Of a stretch of 64,000 bases of DNA, positions 1-64,000 are shown piece by piece (within the stretch, counting starts at the first letter, position 1; every line of letters begins with the position of its first letter). The stretch comes from Rhodanobacteraceae bacterium (GTDB lineage Bacteria > Pseudomonadota > Gammaproteobacteria > Xanthomonadales > Rhodanobacteraceae): positions 1 through 64,000 of the forward strand of contig JAEUPP010000030.1 in assembly GCA_016790075.1 (NCBI GenBank), read 5' to 3'. Made by a program: the position numbers and the translations under genes. The notes beneath the pieces were generated by a model. It was given only the letters and a program-made list of their open reading frames with translations. It did no database searches and was not told where the DNA came from.

Positions 1-469
1 GGATTTCCTCGTCGCTGAGCTTGCGCACGAAGCGGGCCGGATTGCCGAGCCAGAGCTCGCCTTCGCCGACGACCTTGCCCGGCGCGACGACTGCACCGGC
101 GCCGATGAACCCATGCTTGCACACGCGCGCCCCGTCAAGCACGGTGGCGTGCATGCCAATGAGGCAGGCGTCCTCGATGGTGCAGGCATGGATCACCGCC
201 GCATGCCCTATCGTGACGTCGTCGCCGATGTGGGTCGCGAAGCCACCGGGGGTGTAAGGTCCGTCGTGAGTCACGTGGACAATGCTGCCGTCCTGCACAT
301 TGGTGCGTGCTCCGATACGGATACGTTGTACATCGCCGCGAATCACCGTGCAGGGCCAGATTGAGCTGTCGGTGCCGATTTCTACATCACCGATTACAAC
401 GGCTGCGGGGTCGACATAGGCTGACGCAGCGACTACGGGGCGTATGCCGCGATAGGGGCGTAGATTCAT
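1..469 (-). CDS. Gamma-carbonic anhydrase family protein (partial, C-terminus outside window)
   Basis: The reading frame starts at the ATG at 469 and stays open to the left edge, giving about 156 residues. It reads as a left-handed parallel beta-helix of hexapeptide repeats (for example IGTDSSIWPCTVIRGDV, then IGDDVTIGHAAVIHACTIED), the pattern of the YrdA/PaaY/CaiE group of gamma-carbonic anhydrase-like trimers. Metal-ligand type histidines sit in VHVTHD, TIGHAAVIH and IGMHATV. Family members bind zinc or iron between subunits; many have weak or no measured carbonic anhydrase activity, so the substrate is open. It diverges from the aldehyde dehydrogenase gene across a 119-bp spacer. Confidence 0.88.
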   Translation of the reverse strand, partial: MNLRPYRGIRPVVAASAYVDPAAVVIGDVEIGTDSSIWPCTVIRGDVQRIRIGARTNVQDGSIVHVTHDGPYTPGGFATHIGDDVTIGHAAVIHACTIEDACLIGMHATVLDGARVCKHGFIGAGAVVAPGKVVGEGELWLGNPARFVRKLSDEEI

Positions 470-588
470 GGGCGTTGCGGGTGCAATAAGGGAGGGGGCA
501 GGGTAGCGTGATGCCGCCGGCGGGCCAATCTGCAGGCCGAAGTCGAACGGGCGTTTACTGAAACCCAAACCGGACTACCATTGGCCGC

Positions 589-2001
589 ATGGACACCGCC
601 ACCGCCCCGCCGTCGCTGAACCCCACACTCGCCAAGCTGCGCGAGGCGTGGAATACCCGTCGCCCTGACTACGCCCAGCGCATGGACGATCTGGCTCGCC
701 TGAGGGCTGCATTCAAGCAGCGGCTCAGCAGCCTCATCGATGCGATGAGTGCGGACTTCGGCCGGCGCTCCGCCCATGAGTCACGCCTGACCGACGGCAT
801 GACCGTGCTGCACGAGATCGATCTCGTGCGCAGCAACCTGCGGCGCTGGATGCGGCCCCGCGCACGCCAGGCCGACTGGATCTTCCTGCCGGCCAGCGCC
901 GAGATCCGTTATCAGGCCCTGGGTGTGGTCGGCATCATCGCCCCCTGGAACTACCCGGTGAATCTTGCGCTGATTCCGCTGGTGAGCGCCATTGGTGCCG
1001 GCAATCACGTGATGCTGAAACCCTCGGAGTTCACGCCACGCACCTCCCAGGTGCTGGCCGAACTGCTGGCTGAGGTGTTTCCGTCCGACCGCGTCGCCAC
1101 GGTACTTGGCGACGCCGGCGTTGCCGCCGAATTCGCCGCCTTGCCGTTTGACCATCTTCTGTTCACGGGTTCCACGCCGGTCGGGCGCAAGGTCATGGCG
1201 GCGGCGGCGCCCAACCTGACTCCGGTTACGCTGGAGCTCGGTGGCAAGTCGCCGGCCATACTCGCGCCCGGTTACCCAATAGCAGTTGCTGCGGCGCGCA
1301 TCGCCTCGGGCAAGCTGCTCAATGCGGGGCAGACCTGCATCGCGCCCGACTATGTGCTGCTGCGGCCACAGGAGCGCGCACCGTTCATCGCGGCGTTCCG
1401 CGACTATGTGACACGCCACTATCCGAATCTGCGCGAGAGCAGCGACTACACCAGCATCATCAACGCGCGCCAGTACACGCGTCTGCAGGCGCTTGTCGAT
1501 GAAGCGGCACGCCGTGGTGCCCAGGTGCTGACCCTGCCCGACGCCGCGGCGCATGACATCGACGCCCGCGTGTTCGCCCCGACCCTGGTGCTCGATGCAC
1601 CGGATGACTGCCGCCTGATGCAGGACGAGATCTTCGGCCCCATCCTGCCGATCGTGACGGTGGAGTCGGTCGATGCAGCCATCGCCTATGTGAACGCCCG
1701 GCCACGGCCACTGGCGCTGTATCACTTCGACAACGATCGCGGCCGCACGCGTCACGTGCTTGACAGTTGCGTCGCCGGTGGAGTCAGTGTAAATGACTGC
1801 ATTTACCATAATGCGCAAAGTGAACTTCCGTTTGGCGGGGTCGGCCCTTCGGGCATGGGCCACTACCATGGCCACCACGGTTTTCTGACCTTTTCCAAAC
1901 AACTGCCGGTGTTCCGCCAGACCCGCTGGACGTCGCTGTCGCTGCTGCGACCGCCTTACCGGGGCCTGGCCGATTTCATCACGCGCTTCCTGACCCGTTG
2001 A
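589..2001 (+). CDS. NAD(P)-dependent aldehyde dehydrogenase (coniferyl-aldehyde-dehydrogenase-like)
   Basis: A 470-residue cytosolic ALDH-superfamily enzyme that oxidises aldehydes to acids. The Rossmann-fold stretch GIIAPWNYPVNL lies near residue 115, the general-base glutamate is E216 in TLELGGKSP, and the catalytic cysteine is C250 in GQTCIAPDY. A QDEIFGPILPI block follows near residue 345. The short length and the GQTCIAPDY signature fit the class 3 / coniferyl aldehyde dehydrogenase branch (CalB-like) rather than 490-500-residue betaine or succinate semialdehyde enzymes. The substrate cannot be fixed; fatty or aromatic aldehydes are both plausible. The downstream regulator gene starts 30 bp after its stop. 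Confidence 0.88.
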   Translation: MDTATAPPSLNPTLAKLREAWNTRRPDYAQRMDDLARLRAAFKQRLSSLIDAMSADFGRRSAHESRLTDGMTVLHEIDLVRSNLRRWMRPRARQADWIFLPASAEIRYQALGVVGIIAPWNYPVNLALIPLVSAIGAGNHVMLKPSEFTPRTSQVLAELLAEVFPSDRVATVLGDAGVAAEFAALPFDHLLFTGSTPVGRKVMAAAAPNLTPVTLELGGKSPAILAPGYPIAVAAARIASGKLLNAGQTCIAPDYVLLRPQERAPFIAAFRDYVTRHYPNLRESSDYTSIINARQYTRLQALVDEAARRGAQVLTLPDAAAHDIDARVFAPTLVLDAPDDCRLMQDEIFGPILPIVTVESVDAAIAYVNARPRPLALYHFDNDRGRTRHVLDSCVAGGVSVNDCIYHNAQSELPFGGVGPSGMGHYHGHHGFLTFSKQLPVFRQTRWTSLSLLRPPYRGLADFITRFLTR

Positions 2002-2031
2002 GACAGCGCCCGGATTGGCGCTAGTCCGTGT

Positions 2032-3591
2032 ATGAATGCCAGGTATCGTCTTGACGACCTGACAATAGACCTCGCCTGCCGGCGCGTGCAGCGTGGCGAC
2101 ACGCCGCTGGAACTGGTCGGTCTCACCTTCGATGTCCTTGCCTGTCTGCTCGCCCGGGGCCAGAGCGTGGTCAGTTTTGACGAGCTGATCGCGTCGGTCT
2201 GGGCGCCGGCCGTGGTGAGCGAGGAGACTGTCACCCAGCGGATCAAGTTGCTGCGCCAGGCACTGGGCGACGATGGACGCAAGCCTCGCTACATACGTTC
2301 CATACGTGGCAAGGGCTATCAGCTCTGTTCCCTGCCGCAACACCAGGAGCCGGACGCTGACCCAGCCCCCGCGCTCGCCGCGGTGTCGGCGCGCTCGCTG
2401 CGCTGGCCGCTGTTGCTCACCGCATTGCCGCTGGCCGTGCTGGGTGTCCTGGTCTGGAAGCGGGAGGCAACACCCCCGCTCAGCGAACGCGATGAACAGT
2501 TGCAGCGCGCACGCTACTACGCGGGAATCGGCCAGAAAGATGACGTTGAGCGCGCGATCGTACTGTACGAAGAACTGCTGACACGCAATGCTCATGACCG
2601 TGCTGCACAGACCGGTCTCAGCTTCGCCTACAGCACCCGTGTCTGCCTCTACAACCAGGCTCCCACCTGGGCCGACCGCGCCCAGGCGCTGGCCGAAGCC
2701 GTACTCGCGGCCGAGCCGCGCAATAGCCTGGCCGTCGCCGCGCTGGGCTATGCCTTCGACTGCCGCGGCGCGATGAACGAAGCGATCACCCACTATGAAC
2801 GGGCCGTAGCACTCGACCCGGGCGCACGCATCGACAGCGCCGCCTCGCTGGCCTATCTCTACATGGTGCGCGGCCGGCTGGCCGATGCGCTGTTGCGCAA
2901 CCTTGAGGTCGAGCGCCATTCGGTAACAAAACCGCGTTTTCTTGAAATCCAGATCGCGCGCAATCTGGAGCTGCTGGGCGAGGCGCCTGCCGCGGAACGG
3001 CGCTACGCGCGCAGTTTCCGGCTCTATCCCGACAACGTCTATTCAAACGCGGCCTGGCCGCGCTACCTGTTCCTGCAAAACCGCTTTGGCGAGGCCGAAA
3101 TCGCGCTCACCCAGGCACAGCAGCGCAGCGAGCATCCTGACCTCTATCTGCTCCAGGCCGAGCTGGCACTACTGCGGGGCCAGCGCGGTACCGCCGCTAC
3201 CGCTTACGCGGCGGCGGCCCGGCTGCGCCCGCATGCAAGCCTTGCCCAGACACTCGCCCAGATCCATGCTGAGTCACCGCCCGATACCAGCTGGCTGACA
3301 CAACACGCACGGAAGCTGAGCACCGAGGGGATGCGCGGCGGCTGGCCGGAGAATCAGATCGAACTGGCTGCCGTGCAGTTGGCGCGCGGCGACAAGTCCG
3401 CCGCTATTGCGGCCTTGCGCGGCGCCGTCGACGAGGGTTGGCGCGACCGCGCCTATCTGCAGACCTCGGCACTGTTCCGCCCACTCGCCGACGAGCCCGC
3501 CTTCGCTGCGTTGCTCGATGACATAGCAAGCCGCGTCACGCGCGAGCGCGAGGCGGCGCGCGACAGCCTGGCGGCCGCGAGCGCGCACTAG
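2032..3591 (+). CDS. CadC/ToxR-like winged-helix regulator with membrane anchor and TPR sensor region
   Basis: This 519-residue protein has an OmpR/PhoB-type winged helix at about residues 5-100 (ending in the typical YIRSIRGKGYQL wing), one hydrophobic segment at about 123-143, and a C-terminal part with TPR-like helical pairs. There is no receiver domain, so it belongs to the one-component, membrane-tethered regulators like CadC, with DNA binding in the cytoplasm and a probable periplasmic TPR domain. It directly follows the aldehyde dehydrogenase gene on the same strand. Its 3' end overlaps the convergent serine hydrolase gene by 4 bp. Target genes and signal are unknown. Confidence 0.82.
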   Translation: MNARYRLDDLTIDLACRRVQRGDTPLELVGLTFDVLACLLARGQSVVSFDELIASVWAPAVVSEETVTQRIKLLRQALGDDGRKPRYIRSIRGKGYQLCSLPQHQEPDADPAPALAAVSARSLRWPLLLTALPLAVLGVLVWKREATPPLSERDEQLQRARYYAGIGQKDDVERAIVLYEELLTRNAHDRAAQTGLSFAYSTRVCLYNQAPTWADRAQALAEAVLAAEPRNSLAVAALGYAFDCRGAMNEAITHYERAVALDPGARIDSAASLAYLYMVRGRLADALLRNLEVERHSVTKPRFLEIQIARNLELLGEAPAAERRYARSFRLYPDNVYSNAAWPRYLFLQNRFGEAEIALTQAQQRSEHPDLYLLQAELALLRGQRGTAATAYAAAARLRPHASLAQTLAQIHAESPPDTSWLTQHARKLSTEGMRGGWPENQIELAAVQLARGDKSAAIAALRGAVDEGWRDRAYLQTSALFRPLADEPAFAALLDDIASRVTREREAARDSLAAASAH

Positions 3592-4706
3592 TCCCCGCTC
3601 GCCGGCAGTGCCGCGAGTACATGCTCGCGAAACAGCGCCTGCGAGCGCGGATGGGACTCGCGCTGGTTATAGGCCGTGCTCGTAACGACGGCGACCAGCG
3701 CGAACTGGGGCGCAATGAACACATAGTTGCCGCCGTTGCCGGACATGGCCCAGATCCATTCGTCCTGGCCGCGCAGCGCGAAACGGAAGCGCCAGATCTG
3801 ATAACCGTACTCGGTGTGCTCCCGCGGCACGGCACGCGGGGTCAGCATTGTTTCTGTCCACTCGGCAGAAACGATTTGCTGGTCCTTCCAGCGGCCCCGG
3901 CCACGCAGCAGTTCGCCGAACTTCGCGATATCCCGCGTGCGGTAGCGGGTGCCGCCGCCGCCCGAGCCGACGCCTTCGGACGACTGATTCCACTGTACCT
4001 GCGTGATGCCCAATGGTTGTTCCAGCGCGTCGTGGGCAAAACGCGCCAGCGGCAGGCCACTGGCGCGTTCCACCACGGCGCCGAGCAGGAACGACCCCGC
4101 CGTGCAATAGGAGAATGTTCGCCCGTAGGGACTGTCCTTGGGACGCCGGGTCCAGGGCGCATAACCACGCAGAGGCAGGTTCAGCGCGAACTGGGTCCAG
4201 TTCTCACTGACATACATGCGCTCTTCGTTACCGCTGGAGTACGCGTTGTCGTCGTCACATTCCCAGGCGCCGCTCATGCTCAGCAGATCCTGCAGCGTCA
4301 TCGCGGCCTTGCGCGGGTCAAGTCCGCGCTGACGGACCTTGTCGCGGAAATAGGCATAAACCCGCGCTTGGTCGCTGGCAATCTTGCCGCGGTCGATGGC
4401 CGCGCCGACCAGCAGCGCGGTCACGGTCTTGGTTGCCGAGCGCAGGTCGTTGAGTCGCTCGCGACTGCCGCCGTTGGCATAGACCTCAAGCACGATGCGG
4501 CCATGCTGAGCAACGAGCACGCTGGTGATACCGGCATGGCTCGGGTCGGCGAGCTTGATATCTAGCGCATCCAGCAGCGCCGTGTTCCAGCCCAAGGCCG
4601 CGGCGTCGGCGACAGGCCAGCCGTCGTCGCGACCCTCGGGTGGCGTATAGGCAACAGCGGACGAGGCAATAAACGAAAACAGCATGGCGAGGATACGGCA
4701 CAGCAT
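3588..4706 (-). CDS. Serine hydrolase, class C beta-lactamase-like
   Basis: A 372-residue protein starting at the ATG at 4706, chosen because it gives a clean signal peptide (MLCRILAMLFSFIASSAVA) where the longer frame from 4769 does not. The nucleophile motif SATK is at S90-K93 in DLRSATKTVTALL. The second motif reads YCTAG rather than YxN, and the third block is SGNGGN, a replacement for KTG seen in esterase-like members. It is therefore probably a periplasmic esterase or peptidase-type hydrolase rather than an antibiotic-resistance enzyme. It converges on the CadC-like regulator with a 4-bp overlap. Confidence 0.82.
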   Translation of the reverse strand: MLCRILAMLFSFIASSAVAYTPPEGRDDGWPVADAAALGWNTALLDALDIKLADPSHAGITSVLVAQHGRIVLEVYANGGSRERLNDLRSATKTVTALLVGAAIDRGKIASDQARVYAYFRDKVRQRGLDPRKAAMTLQDLLSMSGAWECDDDNAYSSGNEERMYVSENWTQFALNLPLRGYAPWTRRPKDSPYGRTFSYCTAGSFLLGAVVERASGLPLARFAHDALEQPLGITQVQWNQSSEGVGSGGGGTRYRTRDIAKFGELLRGRGRWKDQQIVSAEWTETMLTPRAVPREHTEYGYQIWRFRFALRGQDEWIWAMSGNGGNYVFIAPQFALVAVVTSTAYNQRESHPRSQALFREHVLAALPASGD

Positions 4707-4826
4707 AGTCAGCTCCGGCAGAAAGGCCGCGACAGCCTGCCGGCCCCGCCAATGAAACGCCGGAAACACGAATGAAGAATTCTGAAAGCTGCGTAATAAC
4801 GCCGCACGGCGGCATGCGAATGCCGG

Positions 4827-6602
4827 CTACAGCAGCGGTGTGTCGTCCGCGAGCGCATCCTTCTGCCCGCCGATCTCACGCAGCGCGTATTGATAACCGA
4901 GCTCGATGGCGCGCTCGTAGGCATTCCAGTCGAGCAGGCCGACGCCAGTCACCGGTGGTGCCAGCAGCAGGCTCGCCTTTGCGCGCCGGTCCGCGTTGGC
5001 GGCCTTGGAGTTGACCATGCCAGCGCGCAGCAGAATGCTGACCAGGCCGGGCCGGCACGGCTGCCCCAGGCGATCCAGCAGCAGACGCCAGCTATGCGGC
5101 GAGGCGTGTTCATCGACCCCCGCATGCAGCACGTCATCGGCACCGATATCAACACCAATGACATCGCCGACGGACTGCTCGCGCATCACATCGGTCGGCA
5201 GGTTGTTGATGACAGCGCCGTCGACCAGCACCTGACCTTCGTGGAATACCGGCGGCAGCACGCCAGGGATGGCCGAACTCGCGCGCAGCCAGTACCACAG
5301 CGGCCCGGTCCGATGCGTCACGGCATCACCACTGGTGAGGTTCGCGGACACAGCGAAGTAGGGCAGCGCGAGGTCTTCGATATGGCGCTCCCCGAAGGCA
5401 TCCCGCAGCAGTTCGGACACGCGGCGGCCCGATGTCATTGCCACAAAGGGAAAGGTGTAATCCGACAGGGGTCGGCCAGCGACAAACGCGCGCCGGTAGC
5501 GCTCCGTCATCTCCTCGTCGCTCCAGCCCGCAGCTACACCGGCAGCGATGATCGCGCCTATGCTGGTGCCGCCTACCGCGTCGATGCGGATGCCGGCTTC
5601 GCGCAGTGCGCGGATCACACCGATATGGGCGAAACCACGGGCACCACCGCCGGAGAGTACGAGGCCCAGGCTACGCCCTGCCATCAGGCGCGCGATGCGT
5701 TCGATGTCGTCGCTGACACACCAGTGATGCAGGCGCGCACCGGGTGCCGCCGACAGCCAGGCCGCACCGCGGCCCCGGAGAATGGCGCCGCCGCGGTGAT
5801 GCAGCACGAGATGGCGCGGCCGGTACTGCGCCTGTTGCGCGCCCAGGCAGGCACGCTCCGGCCAGGGCGACGGCGGCGTTTGCGCGTCGGCCAGCAGGAT
5901 CAGCGCATCGGCCTGTCGCACGCAGAGCTCGCGCCAGTCGTCGTGCTGCGCGCTGGCCAGATAGATCACGAAGCGCGATGCGGCTTCCTGCGCGGCGAAC
6001 CAGGTGCTGGTCTGCTCGGCGGAGCGGCTCGCGTCCAGCACCTGGCAACTGCCATAACGGCTGAGCGCCTGTTCCAGCGCCTGTGCGAACGCGCAGGCGT
6101 CGACGCCCGCGTCATGGGGCAATAGCGCCAGCGTGCGCGGCGACGACATCAGATCGCCGCTACGCCGCAGCAGCAGCCGTTCCACGGCAACACGCGCGGC
6201 TTCGAGCATTGCCGTGGGCTGACGTCTGACCAGCGCGTCGAAGGCATCGCGCGACAGCCGCAGCAATTCCGAATCGCGCAACGCGCGCACCGTGGCGGAA
6301 CGTGGCTGATTCACGATAAGGCCAAGCTCGCCGACGCTTTCCCCGGCCGCGATCAGGCCTATGCGCTGCTCGATACCGGTATCACTGCGCTGGCGAAAGG
6401 CGCCCAGACTGCCCGAGCGCAGCACGTACAAGGCGTCGGAGGGTTCACCGGCTTCAAACAGCGTGGAACCCCCCGGCAGGACGAACCACTCCAGCACCTG
6501 TTCCAGTGCGCCGAGTTCTTCCTCGTCCAGATGCCGGAACAGGGTCGAGCGGCGCAGCAATTCACGCACCGGCAGTATCAGCGGGATCTCGGCGGCATTC
6601 AT
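4827..6602 (-). CDS. Patatin-like phospholipase with cyclic-nucleotide-binding domain (NTE-like)
   Basis: The 591-residue product begins with a cAMP/cGMP-binding fold at about residues 15-135 (SLGAFRQ, GESVGELGLI, PRSATVRA) and ends with a patatin domain. The oxyanion loop is GGGARGFAHIG, the nucleophile is S347 in GGTSIG, and the catalytic aspartate is in VDGAVINN. Bacterial relatives of neuropathy target esterase share this arrangement and hydrolyse phospholipids or lysophospholipids at the membrane. The middle region (about 150-310) resembles the divergent nucleotide-binding linker of NTE proteins. Whether the CNB domain still binds cyclic nucleotide cannot be judged here. It is divergent from prlC. 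Confidence 0.87.
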   Translation of the reverse strand: MNAAEIPLILPVRELLRRSTLFRHLDEEELGALEQVLEWFVLPGGSTLFEAGEPSDALYVLRSGSLGAFRQRSDTGIEQRIGLIAAGESVGELGLIVNQPRSATVRALRDSELLRLSRDAFDALVRRQPTAMLEAARVAVERLLLRRSGDLMSSPRTLALLPHDAGVDACAFAQALEQALSRYGSCQVLDASRSAEQTSTWFAAQEAASRFVIYLASAQHDDWRELCVRQADALILLADAQTPPSPWPERACLGAQQAQYRPRHLVLHHRGGAILRGRGAAWLSAAPGARLHHWCVSDDIERIARLMAGRSLGLVLSGGGARGFAHIGVIRALREAGIRIDAVGGTSIGAIIAAGVAAGWSDEEMTERYRRAFVAGRPLSDYTFPFVAMTSGRRVSELLRDAFGERHIEDLALPYFAVSANLTSGDAVTHRTGPLWYWLRASSAIPGVLPPVFHEGQVLVDGAVINNLPTDVMREQSVGDVIGVDIGADDVLHAGVDEHASPHSWRLLLDRLGQPCRPGLVSILLRAGMVNSKAANADRRAKASLLLAPPVTGVGLLDWNAYERAIELGYQYALREIGGQKDALADDTPLL

Positions 6603-6716
6603 GGCCGCAATGCTACGCCGAGGCCGTCACAATCCGTGTGGATACTGCGCCATCTGCTTGATTTTCCGGTGCCGGCACTACACCTTCGCACTTTGACCTT
6701 GCGCCGGAATCCCGTC

Positions 6717-8759
6717 ATGGATGAGTACAACCCCCTGCTGCAGGACTGTGAGCTGCCCGCGTTCTCGGCGATACGAGCCGAGCATGTGCTGCCGGCCGTG
6801 GAGCAGATCCTGGCTGATTACCGCGCCGCGACCGATGCCTTGACCGCCTCGACCGGTGTACGCGATTTTGCCAATACATTGCTGCCGCAGGAGTTCTGGG
6901 ACGAGCGTCTCAGCCGGGCCTGGGCGCCGGTTTCGCATCTGCATTCAGTCAAGGACAGCGACGAGCTGCGCAAGGCGTATTCGGCCGCCCTCGAAGCGAT
7001 CACCGAACACGCGACCGAACTCGGCCAGAACCGTGATCTGTACGCCGCCGTCGACGCGGTCGCGCAACGCGGCGACTTCGCCGCATTGGAGCGGCCAGCG
7101 CGCACCCTGACTGAACATGCCCTGCGCGATTTCCGCCTGTCTGGCGTCGCGCTGGAAGAACCCGCGCGCTCGCGCTTCAAAGTCATTGCCAACGAACTGT
7201 CGCGTCTTTCCACCGAATTCGAGGAAGCCGTGCTCGATGCCACGGAAGACTGGAGCGAGCATCTGACCGATGCAGCAGCATTGGCCGGCATCCCCGAAAC
7301 CGGGCGCGCCATCCTCGCGGCGTATGCACAGGAAAAGGCCCTTGAGGGCTGGCTGGTCACCCTGAAACAGCCCAGCGTGCAGGCGGTGCTGACTTATGCC
7401 GATGATCGCGCGCTGCGCGAACGCGTCTACGCGGCCTATTCCACACGCGCCTCGGATCAGGGACCCAGCGCCGGCCGCTTCGACAATAGTGCGCGTATGG
7501 AACAGATCCTTGGCTTGCGCCACGAAGCCGCGCAGCTGCTGGGTTTTGCCAACGCCGCCGAAGAGTCGCTGGCGACCAAGATGGCGGCCTCACCACAGAA
7601 GGTGCTCGATTTTCTCAGCGATCTGGTGCGGCGTGCGCGCCCGGTCGCCCAGCGTGAATTTGCCGAGCTACGCAACTTCGCCAGCGCGGAATTGGGCATC
7701 CCGGACCTGCAACCCTGGGACGTCAGCTATGCGTCCGAGAAATTGCGCGAGCGCCGCTTCCAGCTCAGTGAAGAGGAACTCAAACCGTATTTTCGGCTGT
7801 CGGCGGTAATAGACGGCCTGTTCGCCATCTGCGAGCGTGTGTTCGGTATCCACTGCAAGCGCCGCGACGGCGTTGATGTCTGGCACGACGATGTCGCCTA
7901 TTACGACGTGTTCGACGCGCAGGGCCGCTGCATCGCCGGCACCTATGTCGATCTGTGTGCGCGCAGCGGCAAACGGGGCGGCGCGTGGATGGACGTATGT
8001 CGCTCGCGCTTCCGCGACCAGGCCGGCCTGCACCGGCCTGTCGCCTACCTGACCTGCAATTTCGCCCCGCCAACCGCCACCACGCCCTCGCTGCTGACAC
8101 ACGACGACGTGCTGACCCTGTTTCACGAATTCGGTCATGGCCTGCACCACCTGTTGACCGAGATCGACTATCCGAGCATCGCCGGGATCAGCGGCGTCGA
8201 ATGGGACGCCGTCGAGCTGCCCAGCCAGTTCCTGGAGAACTTTGGCTGGCAGCGTGAAACCCTGGATCTGTTCGCACGCCACTATGAAACCGGCGCGCCG
8301 CTGCCACAGGCCCTGTTCGAGCGCATGCTGGCCGCGCGCCATTTTCAGGCGGGTATGTTCCTGGTGCGCCAGCTCGAATTCGCCCTGTTTGATTTCCGCC
8401 TGCACCTGAATTTCGATCCCACCGGCGGGGCACGTATCAATGAGTTGCTGCAGCAGGTGCGCGAGGAGGTGGCCGTCGTCATTCCCCCGGCCTGGCAGCG
8501 CTTCGCGCATGGCTTTACGCACATCTTCGCCGGCGGCTATGGCGCGGGCTATTACAGCTACCTCTGGGCCGAAGTGCTGTCGGCCGATGCCTTTTCACGC
8601 TTTGAGGCCGAGGGCATCTTCAATCGCAGCACCGGCGACGCATTCCGCCGCGAGGTGCTGGCGGTCGGCGGCTCACGCCCGGCGCTGGAGAGTTTTGTCG
8701 CGTTCCGTGGCCGCGAGCCGGACGCTACTGCTCTGCTGCGCAGCTACGGACTGGACTGA
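6717..8759 (+). CDS. prlC: Oligopeptidase A, M3 family metallopeptidase
   Basis: A 680-residue cytosolic zinc oligopeptidase. The ATG at 6717 (MDEYNPLLQD) is preferred over the longer frame from 6531, which overlaps the divergent patatin gene and has no family similarity. The zinc site is HEFGH at H470/E471/H474 inside TLFHEFGHGLHHLL. The length matches E. coli PrlC (680 aa). The enzyme degrades short peptides, including cleaved signal peptides and peptides from ATP-dependent proteases. It sits alone on the plus strand with about 140 bp before xthA. Confidence 0.93.
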   Translation: MDEYNPLLQDCELPAFSAIRAEHVLPAVEQILADYRAATDALTASTGVRDFANTLLPQEFWDERLSRAWAPVSHLHSVKDSDELRKAYSAALEAITEHATELGQNRDLYAAVDAVAQRGDFAALERPARTLTEHALRDFRLSGVALEEPARSRFKVIANELSRLSTEFEEAVLDATEDWSEHLTDAAALAGIPETGRAILAAYAQEKALEGWLVTLKQPSVQAVLTYADDRALRERVYAAYSTRASDQGPSAGRFDNSARMEQILGLRHEAAQLLGFANAAEESLATKMAASPQKVLDFLSDLVRRARPVAQREFAELRNFASAELGIPDLQPWDVSYASEKLRERRFQLSEEELKPYFRLSAVIDGLFAICERVFGIHCKRRDGVDVWHDDVAYYDVFDAQGRCIAGTYVDLCARSGKRGGAWMDVCRSRFRDQAGLHRPVAYLTCNFAPPTATTPSLLTHDDVLTLFHEFGHGLHHLLTEIDYPSIAGISGVEWDAVELPSQFLENFGWQRETLDLFARHYETGAPLPQALFERMLAARHFQAGMFLVRQLEFALFDFRLHLNFDPTGGARINELLQQVREEVAVVIPPAWQRFAHGFTHIFAGGYGAGYYSYLWAEVLSADAFSRFEAEGIFNRSTGDAFRREVLAVGGSRPALESFVAFRGREPDATALLRSYGLD

Positions 8760-8901
8760 ACCGCCACGGCAGGCCCGCTGACGGACGGGTTGGTTGCCGT
8801 CCGCTTCGATGTCGTTGGAAGGCAGGACTTGCTCCGCCTCGCGCATACGATTCCCGATTCGCCGTTCCCGCCGTCACCGGCCCCGCTGCTAGACTGCACG
8901 C

Positions 8902-9672
8902 ATGAAAATCGCGACCTGGAACGTCAACTCGCTCAATGTGCGCTTGCCGCACCTCAAGCAATGGCTAGCTGTGGCTCAGCCCGACATCGTCGCGCTGCAG
9001 GAAACAAAACTGGAAGATGCTAAATTTCCAGATACTGATATCGCCGCACTCGGCTATCGCTGCGTGTTTTCGGGCCAGAAGACCTACAACGGCGTCGCCA
9101 TACTGGCGCGCACCAGTATGCCCGAGGACATCGTCACTGATGTCAAGGGGCTCGATGATCCGCAGCGCCGTATCCTGATTGCCAGCGTCGGCGATCTGCG
9201 TATCGCGAATCTCTACGTGGTCAACGGCCAGGCCGTAGGCAGCGACAAGTACGCGTACAAGCTTGACTGGCTGGCGCGCGTGACCGACCACCTCGCCGAG
9301 GAATTCGCGCGCCATCCCAACCTGATCGTGCTCGGCGATTTCAATATCGCGCCGGACGATCGCGATGTGCATGACCCAGCCGCGTGGCAGGACCAGATCC
9401 TCTGCTCGGTACCCGAACGCGACGCGCTCAAGCGACTGCTGAGCATCGGTCTGTCCGACACCTATCGCGACTTCCATGCGGGCGGCGGTGCCTATAGCTG
9501 GTGGGACTACCGCCAGGCGGCGTTCCGGCGCAACCTCGGCCTGCGCATTGATCTCGTACTCGCGAGCCAGGCGCTGCGGCCACGCCTGGCGGGGGCGAGC
9601 ATAGACCTTGAACCACGCCGTTGGGATCGTCCTTCGGACCACGCACCGGCACTGCTGGAACTCAGCGCATGA
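8902..9672 (+). CDS. xthA: Exodeoxyribonuclease III
   Basis: A 256-residue AP endonuclease / 3'-5' exonuclease of base-excision repair. The N-terminus is diagnostic (MKIATWNVNSLNVRL), with metal-binding E34 in ALQETKL, active-site LGDFNIAPDDRDVHD near residues 148-162, and the terminal SDHAPALLEL block carrying the catalytic histidine. The length equals that of E. coli ExoIII. Its stop codon overlaps the start of the UPF0149 gene (ATGA), which suggests translational coupling. Confidence 0.95.
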   Translation: MKIATWNVNSLNVRLPHLKQWLAVAQPDIVALQETKLEDAKFPDTDIAALGYRCVFSGQKTYNGVAILARTSMPEDIVTDVKGLDDPQRRILIASVGDLRIANLYVVNGQAVGSDKYAYKLDWLARVTDHLAEEFARHPNLIVLGDFNIAPDDRDVHDPAAWQDQILCSVPERDALKRLLSIGLSDTYRDFHAGGGAYSWWDYRQAAFRRNLGLRIDLVLASQALRPRLAGASIDLEPRRWDRPSDHAPALLELSA

Positions 9673-10340
9673 CCGAACGTGAAGTTGCCCTTTCGCTCGA
9701 AGATCACGAACTCGACGAACTTGACCAGTTCCTGCGCGCGCAAGCGCGTGAGAACGAGCCCGACCTGCTGCTGGACGGAGTTCACGGCTTGCTCACCCTG
9801 CTCGCCATCGGTCCCGATCCAGCCTTGCCGGACGAATGGCTGCCCGAAGTGCTGCACGCGCCGTTCGCGGACGAGGAGCAGGGCGAGCGCATCCTGTCGC
9901 TGCTGGCCAAGCTCAACGATTCCATCGTGGGCGAGATCGAAGCGGAAACCTATGAACCCATACTGGGCGAGGTCGATCTTGAGGGCGGCGGCATCGCCCT
10001 GTCGGCCGGGGGCTGGTGCGAAGGCGTCAGCCGCGCCATCGACCTGCGCGCCAGCGCCTGGGAGTCGCGGCTGGCCGAGGATGCGCAGCTGATGGAGATG
10101 CTGGGTCCCGTCATGGCGCTGGCAGTAGACGAGGGCGTGCTCACGGCTGACGCCGAATTCGAGCGATTGACCGAGCAGGAATACGACGACTGCCTGGCGC
10201 ATATCCCGCAGGTCGTCGCCCACGTCGCCCAGTATTGGCGCGTACATCCGGCCAGCGAACGCGAGAAAGCCGGCAGCGGCGCCGCATCCAGCGAGTTTCG
10301 CGAACCGCCACGCCGCCGTGGTGGCCGCTGGGTGCATTGA
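9669..10340 (+). CDS. UPF0149 (YecA/YgfB) family protein
   Basis: A 223-residue, strongly acidic protein. The start at 9669 overlaps the xthA stop in ATGA. It shows the family pattern LDGVHGLLTLLAIGP (about 38-52), a central GWCEGV segment and a closing HVAQYWR helix. No C-terminal SEC-C zinc motif is present, so it is the short YgfB-type form. In many gammaproteobacteria ygfB stands beside zapA and the 6S RNA gene; neither is visible here. The molecular role of the family is not settled, although YgfB has been linked to regulation of beta-lactamase expression in Pseudomonas. Confidence 0.82.
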   Translation: MTEREVALSLEDHELDELDQFLRAQARENEPDLLLDGVHGLLTLLAIGPDPALPDEWLPEVLHAPFADEEQGERILSLLAKLNDSIVGEIEAETYEPILGEVDLEGGGIALSAGGWCEGVSRAIDLRASAWESRLAEDAQLMEMLGPVMALAVDEGVLTADAEFERLTEQEYDDCLAHIPQVVAHVAQYWRVHPASEREKAGSGAASSEFREPPRRRGGRWVH

Positions 10341-10632
10341 CATCCGGGCTGGTGGCGGATCGCCGTTCGCCGGCAGAAAAGCGCTTGAATTCGCGCCGTT
10401 TATCACCGGCAGAAGACACGTCACCAACCCGTCGCTGCGCGGGCTGGTGCGGCGATGGCGGCAAGCCAGGTAACGGCCAGATCCAGGCTTCCTGTTGTCC
10501 CTGACTTGGGGACTTGACCGGACCGAATTGGCGAATCGCCGCCATGGCGCACTTTGTTACAAGGCCTGTGCTCCTGTTTGCGAACCCAGCGGAGTAGATT
10601 CCGCTAGGCGTCCGCCTTTTTTGGAGATCGTC

Positions 10633-11028
10633 ATGGCTATCGAACTGCAGTACGTCGGTTGGACCTTGATCCTTGCTCTGGTGCAAATCTTCTTGCCCGC
10701 GATTGGCAAATTCCGTGCGTACGGGATGAACTGGAGCACCAGCTCCCGCGACGCGGTACTACCTCCGCCGTCGCTACCGACCCAACGCCTGGAACGAGCG
10801 CACAGGAACTTGATGGAGACCTTGCCCATCTTCGTAGCCATCGTCTTGGTCGGCGCTATCAGCGGCCGCCTGAGCCCACGCACCGCAATGTGGGTACAGA
10901 TCTATTTCTGGGCACGGGTTGTATATGTACCGGCTTACGCGCTGGGCATTCCGTACCTGAGGTCAGCGATATGGGGCGTTTCTTTCACCGCCATCGTCGC
11001 GCTGCTGATTCGGATCCTGTTTGCCTGA
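10633..11028 (+). CDS. MAPEG family membrane protein
   Basis: 131 residues starting at the ATG at 10633, preceded by a GGAG ribosome site 8 nt upstream. Four hydrophobic helices are visible, and the RAHRNLMETLPIF stretch near residue 55-67 is the classic MAPEG signature (glutathione/eicosanoid metabolism fold), followed by FWARVVYVPAYALG. Bacterial members have been described as glutathione-dependent enzymes or have no known activity, so the substrate is not predicted. The gene stands alone in a run of plus-strand genes. Confidence 0.85.
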   Translation: MAIELQYVGWTLILALVQIFLPAIGKFRAYGMNWSTSSRDAVLPPPSLPTQRLERAHRNLMETLPIFVAIVLVGAISGRLSPRTAMWVQIYFWARVVYVPAYALGIPYLRSAIWGVSFTAIVALLIRILFA

Positions 11029-11178
11029 GCACGGCCCAGGAATGTCCCGGGGCGCGGGGCAACGAACGGACGGCATGTGGTCATTGTTGCCACGGCATAA
11101 GCAACCTGTTCCTACCAGCGCGCTTGGCTTTGCCTGCGGCGGCAAGCATCTTGCGGCTCTTCCACTCAGGAGCACGCC

Positions 11179-12039
11179 ATGATTGCCAATGCCGCCCGTT
11201 CGCGCCGCGTCGTTACGACCGTGCGTGGTATGCCCGCCAGCGATGGCGCCGGGGTCAAACTGAACCGGCTCATCAGCCAGCCGGCGTTGGATATGCTCGA
11301 TCCGTTCCTGCTGCTGGATGAGTTCCGTTCTGATCGGGCCGGCGACTATATCGCCGGTTTTCCTGATCATCCCCATCGCGGCTTCGAGACTGTGACCTAC
11401 ATGCTCGCGGGCAACATGCGGCATGGCGACAACCAGGGCAACAGTGGCCGGCTGCGGGCAGGCAGCGTGCAGTGGATGACGGCCGGTCGCGGCATCATCC
11501 ATTCGGAAATGCCGGAACAGGAAGACGGTCTGATGTGGGGCTTCCAGCTCTGGGTGAACCTGCCGGCCAAGGACAAGATGATCGCACCGCGCTACCAGGA
11601 CATAGCGCCAGAACAGGTACCGCGGCTGGAACCTGCCGAAGGGGTCGAGTTACGCCTTCTGGCTGGCCGTATCGGCGAGGTCCAAGGGCCGGTGACCGGG
11701 ATCGCGACGGCGCCGCTTTATGTCGATCTGCGCCTGCAGCCAGGCACGCGGTGGAGCGGCGACTTGCCGGAGCGGCATAACGCATTCGTCTATGTTTACG
11801 AAGGCCTGGTGATAGTCGGCGAGGGCGAGTCCGCGTGCGCGCTGACACGGGGCGAGCTGGGCGTACTCAGCCACGGCGAACAGCTGAAGGTAGCCGCAGA
11901 TGGGGCGCCTGCGCGGCTCATCCTCGTTGCCGGCAAGCCGCTGAACGAACCGGTCGCCAGATATGGCCCGTTCGTGATGAATACGCCCGAGCAGATCACG
12001 GCGGCGATTCGCGACTACCAGTCGGGGCATTTCGTATAA
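11179..12039 (+). CDS. Pirin family protein
   Basis: A 286-residue bicupin. The N-terminal cupin carries the pirin metal-site pattern HPHRGFETVTYML (two histidines, about residues 55-67) and HSEMPEQ about 45 residues later. The C-terminal cupin is less conserved. Bacterial pirins with an intact N-terminal site can act as quercetin dioxygenases or as redox/metabolic regulators; which applies here is not evident. It converges on the S9 peptidase, and a GC-rich hairpin lies in the 50-bp gap. Confidence 0.9.
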   Translation: MIANAARSRRVVTTVRGMPASDGAGVKLNRLISQPALDMLDPFLLLDEFRSDRAGDYIAGFPDHPHRGFETVTYMLAGNMRHGDNQGNSGRLRAGSVQWMTAGRGIIHSEMPEQEDGLMWGFQLWVNLPAKDKMIAPRYQDIAPEQVPRLEPAEGVELRLLAGRIGEVQGPVTGIATAPLYVDLRLQPGTRWSGDLPERHNAFVYVYEGLVIVGEGESACALTRGELGVLSHGEQLKVAADGAPARLILVAGKPLNEPVARYGPFVMNTPEQITAAIRDYQSGHFV

Positions 12040-12044
12040 GCGTT

Positions 12045-12070
12045 GCGGCGGCGACCGCCGTCGCCGCCGC
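12045..12070. terminator. Possible bidirectional terminator hairpin between pirin and S9 peptidase genes
   Basis: The 50-bp gap between two convergent genes holds a perfect inverted repeat with 11-bp GC-only arms (12045-12055 and 12060-12070) around a 4-nt loop. No T-run follows on either strand, so intrinsic termination would be weak; a role in stopping transcription or protecting 3' ends is inferred from position. Confidence 0.45.
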
Positions 12071-12089
12071 CGTATCCGTCAGCCCGGCG

Positions 12090-14327
12090 TCACGGTGCGG
12101 GTGTGGTGCCGAGTTCCCGCGCAAAGAAGCGGCGCATGGTGTTGAACACATGCTTCTTCATTGCCGGGGTGGACATGCCGTGCTTGCCGCCGGGATAGGT
12201 CATGAGCTGGAACGGTTTGCCGCGGTTCTGCAGCTCCGCCATGAGTTGCGTCGTATGCGTGAACAACACGTTGTCGTCCGCCATGCCGTGCATCAGCAGC
12301 AAGGGCGACTGCATGCCGTCCAGCCAGGTCAGCACGTTGCTCTGCGCATAACCTTCTGCATTGCCTTGCGGCGTGCCGAGGTAGCGCTCGGTATAGTGCG
12401 TGTCATACAGCGTCCAGTCCGTGGGTGGCGCAACCGAAACACCGGCGGCGACAAGGTCCGAGGACTTGGCCAGCATCATCAGCGTCAGATAGCCGCCATA
12501 GCTCCAGCCGAACACGCCGACGCGCTTGGCATCGACCCAGGGCTGGGTCGCCAGCCATTGGATCAGTGCACGCTGGTCCTCGACCTCCACCGCGCCCAGG
12601 CGGCGGTGGATGGGATCGGAAAACGCGCGCCCGCGCCGCGACATGCCGCGATTGTCGAGGGTCACGACGATATAGCCCTGCTGCGCGAAGTATTGATCCA
12701 TGAGATCGCCGATATCGCGCTTGGCCAGCTGCACGGTTGGGCCGCCGTAGAAATGCGACAGCACCGGATAGCGTTTGGCCGGATCGAACCCCGCAGGCTT
12801 GTACAGGCGGTACCACAGATCCTGGCCATCGGCGGACTTGATACTGCCGAACTCCGGCTCCCGATGCTCGGCGCGATACGCCGCATAGGGATGTGAATCG
12901 TCAACACGGTTCTCTGCAATCCAGGCCAGGCGTTCGCCGTTGGGTTTGCGCACACTGACCTGGGTCGGTGTGCGCGGATCGCTCCAGCTGTCGACGAACA
13001 GCTTGACCGCCCCTTCGGTAACGAAGGTGGCTTCGTGCCATCCGTCCTCCGGGGTTATGCGTTGCGGGTTGGCCGCGTTGCTGCCGTCCAGGCGCAGGGC
13101 ATAGACCTGCTTGTCCAGCGGATGGTCGCGGTTGGCCGCAACATAGATCAGGCCCGCTTCCTCATCCAGCGCCAGCACGCGGTCGATATTCCAGTTTCCT
13201 GTGGACAGTGGGAATTTTTCCTTTCCATCCATACCGTACAAATACAAATGTTTGTACCCACTGCGCTCGGACGCCCAGATGAAGGAATCCTGCCCGGTCA
13301 GGAAACGCAGATCGTCGTGCAGATTGATCCAGGTCGTGCTCGTTTCACTGAGCAGGCGCTGCGATTTCATCGTGTCGATATCGACCAGCACGAGATCGAG
13401 GCGACGCTGGTCGCGCGTCTGGCGCTGGAAAGCCACATGCTTGCCGTCCGGCGTCCAGTTCACGCGGGCGAGATAGATGTCCTTGTCGGGGCCGAGATCT
13501 ATCCAGCGAGTCCGGCCACCGCTGGGTTTGACCAGACCCAGCTGGACACTGACATTGGGCTGGCCGGCGGCCGGATAGCGCTGCTCGGTCACGTTGGTAC
13601 GGTCCGGCTGGATTTCAAAACGCTGCACCAGCGGCACCGCTGTTTCGTCATAGCGCTGGAACGCGATCCAGTCGCTCTTGGGTGACCACCAGTAGCCGCT
13701 GAACCGGTCCATTTCCTCCTGCGCGACGAATTCCGCCTCGCCGTTATGCACCGCGCCCTTGCCGTCGTCGGTCAGGCGCAGCTTGAGATTGCTCTTGAGG
13801 TCGATCGCCCAGAGGTTCTGCCGGCTCACGAACGACACGTAGCGCCCGCTCGCGGCAACCTGGGCGTCAATGATTTCCGCGTCCTTGGGCGTCAACGAGC
13901 GAACTGCCTCGGCGGTTGGCGCGGACAGATCGTAGAGGAATAGCTGACCGGCCAGCGGAAACAACAGTCGCTGGCTATCCGGCGCCCAGCGATAACTGAC
14001 TATGCCCTTGAGTCCGGCGATGCGCTGGCGCTCGCGTGTGGCTTTTTCCGCATCCGACAATTGTTCTTCCGCCGGCTGCAACACTTTGGAGTCGACCAGC
14101 AGCCGCGTCGCGCCATCAGCCAGGTTGTATTCCCACAGATCCAGCGCGTTCTGGTCCTCGGCCTTGCCGCGCAGGAAAGTGACGCGGGTGCCGTCCGGCG
14201 AAATCTTCAGACCCCGCGGGGTGGCCCCGAGCAGGGCCGGGTCGTCATAGATCCGCTCAATCGTGAGTTTTTCAGACATTGCAGGCATCGATACGGCCAA
14301 CAGGCCGGCAAGCAGCATCGTACGCAT
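12090..14327 (-). CDS. S9 family prolyl oligopeptidase / dipeptidyl peptidase IV-like
   Basis: A 745-residue secreted peptidase. The ATG at 14327 gives a short signal peptide (MRTMLLAGLLAVSMPAMS) and has a purine-rich ribosome site upstream; the frame runs further up to 14384. The N-terminal two thirds form a beta-propeller like DPP-IV, and the C-terminal alpha/beta hydrolase domain has the nucleophile in GWSYGGYL, the aspartate in HGMADDNVLF and the histidine in GGKHGMS. It probably removes X-Pro dipeptides in the periplasm. Secreted peptidases are a shared theme with the S46 and DUF885 genes to the right. Confidence 0.9.
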   Translation of the reverse strand: MRTMLLAGLLAVSMPAMSEKLTIERIYDDPALLGATPRGLKISPDGTRVTFLRGKAEDQNALDLWEYNLADGATRLLVDSKVLQPAEEQLSDAEKATRERQRIAGLKGIVSYRWAPDSQRLLFPLAGQLFLYDLSAPTAEAVRSLTPKDAEIIDAQVAASGRYVSFVSRQNLWAIDLKSNLKLRLTDDGKGAVHNGEAEFVAQEEMDRFSGYWWSPKSDWIAFQRYDETAVPLVQRFEIQPDRTNVTEQRYPAAGQPNVSVQLGLVKPSGGRTRWIDLGPDKDIYLARVNWTPDGKHVAFQRQTRDQRRLDLVLVDIDTMKSQRLLSETSTTWINLHDDLRFLTGQDSFIWASERSGYKHLYLYGMDGKEKFPLSTGNWNIDRVLALDEEAGLIYVAANRDHPLDKQVYALRLDGSNAANPQRITPEDGWHEATFVTEGAVKLFVDSWSDPRTPTQVSVRKPNGERLAWIAENRVDDSHPYAAYRAEHREPEFGSIKSADGQDLWYRLYKPAGFDPAKRYPVLSHFYGGPTVQLAKRDIGDLMDQYFAQQGYIVVTLDNRGMSRRGRAFSDPIHRRLGAVEVEDQRALIQWLATQPWVDAKRVGVFGWSYGGYLTLMMLAKSSDLVAAGVSVAPPTDWTLYDTHYTERYLGTPQGNAEGYAQSNVLTWLDGMQSPLLLMHGMADDNVLFTHTTQLMAELQNRGKPFQLMTYPGGKHGMSTPAMKKHVFNTMRRFFARELGTTPAP

Positions 14328-14537
14328 TGGCCACCATTCCCCGGGCGAGGGCGGCATTAGAGCGGGTTTCGGCCTGGGCGTCATGTCGCGTTGCGTTGCG
14401 CGCGGCCCGCGTTGGTGAAAATCCTGCGGCAGCTACCTGCTCGCCGCTCGTGTCTGGTCCGAGCGGGTGCGCGCCGGATCCGCAGCGCCGCGCTACGGAT
14501 TGGCGTTGTGATCCGGTGGCGTGTCGTGCCGATACGT

Positions 14538-16214
14538 TCAACTGTCGAAACGCCGCCAGCGATACCAGTCCAGTGTCGCGGCGAGCAGACGGGTCTCGGT
14601 TTCAGCCTGGGCAGCTACGAAATCCGCTTCGCCCGTCGCACGCTGCAATCGCTGTGACAGCTGCTGCAGCCGTCCAAGCAGATCGGCGCAGGCCAGTTCG
14701 CGCAAGCGATGTTTGAACAGACAGCGTTGCGCATGAAAGGCAAGCGCGGATACCGGCAACAGCATGGCCAGAGCGGCGACCGCCGTGGCGATCCTGCCCG
14801 CGCCATGAATCGCGGGAACCGGCACGATCAGCACCGCAGCCACTGCCGATGCGGCGAAGAGGCCGAGAGCGGCGAGCTGCCAGCCGACCACGCCAACGTG
14901 CTGCCGTACGCGTGCAAGCTTGTCGCGGTATGCGCCCAGCTCGCCCGTCGCATCTTGTCCCAGCCTTTCGCGCAGGTAGCGGTCGCGGAATTCCTGCCAG
15001 GGCAACCGTCGGGCACCGCGCGATCGGCGCAGGTGCGCGACGGCGAGCGTCTGCGCCAACACGCGCGCATCGTCGGGCAACGGCGCCGCAAACAGGAAAC
15101 CGAAGTCGTGCGGCTGGGGCGCGGTAGCCGGGTGCGCCGCATCGCCATTTACCGTTTGCGGAGCAAAAGCCAGCGTGCTGCGCGCGATTTCGGCTGCGAG
15201 GTGCAGCGCGGTCCAGCGTTGTCTTACGGCGGCGGTCGCTGATGCCGAAGCGGAAAACATGCGCCGCAGCGCGATAACGCCCGGAACCAGCAGCAATGCC
15301 GCCGCCAACGGGAGCAACAGGGCTGCACTGCCGGTCACGGTGTTGCGGAACACGCTCACCAGTGCCAGAGACACGGTCCCGATGGCGATCAACGCGATGA
15401 GACGCCGTACCACGGCCTCGCTGGCGCGTGTGCATTGCCTGCTGCATGCGTGCGCGAGCGCACTGCATTCGGTGGCGATGCGCTGCGCCATGTCATCCAG
15501 CGTCAGCGCCGGCGCCGGCAACACCGCCGGCAGTCGCGGCGGCTGCCAGGTCAGGTCACGCGGATAACGCAACTCGTCGTAGACGTGCAGCTTCTGCGTT
15601 TCATCGATCCAGAACGTCAGCGCATACAGCGGCTTGCCGCTACGCAGCGCATGCTCGGCGAATTCGTTCGTGCGGCCGGGCTTGCCCAGGCCGTCGCGAT
15701 GCTTGGGTTGCAGGATCAGCGCGATATCGGCCAGGCGGAGGACTTCCGCAGCGGTCTCGGCAAAGCGCGTCGAGCGTTCGGAGGCGACGCTCGCGACACG
15801 TTCCTGCAGCACCGATGCGCGCTGCAGGCGCTGCAGCGTCTTCTCGCGCTGCGCCGGAGAAAAGTCCTCATCAAACGGCGCACGCGGGCTCCTGGCTGCG
15901 AGAAATTCATCACGCGCCTGCGGCAGCAATACGCGCAGGGCGATACCGCTGCTGTCGCAGGCATCGGCCAGAATGCCCTCGCCGCCGCTGCCGATCTGCA
16001 TCACACCGACGAAGAAATGCCCCTCGTGCAGCGACAGCCGCGGGTGGGCGTGCAGCTGCTTCAGCTTGTCCGTGACCTGGCGCGTCAGCTCCTCGCCGAA
16101 CTTCGCGCGGCGCTGCGGATCGCCGATGCCAGGAAACAGGTCGCGCGCGCCGGCGAAACCGATGTGCGCGGCGCAGGCGTGCGCGACGGACTTGCGGTCA
16201 TCGATGGCTGTCAT
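14538..16214 (-). CDS. SLOG-like domain protein with four membrane segments (putative defence effector)
   Basis: A 558-residue protein with no confident named family. The start at 16214 is chosen for a GAGGG site upstream and because the N-terminus then begins near the domain. Residues 16-205 look like a SLOG/Rossmann nucleotide-sensing domain: HIGFAGARDL opens it, GSGGEGILADAC and IALRVLLPQARDEFL correspond to the glycine-rich loop and second strand, and LADIALILQPKHRDG with TNEFAEHALRSGKPL closes it. Four hydrophobic helices follow in two pairs (about 271-289/297-317 and 444-464/473-495), each pair followed by helices resembling SLATT-type modules. The known theme for SLOG plus SLATT is ligand-triggered membrane disruption in phage defence; this assignment is inference. 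The gene sits downstream of abiEi/abiEii on the same strand, 239 bp away. Confidence 0.55.
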   Translation of the reverse strand: MTAIDDRKSVAHACAAHIGFAGARDLFPGIGDPQRRAKFGEELTRQVTDKLKQLHAHPRLSLHEGHFFVGVMQIGSGGEGILADACDSSGIALRVLLPQARDEFLAARSPRAPFDEDFSPAQREKTLQRLQRASVLQERVASVASERSTRFAETAAEVLRLADIALILQPKHRDGLGKPGRTNEFAEHALRSGKPLYALTFWIDETQKLHVYDELRYPRDLTWQPPRLPAVLPAPALTLDDMAQRIATECSALAHACSRQCTRASEAVVRRLIALIAIGTVSLALVSVFRNTVTGSAALLLPLAAALLLVPGVIALRRMFSASASATAAVRQRWTALHLAAEIARSTLAFAPQTVNGDAAHPATAPQPHDFGFLFAAPLPDDARVLAQTLAVAHLRRSRGARRLPWQEFRDRYLRERLGQDATGELGAYRDKLARVRQHVGVVGWQLAALGLFAASAVAAVLIVPVPAIHGAGRIATAVAALAMLLPVSALAFHAQRCLFKHRLRELACADLLGRLQQLSQRLQRATGEADFVAAQAETETRLLAATLDWYRWRRFDS

Positions 16215-16453
16215 GTGAAGGCCCTCGCGCGCGGGCGCGGTGGGCGGGTCGGCACGGCGCTCGGGCGAACAGCGCTGCGCAATACAGATGCGGTTCCGGC
16301 GCGAACACAGAGCCGGAGTGACGTGCTGGAAGCTCGAATCATCGCCTCTCCCTGGCCACAGCAACGGGTGCGATCCCACGCCGATCGGGCCCAGAGTAGC
16401 GCGAAGCTACTGTTCGCGGAATCGCGCGACCTCGACGTTCTGGTTCACGCAGT

Positions 16454-17389
16454 TCATTGCTTGGCAATGCGCTCAAGCGTGTCAGCGAGCTGCCGGTAGT
16501 CGGTGCCGCGCTTGGCGTCGCTGCGGCGCGCCATGTTCTGAAGCTTGCGGCGAATGCCTGGTAGCTCGATGGCCTGCGGCAGCCCGATCAGCGCGAAGTC
16601 GGGTGCTTCTCGTTCAAGCGACAGCAGGAAATCGCGGGATGACGCGTCCATGAGTTTGGGGATGCGCTCGAGCATTCGTGACCGTGACTGCAACAAAGCT
16701 TCGATCGTCACCGGCTCTGCGCTCATCCCGCGAAACTGCCGGTCGAACACCTCGGTGAAATCAACAGGCTCTCCGGGCGCGAGCATCTCCGCTGCCGGTT
16801 TCGGGCTGACTGCCAGATAGACCAGGAACGTATGCCACAGCGTCTCGTCGAGACGCCCGGAATCGAGCAGCAGGCCGACGTCGAACCAGTCACGCGGGTG
16901 CTGGCGGGATAGCGCTGCGGCGAGCTTGCCGGCGTAGAGATCGGCAAAGTGAAGAACTTGCACTTGGGCAGAACCGAACTCGCGCTCCACGTTGGGCCGC
17001 AGCTCCATGCGCCGTACCGGATGCACGGTGCCGCGCATGACCGGCGTGGTTTCGATCGTGACCTGGGTGCGGCCACGGCTCGCAATCAGGCGATTGATCG
17101 TGTCTGCACCATTCGCCGCCGACGGACGTACCTGCAGCCGCAACGGCGGCGCAGCGAGGCGAGCGGAGAGCGCCTCCAACGCCTCGCCGATCTGCGCAGC
17201 GTCCAAGCCGTAGTCCTGCACCGATAACCAGGTGACGTCGATATCGATCGACAGTCGCGGCATGTCATGCTCGAACAAGTTGATTGCTGTGCCGCCCTTG
17301 AGGGCGAAGCGTGGCTCGGTATCGAGCAGCGGCAACATCTGTACCAGCAGACTGACACGATCCAGGTAGCGCTTATCCCAGGTGTTCAT
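16454..17389 (-). CDS. abiEii: AbiEii-type nucleotidyltransferase toxin
   Basis: 311 residues from the ATG at 17389, which lies inside the end of abiEi (17-bp overlap), the normal arrangement for this pair. The nucleotidyltransferase signature is KGGTAINLF (GGT at 32-34) followed by the D-x-D pair at D49/D51 in SIDIDVTW. AbiEii toxins transfer nucleotides to cellular RNA acceptors and arrest growth; together with AbiEi they form a toxin-antitoxin system that can give abortive infection. The frame is open further upstream to 17602, but that part is the abiEi antisense frame and is not coding. Confidence 0.88.
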   Translation of the reverse strand: MNTWDKRYLDRVSLLVQMLPLLDTEPRFALKGGTAINLFEHDMPRLSIDIDVTWLSVQDYGLDAAQIGEALEALSARLAAPPLRLQVRPSAANGADTINRLIASRGRTQVTIETTPVMRGTVHPVRRMELRPNVEREFGSAQVQVLHFADLYAGKLAAALSRQHPRDWFDVGLLLDSGRLDETLWHTFLVYLAVSPKPAAEMLAPGEPVDFTEVFDRQFRGMSAEPVTIEALLQSRSRMLERIPKLMDASSRDFLLSLEREAPDFALIGLPQAIELPGIRRKLQNMARRSDAKRGTDYRQLADTLERIAKQ

Positions 17390-18215
17390 CGAGCGCCACC
17401 GGGAGGGTGATCTGGTACTTCGGATGCAGACGTCCGCCGGGCGCGAGTACGCGCTTGCCGCTACCCAGATCGACGTCGTCGAGCGAGACGCGCGCAAGCC
17501 AGGCGTGGTTGTGGCGTTCCGCCAGCGCAAGAAAGAGGCGCTTGGCTTTGACGCTGGTGCATCGGCAAAGCAAACGGTGGACCTGGTCGGGCCGCAGTCC
17601 ATTGAGGCCTTGCATCACTGCGTCGGCTTCGAGGATCTGTGCCGTACTGGGCGGCTCGTCGCACAGTTCTAGCGCCGCGCGCTCGTTGCTGGCCATGACA
17701 ACACCAGCGCCCGAGGTGTTGGCGTCGGCTTCGAGTTCGAGGCCCTGCTGGAACAAGCGCTCGTCATCGGCCTCGCTAGCGAAGCGCATAGAGGTCGATG
17801 GGAAGGGTCCGCGACCGCGGTGCGCAAAACGCTCGGGGACCGTCAGTTTCGTGACCCAGCCCGGCAAGCGATCCGGCCCGTAGAGTGTCACCTCTTCATC
17901 TGTGCCAAATCGCAGATAGTGCTCATGCCCGCGCCATGCCAGCGCGAAGCGTCCTCCCACGTGCAGACGCAGGGCTTCTCGTTGCTGCAGCGATTGCATG
18001 ACACCAGCCCAGTGCAGGCTGGCCCTAGGGTTGGTGTAGACCCCGCGCGCTGGCGCGTTGAGCCAGCCACTGCGCACGTAACGGGCGAGCAGGCTGCTCG
18101 AATAGCCCTGCGCACGGAGCCAGCGCGCCGAAGCCAGGTCGGTGTCACCCAGCTCGCGCATCAGTTGGTTTAGCTTGGTGCCTTTTTGCGCACTCACGGT
18201 GAGTAAATTAGTCAT
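17373..18215 (-). CDS. abiEi: AbiEi-type antitoxin and autorepressor
   Basis: 280 residues with the family layout: an N-terminal winged helix (about 12-60, with RWLRAQGYSSSLLARYVRSG and WLNAPARGVY) that binds DNA, then a larger antitoxin domain. The start is uncertain: ATG at 18215 is used, TTG at 18233 and GTG at 18197 are alternatives, and none has a strong ribosome site. One operator-like palindrome lies just inside the start (18192-18204) and another 69 bp upstream (18261-18273), matching the known autorepression of abiE operons through paired inverted repeats. Confidence in the family is high, in the start moderate. Confidence 0.88.
   Translation of the reverse strand: MTNLLTVSAQKGTKLNQLMRELGDTDLASARWLRAQGYSSSLLARYVRSGWLNAPARGVYTNPRASLHWAGVMQSLQQREALRLHVGGRFALAWRGHEHYLRFGTDEEVTLYGPDRLPGWVTKLTVPERFAHRGRGPFPSTSMRFASEADDERLFQQGLELEADANTSGAGVVMASNERAALELCDEPPSTAQILEADAVMQGLNGLRPDQVHRLLCRCTSVKAKRLFLALAERHNHAWLARVSLDDVDLGSGKRVLAPGGRLHPKYQITLPVALDEHLG
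18192..18204. promoter_or_regulatory. Operator-like palindrome 1 at abiEi start
   Basis: ACTCACGGTGAGT is a perfect palindrome with one central base, located at codons 4-8 of abiEi if the ATG at 18215 is used. A near-identical copy lies 69 bp upstream. AbiEi antitoxins repress their own promoter by binding two inverted repeats, so this is the natural candidate site. Confidence 0.6.
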
Positions 18216-18593
18216 TTCGCAAACCCGATGCAAGGTGGGGGTTTACGAATAACGTTGGGCACTCACCCTGAGTGAGACAAATAGAAGATGGACAAACCAA
18301 CGCTGCAGTCTTTGGGAGCAGCTACAGTTGCACGGAGCAGGGAGAATTCGAATGGCCGCGAGTGCAGCATCTCGTTAGAGATCCGCGTCATGCGGCTCAT
18401 GCTGTAGATAGGGTTTGACCAGCTGCTCGGAGTAAGCCCCCTCCCGCGGTCGGAGGCAGCGTTGTGGCGAAAGCTTTCCAGCAATTCATTCAGTGACGAC
18501 ACGTTTCCCCAGGAGTTACTGGGTCCACGCCCCCAGTGACGAACGCTGATCCCTGCGGCCAATGATGGCGGTTACACCCGCTTCGGCGTAACG
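18216..18593. other. Intergenic segment between abiEi and mnmE
   Basis: About 380 bp. The abiEi-proximal part contains the second palindrome and presumably the abiE promoter. The remainder holds no frame that looks like a real gene; a 99-residue minus-strand frame (18263-18562) has no recognisable domain and its stop falls inside the palindrome. A small hairpin (ATCTC/GAGAT near 18370) and an imperfect GTTAC/GTAAC hairpin near the mnmE stop are visible. It may be the left border of an acquired defence segment, but no direct repeats, attachment site or transposase supports that. Confidence 0.4.
18261..18273. promoter_or_regulatory. Operator-like palindrome 2 upstream of abiEi
   Basis: ACTCACCCTGAGT is an imperfect copy of the palindrome at 18192-18204; on the plus strand both sit in the context GCACTCAC-x-xTGAGT. 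Placed about 46 bp before the abiEi start codon, it would overlap the promoter and is a plausible second AbiEi binding site. Confidence 0.55.
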
Positions 18594-19940
18594 CTACTTT
18601 CCGATGCAAAAACTCGAAAAGATCGCTCCCAGCAAATCATCGCTGCTGAACTCGCCGGTGAGTTCGCCGAGATCGCGCTGGGCATGGCGCAATTCTTCAG
18701 CAGCGAGTTCACCGGCGTTCTGGCTGGTCAGGGCAAATTCGGCCGCGGCGAGATGGGCGGCGACGCGCTCCAGCGCGACGACATGGCGGGTACGTGCGCT
18801 GAAGGCGCCGCGGCTGGCGTCGCCGGTACCGGATAGCTGCTTGAGTTCGTGCCGCAGCAAGTCCAGGCCGACGGCGGTGCGGGCGGATAGATCGATGCGG
18901 ACGTTGCCCTCGTGCTCCAGGCGCTGGGGCAATGTCTGGGTGAGGTCGATCTTGTTACATATGAGCAGGCGCGCTTGCCCTGACTGGGCGGGGCCCAGCA
19001 GAACGAGATCCTCCGCGAGGTGTTCCGCATCGGTAACCAGCAGGGCGACATCGGCGCGTTCCAGCTCGTTGCGCGCGCGGCGTATGCCTTCGCGTTCGAC
19101 GATATCGGCCGAATCGCGCAGGCCGGCGGTATCGACCAGGGTCAGCAGCACGCCGTCGAGCTGTATGTTTTCGCGCAGCACATCGCGCGTGGTGCCAGCG
19201 ATGGGTGTCACGATGGCTCGCTCCTGCGCTGCCAGCGCATTGAGCAGGCTGGACTTGCCGGCATTGGGGCGGCCGACGATAACGACGTGCAAGCCGTCGG
19301 CAAGGCGTACGCCGCGGCGGGTAGCCGCGAGCAGGACTGACAGCTCGTCGCTGACCGCGTCGAGCCGTTGGCGCAATTCCGGTGCCGCCAGAAAGTCGAT
19401 TTCTTCCTCGGGAAAGTCGATCGCGGCTTCGATGTAGACCCGCAGGTCGACGAGGTTCTTCAGCAGGTGCGAAACCTGTGCAGAGAATTCGCCGTCCAGT
19501 GAGCGTAGCGCCGCCCGTGCCGCGGCTTCCGACTGGCTCGCGATGAGATCCGCGATGGCCTCGGCCTGGGTCAGGTCAAGCTTGCCGTTGAGAAAGGCAC
19601 GTTCGGAAAACTCACCTGCGCGCGCAGGGCGGGCACCAAGTTCGCAAACGCGGCGCAGCAGCAGGTCCAGCACGACTGGCGAGCCGTGTGCCTGCAGTTC
19701 AACCACGTCTTCGCCGGTGAACGAATTCGGCTGTGGAAAACTAAGCAATATTCCCTTGTCGATTAATGCACCGTCGCCTCCCCGGAACGCGCAGTAGTGC
19801 GCATGGCGGGCGCGTGGCGCATGGCCGAGCAGGGTTGCGGCTATGGCAGCAGCGGCGTTGCCGGAAACACGCAGTATGCCGATGCCGGCAGACCCCGGAG
19901 CGGTCGCGATCGCGGCGATGGTGTCGGCACTGGCGAGCAT
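18594..19940 (-). CDS. mnmE: tRNA modification GTPase MnmE (TrmE)
   Basis: 448 residues from the ATG at 19940 (MLASADTIAAIAT), preferred over 19976 because the family begins with this D-T-I-A-A-I-A-T motif. The N-terminal folate-binding domain is followed by a G domain with GRPNAGKSSLL (P-loop), DTAGLRD and NKID, and the protein ends in the essential CIGK tetrapeptide with its reactive cysteine. With MnmG it forms the 5-carboxymethylaminomethyl modification on wobble U34 of tRNAs. It follows yidC on the same strand, separated by a hairpin. Confidence 0.96.
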   Translation of the reverse strand: MLASADTIAAIATAPGSAGIGILRVSGNAAAAIAATLLGHAPRARHAHYCAFRGGDGALIDKGILLSFPQPNSFTGEDVVELQAHGSPVVLDLLLRRVCELGARPARAGEFSERAFLNGKLDLTQAEAIADLIASQSEAAARAALRSLDGEFSAQVSHLLKNLVDLRVYIEAAIDFPEEEIDFLAAPELRQRLDAVSDELSVLLAATRRGVRLADGLHVVIVGRPNAGKSSLLNALAAQERAIVTPIAGTTRDVLRENIQLDGVLLTLVDTAGLRDSADIVEREGIRRARNELERADVALLVTDAEHLAEDLVLLGPAQSGQARLLICNKIDLTQTLPQRLEHEGNVRIDLSARTAVGLDLLRHELKQLSGTGDASRGAFSARTRHVVALERVAAHLAAAEFALTSQNAGELAAEELRHAQRDLGELTGEFSSDDLLGAIFSSFCIGK

Positions 19941-19984
19941 GCGAGCCTGCGCTGCAGTCGGTTTGGATCGGTGCAATCGATGGC

Positions 19985-20010
19985 GGCGTCCGCACCGAGG
20001 TGCGGACGCC
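19985..20010 (-). terminator. Hairpin between yidC and mnmE
   Basis: A perfect inverted repeat with 12-bp arms (19985-19996 and 19999-20010) lies just after the yidC stop codon on the minus strand. No T-run follows, so it may be a partial terminator, an mRNA stabiliser or a processing site within the yidC-mnmE transcript. Confidence 0.45.
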
Positions 20011-20018
20011 GGGCAGGC

Positions 20019-21731
20019 TTAAGCCTTGTCCGAGGCTTCGATACGGCGCGTGATGATCCACTGCTGCAGCAGCGAGGTCATGCCGTTGACGGTCCAGTAC
20101 AGCACCAGGCCGGCCGGGAAGAAAGCGAACATGACCGAGAACACAACCGGCATGATCTTCATCATGCGCGCCTGGACCGGGTCCATGCCGGTCGTCGGCG
20201 TAAGGTACTGGGTGGCAATCATGGTCGCTGCGTTGAGCAACGGCAGCACGAAGTAGGGATCGGGTGCAGTGAGGTTCTGGATCCAGAGGAAGAACGGCGC
20301 CTGACGCAGTTCCACACTCTCGATCAGTACCCAGTACAGCGCGAAGAACACGGGAATCTGAACCAGCATCGGCAGGCAGCTGCCGAGCGGATTGATCTTC
20401 TCCTTCTGGAACAGTTCCATCTGCGCCTGGGCGAGCTTCTGGCGATCCTCACCATAGCGGTCCTTGAGTGCCTGGATGCGCGGCTGCAGCTTGCGCATCT
20501 TGGCCATGGAACGGTATTGCGCCTCGCTGAGCTTGAAGAATAGCGCCTTGATCAGCAGCACCAGCAGGATGATCGCGAAGCCCCAGTTGCGGGTCAGGCT
20601 ATGGAACTTGGCCAGCACCCAGTGCAGTGGTTCGGAGATAAAGGTAAGCACGCCATAGTCGATGGTCAGGGCCAGGCCTGGCGCCACGTCATTGAGGCTG
20701 CTTTGCAGCTTGGGACCAATGTAGAGACGCGCTTCACTGGTTGCGCTGCCGCCGGGTGGCACGTTCAGCGCCGGCCCCATGCTGCGGATGGTGAAGCGTG
20801 GATAGTTGCCGTCGCGGACTTCAGTCGCATAGGTTTCGGCTGAGTTTTGCGGTGGCAGCCAAGCAGCAAAGAAATAGTGTTGCAACATCGCGACCCAACC
20901 GCCGGTAACGGTGCGGTTCTGCAACGGTGTCTTGATAAATTTGTCAAATGCAAGTTTCTGGAATTTGTCTTCCGGCGAGTACCAGGCCGCCCCCGTGAAA
21001 CTGTAGCTCTGCGGGTTCGTGATCGAACCAAAGAACCCGTGATTGACGCTAGGCGGAATCACACGCTGCATTTGGCGGTAGGCATTGCCTTGCCAGGCGG
21101 CGGCACCGTCGTTCTTGATTTCCTGGCGGGTGGCGAGCACGTAGCTGCCGCGTTCGAGCACAAATACCTTGCGTACGGTCAGGCCACTAGCAGGATCTGT
21201 CCAGGTAAACGGCACTTCGAGGCTGCTTTGGCCAGCAGCCAGGGTGTAGCTCTTCTGCTCGGTGCTGAAGCTGTCCTGATGGCTAGCGGCTTTGGCCGAA
21301 TCAGCAGCGCTGGCGAGGCCTGACTGCGCTACGAAGTAGTGCTCGGCACTGTCGTCGAGCAGACGAACGGGGTGGGCGTAGTCCCGGGGCTGTTGCGGAT
21401 AGGCCAGCAAGTCCGCACGGACCACGCTTGCACCACGTGTATCGATCCAGAGCTTGAGCACGTCGTTGCTGACTTCGACGAGTTCACCCTTGCTCTCGGC
21501 TGCCGTACCCGCTACTGCAGCAGGCACCGTGGTAGGGGCTGAGGCCGTGGCGCTCGGTACTTCGCTATTTGCCAACACCGCCGGACTGCGATCTGCCGGC
21601 GGTGCGGGAAGCGCGGCCTGTTCGGGGCTGGCGCTAGCGCCGGGTCGCGCGTAGTCCAGTTGCCACTGGTTCCATACCAGATACGAGACCAGCAGCAGCG
21701 CAATCAACAGAATGGAGCGCGGATTATTCAT
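20019..21731 (-). CDS. yidC: Membrane protein insertase YidC
   Basis: 570 residues with the full gammaproteobacterial layout: an N-terminal signal-anchor (ILLIALLLVSYLVWNQW), a large periplasmic domain (about 60-350), then five membrane segments of the conserved insertase core, including LGSCLPMLVQIPVFFALYWVL and the final FPAGLVLYWTVNG helix. YidC inserts and folds inner-membrane proteins alone or with SecYEG. It is the third gene of the minus-strand rpmH-rnpA-yidC-mnmE run, but the usual yidD between rnpA and yidC is missing. Confidence 0.96.
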   Translation of the reverse strand: MNNPRSILLIALLLVSYLVWNQWQLDYARPGASASPEQAALPAPPADRSPAVLANSEVPSATASAPTTVPAAVAGTAAESKGELVEVSNDVLKLWIDTRGASVVRADLLAYPQQPRDYAHPVRLLDDSAEHYFVAQSGLASAADSAKAASHQDSFSTEQKSYTLAAGQSSLEVPFTWTDPASGLTVRKVFVLERGSYVLATRQEIKNDGAAAWQGNAYRQMQRVIPPSVNHGFFGSITNPQSYSFTGAAWYSPEDKFQKLAFDKFIKTPLQNRTVTGGWVAMLQHYFFAAWLPPQNSAETYATEVRDGNYPRFTIRSMGPALNVPPGGSATSEARLYIGPKLQSSLNDVAPGLALTIDYGVLTFISEPLHWVLAKFHSLTRNWGFAIILLVLLIKALFFKLSEAQYRSMAKMRKLQPRIQALKDRYGEDRQKLAQAQMELFQKEKINPLGSCLPMLVQIPVFFALYWVLIESVELRQAPFFLWIQNLTAPDPYFVLPLLNAATMIATQYLTPTTGMDPVQARMMKIMPVVFSVMFAFFPAGLVLYWTVNGMTSLLQQWIITRRIEASDKA

Positions 21732-21857
21732 GGGATGGGCAAGGGCTCTCGGCCGGGCACGGCCCGACGCGGATGGGGACGCTATGAAGAGGGATCAAGG
21801 TGGATCGACCGCAAGCGGCTAGCCGACCGCGCATTGTGCCGGGCGGTTGTTGCGGCT

Positions 21858-22211
21858 TCAACGCTGCGCGCGTGGCAATCGGCTCCAGAGTTGTTCCAGG
21901 TCGGCCAGCAGCGCACTACCCGACACCGTGACGGCGGCGCTGCGGGCGATGACCAGCACATCGATAGCAGCAAGGGCGGAACGGTTGCGGCGAAAACTTT
22001 CGCGAGCCAGACGCTTGAGGCGATTGCGCTGCACCGCCAGCTTTGAGACACGGCGAGACACCGCCAGCCCGAGGCGGGCGGCGGTGTCTTCTGTGCTGCG
22101 GTATTCGGCGCTGAAATAGCGACTGCCAACTCGCCGGCTGGCCTGACGCAAGCGGGCGAAGTCACCCGGCTTGAGCATCCGCGCGGCGCGCGGGAAGCAG
22201 AACGCTCCCAT
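21858..22211 (-). CDS. rnpA: Ribonuclease P protein component
   Basis: 117 residues, basic, with the family RNR motif in VSRRVSKLAVQRNRLKRLARESFR split across about residues 51-75, which contacts the catalytic RNA and the tRNA leader. The protein helps RNase P mature the 5' ends of tRNAs. The ATG at 22211 lies 21 bp after the rpmH stop; a downstream ATG (MLKPGDF) is a possible alternative start. Only 126 bp separate it from yidC, too little for yidD. Confidence 0.94.
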   Translation of the reverse strand: MGAFCFPRAARMLKPGDFARLRQASRRVGSRYFSAEYRSTEDTAARLGLAVSRRVSKLAVQRNRLKRLARESFRRNRSALAAIDVLVIARSAAVTVSGSALLADLEQLWSRLPRAQR

Positions 22212-22231
22212 TCAGCCGCGAATCAATGGCT

Positions 22232-22366
22232 TCAGACAGCGAGACGCTTGCGGCCTTTGGCGCGGCGAGCGTTGATAATCTTGCGGCCGTTCTTGGTCTT
22301 CATACGGGCGCGGAAGCCATGATCGCGGGCGCGCTTGAGGCGGCTGGGCTGGTACGTACGCTTCAT
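22232..22366 (-). CDS. rpmH: 50S ribosomal protein L34
   Basis: A 44-residue basic protein ([18 protein letters not shown] at the start, GRKRLAV at the end), the almost invariant L34 sequence. It is a structural protein of the large ribosomal subunit near the exit tunnel. It is the first gene of the rpmH-rnpA operon and diverges from dnaA, the classic origin arrangement in gammaproteobacteria. Confidence 0.97.
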
Positions 22367-22522
22367 GGCGTCGTCTCCGGTAAATGGGTGAGAAAAGGGG
22401 CGGGAGAATAGATTCGCCGCGGCGACAGTGTCAAGCCGCGCGTGGCGGAAAAGCTAGCGTCGGCGTAGACTTCCGCGCCCTGCTGGGTCTGCCCCGGCAT
22501 CCCGCCCGTCGACGAGGAAGTA

Positions 22523-23875
22523 ATGAGCGAACTCTGGCGGCGCTGTCTGGAACGCCTGGAAGGCGAGTTCGGCGCTGAAGATATCCACACCTATCTCAAA
22601 CCGCTGCAGCCGGCGGAGAGTGAGGGCGTTCTACGCCTCCTCGCTCCGAACGCCTACACGCTGGAGCGCATTGAGCTGGAATTCCTGCCCCGCATACGGG
22701 CGGTGCTGAATCATCTTGCAGCGCGGCCAGTGTCGGTGCGCCTTGAAGTGGGCACTTTGAGCACCCGCCGCAGCCCAGCGCCAAGGGCTACGCCCGCGCG
22801 TGGCGGCATGCCTGTTGCCGCTCCGGTCGAGTCGACGCCAGCGCCGGTGGAGTTCGATGGGAATCTTGATCCCAACTATACCTTCGACAGTTTTGTCGAA
22901 GGCAAGTCGAACCAACTCGGCAAGGCCGCGGCAATCCAGGTCGCGACCAACCCCGGGCGAGCTTACAACCCGTTGCTGCTCTACGGCGGCACGGGTCTGG
23001 GCAAGACACATCTGATGCACGCTGCGGGTAACCTGATCCGCGAGAACAATCCGCGCACCAAAGTCATGTATCTGCGCTCGGAGCAGTTCGTGTCGGCGAT
23101 GATCGACGCGCTGCGTAACAAGAACATGGACGAGTTCAAGCGCCGCTTCCGTGAAGTTGACGCCTTGCTGATCGACGATATCCAGTTCTTCGCCGGCAAG
23201 AACACGACTCAGGAAGAGTTCTTTCACACGTTCAACGCCCTGTTTGAGGGCAAGCAGCAGATCATCCTGACCTGCGACCGCTATCCCAAGGAAGTCGAAA
23301 ACCTCGAGCCGCGCCTGAAGTCGCGCCTGGGCTGGGGGCTGTCGGTCGCGATCGAACCGCCGGATTTCGAGACTCGGGCCGCGATTCTTCTGTCCAAAGC
23401 GCAGTCCAAGGGCATGAACCTGCCGGAGGAGGCGGCGCTGCTGATCGCCAAGCGCATGCGCTCGAATGTGCGAGACCTGGAGGGCGCCCTCAATACCTTG
23501 GCCGCACGCGCCAATTTTCTGGGGCGCGCGATTACGTTGGAATTTGCCCAGGAGACCTTGCGCGATCTGCTGACGGTCCACGCGCAAGCGATTACGGTGC
23601 CGAACATCCAGAAGACCGTCGCCGATTTTTATCAGCTGCGCCTGCAAGACTTGTTGTCCAAGCGTCGCTCGCGCTCACTCGCTCGGCCAAGGCAGGTGGC
23701 GATGGCCTTGTCCAAGGAATTGACTGAGCACAGTCTTCCGGAGATCGGCGAGGCGTTTGGCGGCCGCGATCATACAACCGTGTTGCATGCGTGCCGGACT
23801 ATTCGCGATCTCACGGAAACCGATGGAAAGCTGCGTCAGGACTACGAAAAGCTGGTGCGCATCTTGACCGGGTGA
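22523..23875 (+). CDS. dnaA: Chromosomal replication initiator DnaA
   Basis: 450 residues in four domains: the N-terminal DnaB/DiaA interaction domain (1-80), a linker (80-110), the AAA+ ATPase with Walker [11 protein letters not shown] (near residue 153) and Walker [11 protein letters not shown], and the C-terminal helix-turn-helix with the DnaA-box recognition motif [11 protein letters not shown]. DnaA-ATP melts oriC and loads DnaB. No perfect DnaA box lies in the rpmH-dnaA spacer; two lie just downstream of dnaA. Confidence 0.98.
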
Positions 23876-24092
23876 TTGGCTGTGGATAAACAGGGGGCAG
23901 GTGCGGGGACAAAAGTTATCCACAGTTCATCGACATGGGAACCGGCCGCAAACAGACCTGTTTTCATCTGCTCAAGATGTTGGTTTTAAAGGAAAAATTG
24001 AGGTATTCCCCAGTTTTTCGCAGTACAACTACCACCAAAACCTTCTTAAAAAAGAACAAAAGCGTTCGTTAGAGAACCGGGAAACCCTGACC
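23876..24092. other. Probable replication origin (dnaA-dnaN spacer)
   Basis: A 217-bp spacer with two perfect DnaA boxes in opposite orientation, TGTGGATAA at 23881-23889 and TTATCCACA at 23916-23924, followed by an AT-rich tract (about 23980-24070) with poly-A and poly-T runs that could serve as the unwinding element. In Xylella and Xanthomonas the origin also maps to this spacer. No other perfect boxes were found nearby, so the array is small unless weaker boxes contribute. It also carries the dnaN promoter and ribosome site. Confidence 0.75.
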
Positions 24093-25193
24093 ATGCGATT
24101 CAGCCTGCAACGCGAAGCACTGCTCAAACCTCTGCAACAAGTCGTTGGTGTCGTCGAGCGGCGGCAGACCTTGCCGGTGCTGGCCAACTTGCTGGTCAAC
24201 GTCGCCGACGGTCGCGTTTCGTTCACTGGTACCGACCTCGAAGTAGAAATGGTTGCAACGGTCCTGCCGCATACGAGCGAACCTGGCGAGATTACGATTC
24301 CGGCCCGTAAGCTTTTTGATATATGCCGTGCGCTACCCGACGGTGTTGCGATCGACGTCAAGCTCAACGGGGATCGGGTGGTGGTCAGCGCAGGGCGTAG
24401 TCGCTTCACCTTGGCGACCTTGCCCGCGAGCGAGTTCCCAGGCATAGACAACATAGAGACCGTCGACAAAGTCGAGTTGCCAGAAGCAACGCTGAAGAAC
24501 TTGATGGATCGGACGGCGTTCGCCATGGCGCATCAGGACGTCCGCTATTACCTGAACGGGATGCTGGTGGACTTGAGGGAAGGCACCTTGCGTTGTGTTG
24601 CTACGGACGGGCACCGACTGGCGTTGGCGGAAACCAGCGTTGGTGCGATCGTCTCGCAACGTCGCCAGATCATCATTCCGCGCAAAGGTGTGCTGGAGCT
24701 GCAGGGGCTGTTCGAGACCGGTGATGGGTTGGTCAGCCTCGAGTTCGGAAAGAACCATCTGCGCGTTCGTCGTGGTGAGGTCCAGTTCACGTCGAAATTG
24801 ATCGATGGCCGGTTTCCCGATTACGAGGCCGTTATTCCGATAGGCGCGGACAAGGAAGTGAAGATAGGGCGAGAGGCATTGAGGGCCGCACTACAACGCG
24901 CCGCCATTTTGTCCAACGAAAAATATCGCGGCGTGAAGCTCGATGTTGCTCCGGGTCGCCTCGGCATCGTTGCGCATAATCCAGAGCAAGAGGAAGCTTA
25001 CGAGGAGCTCGAAGCGGATACCTCCGTCGGCGATCTCAGTGTCGGTTTCAACGTCAATTACTTGCTCGATGCGCTAGGAGCGCTGAGCGGGGAGAACGTA
25101 GTTGTTTGCTTGCGAGACGGCCAGTCCAGCTGTTTGCTGAAAACGGTGGATTCGGAAGAGTCACGGCACGTGGTAATGCCGTTGCGACTCTGA
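24093..25193 (+). CDS. dnaN: DNA polymerase III sliding clamp (beta subunit)
   Basis: 366 residues from the ATG at 24093 (MRFSLQREALLKPLQQVVGVVERR), the conserved clamp start; the frame is open upstream through the origin spacer but that part is not coding. Three DNA-clamp repeats can be followed, and the C-terminus ends in the typical HVVMPLRL. The dimeric ring tethers polymerase III and other partners to DNA. A strong intrinsic terminator lies 26 bp after its stop, before recF. Confidence 0.97.
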   Translation: MRFSLQREALLKPLQQVVGVVERRQTLPVLANLLVNVADGRVSFTGTDLEVEMVATVLPHTSEPGEITIPARKLFDICRALPDGVAIDVKLNGDRVVVSAGRSRFTLATLPASEFPGIDNIETVDKVELPEATLKNLMDRTAFAMAHQDVRYYLNGMLVDLREGTLRCVATDGHRLALAETSVGAIVSQRRQIIIPRKGVLELQGLFETGDGLVSLEFGKNHLRVRRGEVQFTSKLIDGRFPDYEAVIPIGADKEVKIGREALRAALQRAAILSNEKYRGVKLDVAPGRLGIVAHNPEQEEAYEELEADTSVGDLSVGFNVNYLLDALGALSGENVVVCLRDGQSSCLLKTVDSEESRHVVMPLRL

Positions 25194-25218
25194 TTTTTTC
25201 GGTGGCGCAACAAACGGG

Positions 25219-25256
25219 AACCTGCGGTGCGCCAGTGCCGCAGGTTTTTTTTTTTT
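25219..25256 (+). terminator. Intrinsic terminator after dnaN
   Basis: Perfect 9-bp arms (AACCTGCGG at 25219-25227 and CCGCAGGTT at 25238-25246) around a 10-nt loop, followed by an uninterrupted T-run to 25256. This is a textbook Rho-independent terminator, placed only 31 bp before the recF start codon. Confidence 0.9.
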
Positions 25257-25286
25257 GCTGAGAGCTAGAGACGAGCTGGAGCGAAG

Positions 25287-26366
25287 ATGGAGCTCGGGGT
25301 GTTGCGCATCGCGAACGTGAGGAACGTCGCTGCTGCAGAGATCGTCTTGTGCAGCGGTGTAAACGAGTTTGTTGGACCTAACGGAGCCGGGAAAACTTCT
25401 TTGCTGGAGGCGACCTATATGCTTTCGCACGGGAGGTCGTTTCGCAGCGTAAAGAGGGAAAGCCTCATACGGCTAGGCTCAGGGTCTCTGGATGTGTTTA
25501 CCGAGGTCCGTCGTAGCGGGCGAGTACGAAGGCTAGGCCTGTCGCGGACAAAAAGTGATTGGGCTGCGCGGATGGATGGCCGGGAGGTTCTGGCCATAGC
25601 GGAATTGTTGCGCGAAGTAGCAGTCGTTTGTTTTGAGCCTGGATCTCATGCGTTGATTTCCGGCGGTGCGGAAGAGCGCCGGCATTTTGTTGACTGGGCT
25701 CTGTTCCACGTGGAACACGGCTATGTTGATGTGGCCAGAAACTACAGAAGGGCTCTCAGGCAGCGAAACGCATTGCTTCGCGCGGGCAGAGGCGACGCTG
25801 AGCTCGATATCTGGGATGCGGAACTTGTCAGAAACGCGGTGAACCTCGATAAATGGCGCAGCAACTATCTAGATAAGCTCTCGCAGCTGGTCAACCAGCT
25901 CAGCGTGAACTTCCTTCCGGAGCTTGGAGCGTCGTCACTCAGTTACGTCCGCGGTTGGGGGGTAGGGCTCGAACTGGGGGAGGCGTTGCGGGAGCGGCGG
26001 CAGAGAGACCGTGAGCGCGGCCATACCAGCGCCGGCCCGCATCGGGCAGATTGGCGCCTCTCGTTTGAAAACGCTCCCGAACGCGAGCATCTGTCACGAG
26101 GTCAGGAGAAGCTCTCTGCGATGATCTGCTTGTTGGCGCAGGCCACGCTGTATGAACAACAACTCGGTGAGTGGCCAATACTCTGCCTCGACGATCTCGC
26201 TTCCGAGCTTGATACCGATCACCAGCAGCGAGTGCTGCAGTGGCTGGAAGAGGTCGATGCGCAGGTTCTGGTGACTGGCACCAGTGCGCTGCCTAAGCCA
26301 CAACTCTTGCGCCGCCAGCGGGCAATGTTCCACGTGGAACAAGGCTCCGTCGTGACACTGCTATAA
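25287..26366 (+). CDS. recF: DNA replication and repair protein RecF
   Basis: 359 residues, an SMC-like ABC ATPase: Walker A GPNGAGKTSLLEA at about 32-44, signature motif LSRGQEKL and Walker B LCLDDLASELD near the C-terminus. RecF with RecOR loads RecA at single-strand gaps. The start codon lies just after the dnaN terminator, so expression needs readthrough or a promoter inside dnaN. Codon usage appears somewhat less GC-biased than in neighbours. Confidence 0.95.
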   Translation: MELGVLRIANVRNVAAAEIVLCSGVNEFVGPNGAGKTSLLEATYMLSHGRSFRSVKRESLIRLGSGSLDVFTEVRRSGRVRRLGLSRTKSDWAARMDGREVLAIAELLREVAVVCFEPGSHALISGGAEERRHFVDWALFHVEHGYVDVARNYRRALRQRNALLRAGRGDAELDIWDAELVRNAVNLDKWRSNYLDKLSQLVNQLSVNFLPELGASSLSYVRGWGVGLELGEALRERRQRDRERGHTSAGPHRADWRLSFENAPEREHLSRGQEKLSAMICLLAQATLYEQQLGEWPILCLDDLASELDTDHQQRVLQWLEEVDAQVLVTGTSALPKPQLLRRQRAMFHVEQGSVVTLL

Positions 26367-26388
26367 TTCCGCATCCCTCCGATCCTAG

Positions 26389-28842
<2,454 letters not shown>

Positions 28843-29293
28843 CACAGCTGGGTCGGCGAGCCGCCGCAGGAGCTGTTGCATCAGGCTCAACCCCGCTGAC
28901 GGCAGGCTTTCGTTGCAAGCCGAGCTTTAGCCCGATTGCGCAATTGCGCAGTGCAGCATGGATACAGCATGCGAAAAACGGGGTAGCGATGCGACTTTGG
29001 TCTATGAAGTTTTTGACAACAGATAAATAACAATTAATTAAAAATTCTACAATTAATGAAGAAAAGTCGAATCCCGGTAAAAACCCCCGGTTTTTGAGCC
29101 GGTTTTCCTACAACAGGGAAGCGCGTAACAACTCGTTGCAAGCGCATGGAAATACTGGGATTCTTCTTAACGCTGCTGTAACGAATGACGAAATGCATGT
29201 GCTTGTAGTTTGTACAGTCGCGGATTAACCTCTGCGACCCCTTTACCGCTTGCCGGCAGGCAAGCCGCGAGAATCCAGTCGAGGCGCTACGCA
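28843..29293 (+). promoter_or_regulatory. Long gyrB-TPR gene intergenic region
   Basis: 451 bp without a gene. An AT-rich tract (about 29005-29065) contains TTGACA at 29013-29018 but no convincing -10 at the right distance. A weak hairpin with 7-bp arms (29079-29095, AAAAACC/GGTTTTT) may terminate gyrB transcription. Just before the TPR gene a hairpin with 7-bp arms (GCTTGCC at 29248-29254, GGCAAGC at 29259-29265, loop GGCA) lies about 28 nt upstream of the start codon, a position where it could affect translation. No known riboswitch consensus was recognised. Confidence 0.45.
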
Positions 29294-30607
29294 ATGCACG
29301 CTCCCAACGTCAAGAAGCTCGTCCTTTGTCTCGGCGCAGTTTCCCTGCTCGCGGCCGGAATTGCTTCCGCCTCCCGCCTTCCGGGTGAACGTTCCAACGA
29401 GCAACGTTCGAGCAAGAGCAGCAGCAAGACCGAGAACGCGTACCCGAACGCCAAGCGCAACGACCCCAAGACCGACATGCCGGGGTCGCTCGGCACGAAA
29501 CTCAACAAGGCGCAGGAAGCAGCTGCCGACGGTGATACCGACAAGGCCGTCGCCCTTATCGATGAAGTGCTTGGCGACAAGAAAGTAACGCCCTATGCAA
29601 AGGCGTTTGCCCTATATCTGCGTTCCAACGCGAAATGGGAAAAGGAAGATGGTGCCGGTGCCATCGCCGATCTGAAAGAAGCAATTGCTCTGGACGCGCT
29701 GCCAAATTCCAACCAGTTCCCCGCGATCTACACGCTGGCGCAATTCCAGCTTCAGGAAGAGCAGTACGCCGACTCTGCCAAGAGCATCGATTCGTACATC
29801 GACCAGAGTGGCGACAAGAAGCCGGAAGCACTCGCCGTAAAAGCCAACGCTCTTTATCGCGCTGACAAGTTCCAGGAAGCGATCGACACGATGAAGTTGG
29901 CTATCGCTGCCAGCGACAAGCCGCAGGACAGCTGGAACCAGATTCTGATGGCCAGCTACTTCGAGCTGAATCAGTACGACGAAGCCGCAAAACTGTCCGA
30001 ATCCCAGCTGCAGAAGAACCCCAACGACAAGAAGCTGATCCAGCAGCTCGCCTCTATCTACGTCAACGGCGACCAGAGCGAAAAAGCACTGAAGCTCCTG
30101 TCTGATGCGAAAGCACGCGGTCTGATCACGACGGCCGATGACTACAAGCTGCTTGCACAACTCTATGGCCAGGCCGAAAAGCCTGGGGAAGGCGCTGCGT
30201 TGCTGGAGGAAGGATTCCAGAAAGGCGCGATTCCGGCCAGCTATGAAATGTACAAGTTGCTCGGCGACTCCTACGCCCTTGCCGAAAACGAACCCAAGGC
30301 TATCGACGCATACGGCAAGGCCTCGCCACTGGCCAAAGATGGTGAAGCCGACCTCTTGCGCGGCCAGCTGCAGGTCAACAATCAGCAATGGGCTGCCGCG
30401 AAAGAATCACTGACCAAGGCCCTGTCGCGCGGCGTTAAGCGCCAGGGCGCTGCCTATGTTCTGCTCGGCAATGCCGAGAACGAACTTGGTAACAAGAGCG
30501 CCGCCATCGCCGCCATGGAAAAGGCGCAGGGCTACGAGGAAACCCGCCAAATGGCTGGTACGTGGCTCAAGATGATCAAGGGCGGTGGCGCTCCGAAGAA
30601 AAAGTGA
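29294..30607 (+). CDS. Secreted TPR protein preceding tonB
   Basis: 437 residues from the ATG at 29294, giving a signal peptide (KLVLCLGAVSLLAAGIASA) and then a low-complexity Ser/Lys stretch. The rest is a run of TPR-like helix pairs (for example YAKAFALYLRSNAKWE, DAYGKASPLAKDG). It lies between gyrB and tonB, where Xanthomonas relatives also carry a TPR gene, so it may assist the TonB complex from the periplasm; that role is inferred from conserved neighbourhood only. Confidence 0.82.
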   Translation: MHAPNVKKLVLCLGAVSLLAAGIASASRLPGERSNEQRSSKSSSKTENAYPNAKRNDPKTDMPGSLGTKLNKAQEAAADGDTDKAVALIDEVLGDKKVTPYAKAFALYLRSNAKWEKEDGAGAIADLKEAIALDALPNSNQFPAIYTLAQFQLQEEQYADSAKSIDSYIDQSGDKKPEALAVKANALYRADKFQEAIDTMKLAIAASDKPQDSWNQILMASYFELNQYDEAAKLSESQLQKNPNDKKLIQQLASIYVNGDQSEKALKLLSDAKARGLITTADDYKLLAQLYGQAEKPGEGAALLEEGFQKGAIPASYEMYKLLGDSYALAENEPKAIDAYGKASPLAKDGEADLLRGQLQVNNQQWAAAKESLTKALSRGVKRQGAAYVLLGNAENELGNKSAAIAAMEKAQGYEETRQMAGTWLKMIKGGGAPKKK

Positions 30608-30800
30608 GCCATTCCGCACTCTTCGCAATAAGCGTGCGGTATTCGGCGAGCTTCAGGCCGGGTTAATATAGCCATTCCGATCTTGCTCCTTGAGCCTCGG
30701 ATTGGCCTCGTGTACGGTGCCAGCCCCCGCCGGCTGCGGTGCGGCGCTCACGTAACAAGCCCTTAGATCTCACACACTAGCGACCCTTGGTTCAAAGCAA

Positions 30801-31460
30801 ATGGCGTTGACGACAGAAGACCAGCGCGAAACGTACAGTTGGAGGCGCACCTCAGCGCTGGCCGCCGCCATGGCCGTGCACGGACTCGCTTTCATCATGA
30901 TGATTGCGCCGGTGGCGCCGCCTCAGGCGAAGGAGAAGAAGAAGGAGACCATCGTTTCGGTCGAATTCGTCGAACCGCCGCCGCCGCCGCCGCCGCCACC
31001 ACCACCACCGCCGGAACCTCCGAAAAAGCCGCCGCCGAAAATCATCGAAAAGGTCAAGCCGCCGCCGACTCCGCCACCGGAGCCGCCGCCGGCCGTCGTG
31101 GTCGAGGAAGCCTCGCCCATGGCTATTCCGGCACCACCGCCGGCACCGCCGGCGCCACCCGCTCCGCCTGCCGACATCGCGCCGAGCGAAAACATCAGTT
31201 ATCGCAAGGCTCGTCCGCCGCGCTATCCGCCGCAGGCCGTACGTCAGCGCCATGAGGGCGAAGTCGTGCTGCGCGTGCTGGTTGGCGTGGATGGCAAGCC
31301 CAAAGACATCCAGGTCGAGAAATCGTCCGGATATCGCGAACTCGATCGTGCGGCGATTGATGCCGCGCAGACTTGGGTGTTCAATCCGGGTCAGAAAAAC
31401 GGTGCTGCGGTTGAGGGCTGGGCACTGGTTCCGTTCCGCTTCAGCCTCAACGAACTGTAA
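30801..31460 (+). CDS. tonB: Energy transducer TonB
   Basis: 219 residues: a short cytoplasmic leader, one membrane anchor (about 18-38, SALAAAMAVHGLAFIMMIAP), a long Pro-rich spacer with a run of 13 prolines and Lys-Pro clusters, and a C-terminal TonB domain (RYPPQAVRQRHEGEVVLRVLV near 145, ending in WALVPFRFSL). It passes proton-motive energy from ExbBD to outer-membrane receptors. First gene of tonB-exbB-exbD. A CCG/CCA triplet run (30975-31013) encodes the proline tract. Confidence 0.94.
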   Translation: MALTTEDQRETYSWRRTSALAAAMAVHGLAFIMMIAPVAPPQAKEKKKETIVSVEFVEPPPPPPPPPPPPPEPPKKPPPKIIEKVKPPPTPPPEPPPAVVVEEASPMAIPAPPPAPPAPPAPPADIAPSENISYRKARPPRYPPQAVRQRHEGEVVLRVLVGVDGKPKDIQVEKSSGYRELDRAAIDAAQTWVFNPGQKNGAAVEGWALVPFRFSLNEL

Positions 31461-31494
31461 CTTCCACTGATCCACTTAATTCAAGGGTAGCGTC

Positions 31495-32358
31495 ATGTTT
31501 CAAGACACCTCGACCCCGGCGGGGTCCGTTCCTCCGGCGGCTGACGCAGCGGCTGCCGCTGCGCCGACCCTCGGCACCAACAGCAATGCCGCAGCCCTGA
31601 AGGAAATGGGCTTTAGCCACCTGATCCAGAACTACAACCCGTCGAATCCAAACTTCGATCTGGTTGGCGCTATCGTCTTTGTGACGCTGTGCCTGTTCTC
31701 GGTGATGTCGATCTACTGGATCGTGCTCAATCTGATCCGCAACACCGCCATCCGCAGCCGCATGAACACCATCATGCGCACGTTCTGGGAAACGCCGTCG
31801 GCTCAGGAAGCGATTCGCTTCATGGAAGAACAGTCGCCGTCGGAGCCGTTCTCGAAGATCGCCCTGGACTGCGCTTCGGCCGCCGCCCATCACCAGCGTC
31901 ACGAGGGCAGCCGCCTGGTCGAAGCGCTGAATCGCTCCGAGTTTATTGATCGTGCCCTGCGTCAGGCCGTCGCCCGCGAAAGCGGCCGTCTCGAAGCCGG
32001 TCTGACCGTGCTCGCGACGGTGGGTTCGACCGGTCCCTTCGTCGGTCTGCTGGGTACGGTGTGGGGCATCTATCACGCCCTGATCCGCATCTCGGCCTCG
32101 GGCGATGCGTCGATGTCCGCGGTTGCTGGTCCGGTCGGTGAGGCGCTGATCATGACCGCGTTCGGTCTGTTCGTAGCTATCCCGGCGGTGCTGGCGTACA
32201 ACTTCTTCGTGCGTTCCAACCGTGTGATCCTGGCGCGTTTCGATGAATTTGCTCACGACCTGCACGATTTCTTTGCTACGGGTTCGCGCGTCGAAGCAGG
32301 TGCGACTCCCGCACCGGCCCGTAACGCTGGCCCGGCGGCACCTGCTGCGAGGAAGTAA
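31495..32358 (+). CDS. exbB: Biopolymer transport protein ExbB
   Basis: 287 residues with an N-terminal extension, a first membrane segment (about 58-83, FDLVGAIVFVTLCLFSVMSIYW), and the MotA/TolQ/ExbB domain with LATVGSTGPFVGLLGTVWG and EALIMTAFGLFVAIPAVLAY. Five ExbB subunits with ExbD form a proton-driven motor that powers TonB. It starts 34 bp after tonB and is followed 3 bp later by exbD. Confidence 0.95.
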   Translation: MFQDTSTPAGSVPPAADAAAAAAPTLGTNSNAAALKEMGFSHLIQNYNPSNPNFDLVGAIVFVTLCLFSVMSIYWIVLNLIRNTAIRSRMNTIMRTFWETPSAQEAIRFMEEQSPSEPFSKIALDCASAAAHHQRHEGSRLVEALNRSEFIDRALRQAVARESGRLEAGLTVLATVGSTGPFVGLLGTVWGIYHALIRISASGDASMSAVAGPVGEALIMTAFGLFVAIPAVLAYNFFVRSNRVILARFDEFAHDLHDFFATGSRVEAGATPAPARNAGPAAPAARK

Positions 32359-32361
32359 GCC

Positions 32362-32793
32362 ATGGCATTCAGTTCAGGTGGCGGCGGCGGTGGCGCGCCG
32401 ATGGCCGAAATCAACGTTACGCCGCTGGTCGACGTGATGCTGGTGCTGCTGATCATCTTCATGATCACGGCACCGATGATGCAGCACAAAATCCGCATCG
32501 ACTTGCCCCAGGCGTCGCTGAATACGCAGAACCAGGATCCGGTCGAGCCTATCGACCTTGCCATCAAGGAAGATGGCAGCCTGTACTGGAATGACAGTGC
32601 GATCAGCGACCTCGAACTGAAAGCACAGCTTGCGGTCGCCGCACAAAAAACGGTGCAGCCGGAGTTGCAGATTCGCGCCGAAAAGAACACTCGCTACGAA
32701 ATTGTCGCGAAGGTCATGGCTGACGCGAAGAACCAGGGTATGGTCAAGATCGGGTTTGTAACGACCCCAGGTGCACGCAGTCAGCAGCAGTAA
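32362..32793 (+). CDS. exbD: Biopolymer transport protein ExbD (first copy)
   Basis: 143 residues with the canonical start: a Gly-rich leader, then MAEINVTPLVDVMLVLLIIFMITAP, whose aspartate (in PLVDVML) is the proton-carrying residue in the membrane helix. The periplasmic domain follows. It is tightly coupled to exbB (3-bp gap) and is followed by an intrinsic terminator. Confidence 0.95.
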   Translation: MAFSSGGGGGGAPMAEINVTPLVDVMLVLLIIFMITAPMMQHKIRIDLPQASLNTQNQDPVEPIDLAIKEDGSLYWNDSAISDLELKAQLAVAAQKTVQPELQIRAEKNTRYEIVAKVMADAKNQGMVKIGFVTTPGARSQQQ

Positions 32794-32838
32794 ACCGTCG
32801 TACGCTCGCCAACGCTACCCTGCCGGTGCGAGCCGGAT

Positions 32839-32868
32839 AAGCGCTTCGGGAAACCGAGGCGCTTTTTT
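32839..32868 (+). terminator. Intrinsic terminator after the first exbD
   Basis: An 11-bp stem (32839-32849 with 32854-32864, one T-G wobble) capped by a GAAA tetraloop and followed by TTTTTT. It should end the tonB-exbB-exbD transcript and isolate the second exbD. Confidence 0.9.
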
Positions 32869-32874
32869 CTTGGG

Positions 32875-33000
32875 GTGCGCCCAGCATGGGCGCACATCTG
32901 CGGGTGCGAGTCCCGCTGCGAGCTGGTCACAGCGAGCAAGGTGAAGCGCACCAGCACAACGGATGCCGCGGGAACGGCCCTTGGGGCGGTTTATCCGGAG
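32875..33000 (+). mobile_element. Possible group II intron 5' fragment
   Basis: Starting six bases after the terminator T-run, the sequence begins GTGCGCCCAGCATGGGCG, the form of a group II intron 5' end, and continues with a stem-loop GCGGG-TGCGAGT-CCCGC (32900-32916) resembling the conserved GGTGAAAGTCC segment of domain I. Further paired arms (CTGGT/ACCAG, GGAT/ATCC) follow. Group IIC introns insert directly after transcriptional terminators, which matches the location. No domain V or maturase is present, so it would be a dead remnant. The call is from memory of intron sequences, not alignment. Confidence 0.4.
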
Positions 33001-33103
33001 CATCTATCGTGAACGGCTCAGATGTGACGCGAATACGCCGTTTCTGCAACGCCGACGCATGACTTGCGGCTAGGCAAGCCTGTCGAGATCGTTATCCTGG
33101 AAT

Positions 33104-33117
33104 TGCCAATGTTGGCA
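33104..33117. promoter_or_regulatory. Small palindrome before the second exbD
   Basis: TGCCAA-TG-TTGGCA lies 16 bp upstream of the start codon of the second exbD gene. Its position over the ribosome-binding region suggests an operator or a translational hairpin; no regulator is known. Confidence 0.3.
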
Positions 33118-33133
33118 GTATCGGAGTGACGGC

Positions 33134-33535
33134 ATGTCTGCCTTGACCGTGCGATCAACCGAACGCCCTCTTGCGGAAATCAACATCACACCGTTGATTG
33201 ATGTGATGCTGGCTCTACTCCTGATCTTCATGATTTCAGCCCCCCTGCTCACCGGCAAGATCGATTTGCCGGCCGGCGGTGGTGAGCAACCGAAAAGGGC
33301 AGCCAGCGTCGAGCTGCGTATCGCAGCGGATGGGCAGGTGCTGTTCAACGACGTGGCGCTAAGCCAGCTCGAGCTAGAGGCCCAGCTGCTGAGCTGGGCG
33401 GCCCGCGGCGAGAACATGCCGATCCTGCAGCTACAGCCGGACAAGGCGACTACGCATCAGCGCCTTGTCGACGTGCTTTCGCTTGCGCGCCAGAGCGGGA
33501 TGCAAGGTATTTCTGTCGAAACACCACGGCGGTAG
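33134..33535 (+). CDS. exbD2: Biopolymer transport protein ExbD (second copy)
   Basis: 133 residues, again with LAEINITPLIDVMLALLLIFMISAP and the membrane aspartate in PLIDVML, but only moderately similar to the first copy in the periplasmic domain (no more than the family pattern). In Xanthomonas campestris a second exbD (exbD2) in the same cluster was dispensable for iron uptake but needed for plant-related responses. Here it is separated from the first by a terminator and 340 bp, so it probably has its own promoter. Confidence 0.92.
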   Translation: MSALTVRSTERPLAEINITPLIDVMLALLLIFMISAPLLTGKIDLPAGGGEQPKRAASVELRIAADGQVLFNDVALSQLELEAQLLSWAARGENMPILQLQPDKATTHQRLVDVLSLARQSGMQGISVETPRR

Positions 33536-33587
33536 CGCGACGCCGCCCGATATTCCTGTCCCTCGGCGTTCCCGGCGTTCCTGAACG

Positions 33588-34349
33588 CTAGGCGACGCGT
33601 GTGTGTGAATGCAGTATCCGCAAGTAGCTGCGCACTGTCGCCGCAAGCCCGTCGTACAAGGCTTCGCCGATCAGGGCGTGACCTATCGACACCTCGGCGA
33701 GATAGGGAATCGCATCAACCAACAGCCCCAGGTTGGCCTGACTAAGATCATGTCCCGCGTTCACGGCCAGGCCCGCGTTGTGTGCTGCCTCGGCGGTTTG
33801 CACACAACGCGCAATTTCCGCGCTGGCATCGCCAGCGGCAAAGGCTTTTGCATAGGGGCCTGTATAGATTTCTATGCGCTCGGCACCGAGATCTGCAGCA
33901 CGTTCGAGTCCGGTAGTGCCGGCGTCGACAAACAGACTCACGCGCGCTCCCAACGCGCGCAACTGCTGGATGACCGGGCGCAGCGAGGCTGCATCGGCAT
34001 CCAGGTCAAATCCATGATCTGAAGTGATCTGTGCATCGCTGTCCGGCACCAACGTGACTTGCTCGGGCATCGCCTCGCGTACCAGCGCTATCAGTCCGGG
34101 GTAGGCGCCACGGGCTGCGGCGAAGGCATTGCCTTCGATGTTGTATTCAACGCGACCAGCGATGCAGCGGCGCAGTGCGCGTACATCTTCGGGCCGCACG
34201 TGGCGCTGGTCCGGCCGCGGGTGCACCGTGACGCCGCCAGCACCCGCAGCAATCACGCATTCACAGGCACGCACTATGTCGGGCTCCTGCTCTCCGCGCG
34301 AATTTCGCAACACCGCAATTTTGTTTAAATTGACACTAAGTACCGTCAT
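33588..34349 (-). CDS. pdxJ: Pyridoxine 5'-phosphate synthase PdxJ
   Basis: 253 residues from the ATG at 34349 ([19 protein letters not shown]), the standard PdxJ start; the upstream frame is not coding. Motifs include [16 protein letters not shown] and EYNIEGN, with the phosphate-binding end [17 protein letters not shown] barrel enzyme that condenses 1-deoxyxylulose 5-phosphate and 3-amino-1-hydroxyacetone phosphate into pyridoxine 5'-phosphate in vitamin B6 synthesis. Its start overlaps the end of the upstream hydrolase-like gene by 14 bp, implying coupling. It converges with the second exbD. Confidence 0.95.
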
Positions 34350-36267
34350 CACTGGCTTCCTTGGCTTTTTCCTCAGGCAGAGGCGCGAAGCGCGGCCGTT
34401 CGAAATGCTCCGGCAAGGCTTCGATCCGCGCCGGTTCCACAGGCGCCGCGGCCCGGATCTGTGCGCCACCTTTGGCTCGCGGCTTGGGTACAGGAACCCG
34501 CGTTTCGGCTGCTGTGGCAGCTCCTGGTGCACGATACGGCGATGCAAGTATCTGCGGCAGCACCGGTAGTCCGCTGATCCAGGGTGCCGCTTCGTCCGCC
34601 GGCGATTGGGTTGCCGCGCTCGTGGCATCGCGCATTGCCGCCGTTTGGCGCTCGCGCCGTTCCTCGGCAAGCGCTGCCGTTACCACTTCTGGCACCGGCA
34701 GCCACTGCGTGCGCGCCAATGTCGTTTCGCTGCCCAGCAGTACCAGGGTGAGCGCACTTACCTGCCCGCCCTCGTCACGTTGCGCAATCAGCTCCAGTTC
34801 CCCGTCGTGAGTCGCGAACCGATCCTCGGCATAGGCGAACAGCTCGCGCTGTTGCGTGCCACTGAACTGCAGCGTGAGCCGGTTGCCGCAATGCAGCCTC
34901 GCTATCACTTCGCTATCAACTTCGTAGTCGCCACAGTATTCGCGTTTCTTGTCTGTGCTCAGTGCGATCTCGGCACGCTGCAAATAGGGCGTCCGGCCGC
35001 TGAGGCGGCGCACTGGCACGATCACGCCATTTTCTGCCAGCCGGAATGCCTCGATCTGGCCACGCACATCCCGCTGAAAACTCAGCCGCGCAGCAGTACC
35101 GACAACCTCGAACAGATCGGGCCCCAGCGGCATGATGTCTACGGCTAACCTGCCGCTTGCCTGCAGCGACGGGCGAGGTGGGTCGCGAACCACGAACTGC
35201 TCGCCAGGCGACGCTTCATACAGTCCGGCGTATCCGCTGGGTAAAGCGGCGAAGACACTCGGCAGCTCCGGCAAGGCGCTGTCCCCGAGCAGCGCAAGCC
35301 CTAGCGGCGCAAGATTCGTGTTGCCGCGGCCAGCAACAGCAAAGGCCTGCTGGCGATCGGTCCGGAAACCGAAAAACACGACATTGCCATCGCGTCTGTC
35401 ACGTGTGGCTTGCCAGACCAGGGGCCACTCCTGCTCATCCGCGCGCACCATCGCGATGCGCCAACCCAGGCCCCAGCTCGCGCGTGGATCTCGCTGCTGG
35501 CGTGAAAGCAGTAACGCTGCGCGCGCCGGCGAATCTGCCGGGCGCAGCATGGCCTGCAACAGCCGCGAAAGATCACCGACGCTGGTATACACGCGCGAGG
35601 GTAATGTCCCCGCTGACCTCGGTTCGAGCCGCGTATGGTCCAAGCGCAGCGGATGTGTCACGCGTTCAGCCAGCGCCACGGCATAGCCCTGGCCGTGAGC
35701 GCGGCCTAGCAACCAGGCGAGCAGCAGGTTGCCGAGTGGTGATTCCCGTGGTTGCGGCCTGTCCGGTAGCCGGTAATTGGCCAGAAAAGCGACCAGATCT
35801 TCCTCCCGGTAGTCGCGCCAGATATCACGGCTGTCGACCGGAAACAGGTTTGTCGGCAACAACGGCAGGCCGCTGGTCTGGGTTACAAGTTCCTGCAGGG
35901 TCAGGTCGCAGACGCGAGTGTCGGCACACTGGCTGCCCTGCGGCAGGTAACGGCGAATCGGATCATCCAGGCGTACACGTCCGCCGCTGGCGAGGTCCGC
36001 GAGCAACAGCCCGGTCAATGCCGCTGCCGCGTCGCCCAGCAGCACGGGTGTATTGCTGTCCGATCGGCCTGCCTCCGCAGGATAGTTCGTAAACGACTCG
36101 GTGGATTGCGAGAGAAAAGCCGCCGACAATTGAGCCCAGTTACTCGACTTGCTGCCGGTCGCGAGATAGTTCTGCACCGGTGCAGGTAATGCGGAGTTGT
36201 CCTGAGCGCCGGCCACGGCGCTGCAACCGAGCAAGGCTGCGACCACTAATTGAAATACGGTATGCAT
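34336..36267 (-). CDS. Beta-lactamase-fold protein lacking the catalytic residues
   Basis: 643 residues from the ATG at 36267 with a signal peptide ([21 protein letters not shown]; the LLGC could be a weak lipobox). Residues 60-330 follow the class C serine hydrolase fold closely ([40 protein letters not shown]), but SxxK is replaced by D79-A-A-A82, the YSN position reads E175-S-P, and the KTG region reads QATRD. It therefore cannot use the family's chemistry. A C-terminal part of about 300 residues with a Lys/Arg/Pro-rich tail is of unknown function. It overlaps pdxJ by 14 bp. A binding or scaffolding role in the periplasm is the likeliest reading. Confidence 0.75.
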
Positions 36268-36333
36268 GACGCGCAAGCATAGCGCCTGCGAGCTCGCTGT
36301 CATGCGTCGCGTCAGCATCAAATCGGAGCCATG

Positions 36334-36358
36334 AAAAAAGCCGCGATACTCGCGGCTT
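36334..36358 (-). terminator. Intrinsic terminator after the PDZ-protein gene
   Basis: On the minus strand an 8-bp stem (AAGCCGCG with CGCGGCTT, 5-nt loop, 36338-36358) ends in a run of six T. It lies 86 bp after the PDZ gene stop and separates the sigma factor operon from the beta-lactamase-like/pdxJ pair. Confidence 0.85.
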
Positions 36359-36443
36359 CAAAAGGGGCCACGTCCTTGTGGCTGCGGCTGCACCTGTGGA
36401 GGGGAGTGCACCGTTTTCGACTCGACTCGCAGCGCGAAGTTCC

Positions 36444-37397
36444 TTAGCCGCATTTGTCTGGTTTTTCACGCCAGACCACGGGTTCCCAGTACTCGCCGCT
36501 GACACGGCTATTGCGTTTGTCCTCGTTGAATTTCGCCGCGAGGTAATAGGTCGTATTGGCCTGAACGGTTACGGTCAGGGTTTTCACTTCGGGGCCATCA
36601 CCCAATCGTGTCGGATTGAGGCGGCGATAGACCTTGGCCGGAATCAGTTCGACAAGCTTCAACGTATGTGTACCGGCGGACACACGAAACTGATGCACGC
36701 CCGCAGGGCCAGTCGATATGCCATCGATCATCAGCAGCTTCACTCCATACAGATCCTGCTGCTGCGGCGCTACATCGAAATCGTTGAATCGGCCGCATCC
36801 GCCACTGCCGCTTTCGATGCGTGCTTCGCGCCGCGTTGGAGAGCTGACCGTGCTTGCCAGAAGCTCATCACGGCCGACCTTGAGATGAATCGGGGGCAAC
36901 ACGATGCTACTGAGCTCGCCGCGCAGGTTCAGCGGCTTGCCATCGCGTTGTAGATCGAACTCCAGCATGGCCCCATCGCCTAGCGAATCGACCAATGTGC
37001 GCAGCAGGCCTGCCGCCTTGGCATGTCCCGCGGGGTCGGCGCCCAGGGCGACCAGGTTGGTTCCGTTCACGGCAAGAATGCGGTCACCAGCTTTGACTCC
37101 CATGCGTTGGGCGGCGCTGCGCGGAGTAACCGCAAGCACGCGCAGACCTTCAAGTGCCCGTTCGGCACTGGCACTGTCGACGAGCAGGCCCAGGTTATTC
37201 ACACGCCGCGCCGGTTCGTCCAGTGTGAACGCGATTTCCGTCCCGGGCTGGTTGGCGAACGCGCCCGATTCAATCAAACGCGCGAGTGCAAGCTGAACCT
37301 CTTCGCCGAGACGTTGCTCAGCCGGTGCTGACTGAGCGGAAACTGCGGCAGTGACTGCCATACCCAGCATGAGCACCGAACCTTTAAGTATCGCCAT
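36444..37397 (-). CDS. Secreted PDZ-domain protein in an ECF sigma operon
   Basis: 317 residues: a signal peptide (about 1-21, ending VSAQ), a PDZ domain at about 80-160 (LRVLAVTPRSAAQRMGVKAGDR then ILAVNG), and a C-terminal beta-rich domain ending in DKCG, with a second cysteine in GGCGRFND that could form a disulfide. No protease domain is present. It is the third gene of a sigma factor / membrane protein / PDZ run with a 13-bp spacing to the gene before it. PDZ domains in envelope stress circuits sense exposed C-termini, so a sensor role is plausible but unproven. Confidence 0.78.
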   Translation of the reverse strand: MAILKGSVLMLGMAVTAAVSAQSAPAEQRLGEEVQLALARLIESGAFANQPGTEIAFTLDEPARRVNNLGLLVDSASAERALEGLRVLAVTPRSAAQRMGVKAGDRILAVNGTNLVALGADPAGHAKAAGLLRTLVDSLGDGAMLEFDLQRDGKPLNLRGELSSIVLPPIHLKVGRDELLASTVSSPTRREARIESGSGGCGRFNDFDVAPQQQDLYGVKLLMIDGISTGPAGVHQFRVSAGTHTLKLVELIPAKVYRRLNPTRLGDGPEVKTLTVTVQANTTYYLAAKFNEDKRNSRVSGEYWEPVVWREKPDKCG

Positions 37398-37410
37398 CGA
37401 CCTTCTCCAC

Positions 37411-37866
37411 TCAAATCCGCGTCAGCTGCGCGCCGTCAGCAGCTTGCGCGATCAAACTGACCAATACCTCGTTGCGTTGCTGCCACAGGGGCAGCAGCTC
37501 ATTCAGGGTGGCGCCGCGGTCATAGGCCTGCTGCAGCGCGAATTCAACCGCGCGCAGCTCGACCTCACTGTCCGCTGCCGACGCGGTCTGACTCAGGTCC
37601 GCGTACGTCTGTTCCAGCTCCCGTGAGCGATTCTCAAGCTGCGCGAGCGCCCGACTGTCACTGGACGCAAGGTCGTGCCGCGGAACCAGCAATACCGTAG
37701 CGAGCGCGAGTACGGCCGCTACGCCCATACCCCATTGTGCGAGGCGCTGCCGTCGCCGTCGCTGCTGATGCACGGCCTCGATGCGTTCCCACAACCGCGC
37801 AGGCGGATCGAATTCCGGCAACGTAGCCAGGCGCAGCGCCTGCAAACTCAGCTCCGGCTCGGCCAT
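37411..37866 (-). CDS. Single-pass membrane protein, probable anti-sigma factor
   Basis: 151 residues from the ATG at 37866, which overlaps the sigma factor gene by 19 bp. It has a cytoplasmic N-terminus (about 1-40, with a basic RRRRQR just before the membrane), one membrane helix (about 43-62), and a periplasmic helical part with coiled-coil character (about 70-110). This is the topology of ECF anti-sigma factors, but the common HxxxCxxC zinc motif is absent. The function is inferred from topology and from being translationally coupled to the sigma gene. Confidence 0.7.
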   Translation of the reverse strand: MAEPELSLQALRLATLPEFDPPARLWERIEAVHQQRRRRQRLAQWGMGVAAVLALATVLLVPRHDLASSDSRALAQLENRSRELEQTYADLSQTASAADSEVELRAVEFALQQAYDRGATLNELLPLWQQRNEVLVSLIAQAADGAQLTRI

Positions 37867-38447
37867 GGCTGTAGCTCCACTGCAGATGTATTGGGGGTCA
37901 GCCATTCCTGCAGGCGTCGTAGCGAACGCGACAGGATCGACTTCGAGTAACTTTCGGTCTGGCCGAACAGCTCGGCCAGTTCCTTGTGCGTATAACCCTC
38001 GACTTCATGCAGCACGAGGATCAGACGCGCACGTGGTGGCAGTCGTTGCAACAGGCCCATGACGTCATGCGCATCGGCGGCGACCAGGGCGCCGGTATCG
38101 ACCGCATTCGCAAACAGTCGCTCCGGGTCTTCCAGATCGATATGCCGCTGACTGCGAAGCTGATCGATCGCCGCATTGACCGTCAGGCGCTTGAGCCATG
38201 CACCGAAAGGTGCATCGCCGCGATACTGCCGGATCGCATCCATGAGTTTCAGGAACACTTCCTGGACCACGTCTTCGGCTGTCGCTGAACTGCCGAGCAC
38301 CCGCATGGCCAGCGTATAGCAGGGTCGCGCATACAGCTTGTACAGCGCGGCATGCGCCGACACATCGCCGCGGCGCGCGCGGGCAAGCGTGAGCGCATCG
38401 ACCTCCTGGGCAAAACCACTTCTGGCTTCTGTCGGATTCATGTTCAT
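37848..38447 (-). CDS. ECF-family RNA polymerase sigma factor
   Basis: 199 residues from the ATG at 38447 (MNMNPTEARSG; 38441 is an alternative). Region 2 contains ATAEDVVQEVFLKLMDAI and APFGAWLKRLTVN, and region 4 contains LPPRARLILVLHEVEGYTHKE followed by a typical recognition helix. It lacks sigma regions 1 and 3, as expected of extracytoplasmic-function sigma factors. It heads an operon with a membrane protein and a secreted PDZ protein, suggesting control by an envelope signal. The spacer to the upstream gene is 72 bp. Confidence 0.9.
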   Translation of the reverse strand: MNMNPTEARSGFAQEVDALTLARARRGDVSAHAALYKLYARPCYTLAMRVLGSSATAEDVVQEVFLKLMDAIRQYRGDAPFGAWLKRLTVNAAIDQLRSQRHIDLEDPERLFANAVDTGALVAADAHDVMGLLQRLPPRARLILVLHEVEGYTHKELAELFGQTESYSKSILSRSLRRLQEWLTPNTSAVELQPWPSRS

Positions 38448-38519
38448 GCAAGGAGCACGACGCCCGAGGAGGTTGGGTCGTCGCAAGCCAGCGCAAGATT
38501 CGCAACACTCAAGATCAAG

Positions 38520-40214
38520 CTAGCCGCGGCGCGCGATTCGGATCTCAAGGATACGCGCTCGCTCGACAAACAGGCGCGCCTGGCCAGTTTCCCTATTCAC
38601 GCTGACCGTGACCCCGGCGGGGCTGACCTCGGTTACCTTGCCTTCGATTTCCTTGCCGCCGCTAGTAATCAGCACAACACGTGCGCCAGTCTGGCCGTTC
38701 AGCGCCTCATAGGCAACGACGGCAAACGGCCGTTCGTGCGTGGCACTTTTTTCCGGCAACCGGTCAATGCGCGGACCTTGCCAGACCAATGCCGCAGTGG
38801 ATCCCGGCGGCGGCGGCGGCGCCGACGGCAAGCCGGCGAGACGTGGGTCCAGCCGCGGGTCCAGACGAGCGGGCGGCTTGGATGCGGCGCCGGATGAGGC
38901 CGGGGTCGGTGCTTGGCCGGGCGCTGCTGCCATCGAGTTCGGAACGCTGGCCGTGGCCGCTGGTTTGGGCGTGGCGATTGGCGCCGCCGCGGTGGTGGCG
39001 GCCGTCGAAGTGGGGTTCGCCGCTGCAGGTGTCGCTATCGGAACCGGCGGTGTTTCGTTGTTGGGCTTCTCCACCGGTGCGGACGGCTTGGTTGAATTGA
39101 CGGCCACGGTGGTCGCCAGAACCGGGTTCTCTTCCGGTCGCACGACTACGATATCGGGTTCGGCCAGTGGGTCATGCATCAGCGCGAGATCAATGCCGGC
39201 CAGCGCCTCGACCGGTTCGGCGAGGAAGAACAGCTTGAACAGTACAGGCGGCGCGTCGTTGTGGCGTGCGGTCAGATTGAGCCAGCGCAATACTTCCTCA
39301 GGATCATAGGTATCGTATTGCGCCGGCGCGATGTCCTCGCGCGGAAGGCTCAGCAGCTTGACTTCGCCGCCGCTGCTCAGCAACTGGCGATACATGTCGA
39401 CTACACCTTCGGCTGGCACGATGTGGGACGTCTTGAGGCGTTCCTGCACGGCGTTGACATGGCGCTCGATAAAGCCGTCGACATCAACGCCGGTTTCGCG
39501 TGCGCAGAACTGGTTGCGGCGGCGCAGGAAGTCACTGTCCCGATAGCTGAAATCGGCCGAGGCGATGCGCACCGCCTCGCGCGCGGCCGCATCATCAAGT
39601 ACCCGGGCGGTAATCTGGCGCAGTTCACTGCGCAGGGTCAGGGTTCCGAACGGAGCGTTCTCGATACCCAGATCCAGCTCAAGGTTGTGCGAGGTGGCGT
39701 CGTAGCGGTAGCGCAAGTTCAGCAGCGGGGTGCGTGGCTGCACCTGCATCGAAGCAAAATCAGCCGCTTTCAGTTCTGCAGCTGCGCCACAGGCGAAAGT
39801 CTCGAAAGGGACCAGACTCTGGGCGCCGAACCAGGGAGGGGTGTTCTCATTGGCAAGCTTGCGCAGTGCCGGCAGATTGACGTCTTCAAGGCGCAGGCCG
39901 AGTTCAGCAGGTACATCGGCATTGCGCGTGATTGCCCGCGTCAGCAGCCAGACCAGGCCCGGCGTACGCAGCTTCACGGAAGAAGCACTGAAGGCCGCAG
40001 CCTCGGCGCTGGCGACCGGCCTGAACTGGACCCCGCTCAGGATCACGTCACCACGGAAGGACCCGCTGGCGCTGGACCAGCTCAGCACGCCCCAGCGCTT
40101 CACCTGGTCGGCAAGCCACTGTGCCTGCTGGCCGGCCGCCAACCAGACCGCCAGCTTGACACCTAGAGCGAGCACGCCAGCCGACAGCAGCAGGTTGCGT
40201 AGCAGCTTCCACAT
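38520..40214 (-). CDS. Uncharacterised membrane-anchored protein with Pro/Ala-rich linker
   Basis: 564 residues. An N-terminal membrane helix (about 5-28) is followed by a beta-rich part (SSASGSFRGDVILSGVQFRP) reminiscent of AsmA/T2SS-N-type lipid-facing domains, a helical middle region, then a long Ala/Pro/Thr-rich linker (about 375-480) containing a tandem DPRLDPRLAG. The last about 70 residues form a small beta domain (GGKEIEGKVTEVSPAGVTVS). No enzyme motif is visible. It is probably exposed to the periplasm. A link to secretion or envelope assembly is a guess from the N-terminal pattern only. Confidence 0.72.
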   Translation of the reverse strand: MWKLLRNLLLSAGVLALGVKLAVWLAAGQQAQWLADQVKRWGVLSWSSASGSFRGDVILSGVQFRPVASAEAAAFSASSVKLRTPGLVWLLTRAITRNADVPAELGLRLEDVNLPALRKLANENTPPWFGAQSLVPFETFACGAAAELKAADFASMQVQPRTPLLNLRYRYDATSHNLELDLGIENAPFGTLTLRSELRQITARVLDDAAAREAVRIASADFSYRDSDFLRRRNQFCARETGVDVDGFIERHVNAVQERLKTSHIVPAEGVVDMYRQLLSSGGEVKLLSLPREDIAPAQYDTYDPEEVLRWLNLTARHNDAPPVLFKLFFLAEPVEALAGIDLALMHDPLAEPDIVVVRPEENPVLATTVAVNSTKPSAPVEKPNNETPPVPIATPAAANPTSTAATTAAAPIATPKPAATASVPNSMAAAPGQAPTPASSGAASKPPARLDPRLDPRLAGLPSAPPPPPGSTAALVWQGPRIDRLPEKSATHERPFAVVAYEALNGQTGARVVLITSGGKEIEGKVTEVSPAGVTVSVNRETGQARLFVERARILEIRIARRG

Positions 40215-40258
40215 GTTGACGGCTGGCCTCGTACCGTGTGTTTGCGTTTAGCCGGAAC

Positions 40259-40975
40259 TTAGCCCGTTAAGCCCTGGCCCACAACTGGTGTTGGTATCAA
40301 TCCTGCGGCATTGATACCCGGATCGGCGCACCGTAAAAAAAGCCGCTGCCGCGGTTCTCCGCGCCAGGCAAGATGGCCGACAACCGGCTGCACCAAGGGC
40401 AGGGCATGTACCTGCCAGTCCGCCGGCATGCCGCCGTCGGCTGCGATCCACCGCAACCGTGGCGGTTCGGTGGCGAGATCGAACTCGAGCCTGTCCAGAC
40501 CAAACGCCAACCCGCGCCCCAGCGCCTTGAGCACGGCTTCCTTTGCAGTCCACAGCCGCAAGAAAGCGTTCTCCCGTTCGCTGTCGGTGATGGCTGCGAG
40601 TGCGGCTGCTTCGCGTTCGCAGAAATAGCGCCGCGCCAGCGCCATATGCGGTCGTGGCCGTGACGGCGATTCCAGGTCGATGCCGACCTCCACGCCGCTG
40701 GCGAGCACCAGCGCCGCATGTGTGCCGCTATGACTCAGATTGAACGCAACGGACGCATCAGCCAGCGCCGGTTTGCCGTGCGCGCCTGTCTCCAGTACCA
40801 GCTCGCCTTCATCGCAGCCACGATATGCGGCCAGCACCCGGCGCAGAAAGCGCTGCGCCGCAGAGCGGCAAGTTGCCGGGTCGGAAACCGGGAATTCACA
40901 AATCCACACATGGATTTCATCGGGGCCAAGCGGCTGTGGAGGCTCAGCAATGGCGGGACGGGCGAATGCAAACAT
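40259..40975 (-). CDS. 4'-phosphopantetheinyl transferase (Sfp type)
   Basis: 238 residues from the ATG at 40975 (MFAFARPAIAEPPQ). The two family signatures are VGIDLES (magnesium-binding Asp and Glu) and FLRLWTAKEAVLKALGRGL. The length and spacing fit the Sfp/EntD class, which activates carrier-protein domains of polyketide, nonribosomal peptide or fatty-acid-like pathways by adding phosphopantetheine from CoA. No biosynthetic cluster lies in this window, so the partner carrier protein is elsewhere. It diverges from the sensor kinase gene across 225 bp. Confidence 0.9.
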   Translation of the reverse strand: MFAFARPAIAEPPQPLGPDEIHVWICEFPVSDPATCRSAAQRFLRRVLAAYRGCDEGELVLETGAHGKPALADASVAFNLSHSGTHAALVLASGVEVGIDLESPSRPRPHMALARRYFCEREAAALAAITDSERENAFLRLWTAKEAVLKALGRGLAFGLDRLEFDLATEPPRLRWIAADGGMPADWQVHALPLVQPVVGHLAWRGEPRQRLFLRCADPGINAAGLIPTPVVGQGLTG

Positions 40976-41200
40976 GCTGCATCCTCGGCCGGCCGCTGCG
41001 CCTGGGTCAAGCCGCCGAACTGGCTTTGTCGCATGCTGACCCAGACTCAGTGGCATGGGTCGCGGTGCAGGGCCAGCCCTTGCGCCGGTCAGTGGGAGCG
41101 TGCTCACGGGTTTATCCAGTGAGCGGCCGGATGCCTGCCGGGCAAGTGTTCGGCAGCGGGCGCTGCAGACATTTGGCCAGGTCTTGCATACAGTGCTGCG

Positions 41201-44200
41201 ATGATTGCCGACTGGGTACTGCTGCTGGTTTCACTTGCGTACCTTGCGGCGCTGTTCCTGGTCGCCTACTGGGGCGACACACGACCTCTGCATCCGGGTC
41301 GCTCCAGGCTACGTCCCTGGATATACAGCCTTGCACTCGCGGTGTACTGCTCGTCCTGGACCTTCTACGGCGCCGTGGGCAGCGCGGCGAATTCGATTCT
41401 GAGCTATCTGCCGATCTACCTGGGGCCCTTCCTGCTGTTCGTGTTTGGCAGTGGTCTGTTAGAGCGCCTGACGCGTGTGGCCAAGGCCAACAAGATTACC
41501 TCCATCGCTGATTTCATCGGGTCGCGTTTCGGCAAGTCCCACACGCTCAGCGCGCTGGTGACGCTCATCGCAATCATCTCTGCGATTCCGTACATTGCAT
41601 TGCAATACAAGGCCGTGACCCTGAGCATCAGCGTGCTCGGCCGCGGCAGTACGAGTTCGGTGCCAGCACCTGAGCTGCTGCAAGACACAGCCCTGGTCAC
41701 GGCGCTGGTGCTGGCACTGTTCGCGATCCTGTTCGGTACGCGCCGCGTCGATGCCACCGAGCACCACCACGGCATGATGCTTGCGATCGCGGTGGAGTCG
41801 CTGGTCAAGCTGGTAGCTTTCCTCGCCATCGGCATCTACGCGCTGCAATGGTCTGGCACCGGGCCTGTTGCCGCCGACCTGCACCAGGACTGGCAGCTCC
41901 CGGACGGTTTCCTGGCGCAGACCCTGCTCGCCTTTACGGCCATGTTCTGCCTGCCGCGCCAGTTCCATGTCGGTGTTGTCGAATGCGAGGATCCACAGGA
42001 CCTGCGCCACGCGCGCTGGATATTCCCACTGTACCTGTTGCTGTTCTGCCTGTTTGTTCCGGTCATTGTTGTGGCCGGCCGTGCGGTTGCAGCTGGCACC
42101 GGCCTGACGCCCGATGCCTGGCTGCTCTGGTTGCCGTTGGCCAACGACGATGCGGCGCTTGCGCTGCTGGCGTATACGGGCGGATTCTCCGCGGCTACCA
42201 GCATGGTCATCGTGGCTTCGGTCGCGCTGGCAACGATGATTTCCAACGATCTCGTCATGCCGCTGCTGCTGCGTATTCGCCGCTTCAAACTGGATCAGCG
42301 TCGCGACCTTTCCCACATCGTGCTGGGCGTACGCCGCACCGCGATCCTGGTACTGAGCCTGCTTGCGGTCGCCTACTACCGGGCGATGCCTCAGGGCCAG
42401 CAGCTGGCATCCATAGGCCTGCTGTCTTTCGCCGCTGTGGTGCAGTTTGCTCCGGCGACCATAGCCGGGCTGTACTGGCGCGGCGCCAGTCGCATCGGCG
42501 CGCAGGTCGGTCTTGTGGTCGGCTTCGTGATCTGGGGTTATACCTTGCTGTTGCCCAGTCTTTCGAGTTCGGGTTGGTTCGACGCGGGCTGGCTGCACAG
42601 CGGGCCGTTCGGCCTGACCTGGCTGCGGCCGCAGTCGCTGTTCCAGCTTAGCGGCTGGCACCCCCTCACGCACGGCACCTTCTGGTCGCTGCTTGCCAAT
42701 ACCGGCTGCCTGCTGATCCTGTCGTTACGCTACCGGCCCAGTGTGAGAGAGCGCCTGCGTGCGGCGAGTTTTCTCGATCTTTCCGCTGATCGCGGCAATG
42801 GCGCCGCGGGAGATTGGCCCGGTCGCATTAGCGTCGGTGATCTGCGTGCGATCGTCGGGCGCATTATCGGCGAGCGCGCAGCGCAGCGAGCGTTCGATGA
42901 TTACGCTGCCGCCAGCACCAAGCCGTTGCAGGATGCATCAGCGGCGGACCGGCCACTGCTGCAGTACGGTGAGCGCATCCTCGCGGCCGCCATCGGCGCT
43001 GCTTCGGCCCGGCGCATGCTGACCAGTGCGCTGCGTGGCACGGGGCTGGATTTCAGCGAAGCAGTCGCGCTGCTCGACGAGGCGTCACAGGAACTGCGCA
43101 ATAACCGCGAGTTGCTGTCGACCACGCTGGAGAACATTTCCCAGGGCATTAGCGTGGTCGACGCCGACATGCGTCTGGTTTCCTGGAACCGGCGCTATTT
43201 GGAAATGTTTAATTATCCAGAAAGCATGGTCTATATCGGCAGACCGATCGCGGACCTGATCCGGCACAATGCCGAGCGTGGCGAATGCGGCCCAGGTGAT
43301 GTGGAGGCTCAGGTTGACCGGCGTCTGCAGCACATGCGGGCGGGCACGGCTCACGTGTTCCAGCGCATACGCTCCGACGGCAGCGTGCTCGAAATGCGCG
43401 GCCAATCCCTGCCGGGAGGCGGCTTCGTTACCACATTTACCGACGTGACCGACTACAAGCGCGCCGAGCAGGCCTTGCGTGAAGCGAACGAAACGCTGGA
43501 GCAACGCGTATCGCAGCGCACTGCTCAACTGTCGAACGCGCTTGCAGCGCAGGAGCGGGCGAAATTCGAGGCCGAGGCGGCGAATCAGTCGAAAACACGT
43601 TTCCTCGCGGCTGCCAGCCACGATTTGTTGCAACCGCTCAATGCGGCCAAGCTGTTCACGTCGGCGCTGCGCCACCAGCCCAATCTTGATGCTGAAGCGG
43701 CACAACTGGCCGAGCGCATCGACACCGCTTTCCGTGCCGCGGAAACATTGCTTGATGCGCTGCTTGAAGCATCGCGCCTCGAAGCAGGCAAGTACCGGCC
43801 GGACATTTCCAGTGTCGCCTATGCCGATGTGATCGAACCGCTGCAACAGCAGTTTGCGGTGATTGCCGAGCGCCGCGGCCTAAAGCTGCGCATGCACCCC
43901 AGCCGCGTAGTCGTGCGTACGGACCCTCACTTGCTCAGCCGCATTCTGCAGAACTTCATTTCCAATGCGCTGCGTTATACCCGCAGTGGTCGCGTAGTCG
44001 TCGGCGCAAGACCATGTGGGAACGAGGTATTGATCCAGGTCTGGGATACCGGGCCTGGTATAGCGCCGGCACAGCAGAAACGTATCTTCGACGAATTTCA
44101 GCGCTTTGATCAGGCCTCGCCCTGGGGTGAGCAGGGCCTGGGCCTGGGCCTGTCGATCTGCGAGCGCATGGCACGCATGCTCGACCACCGTCTGGGCCTG

Positions 44201-44698
44201 TGGTCGCAGGTGGGCAAGGGCAGCTGTTTCTCCGTTCGCGTGCCCCTGGTCATGCGACGAGGCCGCCAGGCCGTCCGCTCCGCAGAGCGTGAGCAGGCTG
44301 TGACCGAACTCAGGCCTTTGCATGTGCTTTGCCTGGACAACGAGATGGCGATACTCGAGGGCATGGAAGCCCTGCTGACGCGCTGGGATATGACCTGCGA
44401 TCTTGCTTCGACCCCGGAGGAAGCGTGGAGCGCTGTGGCCCGGCGGCGGCCTGATCTAATAATTGCAGATTTCCACTTGGGGACGGCACAGGACGGCATG
44501 CTGGCGTTGTCGCAACTGCAGCAGCGCCTGACGCCATCACCCCCCGCCGCGCTGCTGACCGCCGATCGCAGCCCCGAACTCAAGCAGCGCGCCCGGCTGC
44601 GCGGCTATGCCCTGCTGCACAAGCCAGTCAAGCCGGCGGCGCTGCGCGCGCTGCTGTCGGCGATGGGGCGCAGGCCGCTGGCGCGCCCGGGGGCATAG
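41201..44698 (+). CDS. crbS: CrbS/MxtR-type hybrid histidine kinase fused to an SSSF transporter
   Basis: 1165 residues: an N-terminal sodium:solute-symporter-like module with about 13 membrane helices (1-510), a STAC linker region (about 535-640), a PAS domain (about 655-755), a HisKA domain with phospho-acceptor H807 in AAASHDLLQPLN, an HATPase domain (NALRY, DTGPGI, GLGLGLSI) and a C-terminal receiver with D1090 in IIADFHLG. In Vibrio and Pseudomonas CrbS (MxtR) with CrbR (ErdR) controls acetyl-CoA synthetase and acetate use. The convergent crbR and acs genes here give the same module, which supports the assignment over the related CbrA. Confidence 0.85.
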   Translation: MIADWVLLLVSLAYLAALFLVAYWGDTRPLHPGRSRLRPWIYSLALAVYCSSWTFYGAVGSAANSILSYLPIYLGPFLLFVFGSGLLERLTRVAKANKITSIADFIGSRFGKSHTLSALVTLIAIISAIPYIALQYKAVTLSISVLGRGSTSSVPAPELLQDTALVTALVLALFAILFGTRRVDATEHHHGMMLAIAVESLVKLVAFLAIGIYALQWSGTGPVAADLHQDWQLPDGFLAQTLLAFTAMFCLPRQFHVGVVECEDPQDLRHARWIFPLYLLLFCLFVPVIVVAGRAVAAGTGLTPDAWLLWLPLANDDAALALLAYTGGFSAATSMVIVASVALATMISNDLVMPLLLRIRRFKLDQRRDLSHIVLGVRRTAILVLSLLAVAYYRAMPQGQQLASIGLLSFAAVVQFAPATIAGLYWRGASRIGAQVGLVVGFVIWGYTLLLPSLSSSGWFDAGWLHSGPFGLTWLRPQSLFQLSGWHPLTHGTFWSLLANTGCLLILSLRYRPSVRERLRAASFLDLSADRGNGAAGDWPGRISVGDLRAIVGRIIGERAAQRAFDDYAAASTKPLQDASAADRPLLQYGERILAAAIGAASARRMLTSALRGTGLDFSEAVALLDEASQELRNNRELLSTTLENISQGISVVDADMRLVSWNRRYLEMFNYPESMVYIGRPIADLIRHNAERGECGPGDVEAQVDRRLQHMRAGTAHVFQRIRSDGSVLEMRGQSLPGGGFVTTFTDVTDYKRAEQALREANETLEQRVSQRTAQLSNALAAQERAKFEAEAANQSKTRFLAAASHDLLQPLNAAKLFTSALRHQPNLDAEAAQLAERIDTAFRAAETLLDALLEASRLEAGKYRPDISSVAYADVIEPLQQQFAVIAERRGLKLRMHPSRVVVRTDPHLLSRILQNFISNALRYTRSGRVVVGARPCGNEVLIQVWDTGPGIAPAQQKRIFDEFQRFDQASPWGEQGLGLGLSICERMARMLDHRLGLWSQVGKGSCFSVRVPLVMRRGRQAVRSAEREQAVTELRPLHVLCLDNEMAILEGMEALLTRWDMTCDLASTPEEAWSAVARRRPDLIIADFHLGTAQDGMLALSQLQQRLTPSPPAALLTADRSPELKQRARLRGYALLHKPVKPAALRALLSAMGRRPLARPGA

Positions 44699-44745
44699 GC
44701 CTGCGGCCGGGGTGTATGTCGTAGGCTGATTTTCCGCTGTTACGA

Positions 44746-45420
44746 TCAGGCCTCGTCCAAATCGACCAGCGGCAGCGCCGTATTCGGATCGAGGGCAAGC
44801 TGGCTTGCCGCCAGTGCGACCTGGGTTCGGTTGTTGCAGCCCAGCTTGCGCATGATCGCCGTCATGTGCGCCTTGATGGTTGCTTCGGAGACGCCAAGCT
44901 CATAAGCGATCTGCTTGTTGAGCAGACCTTCGGCGATCATCGCGAGCACACGGAACTGCTGCGGCGTAAGTTCGGCGACGCGGGCGGCAACCTGCGCTTC
45001 ATCGTCCCGCAGCGACAGGGGCAGGGAGCCCATCGCCGGCGGCAGCCAGATCTCGCCATCGTGCACGCGGCGAATCGCTTCGACGATGGTTTCCGCAGAA
45101 CTCGACTTCGGGATATAGCCCGCCGCTCCGTGCGCCAGCGCCCGCCGCGCCACGCTGCTTTCTTCATGCGCCGATACCACGATGACCGGCAGACCCGGAT
45201 GCTGCCCGCGCAGGTGGGCAAGCGCTGAAAAGCCACGCGCGCCGGGCATGTGCAGATCGAGCAGCAGCAGTTCGGCGACCGGATGGGCGTCGACCAGCGC
45301 CAGGAGTTCAGGCACCGTCGAGGCTTCAAACAGGTTCGCCTCAGGCGCAGCCTGACTCAGCGCACGCCGCAGCGCGTCGCGATACAGCGGATGATCATCG
45401 GCAATCAGGATCTCAGACAT
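44746..45420 (-). CDS. crbR: CrbR/ErdR-type LuxR-family response regulator
   Basis: 224 residues from the ATG at 45420 (MSEILIADDHP). The receiver domain has the acidic pocket at ADDH, phospho-acceptor D55 in LLLDLHMPG, and KSSSAE near the lysine site. The C-terminal LuxR/NarL helix-turn-helix (about 150-200, ELTPQQFRVLAMIAEG, NKQIAYELGVSEATIKAHM) binds DNA. It stands between crbS and acs, the known arrangement for the acetate switch regulator. Downstream of it and in the same direction as acs, separated from the acs stop by 93 bp. Confidence 0.88.
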   Translation of the reverse strand: MSEILIADDHPLYRDALRRALSQAAPEANLFEASTVPELLALVDAHPVAELLLLDLHMPGARGFSALAHLRGQHPGLPVIVVSAHEESSVARRALAHGAAGYIPKSSSAETIVEAIRRVHDGEIWLPPAMGSLPLSLRDDEAQVAARVAELTPQQFRVLAMIAEGLLNKQIAYELGVSEATIKAHMTAIMRKLGCNNRTQVALAASQLALDPNTALPLVDLDEA

Positions 45421-45513
45421 GCGCCCGAGCATCGCATCCACTGCGAGCCGCGGCAACAATGCAGGGCGTTCCGCGGCACCGATAACGCGACTGCATGCAG
45501 AGCAATGCAGACC

Positions 45514-47460
45514 TCAACTGCGGATCAGACGCTGCTCGACCAGGTTGTGTACCACGCCGGGGTCGGCCAGGGTCGAGGTATCGCCGAGCTGGTCGGTCGC
45601 ATTCTCGGCAATCTTGCGCAGGATGCGGCGCATGATCTTGCCGGAACGCGTCTTGGGCAGACCCGGCGCCCACTGCAAGTAGTCAGGCGTGGCGATAGGG
45701 CCGATCTCCCGACGCACCCAGCTGACAAGTTCCCTGCGCAGCTCCTCGCTGCCGTTTTCACCGGCTTTCAAGGTGACGTAGGCGTAGATACCTTGACCCT
45801 TGATGTCGTGCGGACAGCCGACGACGGCGGCTTCGGCTACCTTGGGATGGGCGACGAGCGCACTCTCAACCTCGGCAGTGCCCAGGCGATGGCCCGATAC
45901 ATTGATGACGTCGTCGACGCGGCCGGTGATCCAGTAGTAGCCGTCCGCATCGCGCCGCGCACCATCGCCGGTGAAATAAGCGCCGGGGTAGGTGCGGAAA
46001 TACGTGTCGACGAAGCGGGCATGGTCGCCGTAGACCGTGCGCATCTGCCCCGGCCAGGAATCCGTCAGAATCAGGTTGCCTTCACACGCGCCTTGCTGCT
46101 CGACACCGTTCGTGTCGACGATGGCGGGTTTCACGCCGAACAAGGGCTTGGTTGCGGATCCGGGCTTGGTGTCTATCGCGCCGGGCAGCGGCGCGATCAG
46201 CATGCCGCCGGTCTCGGTTTGCCACCAGGTGTCGACGATGGGGCAGCGGCCTTCGCCAACGACGCGGTGGTACCACTCCCAGGCTTCGGGATTGATCGGT
46301 TCGCCGACCGTACCGAGCAAGCGTAGCGATGCGCGCGAAGTGCGACGCACCGGTTCCTCGCCTTCGCGCATCAGCGCGCGGATCGCGGTCGGCGCGGTAT
46401 AGAAGACTGTCACGCGGTGCTTGTCGACGACCTGCCAGAAGCGGCTCACATCGGGCCAGTTGGGTACCCCTTCAAACATCAGCGTCGTTGCACCGTTCGC
46501 GAGCGGCCCGTAAACCACGTAGGAATGCCCGGTGACCCAGCCCACATCGGCAGTGCACCAGTAAATGTCGTCTTCGCGCAGATCAAACACGCACTCGTGG
46601 GTGTAGCTGACATAGGTCAGATAACCCCCACTGGTGTGCAACACGCCCTTGGGTTTTCCAGTCGAGCCCGAGGTATACAGGATGAACAGGGGATGCTCCG
46701 CGTTGAGCGCTACCGGCGCAAACTCAGTGGGCTGGTCTTCGAGCAACGCGCTCCACCAGCGATCACGCGGCGTCTGCATGGCGATCGGGGCACCGGTGCG
46801 GCGCACGACGAGCACGGTCTCGACCGCGCTCGTGCCGGGGCGTGTCAGCGCTTCGTCGACATTGGCCTTCAGCGCTACCTTCTTGCCGCCGCGCAGGCCT
46901 TCGTCAGCGGTGATCACGAGCTTGCATTGGGAGTCGATGATGCGGCCGGCCAGCGAGTCGGGTGAGAAACCACCGAACACGACGGAATGCACCGCACCGA
47001 TGCGCGCGCAGGCCAGCATGGCGACCGCCGCTTCCGGGATCATGGGCAGATAGATCGCGACGCGGTCGCCGGCGCCCACGCCAAGGTTGCGCAACAGATG
47101 GGCGGCACGGCAGACCTCGGCGTGCAGCTCGCGATAGCTGATCTGGCGTGAGTCCGCCGGGTCATCGCCCTCGAAGAGGATTGCCGTCTTGTCGCCGCGC
47201 GTGGCGAGGTGGCGGTCCAGGCAGTTGGCCGATACGTTGAGTGCACCGTCGCCAAACCAGCGTATGTGCAGGTCCTCGGCTGCGTATGACACGTCCTTGA
47301 CTTCGGTAAACGGCGTGATCCAGTCGATCCGTCGCGCGATGCGTGCCCAGAAGCCTTCGGGATCCCGTATCGACTCCGCATACAGCGCGTCATAGTCCTC
47401 GCGCGTGATCCGGGTGCCCGCTGCGTACGCCGGATCAACTGGGTAGATCTTGCTCGACAT
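45514..47460 (-). CDS. acs: Acetyl-coenzyme A synthetase
   Basis: 648 residues from the ATG at 47460, chosen for an AAGGA ribosome site 8-12 nt upstream and for matching the Acs start; the frame extends 12 codons further. AMP-binding motif [12 protein letters not shown], adenylation core WWQTETGG, and hinge/A10 motif TRSGKIMRR with the acetylation-controlled K608. It makes acetyl-CoA from acetate, ATP and CoA. The length equals E. coli Acs (652). The expected regulator pair CrbS/CrbR lies directly downstream, and a 16-bp palindrome sits 106 bp upstream of the start. Confidence 0.96.
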
Positions 47461-47828
47461 GACCGTATCCTTTTTGCTATTTGCATTTGCCATCAATGCC
47501 GACGCGGCCGCGTCGCACTACATCGCTGAACCGCGTTACAGTAGCCGAGCTCCGCGGGCAACCAATCCGACTTTAGTCGGAACGCATCGGCGTTTCGACC
47601 AATGGCGAATAGGCGGTCATTCCTGCGCGACGCAACCTCGATCGGGCCTGTGTTCCAGTCAGGCGACCGGGCTGCGGTCTGCTATGTCGCCATGTATGGC
47701 GGGCATCAGTGTTGCAGTAACAGAACAGAATGACACGGGCCGATATCGCACCGTGACCAAGAGTGCAGGGTGGGCTCTAGCCCACTGTCGTGCTGCGGGC
47801 AGTTGTCAGGACATCCAGGGAGAGTTAC
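47461..47828. promoter_or_regulatory. Divergent acs / MFS transporter control region
   Basis: 368 bp between two divergent start codons. The only strong element is the palindrome TCCGACT-TT-AGTCGGA at 47566-47581. No clear promoter hexamers, CRP site or sigma-54 site was recognised. A GGGAGA ribosome site precedes the transporter ATG. Confidence 0.5.
47566..47581. promoter_or_regulatory. Palindrome upstream of acs, candidate CrbR site
   Basis: TCCGACTTTAGTCGGA has 7-bp perfect arms around TT, centred about 114 bp upstream of the acs ATG and about 255 bp upstream of the divergent transporter ATG. LuxR-type response regulators bind short inverted repeats at this kind of distance. Identity of the binding protein is inferred from the neighbouring crbR gene. 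Confidence 0.5.
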
Positions 47829-49505
47829 ATGGCCAGCGTTCCTCGCGACGTCGGCGCGCTTGGCGCGACCCCACTTACTCAAGGTCACCGGCGCGTGATT
47901 TTTGCGTCCAGCCTAGGCACCGTGTTCGAGTGGTATGACTTCTACCTCTACGGTTCGCTGGCAGTGATCATTGCCAAGCAGTTCTTCACTGCACTGAATC
48001 CGACCAGCGGATTTATCTTTGCCCTGCTGGCCTTCGCTGCTGGCTTTGCCGTGCGACCATTCGGCGCACTGGTGTTTGGCCGCCTTGGTGACCTGATCGG
48101 CCGCAAGTACACCTTTCTTGTCACTATCGTGATCATGGGGCTGTCGACCTTCCTGGTCGGTATCCTGCCTAACTACGCCAGCATCGGCATTGCGGCGCCG
48201 GTAATACTGATCACGTTGCGTCTGCTGCAGGGACTTGCCCTGGGCGGCGAATACGGCGGCGCGGCGACGTACGTGGCCGAACACGCACCGCCGGGCAAGC
48301 GCGGGCTGTATACGAGTTTCATCCAGACCACGGCCACGCTGGGCCTGTTCCTTTCCTTGCTCGTCATACTCGGTTGCCGCACCTGGCTAGGTAACGCAGC
48401 ATTTGAGGACTGGGGCTGGCGCATACCCTTCCTGCTTTCGGTGCTACTGCTCGGCATATCGGTCTGGATTCGCCTGCAGCTCAATGAATCGCCATTGTTC
48501 CAGCAGATGAAAGCACAGGGCCTGGGATCGAAAGCGCCAATTGCCGAAAGTTTCTTTTCACGCAATGGCAAGATCGTGCTGCTTGCGCTGCTAGGTGCCA
48601 CTGCTGGCCAGGCGGTGGTCTGGTACGCGGGACAGTTCTATGCCCTGTTCTTTCTCACACAGACACTCAAGATAGACGCGACTACGGCGAATCTTCTGAT
48701 GGCGGGAGCACTGGCGCTGGCCACGCCGTTCTTTGTCGTTTTTGGCTGGGCATCTGACAAAATTGGCCGAAAGCCCATCATCATGGCGGGTTGCCTGATT
48801 GCTGCGCTGACCTACTTGCCTATCTTCAAGGCGCTTACGCACTACGGCAATCCTGCGCTGGCCCGGGCCAGCGCGGTTTCGCCAATCACCGTCGTTGCCG
48901 ATCCGAAGCAGTGCGCCTTCCAGTTCGTACCGGGCGAGCTCAAGTCGCATGTCGCATTTCGCAGCTCCTGTGATATCGCCAAGGGTTCGCTCGCGAGCAA
49001 GAACATTCCCTACATCAACGAAGCCGCTGCTCCCGGCAGCTTGGCCAGCGTCAGGATCGGCGCGCAGACGTTGGCAAGTTTCGACGGCACGGGCTTGGCG
49101 AACGATCAGTACAACGAACGCCATAGCGCGTTCACCCAGGCGCTGGCCGGCGCCGTAATGGCCGCCGGGTATCCGGACAAGGCCGATCCAGCGCAGATCA
49201 ATCACGCTATGGTATTTGTTCTGCTCACCATTCTTGTGATCTACGTGACCATGGTGTACGGCCCTATCGCCGCATGGCTGGTCGAACTGTTCCCGACACG
49301 TATTCGCTATACATCAATGAGCCTGCCATATCACATCGGCAACGGCTGGTTTGGCGGCTTTCTGCCGACGACGGCGTTTGCGCTGGTCGCCGCCACGGGC
49401 AACATCTACCAGGGCCTGTGGTATCCCATCGTGATTGCGCTGCTCACCTTCGTCATCGGCAGCTTGTTCCTGCGTGAAACCAAGGATGTGGATATCGCGC
49501 GGTGA
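47829..49505 (+). CDS. MFS transporter, metabolite:H+ symporter type
   Basis: 558 residues from the ATG at 47829, with a GGGAGA ribosome site. Twelve predicted membrane helices, with the MHS-family start SSLGTVFEWYDFYLYGSLA and the loop motif GRLGDLIGRKYT between helices 2 and 3. An extra-long periplasmic-side loop (about 350-455) interrupts the C-terminal half, as in some shikimate/proline-betaine-like transporters. Divergent from acs, so it may import a carboxylate such as acetate or propionate; that is inference from position. Confidence 0.85.
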   Translation: MASVPRDVGALGATPLTQGHRRVIFASSLGTVFEWYDFYLYGSLAVIIAKQFFTALNPTSGFIFALLAFAAGFAVRPFGALVFGRLGDLIGRKYTFLVTIVIMGLSTFLVGILPNYASIGIAAPVILITLRLLQGLALGGEYGGAATYVAEHAPPGKRGLYTSFIQTTATLGLFLSLLVILGCRTWLGNAAFEDWGWRIPFLLSVLLLGISVWIRLQLNESPLFQQMKAQGLGSKAPIAESFFSRNGKIVLLALLGATAGQAVVWYAGQFYALFFLTQTLKIDATTANLLMAGALALATPFFVVFGWASDKIGRKPIIMAGCLIAALTYLPIFKALTHYGNPALARASAVSPITVVADPKQCAFQFVPGELKSHVAFRSSCDIAKGSLASKNIPYINEAAAPGSLASVRIGAQTLASFDGTGLANDQYNERHSAFTQALAGAVMAAGYPDKADPAQINHAMVFVLLTILVIYVTMVYGPIAAWLVELFPTRIRYTSMSLPYHIGNGWFGGFLPTTAFALVAATGNIYQGLWYPIVIALLTFVIGSLFLRETKDVDIAR

Positions 49506-49698
49506 AAGTATTCCGATTTCGTCCGCTACAGCTTGATGCCGCGCCGCGTACACCAGGGACCGGGAAACGACGGTTCCGGTGGATCAGTTTCTGCGGCGAG
49601 TGAAAACTTCGTGATGTAACGACCAGCAGGCACGTACAGGCAACACTGGAATTATTCAGCGGCATCCGCGGGACACCGTGCCGGAATACCGTTCCAGA

Positions 49699-50874
49699 CT
49701 AGGTCCACTCAGGCGTGCCGGTGACGACGCGGTTGCGGCCGCGATGCTTGGCCAGATACATGGCGCGATCGGCGCGGCGCACCAGTTCCTGGAAATCATG
49801 GCCGTGTTCGCCAAGCGTCGCAACGCCGACGCTGATCGACAGACACAAGGATTTGCCGCGCACGTGCAGATCCAGCGCTGCAACAGCAGCACGCAAGCGC
49901 TCGGCGATCTGAGCCGCCTCGCTGCTGGCGGTATTGATGAGCAGCACCAGAAACTCCTCACCGCCGAAACGGCCTATCAGGTCGCCCGGGCGCAAATGCT
50001 GGCGTGCACACGCGACCATGTTTTTCAACGCGAAATCGCCGACTTCATGACCGTGCAGATCGTTGATGGTCTTGAAGCGATCGGCATCGAGCAGCAGCAG
50101 CGACACCTGGTGTCCGCGCTGCCTTGCGATATTGATCTGCTCACCCGCCAGTAGCTCCAGCTTGCGCCGATTGAGAGTGCCGGTCAGGGAATCGGTTGTG
50201 GCAAGTTTTTCGAGTTCGGCATTGGCGTGTTCGCTGCACATGAGCACGAAACCCAAGGTGGCGATGATCGGTACCAGTGACAGATAGCTGAAAGTGACGA
50301 TCTGCATCGGTGTCGAGGCCATGCCGCTGGTCAACGGACGTGTACTCGAGACTTCGAACACCATGCGCACCAGCAACAGCAGGGCACCGCCGGAAAATAC
50401 CGCAAGCGCGAGCAGATGGCTGGTTGGCCACGGTCGTGGCGCGGTGCGCACGGTCTCCCGTGCGGCGATCAGCAGCAGGACCATGACGACGGCCGATGAC
50501 GTTACCGCACGCAAGGCGACGTCTGGATTGATCCAGGTATAGAACACGACCGGAACCACGACCGACACCGCGATACCACGCGGTGTCGGCCAGGTGGACG
50601 TATCGCCGTGAAATATGCGCAACGCGCGCGGATATTCCGCATAGGCGAGGCAAATCATCAGATTGCCGGCAAGCACGGAGAACAGGTCCGGAATCAGATC
50701 TCGCTGGCTGAAGGCGCACCAGGCGAGGGATTGCAGCGCCGTGGCATTCGCCCACACCTTTGCGGCCCTGCCGATGGATGCGCCGTGACGCCCCAGCGTG
50801 ATCGCAAGGCAGAGTGCCAGCATTCCTGTAGCGGCGGCGGTCATGAACATGACCGTGCGCACATCGAACAGCAC
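49699..50874 (-). CDS. Membrane-bound diguanylate cyclase (GGDEF)
   Basis: 391 residues, start set at the GTG at 50874 because an AAGGGG ribosome site lies about 7 nt upstream; the frame opens at 50895. Six hydrophobic helices (about 5-205) are followed by a GGDEF domain with catalytic GGEEF and the feedback I-site RxxD exactly five residues before it (RPGDLIGRFGGEEF). It should synthesise cyclic di-GMP and be product-inhibited. No EAL domain or periplasmic sensor is present; the membrane part is a generic 6-helix input. Confidence 0.9.
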   Translation of the reverse strand: MLFDVRTVMFMTAAATGMLALCLAITLGRHGASIGRAAKVWANATALQSLAWCAFSQRDLIPDLFSVLAGNLMICLAYAEYPRALRIFHGDTSTWPTPRGIAVSVVVPVVFYTWINPDVALRAVTSSAVVMVLLLIAARETVRTAPRPWPTSHLLALAVFSGGALLLLVRMVFEVSSTRPLTSGMASTPMQIVTFSYLSLVPIIATLGFVLMCSEHANAELEKLATTDSLTGTLNRRKLELLAGEQINIARQRGHQVSLLLLDADRFKTINDLHGHEVGDFALKNMVACARQHLRPGDLIGRFGGEEFLVLLINTASSEAAQIAERLRAAVAALDLHVRGKSLCLSISVGVATLGEHGHDFQELVRRADRAMYLAKHRGRNRVVTGTPEWT

Positions 50875-51117
50875 GACGTTCCCCTTCTTTGGCACACGGC
50901 GCGCTCGAATGGCCGGCGCGCCTGGACTTGGATCGATCTAACTCCAAGCCCGCATGGTGTGCAATCGAGGTTGTGCTACGAACGCCAGGCAATTGTGACG
51001 CGAGGGGTTTCAGGTGTGCTCGCACGGGCTCGCGACCTGCGCCAACACCGCGCCATAACGCAAAAAAAGAAATTGACGGCCAGAAAACCGTGTTACAAAT
51101 CACGACGTAACGTTATG

Positions 51118-52896
51118 TTACGGCGTGACTTTGGCCTCGCGTATGTAGCGTTCAATGCGCTGATCAAGCAGCGACAGCGGCACGGATCCCAGCGAGAGCA
51201 CAGCGTCATGGAAGGCGCGCAGGTCAAAACGTGTGCCCAGTTCGCGTTCCGCCTTTGCACGTAACTCACGGATGCGCAGTTCACCGAGCTTGTAGCTCAG
51301 CGCCTGGCCTGGCCAGGAAATATAGCGGTCGATTTCAGTTGTGATCTCGTGTTCCGACAGCGCCGAGTTGTCCCGCAGCAGGGCCAGAGCCTGCTCGCGC
51401 GTCCAGCCTTTGGCATGGATGCCGGTGTCGATGACCAGGCGGCAGGCGCGCCACATTTCGTAGGTCAGTCGGCCGAACTGTTCGTAAGGGGTTTCGTAGA
51501 TGCCCATTTCCACGCCCAGGTGCTCGGCGTACAGCGCCCAACCCTCGCCGAAGGCCGAGATATAGCTGTAGCGCCGAAATGGGGGTTGCTCGCCCTGCTC
51601 GCTGGCGAGCGCGCCCTGCAGATGATGTCCAGGCACCGCTTCGTGCAAGGTCAGCGCCGGCAGGGCATAGAGCGGGCGTGCTTCCAGCTTCCAGGTGTTG
51701 ACCCAGTAGAAACCGGCGCCCTTGCCGCCGGCGGGGGCGGGACTGTAACGGCCGGTCGTGTAATACGGCGCGATCGCCGCTGGCACCGGCGCGACTCCGT
51801 AGGGCAGACGCGGCAACGCCGCAAAGTACTTGGGCAATTCGCCATCGATGCGTTTGGCGATAAAGCTGGCATGCATCAGCAGTTCGCGCGGCGTCTTGGC
51901 GTAGAACTGCGGATCGGTGCGCAGGAAGGCGAGGAAGGCAGCAAAGTCGCCGTCGAATTTTGCTTCTTTTATTACTTTTTCCATTTCTGCGCGAATTCGT
52001 GCTACTTCCTTGAGCCCGATGGCGTGAATTTCCTCGGGACTCAGATCCAGTGTCACGTATTCGCGGATCTGCTGGCGGTAGTAGGCTTCGCCGTCGGGTA
52101 GCGAATAGGCACCGAGTGTCTTGCGCGCCTTGGGCACATACTCGCCGACGAAGTACTTCAACAGCCTGGCGTAAGCCGGAATGACCTGCTCGCGAATCAC
52201 CTTCTGGCCGTCGCGGCGCAACGCCGTTGCGTCGTCGGCGCTGATCGTCGCGGGGAATTTCTTGAACGGCGCATAGAACGGGTTCTGTTCGAGTTCGTTA
52301 CCTTCAGCAATGTTGCGCAGGGGGCCGTCGCGGCCTTGCAGCACAACCTGGGGCAAGGTCATGCCGACCTTGACGCCCTGCTTGAGCAGCACGATGTGTT
52401 CGTCGAAATAGGCTGGAATTGCGGCCAGGCGTTTGAGGTAGTTGTCGTAGTCAGCGCGCGTCTCCAGCGGCTGTGATTCCGGCATCTGGATCAGGTCGGC
52501 GTAGAAACTCGAATCCGATGTCATAGGCAACAGATAGCCGCGCACGCGGATGCTGCCAATGGCGTTGGCAAGCTGTTCGCGGTAAATCGCGTAGTTGATC
52601 TGTTGTGGTGGCGACAGCTGGTCCGATGTTATGGCGTCGAGCTCACGCTGGAATGCCTGGAGGTCCTTGAGCCGGCGCTGCTGGCTGGCTTCGTCGACAT
52701 GCCCGAGTTCGCCGTCATGGCGGTGATTGCCGGTATAGGTCGCCAGCTGCGGGTATTCGCGCTGGCGCCAGTCCCATTCACGTTCGTACAAGGCCTTGAA
52801 ACGGGCATCGGCCGTGTCGGTGGCGAGAGGCCCGGCAATTGCGCCGACACTCAGGGCCAGTGCAAGCAATGCTGTGGCAATACGAATCGATGGCAT
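51118..52896 (-). CDS. DUF885 family protein (putative secreted peptidase)
   Basis: 592 residues from the ATG at 52896, with a GGGAG site and a signal peptide (SIRIATALLALALSVGAIA). The DUF885 hallmark HEAVPGHHLQG, a zinc-site-like HExxxGHH, lies near residue 420, with LGVEMGIYETPYEQFG downstream. Family members are thought to be metallopeptidases or carboxypeptidase-like hydrolases; few have been tested. An imperfect inverted repeat spans its stop codon. It diverges from the rhomboid gene. Confidence 0.87.
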   Translation of the reverse strand: MPSIRIATALLALALSVGAIAGPLATDTADARFKALYEREWDWRQREYPQLATYTGNHRHDGELGHVDEASQQRRLKDLQAFQRELDAITSDQLSPPQQINYAIYREQLANAIGSIRVRGYLLPMTSDSSFYADLIQMPESQPLETRADYDNYLKRLAAIPAYFDEHIVLLKQGVKVGMTLPQVVLQGRDGPLRNIAEGNELEQNPFYAPFKKFPATISADDATALRRDGQKVIREQVIPAYARLLKYFVGEYVPKARKTLGAYSLPDGEAYYRQQIREYVTLDLSPEEIHAIGLKEVARIRAEMEKVIKEAKFDGDFAAFLAFLRTDPQFYAKTPRELLMHASFIAKRIDGELPKYFAALPRLPYGVAPVPAAIAPYYTTGRYSPAPAGGKGAGFYWVNTWKLEARPLYALPALTLHEAVPGHHLQGALASEQGEQPPFRRYSYISAFGEGWALYAEHLGVEMGIYETPYEQFGRLTYEMWRACRLVIDTGIHAKGWTREQALALLRDNSALSEHEITTEIDRYISWPGQALSYKLGELRIRELRAKAERELGTRFDLRAFHDAVLSLGSVPLSLLDQRIERYIREAKVTP

Positions 52897-53009
52897 GCGG
52901 AGTCTCCCGGGCAACCCGCCGAGACTAGCCCAGGCCGGGCCGTCTACACCCCTGCATAACGTCGTGGATCAGCTCTTGTGACCGAAGTCGGCGCCCCAAC
53001 CTCGCCGCC

Positions 53010-53774
53010 ATGGAAATGACAGCTGCCGTTCCGCCCCGTGAGATGCCGCAACTCAAGCGTGCTGCGCTATTGGCACTCGCGCTGGTCGCCATACTCTGGC
53101 TGGTGAAGCTCGCCGAAACCCTCGGCGGCTTTGATTTCAGGGAGTTGGGCGTGCGCCCCCTGCAGTGGCACGGCCTGGCCGGGGTCCTGACCGCGCCGCT
53201 GGTGCACGGCTCCTACCAACACCTGATCATGAACAGCATGCCGCTTGCCGTGCTGCTGACGCTGGCGCGATTCAACTACCCCAGCGGTTCCTGGCGCGCC
53301 CTGATGTTTATCTGGCTGGTTGGCGGCCTGGGGCTCTGGTTTATCGGGCGTCCGTCCTGGCATATCGGCGCTAGCGGTGTTACCCACGGACTCATGTTCT
53401 ATCTGTTCGTGCTCGGCTTGCTGCGGCGCGACCGCTATGCGATGGCGACCGCGCTGGTCGTGTTTTTTCTGTACGGCGGCATGGTTGTGACCGTGCTGCC
53501 GCGTGAGCCTGAGGTGTCCTGGGAAGCCCATCTGAGCGGTGCATTGGCGGGCGCGCTCGCCGCATTCCTCTGGCAGCGGCGCGATCCGCCAGCGCCCTTG
53601 CCCAAGCCGAGCTGGGAAATCGACCCGCCGCTGACCAACGACGCGGACACCTACGAGCAGCCGCGACCGGACCATGTACCCGTGCTCTGGCATCGACTGC
53701 CCGATGAGCGCGGCGTCATACTCGAATTCCCGCGCCGCCGCCGTGACGATGACACGCCGCCGACCCTGCATTGA
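53010..53774 (+). CDS. Rhomboid family intramembrane serine protease
   Basis: 254 residues with six or seven hydrophobic segments. The catalytic serine is in the GASG motif (WHIGASGVTHG, near residue 120) and the paired histidine in WEAHLSGALAG (near 175). A short Pro/Arg-rich cytoplasmic tail follows. Rhomboids cleave membrane-helix substrates; the bacterial substrate is not predictable. The gene overlaps the next one by 26 bp, indicating an operon. The ATG at 53010 is used; 53016 is an alternative. Confidence 0.88.
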   Translation: MEMTAAVPPREMPQLKRAALLALALVAILWLVKLAETLGGFDFRELGVRPLQWHGLAGVLTAPLVHGSYQHLIMNSMPLAVLLTLARFNYPSGSWRALMFIWLVGGLGLWFIGRPSWHIGASGVTHGLMFYLFVLGLLRRDRYAMATALVVFFLYGGMVVTVLPREPEVSWEAHLSGALAGALAAFLWQRRDPPAPLPKPSWEIDPPLTNDADTYEQPRPDHVPVLWHRLPDERGVILEFPRRRRDDDTPPTLH

Positions 53775-54987
53775 GCGCGTTCGTGGCGTCTTGCTCGTCC
53801 TGACGGCGTTGCTGGCTGCTCCCAGCGCGGCGAATTTGGCCTCGCCGCCGCTGACGCACAGCGTGTATGTGTGGCAGCGCGTCTGGGACGCAGCGCTGCG
53901 CCAGTCCATCGCCGAATCGCCGACGTTTGCCACTTCGCTGCGGGTACTTGCCCTGCAGTTTGGTTCCGGCCGTGTGGTCAAGCCTGGCATCGACTGGGCA
54001 GCGCTGCGTGCGACTGGCCTGCCGGTAACGTTGGTCGCCCGCGTAGACGGCGCGGCGGCGCTGAGTCCGGACGAGCAAGACCGCTTCCTGGCAGCCCTGC
54101 GTGAACTGGCCGAGACCGCGAAGGCTCAGGGCTGGGATCGCTTTGATCTCGAGATCGACCATGACTGCGCCACGGCGCAACTTGCCGCCTATGCACAGCT
54201 GCTGGCGCGGGTTCGCGCGAGTATAGGGTCGCTGGACAGCTTGAGCATTACGGCGCTGCCCGCCTGGCGCGCCGCACCGGCGCTGAGCGCGGTGCTGGCC
54301 CAGACCGATGCCAGTGTGCTGCAGGTTCATGCGGTCAGCGATCCGGCGCGCGGCTTGTTCGATGGCAGGCAGGCGCAGCGCTGGGTCGCCGAGTGGGCGC
54401 TGCGCAGTGGCGAAAAACCCTTTCTCGTCGCTCTGCCTGCTTATGGCGCCAGGCTCAAGCTCGATCACCAGGGGGCGCTCGTGGCGGTGGAGAGCGAGCA
54501 GCGGTTGCCAGCGCGTAGTGCGTCGGCGCGGGAGATCCATGTCGATCCACGCGAGATAGCCGCCTGGCTGGGCGAGCTGCGCGCGCGCGGCTATCCGAAT
54601 CTCGCCGGTATCGCCTGGTTCCGGCTGCCGCACGCGGCTGACCAGCGGGCCTGGGCGCTACGCACGTTGCGCGCCGTCATTACGGGACAGCCACTGCAGT
54701 CCACGCTGCGTGTCGCGACACCGTTACGCGACAACGGGGCTATTGATGTGTCGCTGCACAGCGACGGTTCCATCGACGCCGAACCACCAGCCGCGCTGGT
54801 GGTCGACGGAAACTGCAGCGCAGGCGATGCGGCCAACGGCTATCGCCTGGTGCGGGGCACGCCTTGGCGCTTCGAGCACACCGCGTCTGCACCACTGCGT
54901 GCAGGCAGTGGCCGGGTTGTTGGCTGGTTGCGTTGTGCCGATCCGGCACAGGTGCGTGTACACGTCTCACCGGTCTCACAGCGGTAA
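53749..54987 (+). CDS. DUF3142 domain protein, secreted
   Basis: 412 residues from the ATG at 53749, which lies inside the end of the rhomboid gene and gives a signal peptide (GVLLVLTALLAAPSAANL). The core has a TIM-barrel-like pattern with RFDLEIDHDCATAQLAAYAQLL and FLVALPAYGARL, the DUF3142 signature, and a small C-terminal beta domain with two cysteines. The family looks like a glycoside-hydrolase relative without a proven reaction. It overlaps the convergent Lrp gene by 12 bp. Confidence 0.78.
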   Translation: MTRRRPCIERVRGVLLVLTALLAAPSAANLASPPLTHSVYVWQRVWDAALRQSIAESPTFATSLRVLALQFGSGRVVKPGIDWAALRATGLPVTLVARVDGAAALSPDEQDRFLAALRELAETAKAQGWDRFDLEIDHDCATAQLAAYAQLLARVRASIGSLDSLSITALPAWRAAPALSAVLAQTDASVLQVHAVSDPARGLFDGRQAQRWVAEWALRSGEKPFLVALPAYGARLKLDHQGALVAVESEQRLPARSASAREIHVDPREIAAWLGELRARGYPNLAGIAWFRLPHAADQRAWALRTLRAVITGQPLQSTLRVATPLRDNGAIDVSLHSDGSIDAEPPAALVVDGNCSAGDAANGYRLVRGTPWRFEHTASAPLRAGSGRVVGWLRCADPAQVRVHVSPVSQR

Positions 54988-55443
54988 TGCATCGGTCTGC
55001 TTGACCGTGCGCAGTACAAAGCTCGAATTCACATCCGCCACGCCCGAGTCGTTGAGCAGCCGGTCGAGCAGGAAGCGTGAGAAGTGATCAAGGTCTTCGA
55101 CGACGACGTGCAGCAGATAGTCCATGTCGCCGGTCAGCGCATGGCAGGCGACAACTTCGCGCGAGTCCTCTATGCGACGGATGAAATGCGCTATGGATTC
55201 GGCATCGTGGCGAGCCAGCTGTACGCGCACAAAGGCCTGCAGGCCTAGCCCGACGGCACGCGGATCGACCCGTGCGGCATAGCCGCTGATGACCCCGATC
55301 TGCTCCAGCCGCTGGACGCGGCGCAGGCAGGCTGAAGCCGACAGGCTGACCTTGTCGGCCAGCTCGGTATTGGTGATACGTCCGGTGTGCTGCAGCACCT
55401 CGAGGATGCGCAGATCCGTGCGGTCCAGTTCGATATCAGGCAT
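54976..55443 (-). CDS. Lrp/AsnC family transcriptional regulator
   Basis: 155 residues from the ATG at 55443; a TTG at 55455 would add four residues. An N-terminal helix-turn-helix (LDRTDLRILEVLQHTGRIT, then ELADKVSLSASACLRRVQRL) is followed by a RAM ligand-binding domain (ACHALTGDMDYLLHVV). These octameric regulators respond to amino acids. It is divergent from phhA, so control of phenylalanine catabolism is likely, by position. Confidence 0.92.
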   Translation of the reverse strand: MPDIELDRTDLRILEVLQHTGRITNTELADKVSLSASACLRRVQRLEQIGVISGYAARVDPRAVGLGLQAFVRVQLARHDAESIAHFIRRIEDSREVVACHALTGDMDYLLHVVVEDLDHFSRFLLDRLLNDSGVADVNSSFVLRTVKQTDALPL

Positions 55444-55583
55444 ATCATTGCTCAATTACTGGCTCGGATCGAATTATATTGCGCAGCCACTGGCTATCGG
55501 CGCAACAAAGCAAGCCTGTTGCGCGGTGTCGGGTCTACACTGCCGGCGGCGCGCAAACTCCAGCGCGGATCGGGAGCAGGTCC
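55444..55583. promoter_or_regulatory. Shared Lrp / phhA divergent control region
   Basis: 140 bp between the two start codons, including an AT-rich patch (AATTATATT near 55474) suited to promoter -10 elements and Lrp binding. A GGGAG ribosome site lies 10 nt before the phhA ATG. Individual boxes cannot be assigned with confidence. Confidence 0.35.
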
Positions 55584-56474
55584 ATGCAAGGCAACGCACA
55601 ACGCGTCGAACATCAGCTGACCGACAAGGGTTATGTGCCGGTCTACACGACGCGCGTTATCGCCCAGCCTTGGGAAACCTATACGGCTGACGATCATCGC
55701 ACCTGGGCCACCTTGTTCCGGCGACAGCGCGAGATCCTGCCTGGCCGCGCCGCCAAGGAGTTCATCGACAACCAGGAGCGTTTCGGCATGTCGGCCGATG
55801 CGATCCCCAAGTTCAGCGATCTCAATCGTGTGCTGTCGGTGGCCACGGGCTGGGAACTCATCGCCGTTGAGGGCCTGCTGCCGGAACTCACGTTCTTTGA
55901 GCATCTCGCCAACCGGCGTTTCCCGGTGACCTGGTGGATACGCAAGCCCGAACAGCTTGATTACCTGTCCGAACCCGATCTGTTCCACGACCTGTTCGGG
56001 CATGTGCCGCTGCTGCTGAACCCGGTCTTCGCCGACTACATGCAGGCGTACGGCTGTGGCGGGGTCAAGGCGGCGGCGATAGGACCGGAAGCCCTCGTCA
56101 ATCTCACGCGCCTGTACTGGTATACGGTCGAGTTCGGTTTGATCAACACCCCCGAGGGCCTACGCATCTACGGCGCCGGGATAGTGAGTTCCAAGGGCGA
56201 ATCGATATATTGCCTGGACTCGGCGGCACCCAACCGCCTGGGTTTCGACCTCGAACGCGTGATGTGTACCCGCTACCGCATCGATACCTATCAGAAGACC
56301 TATTTCGTCATCGACAGCTATGCGCAGCTGATGGATGCGACACGGCCAGATTTCACGCCGATCTACGCCCGCCTCGCTGCGCAGCCCTCGCACCCGGCTG
56401 GCAATGTGCTTGATAGCGACCAGGTCTATCAGCGCGGCAGTGGCGAAGGCTGGCTCAACGACGGCGACGTATGA
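55584..56474 (+). CDS. phhA: Phenylalanine-4-hydroxylase
   Basis: 296 residues from the ATG at 55584; the longer frame from 55479 is not family-like. The iron ligands are visible as H135 and H140 in FHDLFGHVPLL and E183 in YWYTVEFGL. It converts phenylalanine to tyrosine with tetrahydropterin and oxygen, the first step of aerobic phenylalanine degradation. The N-terminal ACT regulatory domain of the mammalian enzyme is absent, as in bacteria. The neighbouring Lrp gene is the probable regulator. Confidence 0.95.
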   Translation: MQGNAQRVEHQLTDKGYVPVYTTRVIAQPWETYTADDHRTWATLFRRQREILPGRAAKEFIDNQERFGMSADAIPKFSDLNRVLSVATGWELIAVEGLLPELTFFEHLANRRFPVTWWIRKPEQLDYLSEPDLFHDLFGHVPLLLNPVFADYMQAYGCGGVKAAAIGPEALVNLTRLYWYTVEFGLINTPEGLRIYGAGIVSSKGESIYCLDSAAPNRLGFDLERVMCTRYRIDTYQKTYFVIDSYAQLMDATRPDFTPIYARLAAQPSHPAGNVLDSDQVYQRGSGEGWLNDGDV

Positions 56475-56635
56475 GGAGCATGTACGGGTTGCGGTTCGCC
56501 ACGCACACTGCAACCTGAAGCGCACCTCTGAATGTTGCCTGTGCGGCAGTGACAAACGGCCCGAGTGGACTAGCCCGCATTTCTCACCCCCGTTCGTATC
56601 GGTGGCCGCAGTAGAAGGGGAATGAGAAATGCGCG

Positions 56636-57112
56636 CTAGACGGCAGACCAGCGCTGACCACGGTACTGGGGCTGCAGTCCGCGCACGGCGCAGACCAGGA
56701 GGTTCAAGACCGCGGCCGACATCGCCAGCGCGACGGATGGCAGCGCCCCGGCACTCCACAGGGCGGTCTCGTTGCCGGCGGTGACTACCAGCGTGGAAAT
56801 CAGCAGCGCTGCGCCGGGCATAAGCTGAAGCAGCCAGCGGCGCCAGGACCAGCGCTGGCGTCCGTGGCGGCTACGCCACCAGAGCGGTCCGGCCAGCAGC
56901 GGAAACGCGAGGCCGAGCAGTGCCATCTTGGGAAACATCAGCCCTAGCGGTGAAGCCAGCAGCACGAGTTCTGCGCCGCTTGCGCCGATGGCAAAGGCAA
57001 ACGCCGCATCCCAGCGCCGGGCATGATCGGCCTGGGGATGGCTGCAGATTGCCGCGCCGGTAAAGCCGGCGAGAGTCAGACACAGCAGAGCGAAGAGCAG
57101 CGCGGTAGCCAT
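56636..57112 (-). CDS. Hypothetical membrane protein
   Basis: 158 residues from the ATG at 57112 (MATALLFALL). Four or five hydrophobic helices (about 3-20, 32-52, 58-74, 92-108, 120-142) with a basic loop between. No family was recognised. It is the last gene of the minus-strand yajQ-arfB-acyltransferase run, 87 bp after the acyltransferase stop. It could be a real gene or, less likely, a chance frame; the helical pattern favours the former. Confidence 0.55.
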   Translation of the reverse strand: MATALLFALLCLTLAGFTGAAICSHPQADHARRWDAAFAFAIGASGAELVLLASPLGLMFPKMALLGLAFPLLAGPLWWRSRHGRQRWSWRRWLLQLMPGAALLISTLVVTAGNETALWSAGALPSVALAMSAAVLNLLVCAVRGLQPQYRGQRWSAV

Positions 57113-57199
57113 GCGCCCAGTCTGCGCGCGCCGGATGACAGCTTGGCGACAGCCACGTGAAGCCATTGCGGCCGACGCCGCGGTGCCACACTAGCCTGT

Positions 57200-57802
57200 T
57201 CAGAATGCGCCACGATGCTTGCCGCGCCAGGGGCGATAGAACTCGCGGATACGCGCGATATCGGCGTCGCGGTCCTCGCTGAGCGTAAACAGCGGGCCTA
57301 TGCCTATGGTCTTTTCGGGGTAGTGAAAGTAGAGCGTCATGACCGGCACGTTCGCGGCCCGCGCGATCTGCCAGAAACCCGATTTCCACTTGGTCACAGA
57401 TTTGCGCGTGCCTTCGGCGGCGATGCCGAGCCAGAGCCGCTCGCTGTCGCTGAAGCGCGCCACCATCTGCTCGACGACGCCATGGGCCGCACTGCGCTCG
57501 ATCGGTATTCCGCCCAGGCGCCGCAGCAACAGGCCCAATGGGCCGCGGAACAGCTCCTTTTTCGCCATGAACGACGCATCGAGCCCCAGGGCGACCTTGA
57601 ACATCAGCCCCCAGACACCGTCCCACCAGGAGGAATGTGGTGCCGCGACGAACACGAGTTTGGGCACGTCGGGAAACTGGCCGACGAGTTTCCAGCCACA
57701 AATACGCAGCAGCCAGCCGACAAAGCGGCTCAGCCGAGACGGCGGCGACTGCGGCATCTGCGCTGGCAGCGTGCCGGAATAGGGCAGGCCGTGGTCGCTC
57801 AC
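57200..57802 (-). CDS. PlsC-like lysophospholipid acyltransferase
   Basis: 200 residues. The start GTG at 57802 overlaps the arfB stop in GTGA; an ATG at 57757 is an alternative. The HX4D acyltransferase motif reads APHSSWWDG, and the substrate block GIAAEGTRKSVTKWKSGF is a variant of FPEGTRS. It matches the compact PlsC subfamily with APHxSxWD rather than classic PlsC. A role in acylating lysophospholipids or glycerol 3-phosphate at the inner membrane is likely. Confidence 0.82.
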   Translation of the reverse strand: MSDHGLPYSGTLPAQMPQSPPSRLSRFVGWLLRICGWKLVGQFPDVPKLVFVAAPHSSWWDGVWGLMFKVALGLDASFMAKKELFRGPLGLLLRRLGGIPIERSAAHGVVEQMVARFSDSERLWLGIAAEGTRKSVTKWKSGFWQIARAANVPVMTLYFHYPEKTIGIGPLFTLSEDRDADIARIREFYRPWRGKHRGAF

Positions 57803-58221
57803 TCGTCTTTCCAATTCTTGGCGCGGTCCCGCTTGTGGCCGGAGCGCGTTTTCTTTTCCTGCAGGCGGCGTTCCTGCGCTCCCTTGCTCGGCCGGGTCGC
57901 GATGCGTTTCTTGGGCACTACCGTTGCCGCACGCACGATTTCAGCAAGACGCAATCGCGCGTCCTCGCGATTGCGGCCCTGGTCGCGAAAGCGGTTGGCG
58001 GAAATCACGAGCACGCCCTCATCGGTCAGGCGGCGATCGCGCCGCGCGAGCAGTCGCTGACGCACGGTCTCGGGCAGCGCAGTTGATCGGGCCACGTCAA
58101 AACGCAGTTCGACCGCGCTGGACACCTTGTTCACGTTCTGTCCACCGGGGCCGGACGAGCGCACGAAGCTCTCGTCAAGTTCATCATCGGGTATGCAGAT
58201 CTGTGCGGTGATTTCGAGCAC
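57799..58221 (-). CDS. arfB: Alternative ribosome-rescue factor ArfB (YaeJ)
   Basis: 140 residues from the GTG at 58221, chosen because a GAGG site lies 6 nt upstream; the frame continues to a TTG at 58248 inside yajQ. The GGQ motif is in SSGPGGQNVNKVS (near residue 28) and the basic C-terminal tail (RLQEKKTRSGHKRD) enters the mRNA channel. It releases peptides from ribosomes stalled without a stop codon. The stop overlaps the acyltransferase start. Confidence 0.92.
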   Translation of the reverse strand: MLEITAQICIPDDELDESFVRSSGPGGQNVNKVSSAVELRFDVARSTALPETVRQRLLARRDRRLTDEGVLVISANRFRDQGRNREDARLRLAEIVRAATVVPKKRIATRPSKGAQERRLQEKKTRSGHKRDRAKNWKDE

Positions 58222-58228
58222 GGCTGCC

Positions 58229-58711
58229 TCAGTCACGGAAATTTTCAAACTGCAATGGCATCTCGACCTCGCTCTTGCGCAGGAAGGCGATCGCTAGTTG
58301 CAGGTCGTCACGCTTCTTGCCGCTGACGCGCAACTGGTCGCCCTGAATCTGCGCTTGCACCTTGAGCCCCGCATCCTTGAGCAGTTTGACGAGTTTCTTG
58401 GCCAGCGCCTGGTCTATGCCCTGCCTGAGCGTGACTTTCTGGCGTGCGGCGGACAGATTCACTTCGGGGTCGGCGACCTCGGCGCAGCGTACATCAACGC
58501 CGCGGGCGGCCAGGCGCTGCAGCAGGATTTCCTGCATTTGCTTGAGGCGGAATTCGGCGTCGGCGCGCAAGGTGACTACGCTTTCGGCGAGTTCAAAACT
58601 CGCATTCGCGCCGCGGAAGTCGAAGCGCTTGTCGAGTTCGCGGCTGGCCTGGTCGACCGCATTGGAAACCTCATGCGGATCGAGCTTGGAAACGATATCG
58701 AAGGAGGGCAT
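58229..58711 (-). CDS. yajQ: YajQ family nucleotide-binding protein
   Basis: 160 residues from the ATG at 58711 (MPSFDIVSKLDPHEVSNAVD), the invariant YajQ start, with a GGAGG-like site before it. Two ferredoxin-like RNA-binding folds are typical; LRVSGKKRDDLQLAI is conserved near the end. In Xanthomonas YajQ homologues bind cyclic di-GMP and act with a LysR regulator in virulence. A diguanylate cyclase elsewhere in the window may supply that ligand. It overlaps the open frame of arfB only if the TTG start were used. Confidence 0.95.
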   Translation of the reverse strand: MPSFDIVSKLDPHEVSNAVDQASRELDKRFDFRGANASFELAESVVTLRADAEFRLKQMQEILLQRLAARGVDVRCAEVADPEVNLSAARQKVTLRQGIDQALAKKLVKLLKDAGLKVQAQIQGDQLRVSGKKRDDLQLAIAFLRKSEVEMPLQFENFRD

Positions 58712-58853
58712 AGCGGCGGATTGTAGCCGGGCAGCGGCGAACTCCGTGCAAAGCGCAGTATTTGCGTGCGGCGACGTGGACCAGGCGGCATGGCAGCTGG
58801 CCAAAGCCCATCCTGGATTCATTGCCGGAACAATCCTTTGCCGCTGTGGAGAT

Positions 58854-59570
58854 TCATCCCACGGCAGCGCCGGCCAGTGCGGCTTCCCAGCCGAATGCGG
58901 CAGATACGCGCTGCCAGCTCGCATCGAGCGGTGCCTGCACCGTCACCCGGCAGTGCGTAAGCGGATGGTCGAAACTCAGTCGCCAGGCATGCAGCAGCAA
59001 TCGATGCATGGCCCAGTGGATGCGGAACAAGCGGTTGTGATCACCGCGGCCGTGTGTGGTGTCGCCGATCAGATGATGCGAGGCATGGGCGAAATGCCGC
59101 CGGATCTGCTGGTAGCGGCCGGTCTCGGGCGAGACGGCGAGCAGTGCATAACGTTGCTGTGGGTAGCGGCCCATCGCAATGGCCACTTCAACCGTAGCCA
59201 GCTGGCGCCAGTGCGTGCGCGCCTCGCGCAACGGGCCCTTGAGGCTGGCTCCGCTCAGTGGGTGATCGATGCAACCGCTTTCCCCGGGCCAGCCGCGCAC
59301 GACGGCCAGATAGTCCTTGCCAACGCTGCGCTGCATGAGCTGGCGGCCGAGTTCCGCGGCGATGTCGCGCGACTTCGCGACCAGCAGTACACCACTGGTC
59401 GCGCGGTCCAGGCGGTGCGCGAGGTATAGCGTGCCTGCGACCTGAGCGCGCAGCCGGTCGATCACATAGTCCTCATCGGCACCGACCAGATTGCTGCGGT
59501 GTACGGCGAGTCCGGGCGGTTTGTCGACGACGACCAGCGCCTCGTCTTCATAGAGCAGGTTCAGCAGCAT
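58854..59570 (-). CDS. truC: tRNA pseudouridine synthase TruC
   Basis: 238 residues from the ATG at 59570 (MLLNLLYEDEALVVVDKPPGLAVH). The RluA-type active site is HRLDRATSGVLLV, with the catalytic aspartate. The family member with this short N-terminus and HRSNLVGADE matches TruC, which modifies U65 in tRNA; RluA-type rRNA synthases are the alternative. It begins 13 bp after the S46 peptidase stop on the same strand. Confidence 0.87.
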   Translation of the reverse strand: MLLNLLYEDEALVVVDKPPGLAVHRSNLVGADEDYVIDRLRAQVAGTLYLAHRLDRATSGVLLVAKSRDIAAELGRQLMQRSVGKDYLAVVRGWPGESGCIDHPLSGASLKGPLREARTHWRQLATVEVAIAMGRYPQQRYALLAVSPETGRYQQIRRHFAHASHHLIGDTTHGRGDHNRLFRIHWAMHRLLLHAWRLSFDHPLTHCRVTVQAPLDASWQRVSAAFGWEAALAGAAVG

Positions 59571-59583
59571 GGATGGCCGGCTC

Positions 59584-61785
59584 TCAGTCACCGGCTGGTA
59601 CACCCATTTCGGTCAGCAGCCAGTGCGCGGGATATACCTTGTGCATGAGCCAGCGCAGATAACGCAGGTCCACATGCACGGCGCGCTTGTAGCGCGGATC
59701 GAACCACCAGCTGGCACTGACCGATTCCCAGTTGCTGTCGAAGTTGAGACCTATGAGCTCGCCCTGTGCATTCAGCACCGGCGAGCCGGAATTGCCGCCG
59801 GTAGTGTCGAGGTTGGTCAGGAAATTCACGGTTTGCGTTTGCAGCACCGGGTCGGCGGTCGCGCCGAAATCGCGATCCGCAATGGCCGCGAGCAGCGCGG
59901 CAGGTGCATCGAACGGATGTTTGCCAGTGTGTTTCTCTACGATGCCGGCGACGGTCGTAACCGGGCCATAGTAAACCCCGTCGCGCGGACTGAAACCGCT
60001 GACGCGGCCATAACTTACGCGCAGGGTCTGGTTTGCATCCGGAAACAGCGGTTTGTTCTGCTTGCGATACCAGCGCTTGAGCGCCGCCATATAGGCCGGG
60101 CGCAGGCGCAGCAGCTCACCGTCGCGCTGCTTGCGCTGCTGTTCCATGCGCAGCAATGCCGGTTGGATCTTCACTGCGAGGGCCAGCAGCGTGTCGGTGC
60201 TTGCGCGCACGGCAGCGGGCTCGGCGCCGAGCTGCGCCAGGCGGAACGTTTCATCGCCAAGCTGGGTTTCGGCATAGATGCGCGCAAGCACGGCCTTGGC
60301 TGTATCGATATGGCTGCCGAACACGGCATCAAATTCCGCCAGGCGCTGTGTGGCAGGCAATGTGTAATAACGGCGCAGCAGTTCGTGCAGCAACGCCTGT
60401 TCCATACCCGCGGCATAACGGCGTTGCACCTGTCGGAGCTGCGCCTCGATCAGGTTTTCGTCGCGTTGCTGATAACCGGCTTCGCGTGCGGCATCAGGCT
60501 TGCCGCGTTCCAGCGCCAGACGCTGCAGTGTGATCGCCGCGCGCAGTGCCTGGGTCTGGTTGAAGATCAGGGCAACTACCAGGTCGCGCTCGCGTGTCGC
60601 CGCGCCTTGCTGCAGCTGCGTCTCGATACCCGCAATACGCTGCAACGTAGCGGCACGGTCGAGGCAAGATTCGCCCTTGGTGCAGCGCGCATCCTCACTG
60701 TCCTGACTGCGCAGCCAGGCAAGCATGGCCTGTTCGGCTTCCGCGCGCTGGCGCTTGGCATCGCTGCGCAGCAGGCCACTGAGTTCGCCGCTGGAACGCT
60801 TGCGCCCGTTTTTCAGGCTGGCCAGCTGGCTGGCATATTTAACCGCCACATCCGGATTGCGTTCGCTCTCGTCCTGAATCAGCGTGATCAGCGCATCGAA
60901 CGCATCAACATTGGCGGCGAGGCCCCAATCCACCCGTTCGGCAAACTCACTGGCCAGGCGATGCCGGAACGTAGTGCCCGGATAACCCGCCAGGAACACG
61001 AAATCCCCGTCCTTGGGTCCGGTACGACTCATCCGGAGGTGCCCCGGCGGGCGATATGGTCGATTGGTCGCGTCGTAGTCGGCCGGCTGGCCGTCGGCGC
61101 CGACGTAGGCGCGCAGCAGGGTGAAATCACCGCTATGGCGCGGCCAGACGAAATTGTCGACCTCGTCGCCGTACTTGCCGATGGCACTGGGGGGGGCGTA
61201 GACGAGTCGCACATCCCGCAATTCAATTTGCTGCACGCGATAAAACTCGGCGCCGTAATCCATGTTTGCTACGCTGCAACGGCGGCCCTTCTGCGCTTCA
61301 CATTCGGCGACGATGGCCTTGCTCGCCGTATCAATGGCGTCGAAGTAGGCAAGACCTTTCCTACCAGCCGCCGCTGCGAGCACACGCTCGGTCACGCGGT
61401 CGAAGCGTTCCGTCACCAGCACGCGGAAGTCAGGGCTGCCGCGCAGCTCACCCGCCTGATCCGCCGCCGCAAAGCCCTGGCCCAGCAAATTGCGTTCGGG
61501 CGTGCTGTTGTACTGGATCAGACTGTAGGCGACATGATGATTGGTCACGAACAAGCCTTGGTCTGACACAAACGCGCCAGTGCCGCCGCCGGCCTTGACC
61601 ACTGCGTTCAATGGCGACGCCGCCAGATCAGCCAGGGCGGCCAGGTCACCCTCGAAGCCGGCCGCACGCCATTGTGGCGCGAGTTCCGGCAACTGGTGGG
61701 CCATCCACATACCCTCGTCCGCACTGGCGTGCGAGGACAGCAGCAGACCGAGGGCGGCGGCAAGGTAGCAACGCGGCAGGAACAT
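59584..61785 (-). CDS. S46 family dipeptidyl peptidase (DPP7/DPP11 type)
   Basis: 733 residues from the ATG at 61785, with a signal peptide ending ASA. The chymotrypsin-like triad shows as VTNHHVAYS (H83/84) and S666 in TTGGNSGSPV. The S1-pocket residue that decides specificity lies 18 positions after the nucleophile and reads Ser684 in NFDSNW, not Arg (DPP11, acidic P1) or Gly (DPP7, hydrophobic P1). It probably releases dipeptides from peptides in the periplasm with a relaxed or intermediate preference. Confidence 0.92.
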   Translation of the reverse strand: MFLPRCYLAAALGLLLSSHASADEGMWMAHQLPELAPQWRAAGFEGDLAALADLAASPLNAVVKAGGGTGAFVSDQGLFVTNHHVAYSLIQYNSTPERNLLGQGFAAADQAGELRGSPDFRVLVTERFDRVTERVLAAAAGRKGLAYFDAIDTASKAIVAECEAQKGRRCSVANMDYGAEFYRVQQIELRDVRLVYAPPSAIGKYGDEVDNFVWPRHSGDFTLLRAYVGADGQPADYDATNRPYRPPGHLRMSRTGPKDGDFVFLAGYPGTTFRHRLASEFAERVDWGLAANVDAFDALITLIQDESERNPDVAVKYASQLASLKNGRKRSSGELSGLLRSDAKRQRAEAEQAMLAWLRSQDSEDARCTKGESCLDRAATLQRIAGIETQLQQGAATRERDLVVALIFNQTQALRAAITLQRLALERGKPDAAREAGYQQRDENLIEAQLRQVQRRYAAGMEQALLHELLRRYYTLPATQRLAEFDAVFGSHIDTAKAVLARIYAETQLGDETFRLAQLGAEPAAVRASTDTLLALAVKIQPALLRMEQQRKQRDGELLRLRPAYMAALKRWYRKQNKPLFPDANQTLRVSYGRVSGFSPRDGVYYGPVTTVAGIVEKHTGKHPFDAPAALLAAIADRDFGATADPVLQTQTVNFLTNLDTTGGNSGSPVLNAQGELIGLNFDSNWESVSASWWFDPRYKRAVHVDLRYLRWLMHKVYPAHWLLTEMGVPAGD

Positions 61786-62086
61786 GGCGGGTTCCGGAAA
61801 CTGGCAGACCTGCAACCATAACAACCCGCCGGCGGTCCGGGTAGAGATCTAGCGTGACTCCGGAACGCGGCCGTGCCGCTGCAGGAAACGAACAGAAGGA
61901 AAATCTGACCTCGTATACGTGATGGGCTTGGAATGGCCTGACCAGGCCGGAATCTGGTTCCTGATTTTGCAGCCCCAAACTCAGGAAGTGACCAAACTCT
62001 TGCAAAGCAGACGTCTGACAGGGAGGCGGCGATGTGCGGCCGGACATCCAAGCGGCGCTGGCGGCGGCGCTTGTTGCAGCTCTTTA
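61786..62086. other. Intergenic region, no supported gene
   Basis: 301 bp between two minus-strand genes. Several overlapping frames exist, but none has coding character or a ribosome site; they are antisense or overlap the S46 signal region. A short GGCCTGACCAGGCC inverted repeat lies near 61930. Presumably this contains the S46 promoter. Confidence 0.4.
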
Positions 62087-62581
62087 CTACACACTGGCCG
62101 TGCCGAGGTATTCGTTGACCAGCTTTGAAAGCGGCTCTTCATAGGCCAGGAACTTCACATCCAGGGGCTCAACAAGCTCGGCCACCTCACCGTACTCGGC
62201 CAGCAGAGTCTGATACTGGCTGGCGTCCGAAGGATATCCGCCGGGAAAACAGATCTCTGCTGCCCGCGCAAGCAGATCGCCAGTCTTTGGCGCACCGATA
62301 TCGATGAGCGCCTGAATGGTTTCCCGGACGTACTGCCCCGTGGAATTTGAGAAAAATTGATACAGACCCCCGTTGTTCACCTCTGCCTCAAGCCGATGAA
62401 TGCAATACGCAACCCGTGTAGCGGGAGGCAGGCGGGCGAATGCGGCGTAGTTGGCAACAGGCAGCTCATCGAAATCGCCAGGGTATTTCACGGTGGATTC
62501 CCGGACAGGTGGTAACGGCGTGCCAGAAAGGCGCATGCAGAACTGTTCCAGCAGCTGCAGATGCCGGATGTCGGTGATCAA
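62087..62581 (-). CDS. DUF4375 (DMP19-like) protein
   Basis: 164 residues. The start is a TTG at 62581 that overlaps the stop of the upstream response regulator (TTGA); an ATG at 62536 is an alternative and neither has a clear ribosome site. The DUF4375 signature is HRLEAEVNNGGLYQFFSNSTG and the following IGAPKTGDLLARA. DMP19-type proteins are DNA mimics or immunity-like small proteins in some bacteria, but most DUF4375 members are uncharacterised. Its coupling to a two-component system is unusual and is the only functional clue. Confidence 0.7.
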   Translation of the reverse strand: MITDIRHLQLLEQFCMRLSGTPLPPVRESTVKYPGDFDELPVANYAAFARLPPATRVAYCIHRLEAEVNNGGLYQFFSNSTGQYVRETIQALIDIGAPKTGDLLARAAEICFPGGYPSDASQYQTLLAEYGEVAELVEPLDVKFLAYEEPLSKLVNEYLGTASV

Positions 62582-63231
62582 AGCAAGTCTGCGGAAAGCG
62601 CAAACATCACAGCCTGTGTGCGGTCGCGAACTCCAAGTTTGGCGAACAGTACGGAAAGATAGTTCCTTACCGTGCCTACACTGAGATTCAAATCATGGCC
62701 AATCTCCTTGTTGGAGCAACCCGATGCGGCGAGCCTGAGGATCGCCTGCTCACGCGCTGATAGCGCGATTGCATCGGCTGCCGGATTGCCTCGCGCGGTC
62801 GAAACTTCACTCACGGCCGGCTTGGCGGGGAAGACCCGTCCGCCATTGCGCACGGTATGCAATGCCGCATACATCTCTTTTGGCGATACACCTTTGAGCA
62901 ACAAAGCCTGGGCGCCACAGCGAATGGCGCGTCCCAGATGGTCTGCTTCGTTAAAGGTGGTCAGCAGTACGACGGGAATGTTCAGACCCTCGGCGCGCAT
63001 TTTTTTCACGGTATCGAAGCCGCTGAGACCGGGCATGCGGACGTCGATGATCACTACGTCAGTCGCGATGTGACGGATCTGGTCAAGCAGGTCCATTCCC
63101 GAAGAAGCCGATGTGACGACGGAAAGGCCAGGCATGCCGTCGAGCAGCATGGACAGCGCTTCACGGACCAGCGACTGGTCATCGGCCAGTGCAACGCGCA
63201 ACCGCTGGGGATCACACAGGCTCATGGTCAT
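62578..63231 (-). CDS. LuxR/NarL-family response regulator
   Basis: 217 residues from the ATG at 63231 (MTMSLCDPQ), with 63225 as an alternative. The receiver has ADDQ, the phospho-acceptor in VVIIDVRMPGLSG, and the LuxR-type HTH at the end (LSAREQAILRLAASGCSNKE, then a recognition helix with VRNYLSVLF). It overlaps the sensor kinase gene by 20 bp, so the two are co-translated. Target genes are unknown; the downstream DUF4375 gene is in the same transcript. Confidence 0.9.
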   Translation of the reverse strand: MTMSLCDPQRLRVALADDQSLVREALSMLLDGMPGLSVVTSASSGMDLLDQIRHIATDVVIIDVRMPGLSGFDTVKKMRAEGLNIPVVLLTTFNEADHLGRAIRCGAQALLLKGVSPKEMYAALHTVRNGGRVFPAKPAVSEVSTARGNPAADAIALSAREQAILRLAASGCSNKEIGHDLNLSVGTVRNYLSVLFAKLGVRDRTQAVMFALSADLL

Positions 63232-64000
63232 TCTCCGCTGGCTCTTCGGGAACCGAAATTTCCAACAGCGTGCCGCCGACCGGGGCACCGACCAGAGCCA
63301 ATGATCCATGCAACGCCTCGACCCGCAGATTCAGATTCTGCAGGCCGAATCCGCGCGGCCCGGTTGCCATGCCGCAACCGTTGTCGAGAACGCGCAACAC
63401 CAGGCGGTCACCATAGCGGTGCAAACTGATCAATACCTTGCTCGATTGCCCGTGGCGCAGCGCATTGGCCAATCCCTCCTGCGCTGCGCTCAGCAGCACA
63501 CGCGCCACCTCGCCGTTCTGTATACGCAGCAAAGGTTCCACATCGACCTCGACCCGAGTGTTCGGCAGTAGTTCAATCAGCCTGATCAGGGCGTCGCGAA
63601 TCGACAAGCCGGCCGCATTGCTCATCTGCCGCACAATATTTCTGGTGTCCTCTAGCAGTTCGGAAGACAGTCTGCCGGCAGTGCGTACCACGCGCGATTC
63701 AGGCCATTGCTCCTCGAGGATCTGAAGATTGATCTGCAACGCCGTCAACTTGTGCCCGGTCACGTCGTGAAGATCCCGCGCGATGCGCAGACGTTCGCGA
63801 TCACGCACGGCTTCTTCGGTGAACGCGTGCATCGATTGCAGCTCCGCGTTGGCGCGGGACAGTGCAGTGTTGGCCAGCGCCAGCGCTGCTTCTCCGCGCA
63901 TGGCGCTGGCCATGCCGTGCATCAGCAGCGCCGAGCAGGACACCAGTGCCGTGTAGCTGAGCGCGCCTGGAAGTGCACGCGTCCAGGGGAATCTGCAACA
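63212..64000 (-). CDS. DesK-like sensor histidine kinase (partial, N-terminus outside window)
   Basis: The frame stays open to the right edge, so the gene starts outside. Visible are a membrane helix (SYTALVSCSALLM), a linker coiled coil (about 15-60 of the visible part), HisKA_3 with phospho-acceptor His in ARDLHDVTGHKLTALQ, and an HATPase domain (QEGLANALRHG, DNGCGM, GFGLQNL). This is the DesK/NarX layout in which the kinase partners a LuxR-type regulator, here the overlapping downstream gene. The signal is not visible because the N-terminal sensor is missing. Confidence 0.9.
   Translation of the reverse strand, partial: CCRFPWTRALPGALSYTALVSCSALLMHGMASAMRGEAALALANTALSRANAELQSMHAFTEEAVRDRERLRIARDLHDVTGHKLTALQINLQILEEQWPESRVVRTAGRLSSELLEDTRNIVRQMSNAAGLSIRDALIRLIELLPNTRVEVDVEPLLRIQNGEVARVLLSAAQEGLANALRHGQSSKVLISLHRYGDRLVLRVLDNGCGMATGPRGFGLQNLNLRVEALHGSLALVGAPVGGTLLEISVPEEPAENDHEPV

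Follow-up and report, generated by a model that had tools for sequence, protein, structure and literature searches.

An open reading frame in the genome of a Rhodanobacteraceae bacterium (5.6 Mb, 83 contigs) raises the question of whether a predicted nucleotide-sensing domain joined to membrane helices serves as an anti-phage effector. The window, i.e., the whole 64,000-nucleotide stretch of contig JAEUPP010000030.1 that was analysed, carries this gene on its minus strand. The original prediction had assigned to it an N-terminal SLOG domain, two pairs of membrane helices resembling SLATT modules, and a role in defence argued from an adjacent toxin-antitoxin pair. The gene and its parts are as follows.

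14538..16214, minus strand: gene for a predicted SLOG domain plus two 2TM (SLATT-like) modules, 558 aa; start ATG at 16214, stop included
15567..16175, minus strand: predicted SLOG domain, residues 14-216
15660..15683, minus strand: KPGRTNEF loop, residues 178-185 (alignment A3 and pattern check)
15021..15500, minus strand: first predicted 2TM module, residues 239-398, hydrophobic peaks 271-289 and 298-316
14547..14999, minus strand: second predicted 2TM module, residues 406-556, hydrophobic peaks 448-466 and 475-493

Translation of the window confirmed the underlying observation as a whole: the minus-strand frame 14538-16214 encodes 558 residues plus a stop and contains each of the motifs that had been named (HIGFAGAR [residues 17-24], GSGGEG, LPQARDEF, LADIALILQP, and RSGKPLYAL). 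On the plus strand of the same interval, stops interrupt the frame. An alternative GTG start at 16379 would give 613 aa; the ATG at 16214 was chosen because the aligned position in the Tahibacter aquaticus protein is an ATG. Homologues of the protein occur in T. aquaticus (genome G003; 61-62% identity), whose genus the window's genome is taken to share, two Lysobacterales MAGs, an Akkermansiaceae MAG, and a Planctomycetota MAG. Compared to the T. aquaticus gene, dN is 0.297 and dS 1.013 (dN/dS 0.29; mnmE in the same comparison: 0.14). Given these homologues and this ratio, the frame is more than a chance ORF, and the gene is under purifying selection. The most constrained portion is the SLOG part (dN/dS 0.22, 73% identity), with 50-57% identity in the membrane modules.

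The N-terminal part has a SLOG fold according to the predicted model, which is Rossmann-like and of the YpsA/DprA/LOG type, with YpsA rather than LOG as the nearest fold. The SLOG reading had been made to depend on a profile match of residues 1-210: the Pfam SLOG model does not match the window's protein (P0001), so that the reading stands by the fold of the predicted model and not by Pfam sequence models. A cpYpsA Pfam match was found on one relative (P0008) at E 0.24, and Foldseek against the PDB returned nothing at E <= 0.001. Where the two align, the SLOG part is 14% identical to YpsA of B. subtilis (DUF1273; SLOG superfamily), whose solved chain of 178 residues is the SLOG domain alone, unlike the fused protein of the window. 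Two loops are visible in this part, GFAGAR and KPGRTNEF, the latter occupying the position where K/R-P-G-G-T stands in most relatives (alignment A3). The Asp of the family GAD/GGD motif is replaced by Glu in both Tahibacter proteins (alignment A3), and the ligand may therefore differ in this genus. An enzymatic role, in which the SLOG part would generate or degrade a signal as a nucleotide or base hydrolase anchored by the membrane part, is very unlikely: PGGxGTxxE, the catalytic motif of LOG-type phosphoribohydrolases, was present in 0/14 alignment rows in a pattern check, the nearest fold is not LOG, and two long 2TM modules exceed the needs of an anchor. A SLOG-type sensor carried on a membrane effector is very likely what the protein represents.

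Following residue 216, four hydrophobic peaks form two pairs, and the predicted model shows long trailing helices, bearing out the two membrane-helix pairs that had been read from the sequence; three peaks instead of four were found in 2/5 full-length close relatives. In the predicted model, this region takes the 2TM-plus-helix form of SLATT. SLATT Pfam models do not match P0001, and the best SLATT_1 score among relatives was 23.4 bits (P0009) against a cut-off of 26.3. Matches of SLATT_1 below cut-off fall on the equivalent of the second module in P0009, P0004, and P0008, sub-threshold SLATT_1 occurs in 4/7 members of alignment A4, and SLATT_3 matches in relatives are likewise below cut-off. 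No Pfam model exceeded its cut-off for P0001, P0004, P0005, P0008, or P0009 (for P0002 and P0003 the Pfam result comes from the tally of A4), and PADLOC had no hit on P0001 at E <= 1 and none on five close relatives at E <= 0.01. A profile comparison of the two modules with each other showed no similarity (Prob 7). The proposed SLATT likeness is thus upheld by sub-threshold matches in relatives and by profile homology to a DUF4231 family (see below), but by no match over cut-off in the window's branch. The SLATT 2TM effectors of CBASS, TIR, and DRT10 systems share the 2TM unit and trailing helix; the window's protein differs from them in having two modules per chain fused to SLOG and relatives whose Pfam matches are sub-threshold.

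The close family is rare. It was found in 4/61 related genomes (window's genome counted), in at least 1/369 genomes of the class (the window's own; at most three first-look candidates scored per genome), and at 6 loci of a species-representative genome collection scanned with short patterns, from which the window's own record may be absent; none was found in the plasmids, phages, or viral contigs searched. The distribution of the gene is patchy and accessory. An order-wide profile search, again a lower bound with at most three first-look candidates scored per genome, matched at least 14/398 genomes, with strong matches in G056, G047, and G003 among the candidates scored and weak matches in 11 more. 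Seven of the 11 weakly matching proteins were read, and six have a SLOG-like opening followed by the 2TM layout (~555-690 aa), the seventh (L029) having no SLOG part and an alpha/beta-hydrolase-like end. DUF4231 exceeded its cut-off in 4/7 of these distant relatives and SLATT_1 did so in L029; all further SLATT_1, SLATT_3, and SLATT_6 matches among the seven were below cut-off. A profile built from the six distant SLOG-2TM proteins (A5) aligned with the close-family profile over residues 13-475 (Prob 98.5, E 2e-15, 14% identity); the SLOG parts alone gave Prob 98.0 and E 1.6e-13, and the membrane modules were weakly similar (Prob 17 and 37). Searched with A5, the genus yielded 2/8 genomes, i.e., the window's gene and its T. 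aquaticus orthologue, and Pseudomonadota at least 25/398 genomes, a lower bound from at most three first-look candidates per genome, in which the window's own genome and some weak matches are counted. The scan reaching Planctomycetota (G426, G892, G874) scored at most six candidates per genome and is also a lower bound. The wider family (~555 aa and more; L033, L034, L037, L076, and others) thus has the same order of SLOG, 2TM, and 2TM as the close branch and, as there, a frequent TIR neighbour, whereas it is only 14% identical to that rare branch in the profile alignment. A stand-alone SLOG relative of 234 aa without a membrane part was seen in Planctomycetota (L039:1462-2166, minus strand), with no defence gene in the 3.6 kb read around it.

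We then considered the surroundings of the gene, which the original prediction had described as directly downstream of a toxin-antitoxin pair. The neighbouring features are as follows.

12090..14384, minus strand: S9-type peptidase (DPP-like), one anchor of a variable interval; named by eye from sequence
16454..17602, minus strand: AbiEii toxin, ORF as listed (Pfam AbiEii 2e-34, PADLOC AbiEii 5.4e-100); outside the proposed mechanism
17373..18233, minus strand: AbiEi antitoxin (Pfam AbiEi_3 1.1e-33, PADLOC AbiEi 4.6e-85); outside the proposed mechanism
18594..19976, minus strand: mnmE, the other anchor of the variable interval; named by eye from sequence

The position was correctly described: AbiEi and AbiEii domains lie in adjacent genes, which places the pair in the AbiE toxin-antitoxin class (Pfam, PADLOC), on the same strand and 239 bp upstream of the window's gene, with mnmE beyond and the peptidase downstream; by eye, AbiEii probably starts at an internal ATG near 17386. 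The argument for defence drawn from this pair is not supported, because the T. aquaticus orthologue sits at the same mnmE site without AbiE and the site is variable across the genus. For the same reason, and although strand and spacing would suit it, a role of the gene as a third component of the AbiE unit is exceedingly improbable, with no AbiE pair noticed by eye at other homologue loci with listed ORFs. The interval between mnmE and the peptidase differs among eight Tahibacter genomes (frames >=200 aa, so that small genes may be missed; contents by eye unless a Pfam model is named). It holds AbiE and the SLOG-2TM-2TM gene in the window, the SLOG-2TM-2TM gene and a phospholipase A-like gene in T. 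aquaticus, and a regulator, a 293-aa partner, and the phospholipase gene in G001 and G005 (in G001 the regulator matches GntR at the Pfam cut-off; that of G005 looks similar by eye). The phospholipase gene stands alone in G006 and beside a FabV-like gene in G007, nothing was recognisable among the frames of this size in G004, and in G002 only ~1 kb of contig is left. Given these varying contents, the site is a variable one that carries the window's gene as accessory cargo and AbiE as an independent occupant. The 293-aa partner of the regulator is nucleotidyltransferase-like by eye and has no Pfam match.

The recurring informative neighbour of the family is TIR, not AbiE. A Pfam TIR_2 match lies within 5 kb at 11/18 related loci (0.14 expected), made up of 4/7 close-family and 7/11 distant loci, and in a separate sample of 24 further A5-matching genomes not selected for TIR, it does so in 10 (0.16 expected); the remaining 7/18 and 14/24 loci have none within that distance. 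The family is statistically linked to TIR. The linkage probabilities assume independent loci and uniform placement, whereas the loci are related by descent and one genome (G047) contributes two of them. Only the size of the excess is therefore trustworthy, and part of it may merely reflect shared defence islands. In the 18-locus count, linked flags were assigned by hand from match coordinates, G013 and G455, whose short matches fall in the membrane part, were retained as misses, and G425:C242 (a weak second match), the Planctomycetota G892 and G874 (G426 being in), and P0005 were omitted. The 24-locus count omits G000, takes G1125 by its better locus, and treats G1370 (sub-cut-off TIR_2 at 0.5 kb) and G1247 (9.3 kb) as misses.

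Genes adjoining homologues carry Pfam TIR_2 at L009, L010, L012, and L018, together with nSTAND1 and WD40 at L009, FGE at L012, and NB-ARC-like and TPR-like parts at or below cut-off at L010 and L018. At L018, the homologue lies 15 bp past the end of the TIR gene; the gap is ~0.6 kb at L009 and L010, and at L012 a second FGE-like frame intervenes between the two. In the wider family, a TIR gene lies ~0.9 kb upstream on the same strand at L076, where a serine recombinase-like gene follows the SLOG gene, and a TIR_2 gene that is SIR2-like by eye (L077:1633-3018, minus strand) directly follows the SLOG-2TM-2TM gene on the same strand.

Three further proteins were seen at such loci. At L012, past the TIR gene that follows homologue P0004, a 682-aa frame (15932-17980, minus strand) has a SLOG-like opening (MGFVGARSL), a later GANGADSL-type motif, and several hydrophobic stretches by eye; it had no significant match to the distant-family profile. 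The L029 protein (493-2784, minus strand; 763 aa), ~2 kb from a TIR_2 match, has SLATT_1 over cut-off (3.4e-6) and its alpha/beta-hydrolase-like C-terminus below cut-off, and is possibly a different SLATT fusion effector. In G056, the TIR-nSTAND1-WD40 gene and a gene of the AAA/TPR kind flank the frame of a 408-aa protein (L009:6750-7976, minus strand), which is metallo-beta-lactamase-like by eye and has no Pfam match at E <= 0.01.

The conflict-system context that had been proposed thus applies to many relatives through their TIR neighbours, but not to the window's own contig, which has no TIR_2 match. The window's genome has six such matches, all on other contigs; none exists anywhere in the T. 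aquaticus genome, and the Akkermansiaceae homologue has no linked TIR. These Tahibacter copies might accordingly be degenerating orphans whose TIR partner was lost, either relics or drifted to other use, and the Glu in the family motif of both proteins and the faster divergence of the membrane modules than of the SLOG part would fit such decay. We consider this improbable, in view of the low dN/dS overall and in the SLOG part and of frames that are intact in two species at the same site.

Published reports describe several related systems. In type I Thoeris, ThsA responds through its SLOG domain to cADPR isomers produced by TIR (PMC11204291, PMC12948488), and the fold of this domain has been described (PMC7272460); in type II Thoeris, the target of the TIR product is a TM-macro effector (PMC11204291, PMC12847820). 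SLATT has been predicted as an ADPr-regulated membrane effector (PMC9503650) and as a nucleotide-responsive pore (PMC7159879), and it is a required part of DRT10 (PMC12632851). The type I pair of ThsA (SIR2-SLOG) and the TIR protein ThsB resembles the present family, in which SLOG would likewise sense a TIR product and many relatives adjoin a TIR gene, but P0001 has no Pfam SIR2 match and instead has helices with the four hydrophobic peaks. The type II ThsA follows a similar theme, being a membrane effector linked to TIR whose nucleotide-binding domain lies in the cytosol (PMC11204291); its sensor is a macro domain, for which Pfam gave no match in P0001, whereas the window's protein has SLOG, 2+2 helices, and long trailing helices. 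With no SIR2, no macro domain, and no TIR in cis, the window's protein is not Thoeris by definition, although TIR-linked relatives, at the 11/18 and 10/24 loci with such a neighbour, may work like Thoeris. The combination of one SLOG with two SLATT-like pairs had been offered as undescribed, which overstated its novelty, since the wider family is not rare and the TIR-SLOG and SLATT-pore themes are in print (PMC9503650, PMC7159879). The theme was thus already predicted, and the SLOG-2TM-2TM fusion looks like a new variation on it. In the portions of the literature covered by our search, to which Burroughs et al. 2015 (NAR) does not belong, we found no description of a SLOG-SLATT fusion as a TIR effector. 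That paper reportedly named the SLOG and SLATT families, and it may already draw such a fusion.

With a SLOG part that lacks the LOG motif placed before membrane modules, often beside a TIR gene, the protein reads as a ligand-gated membrane effector. We infer the ligand class, the gating, the membrane damage, and the anti-phage role as follows. A single protein would act as sensor and effector: the cytoplasmic N-terminal SLOG would bind a ligand of nucleotide type, with an ADP-ribose derivative such as TIR enzymes produce as the likeliest candidate. Binding would alter how the protein assembles, whereupon both SLATT-like helix pairs would open the inner membrane or disrupt it, and growth arrest or cell death would come ahead of phage maturation. 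In many relatives, an adjoining TIR protein with a STAND-, TPR-, FGE-, or SIR2-like scaffold would sense infection and make the ligand. The orphan copy in Tahibacter may answer to an unlinked TIR, such as one of the six in the window's genome, or to another signal, as the lack of any TIR_2 match in T. aquaticus suggests for the copy there. A nucleotide-gated channel or stress regulator with a physiological instead of an immune role, comparable to TRPM proteins with SLOG before the transmembrane part, is an unlikely alternative reading of the same domain order.

Because relatives often adjoin TIR genes, we regard the window's protein as the likely effector of a conflict or defence system, in the position of its executioner. 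A fused SLOG sensor and SLATT-type membrane effector within a TIR-signalling, Thoeris-like theme, orphaned at this locus, is probably the best explanation overall, and TIR chemistry is the probable source of the ligand in TIR-linked relatives, with chances evenly balanced that the window's own copy functions in phage defence. More tentatively, and with somewhat less than an even chance, the family could constitute an unrecognised, widespread Thoeris-like class in which a partner SLOG reads a TIR-made ADP-ribose-type signal and the same chain permeabilises the membrane as a bacterial counterpart of the TRPM channels with their SLOG head, the Tahibacter copy having become TIR-independent and responsive to another nucleotide signal. 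If true, the family would add a Thoeris-like class with sensor and membrane executioner in one protein. It would also provide an annotation-dark family with a function open to testing, a family in which the window's protein has no Pfam match over cut-off and the branch no PADLOC match, and would make the range of SLOG ligands beyond ThsA directly testable.
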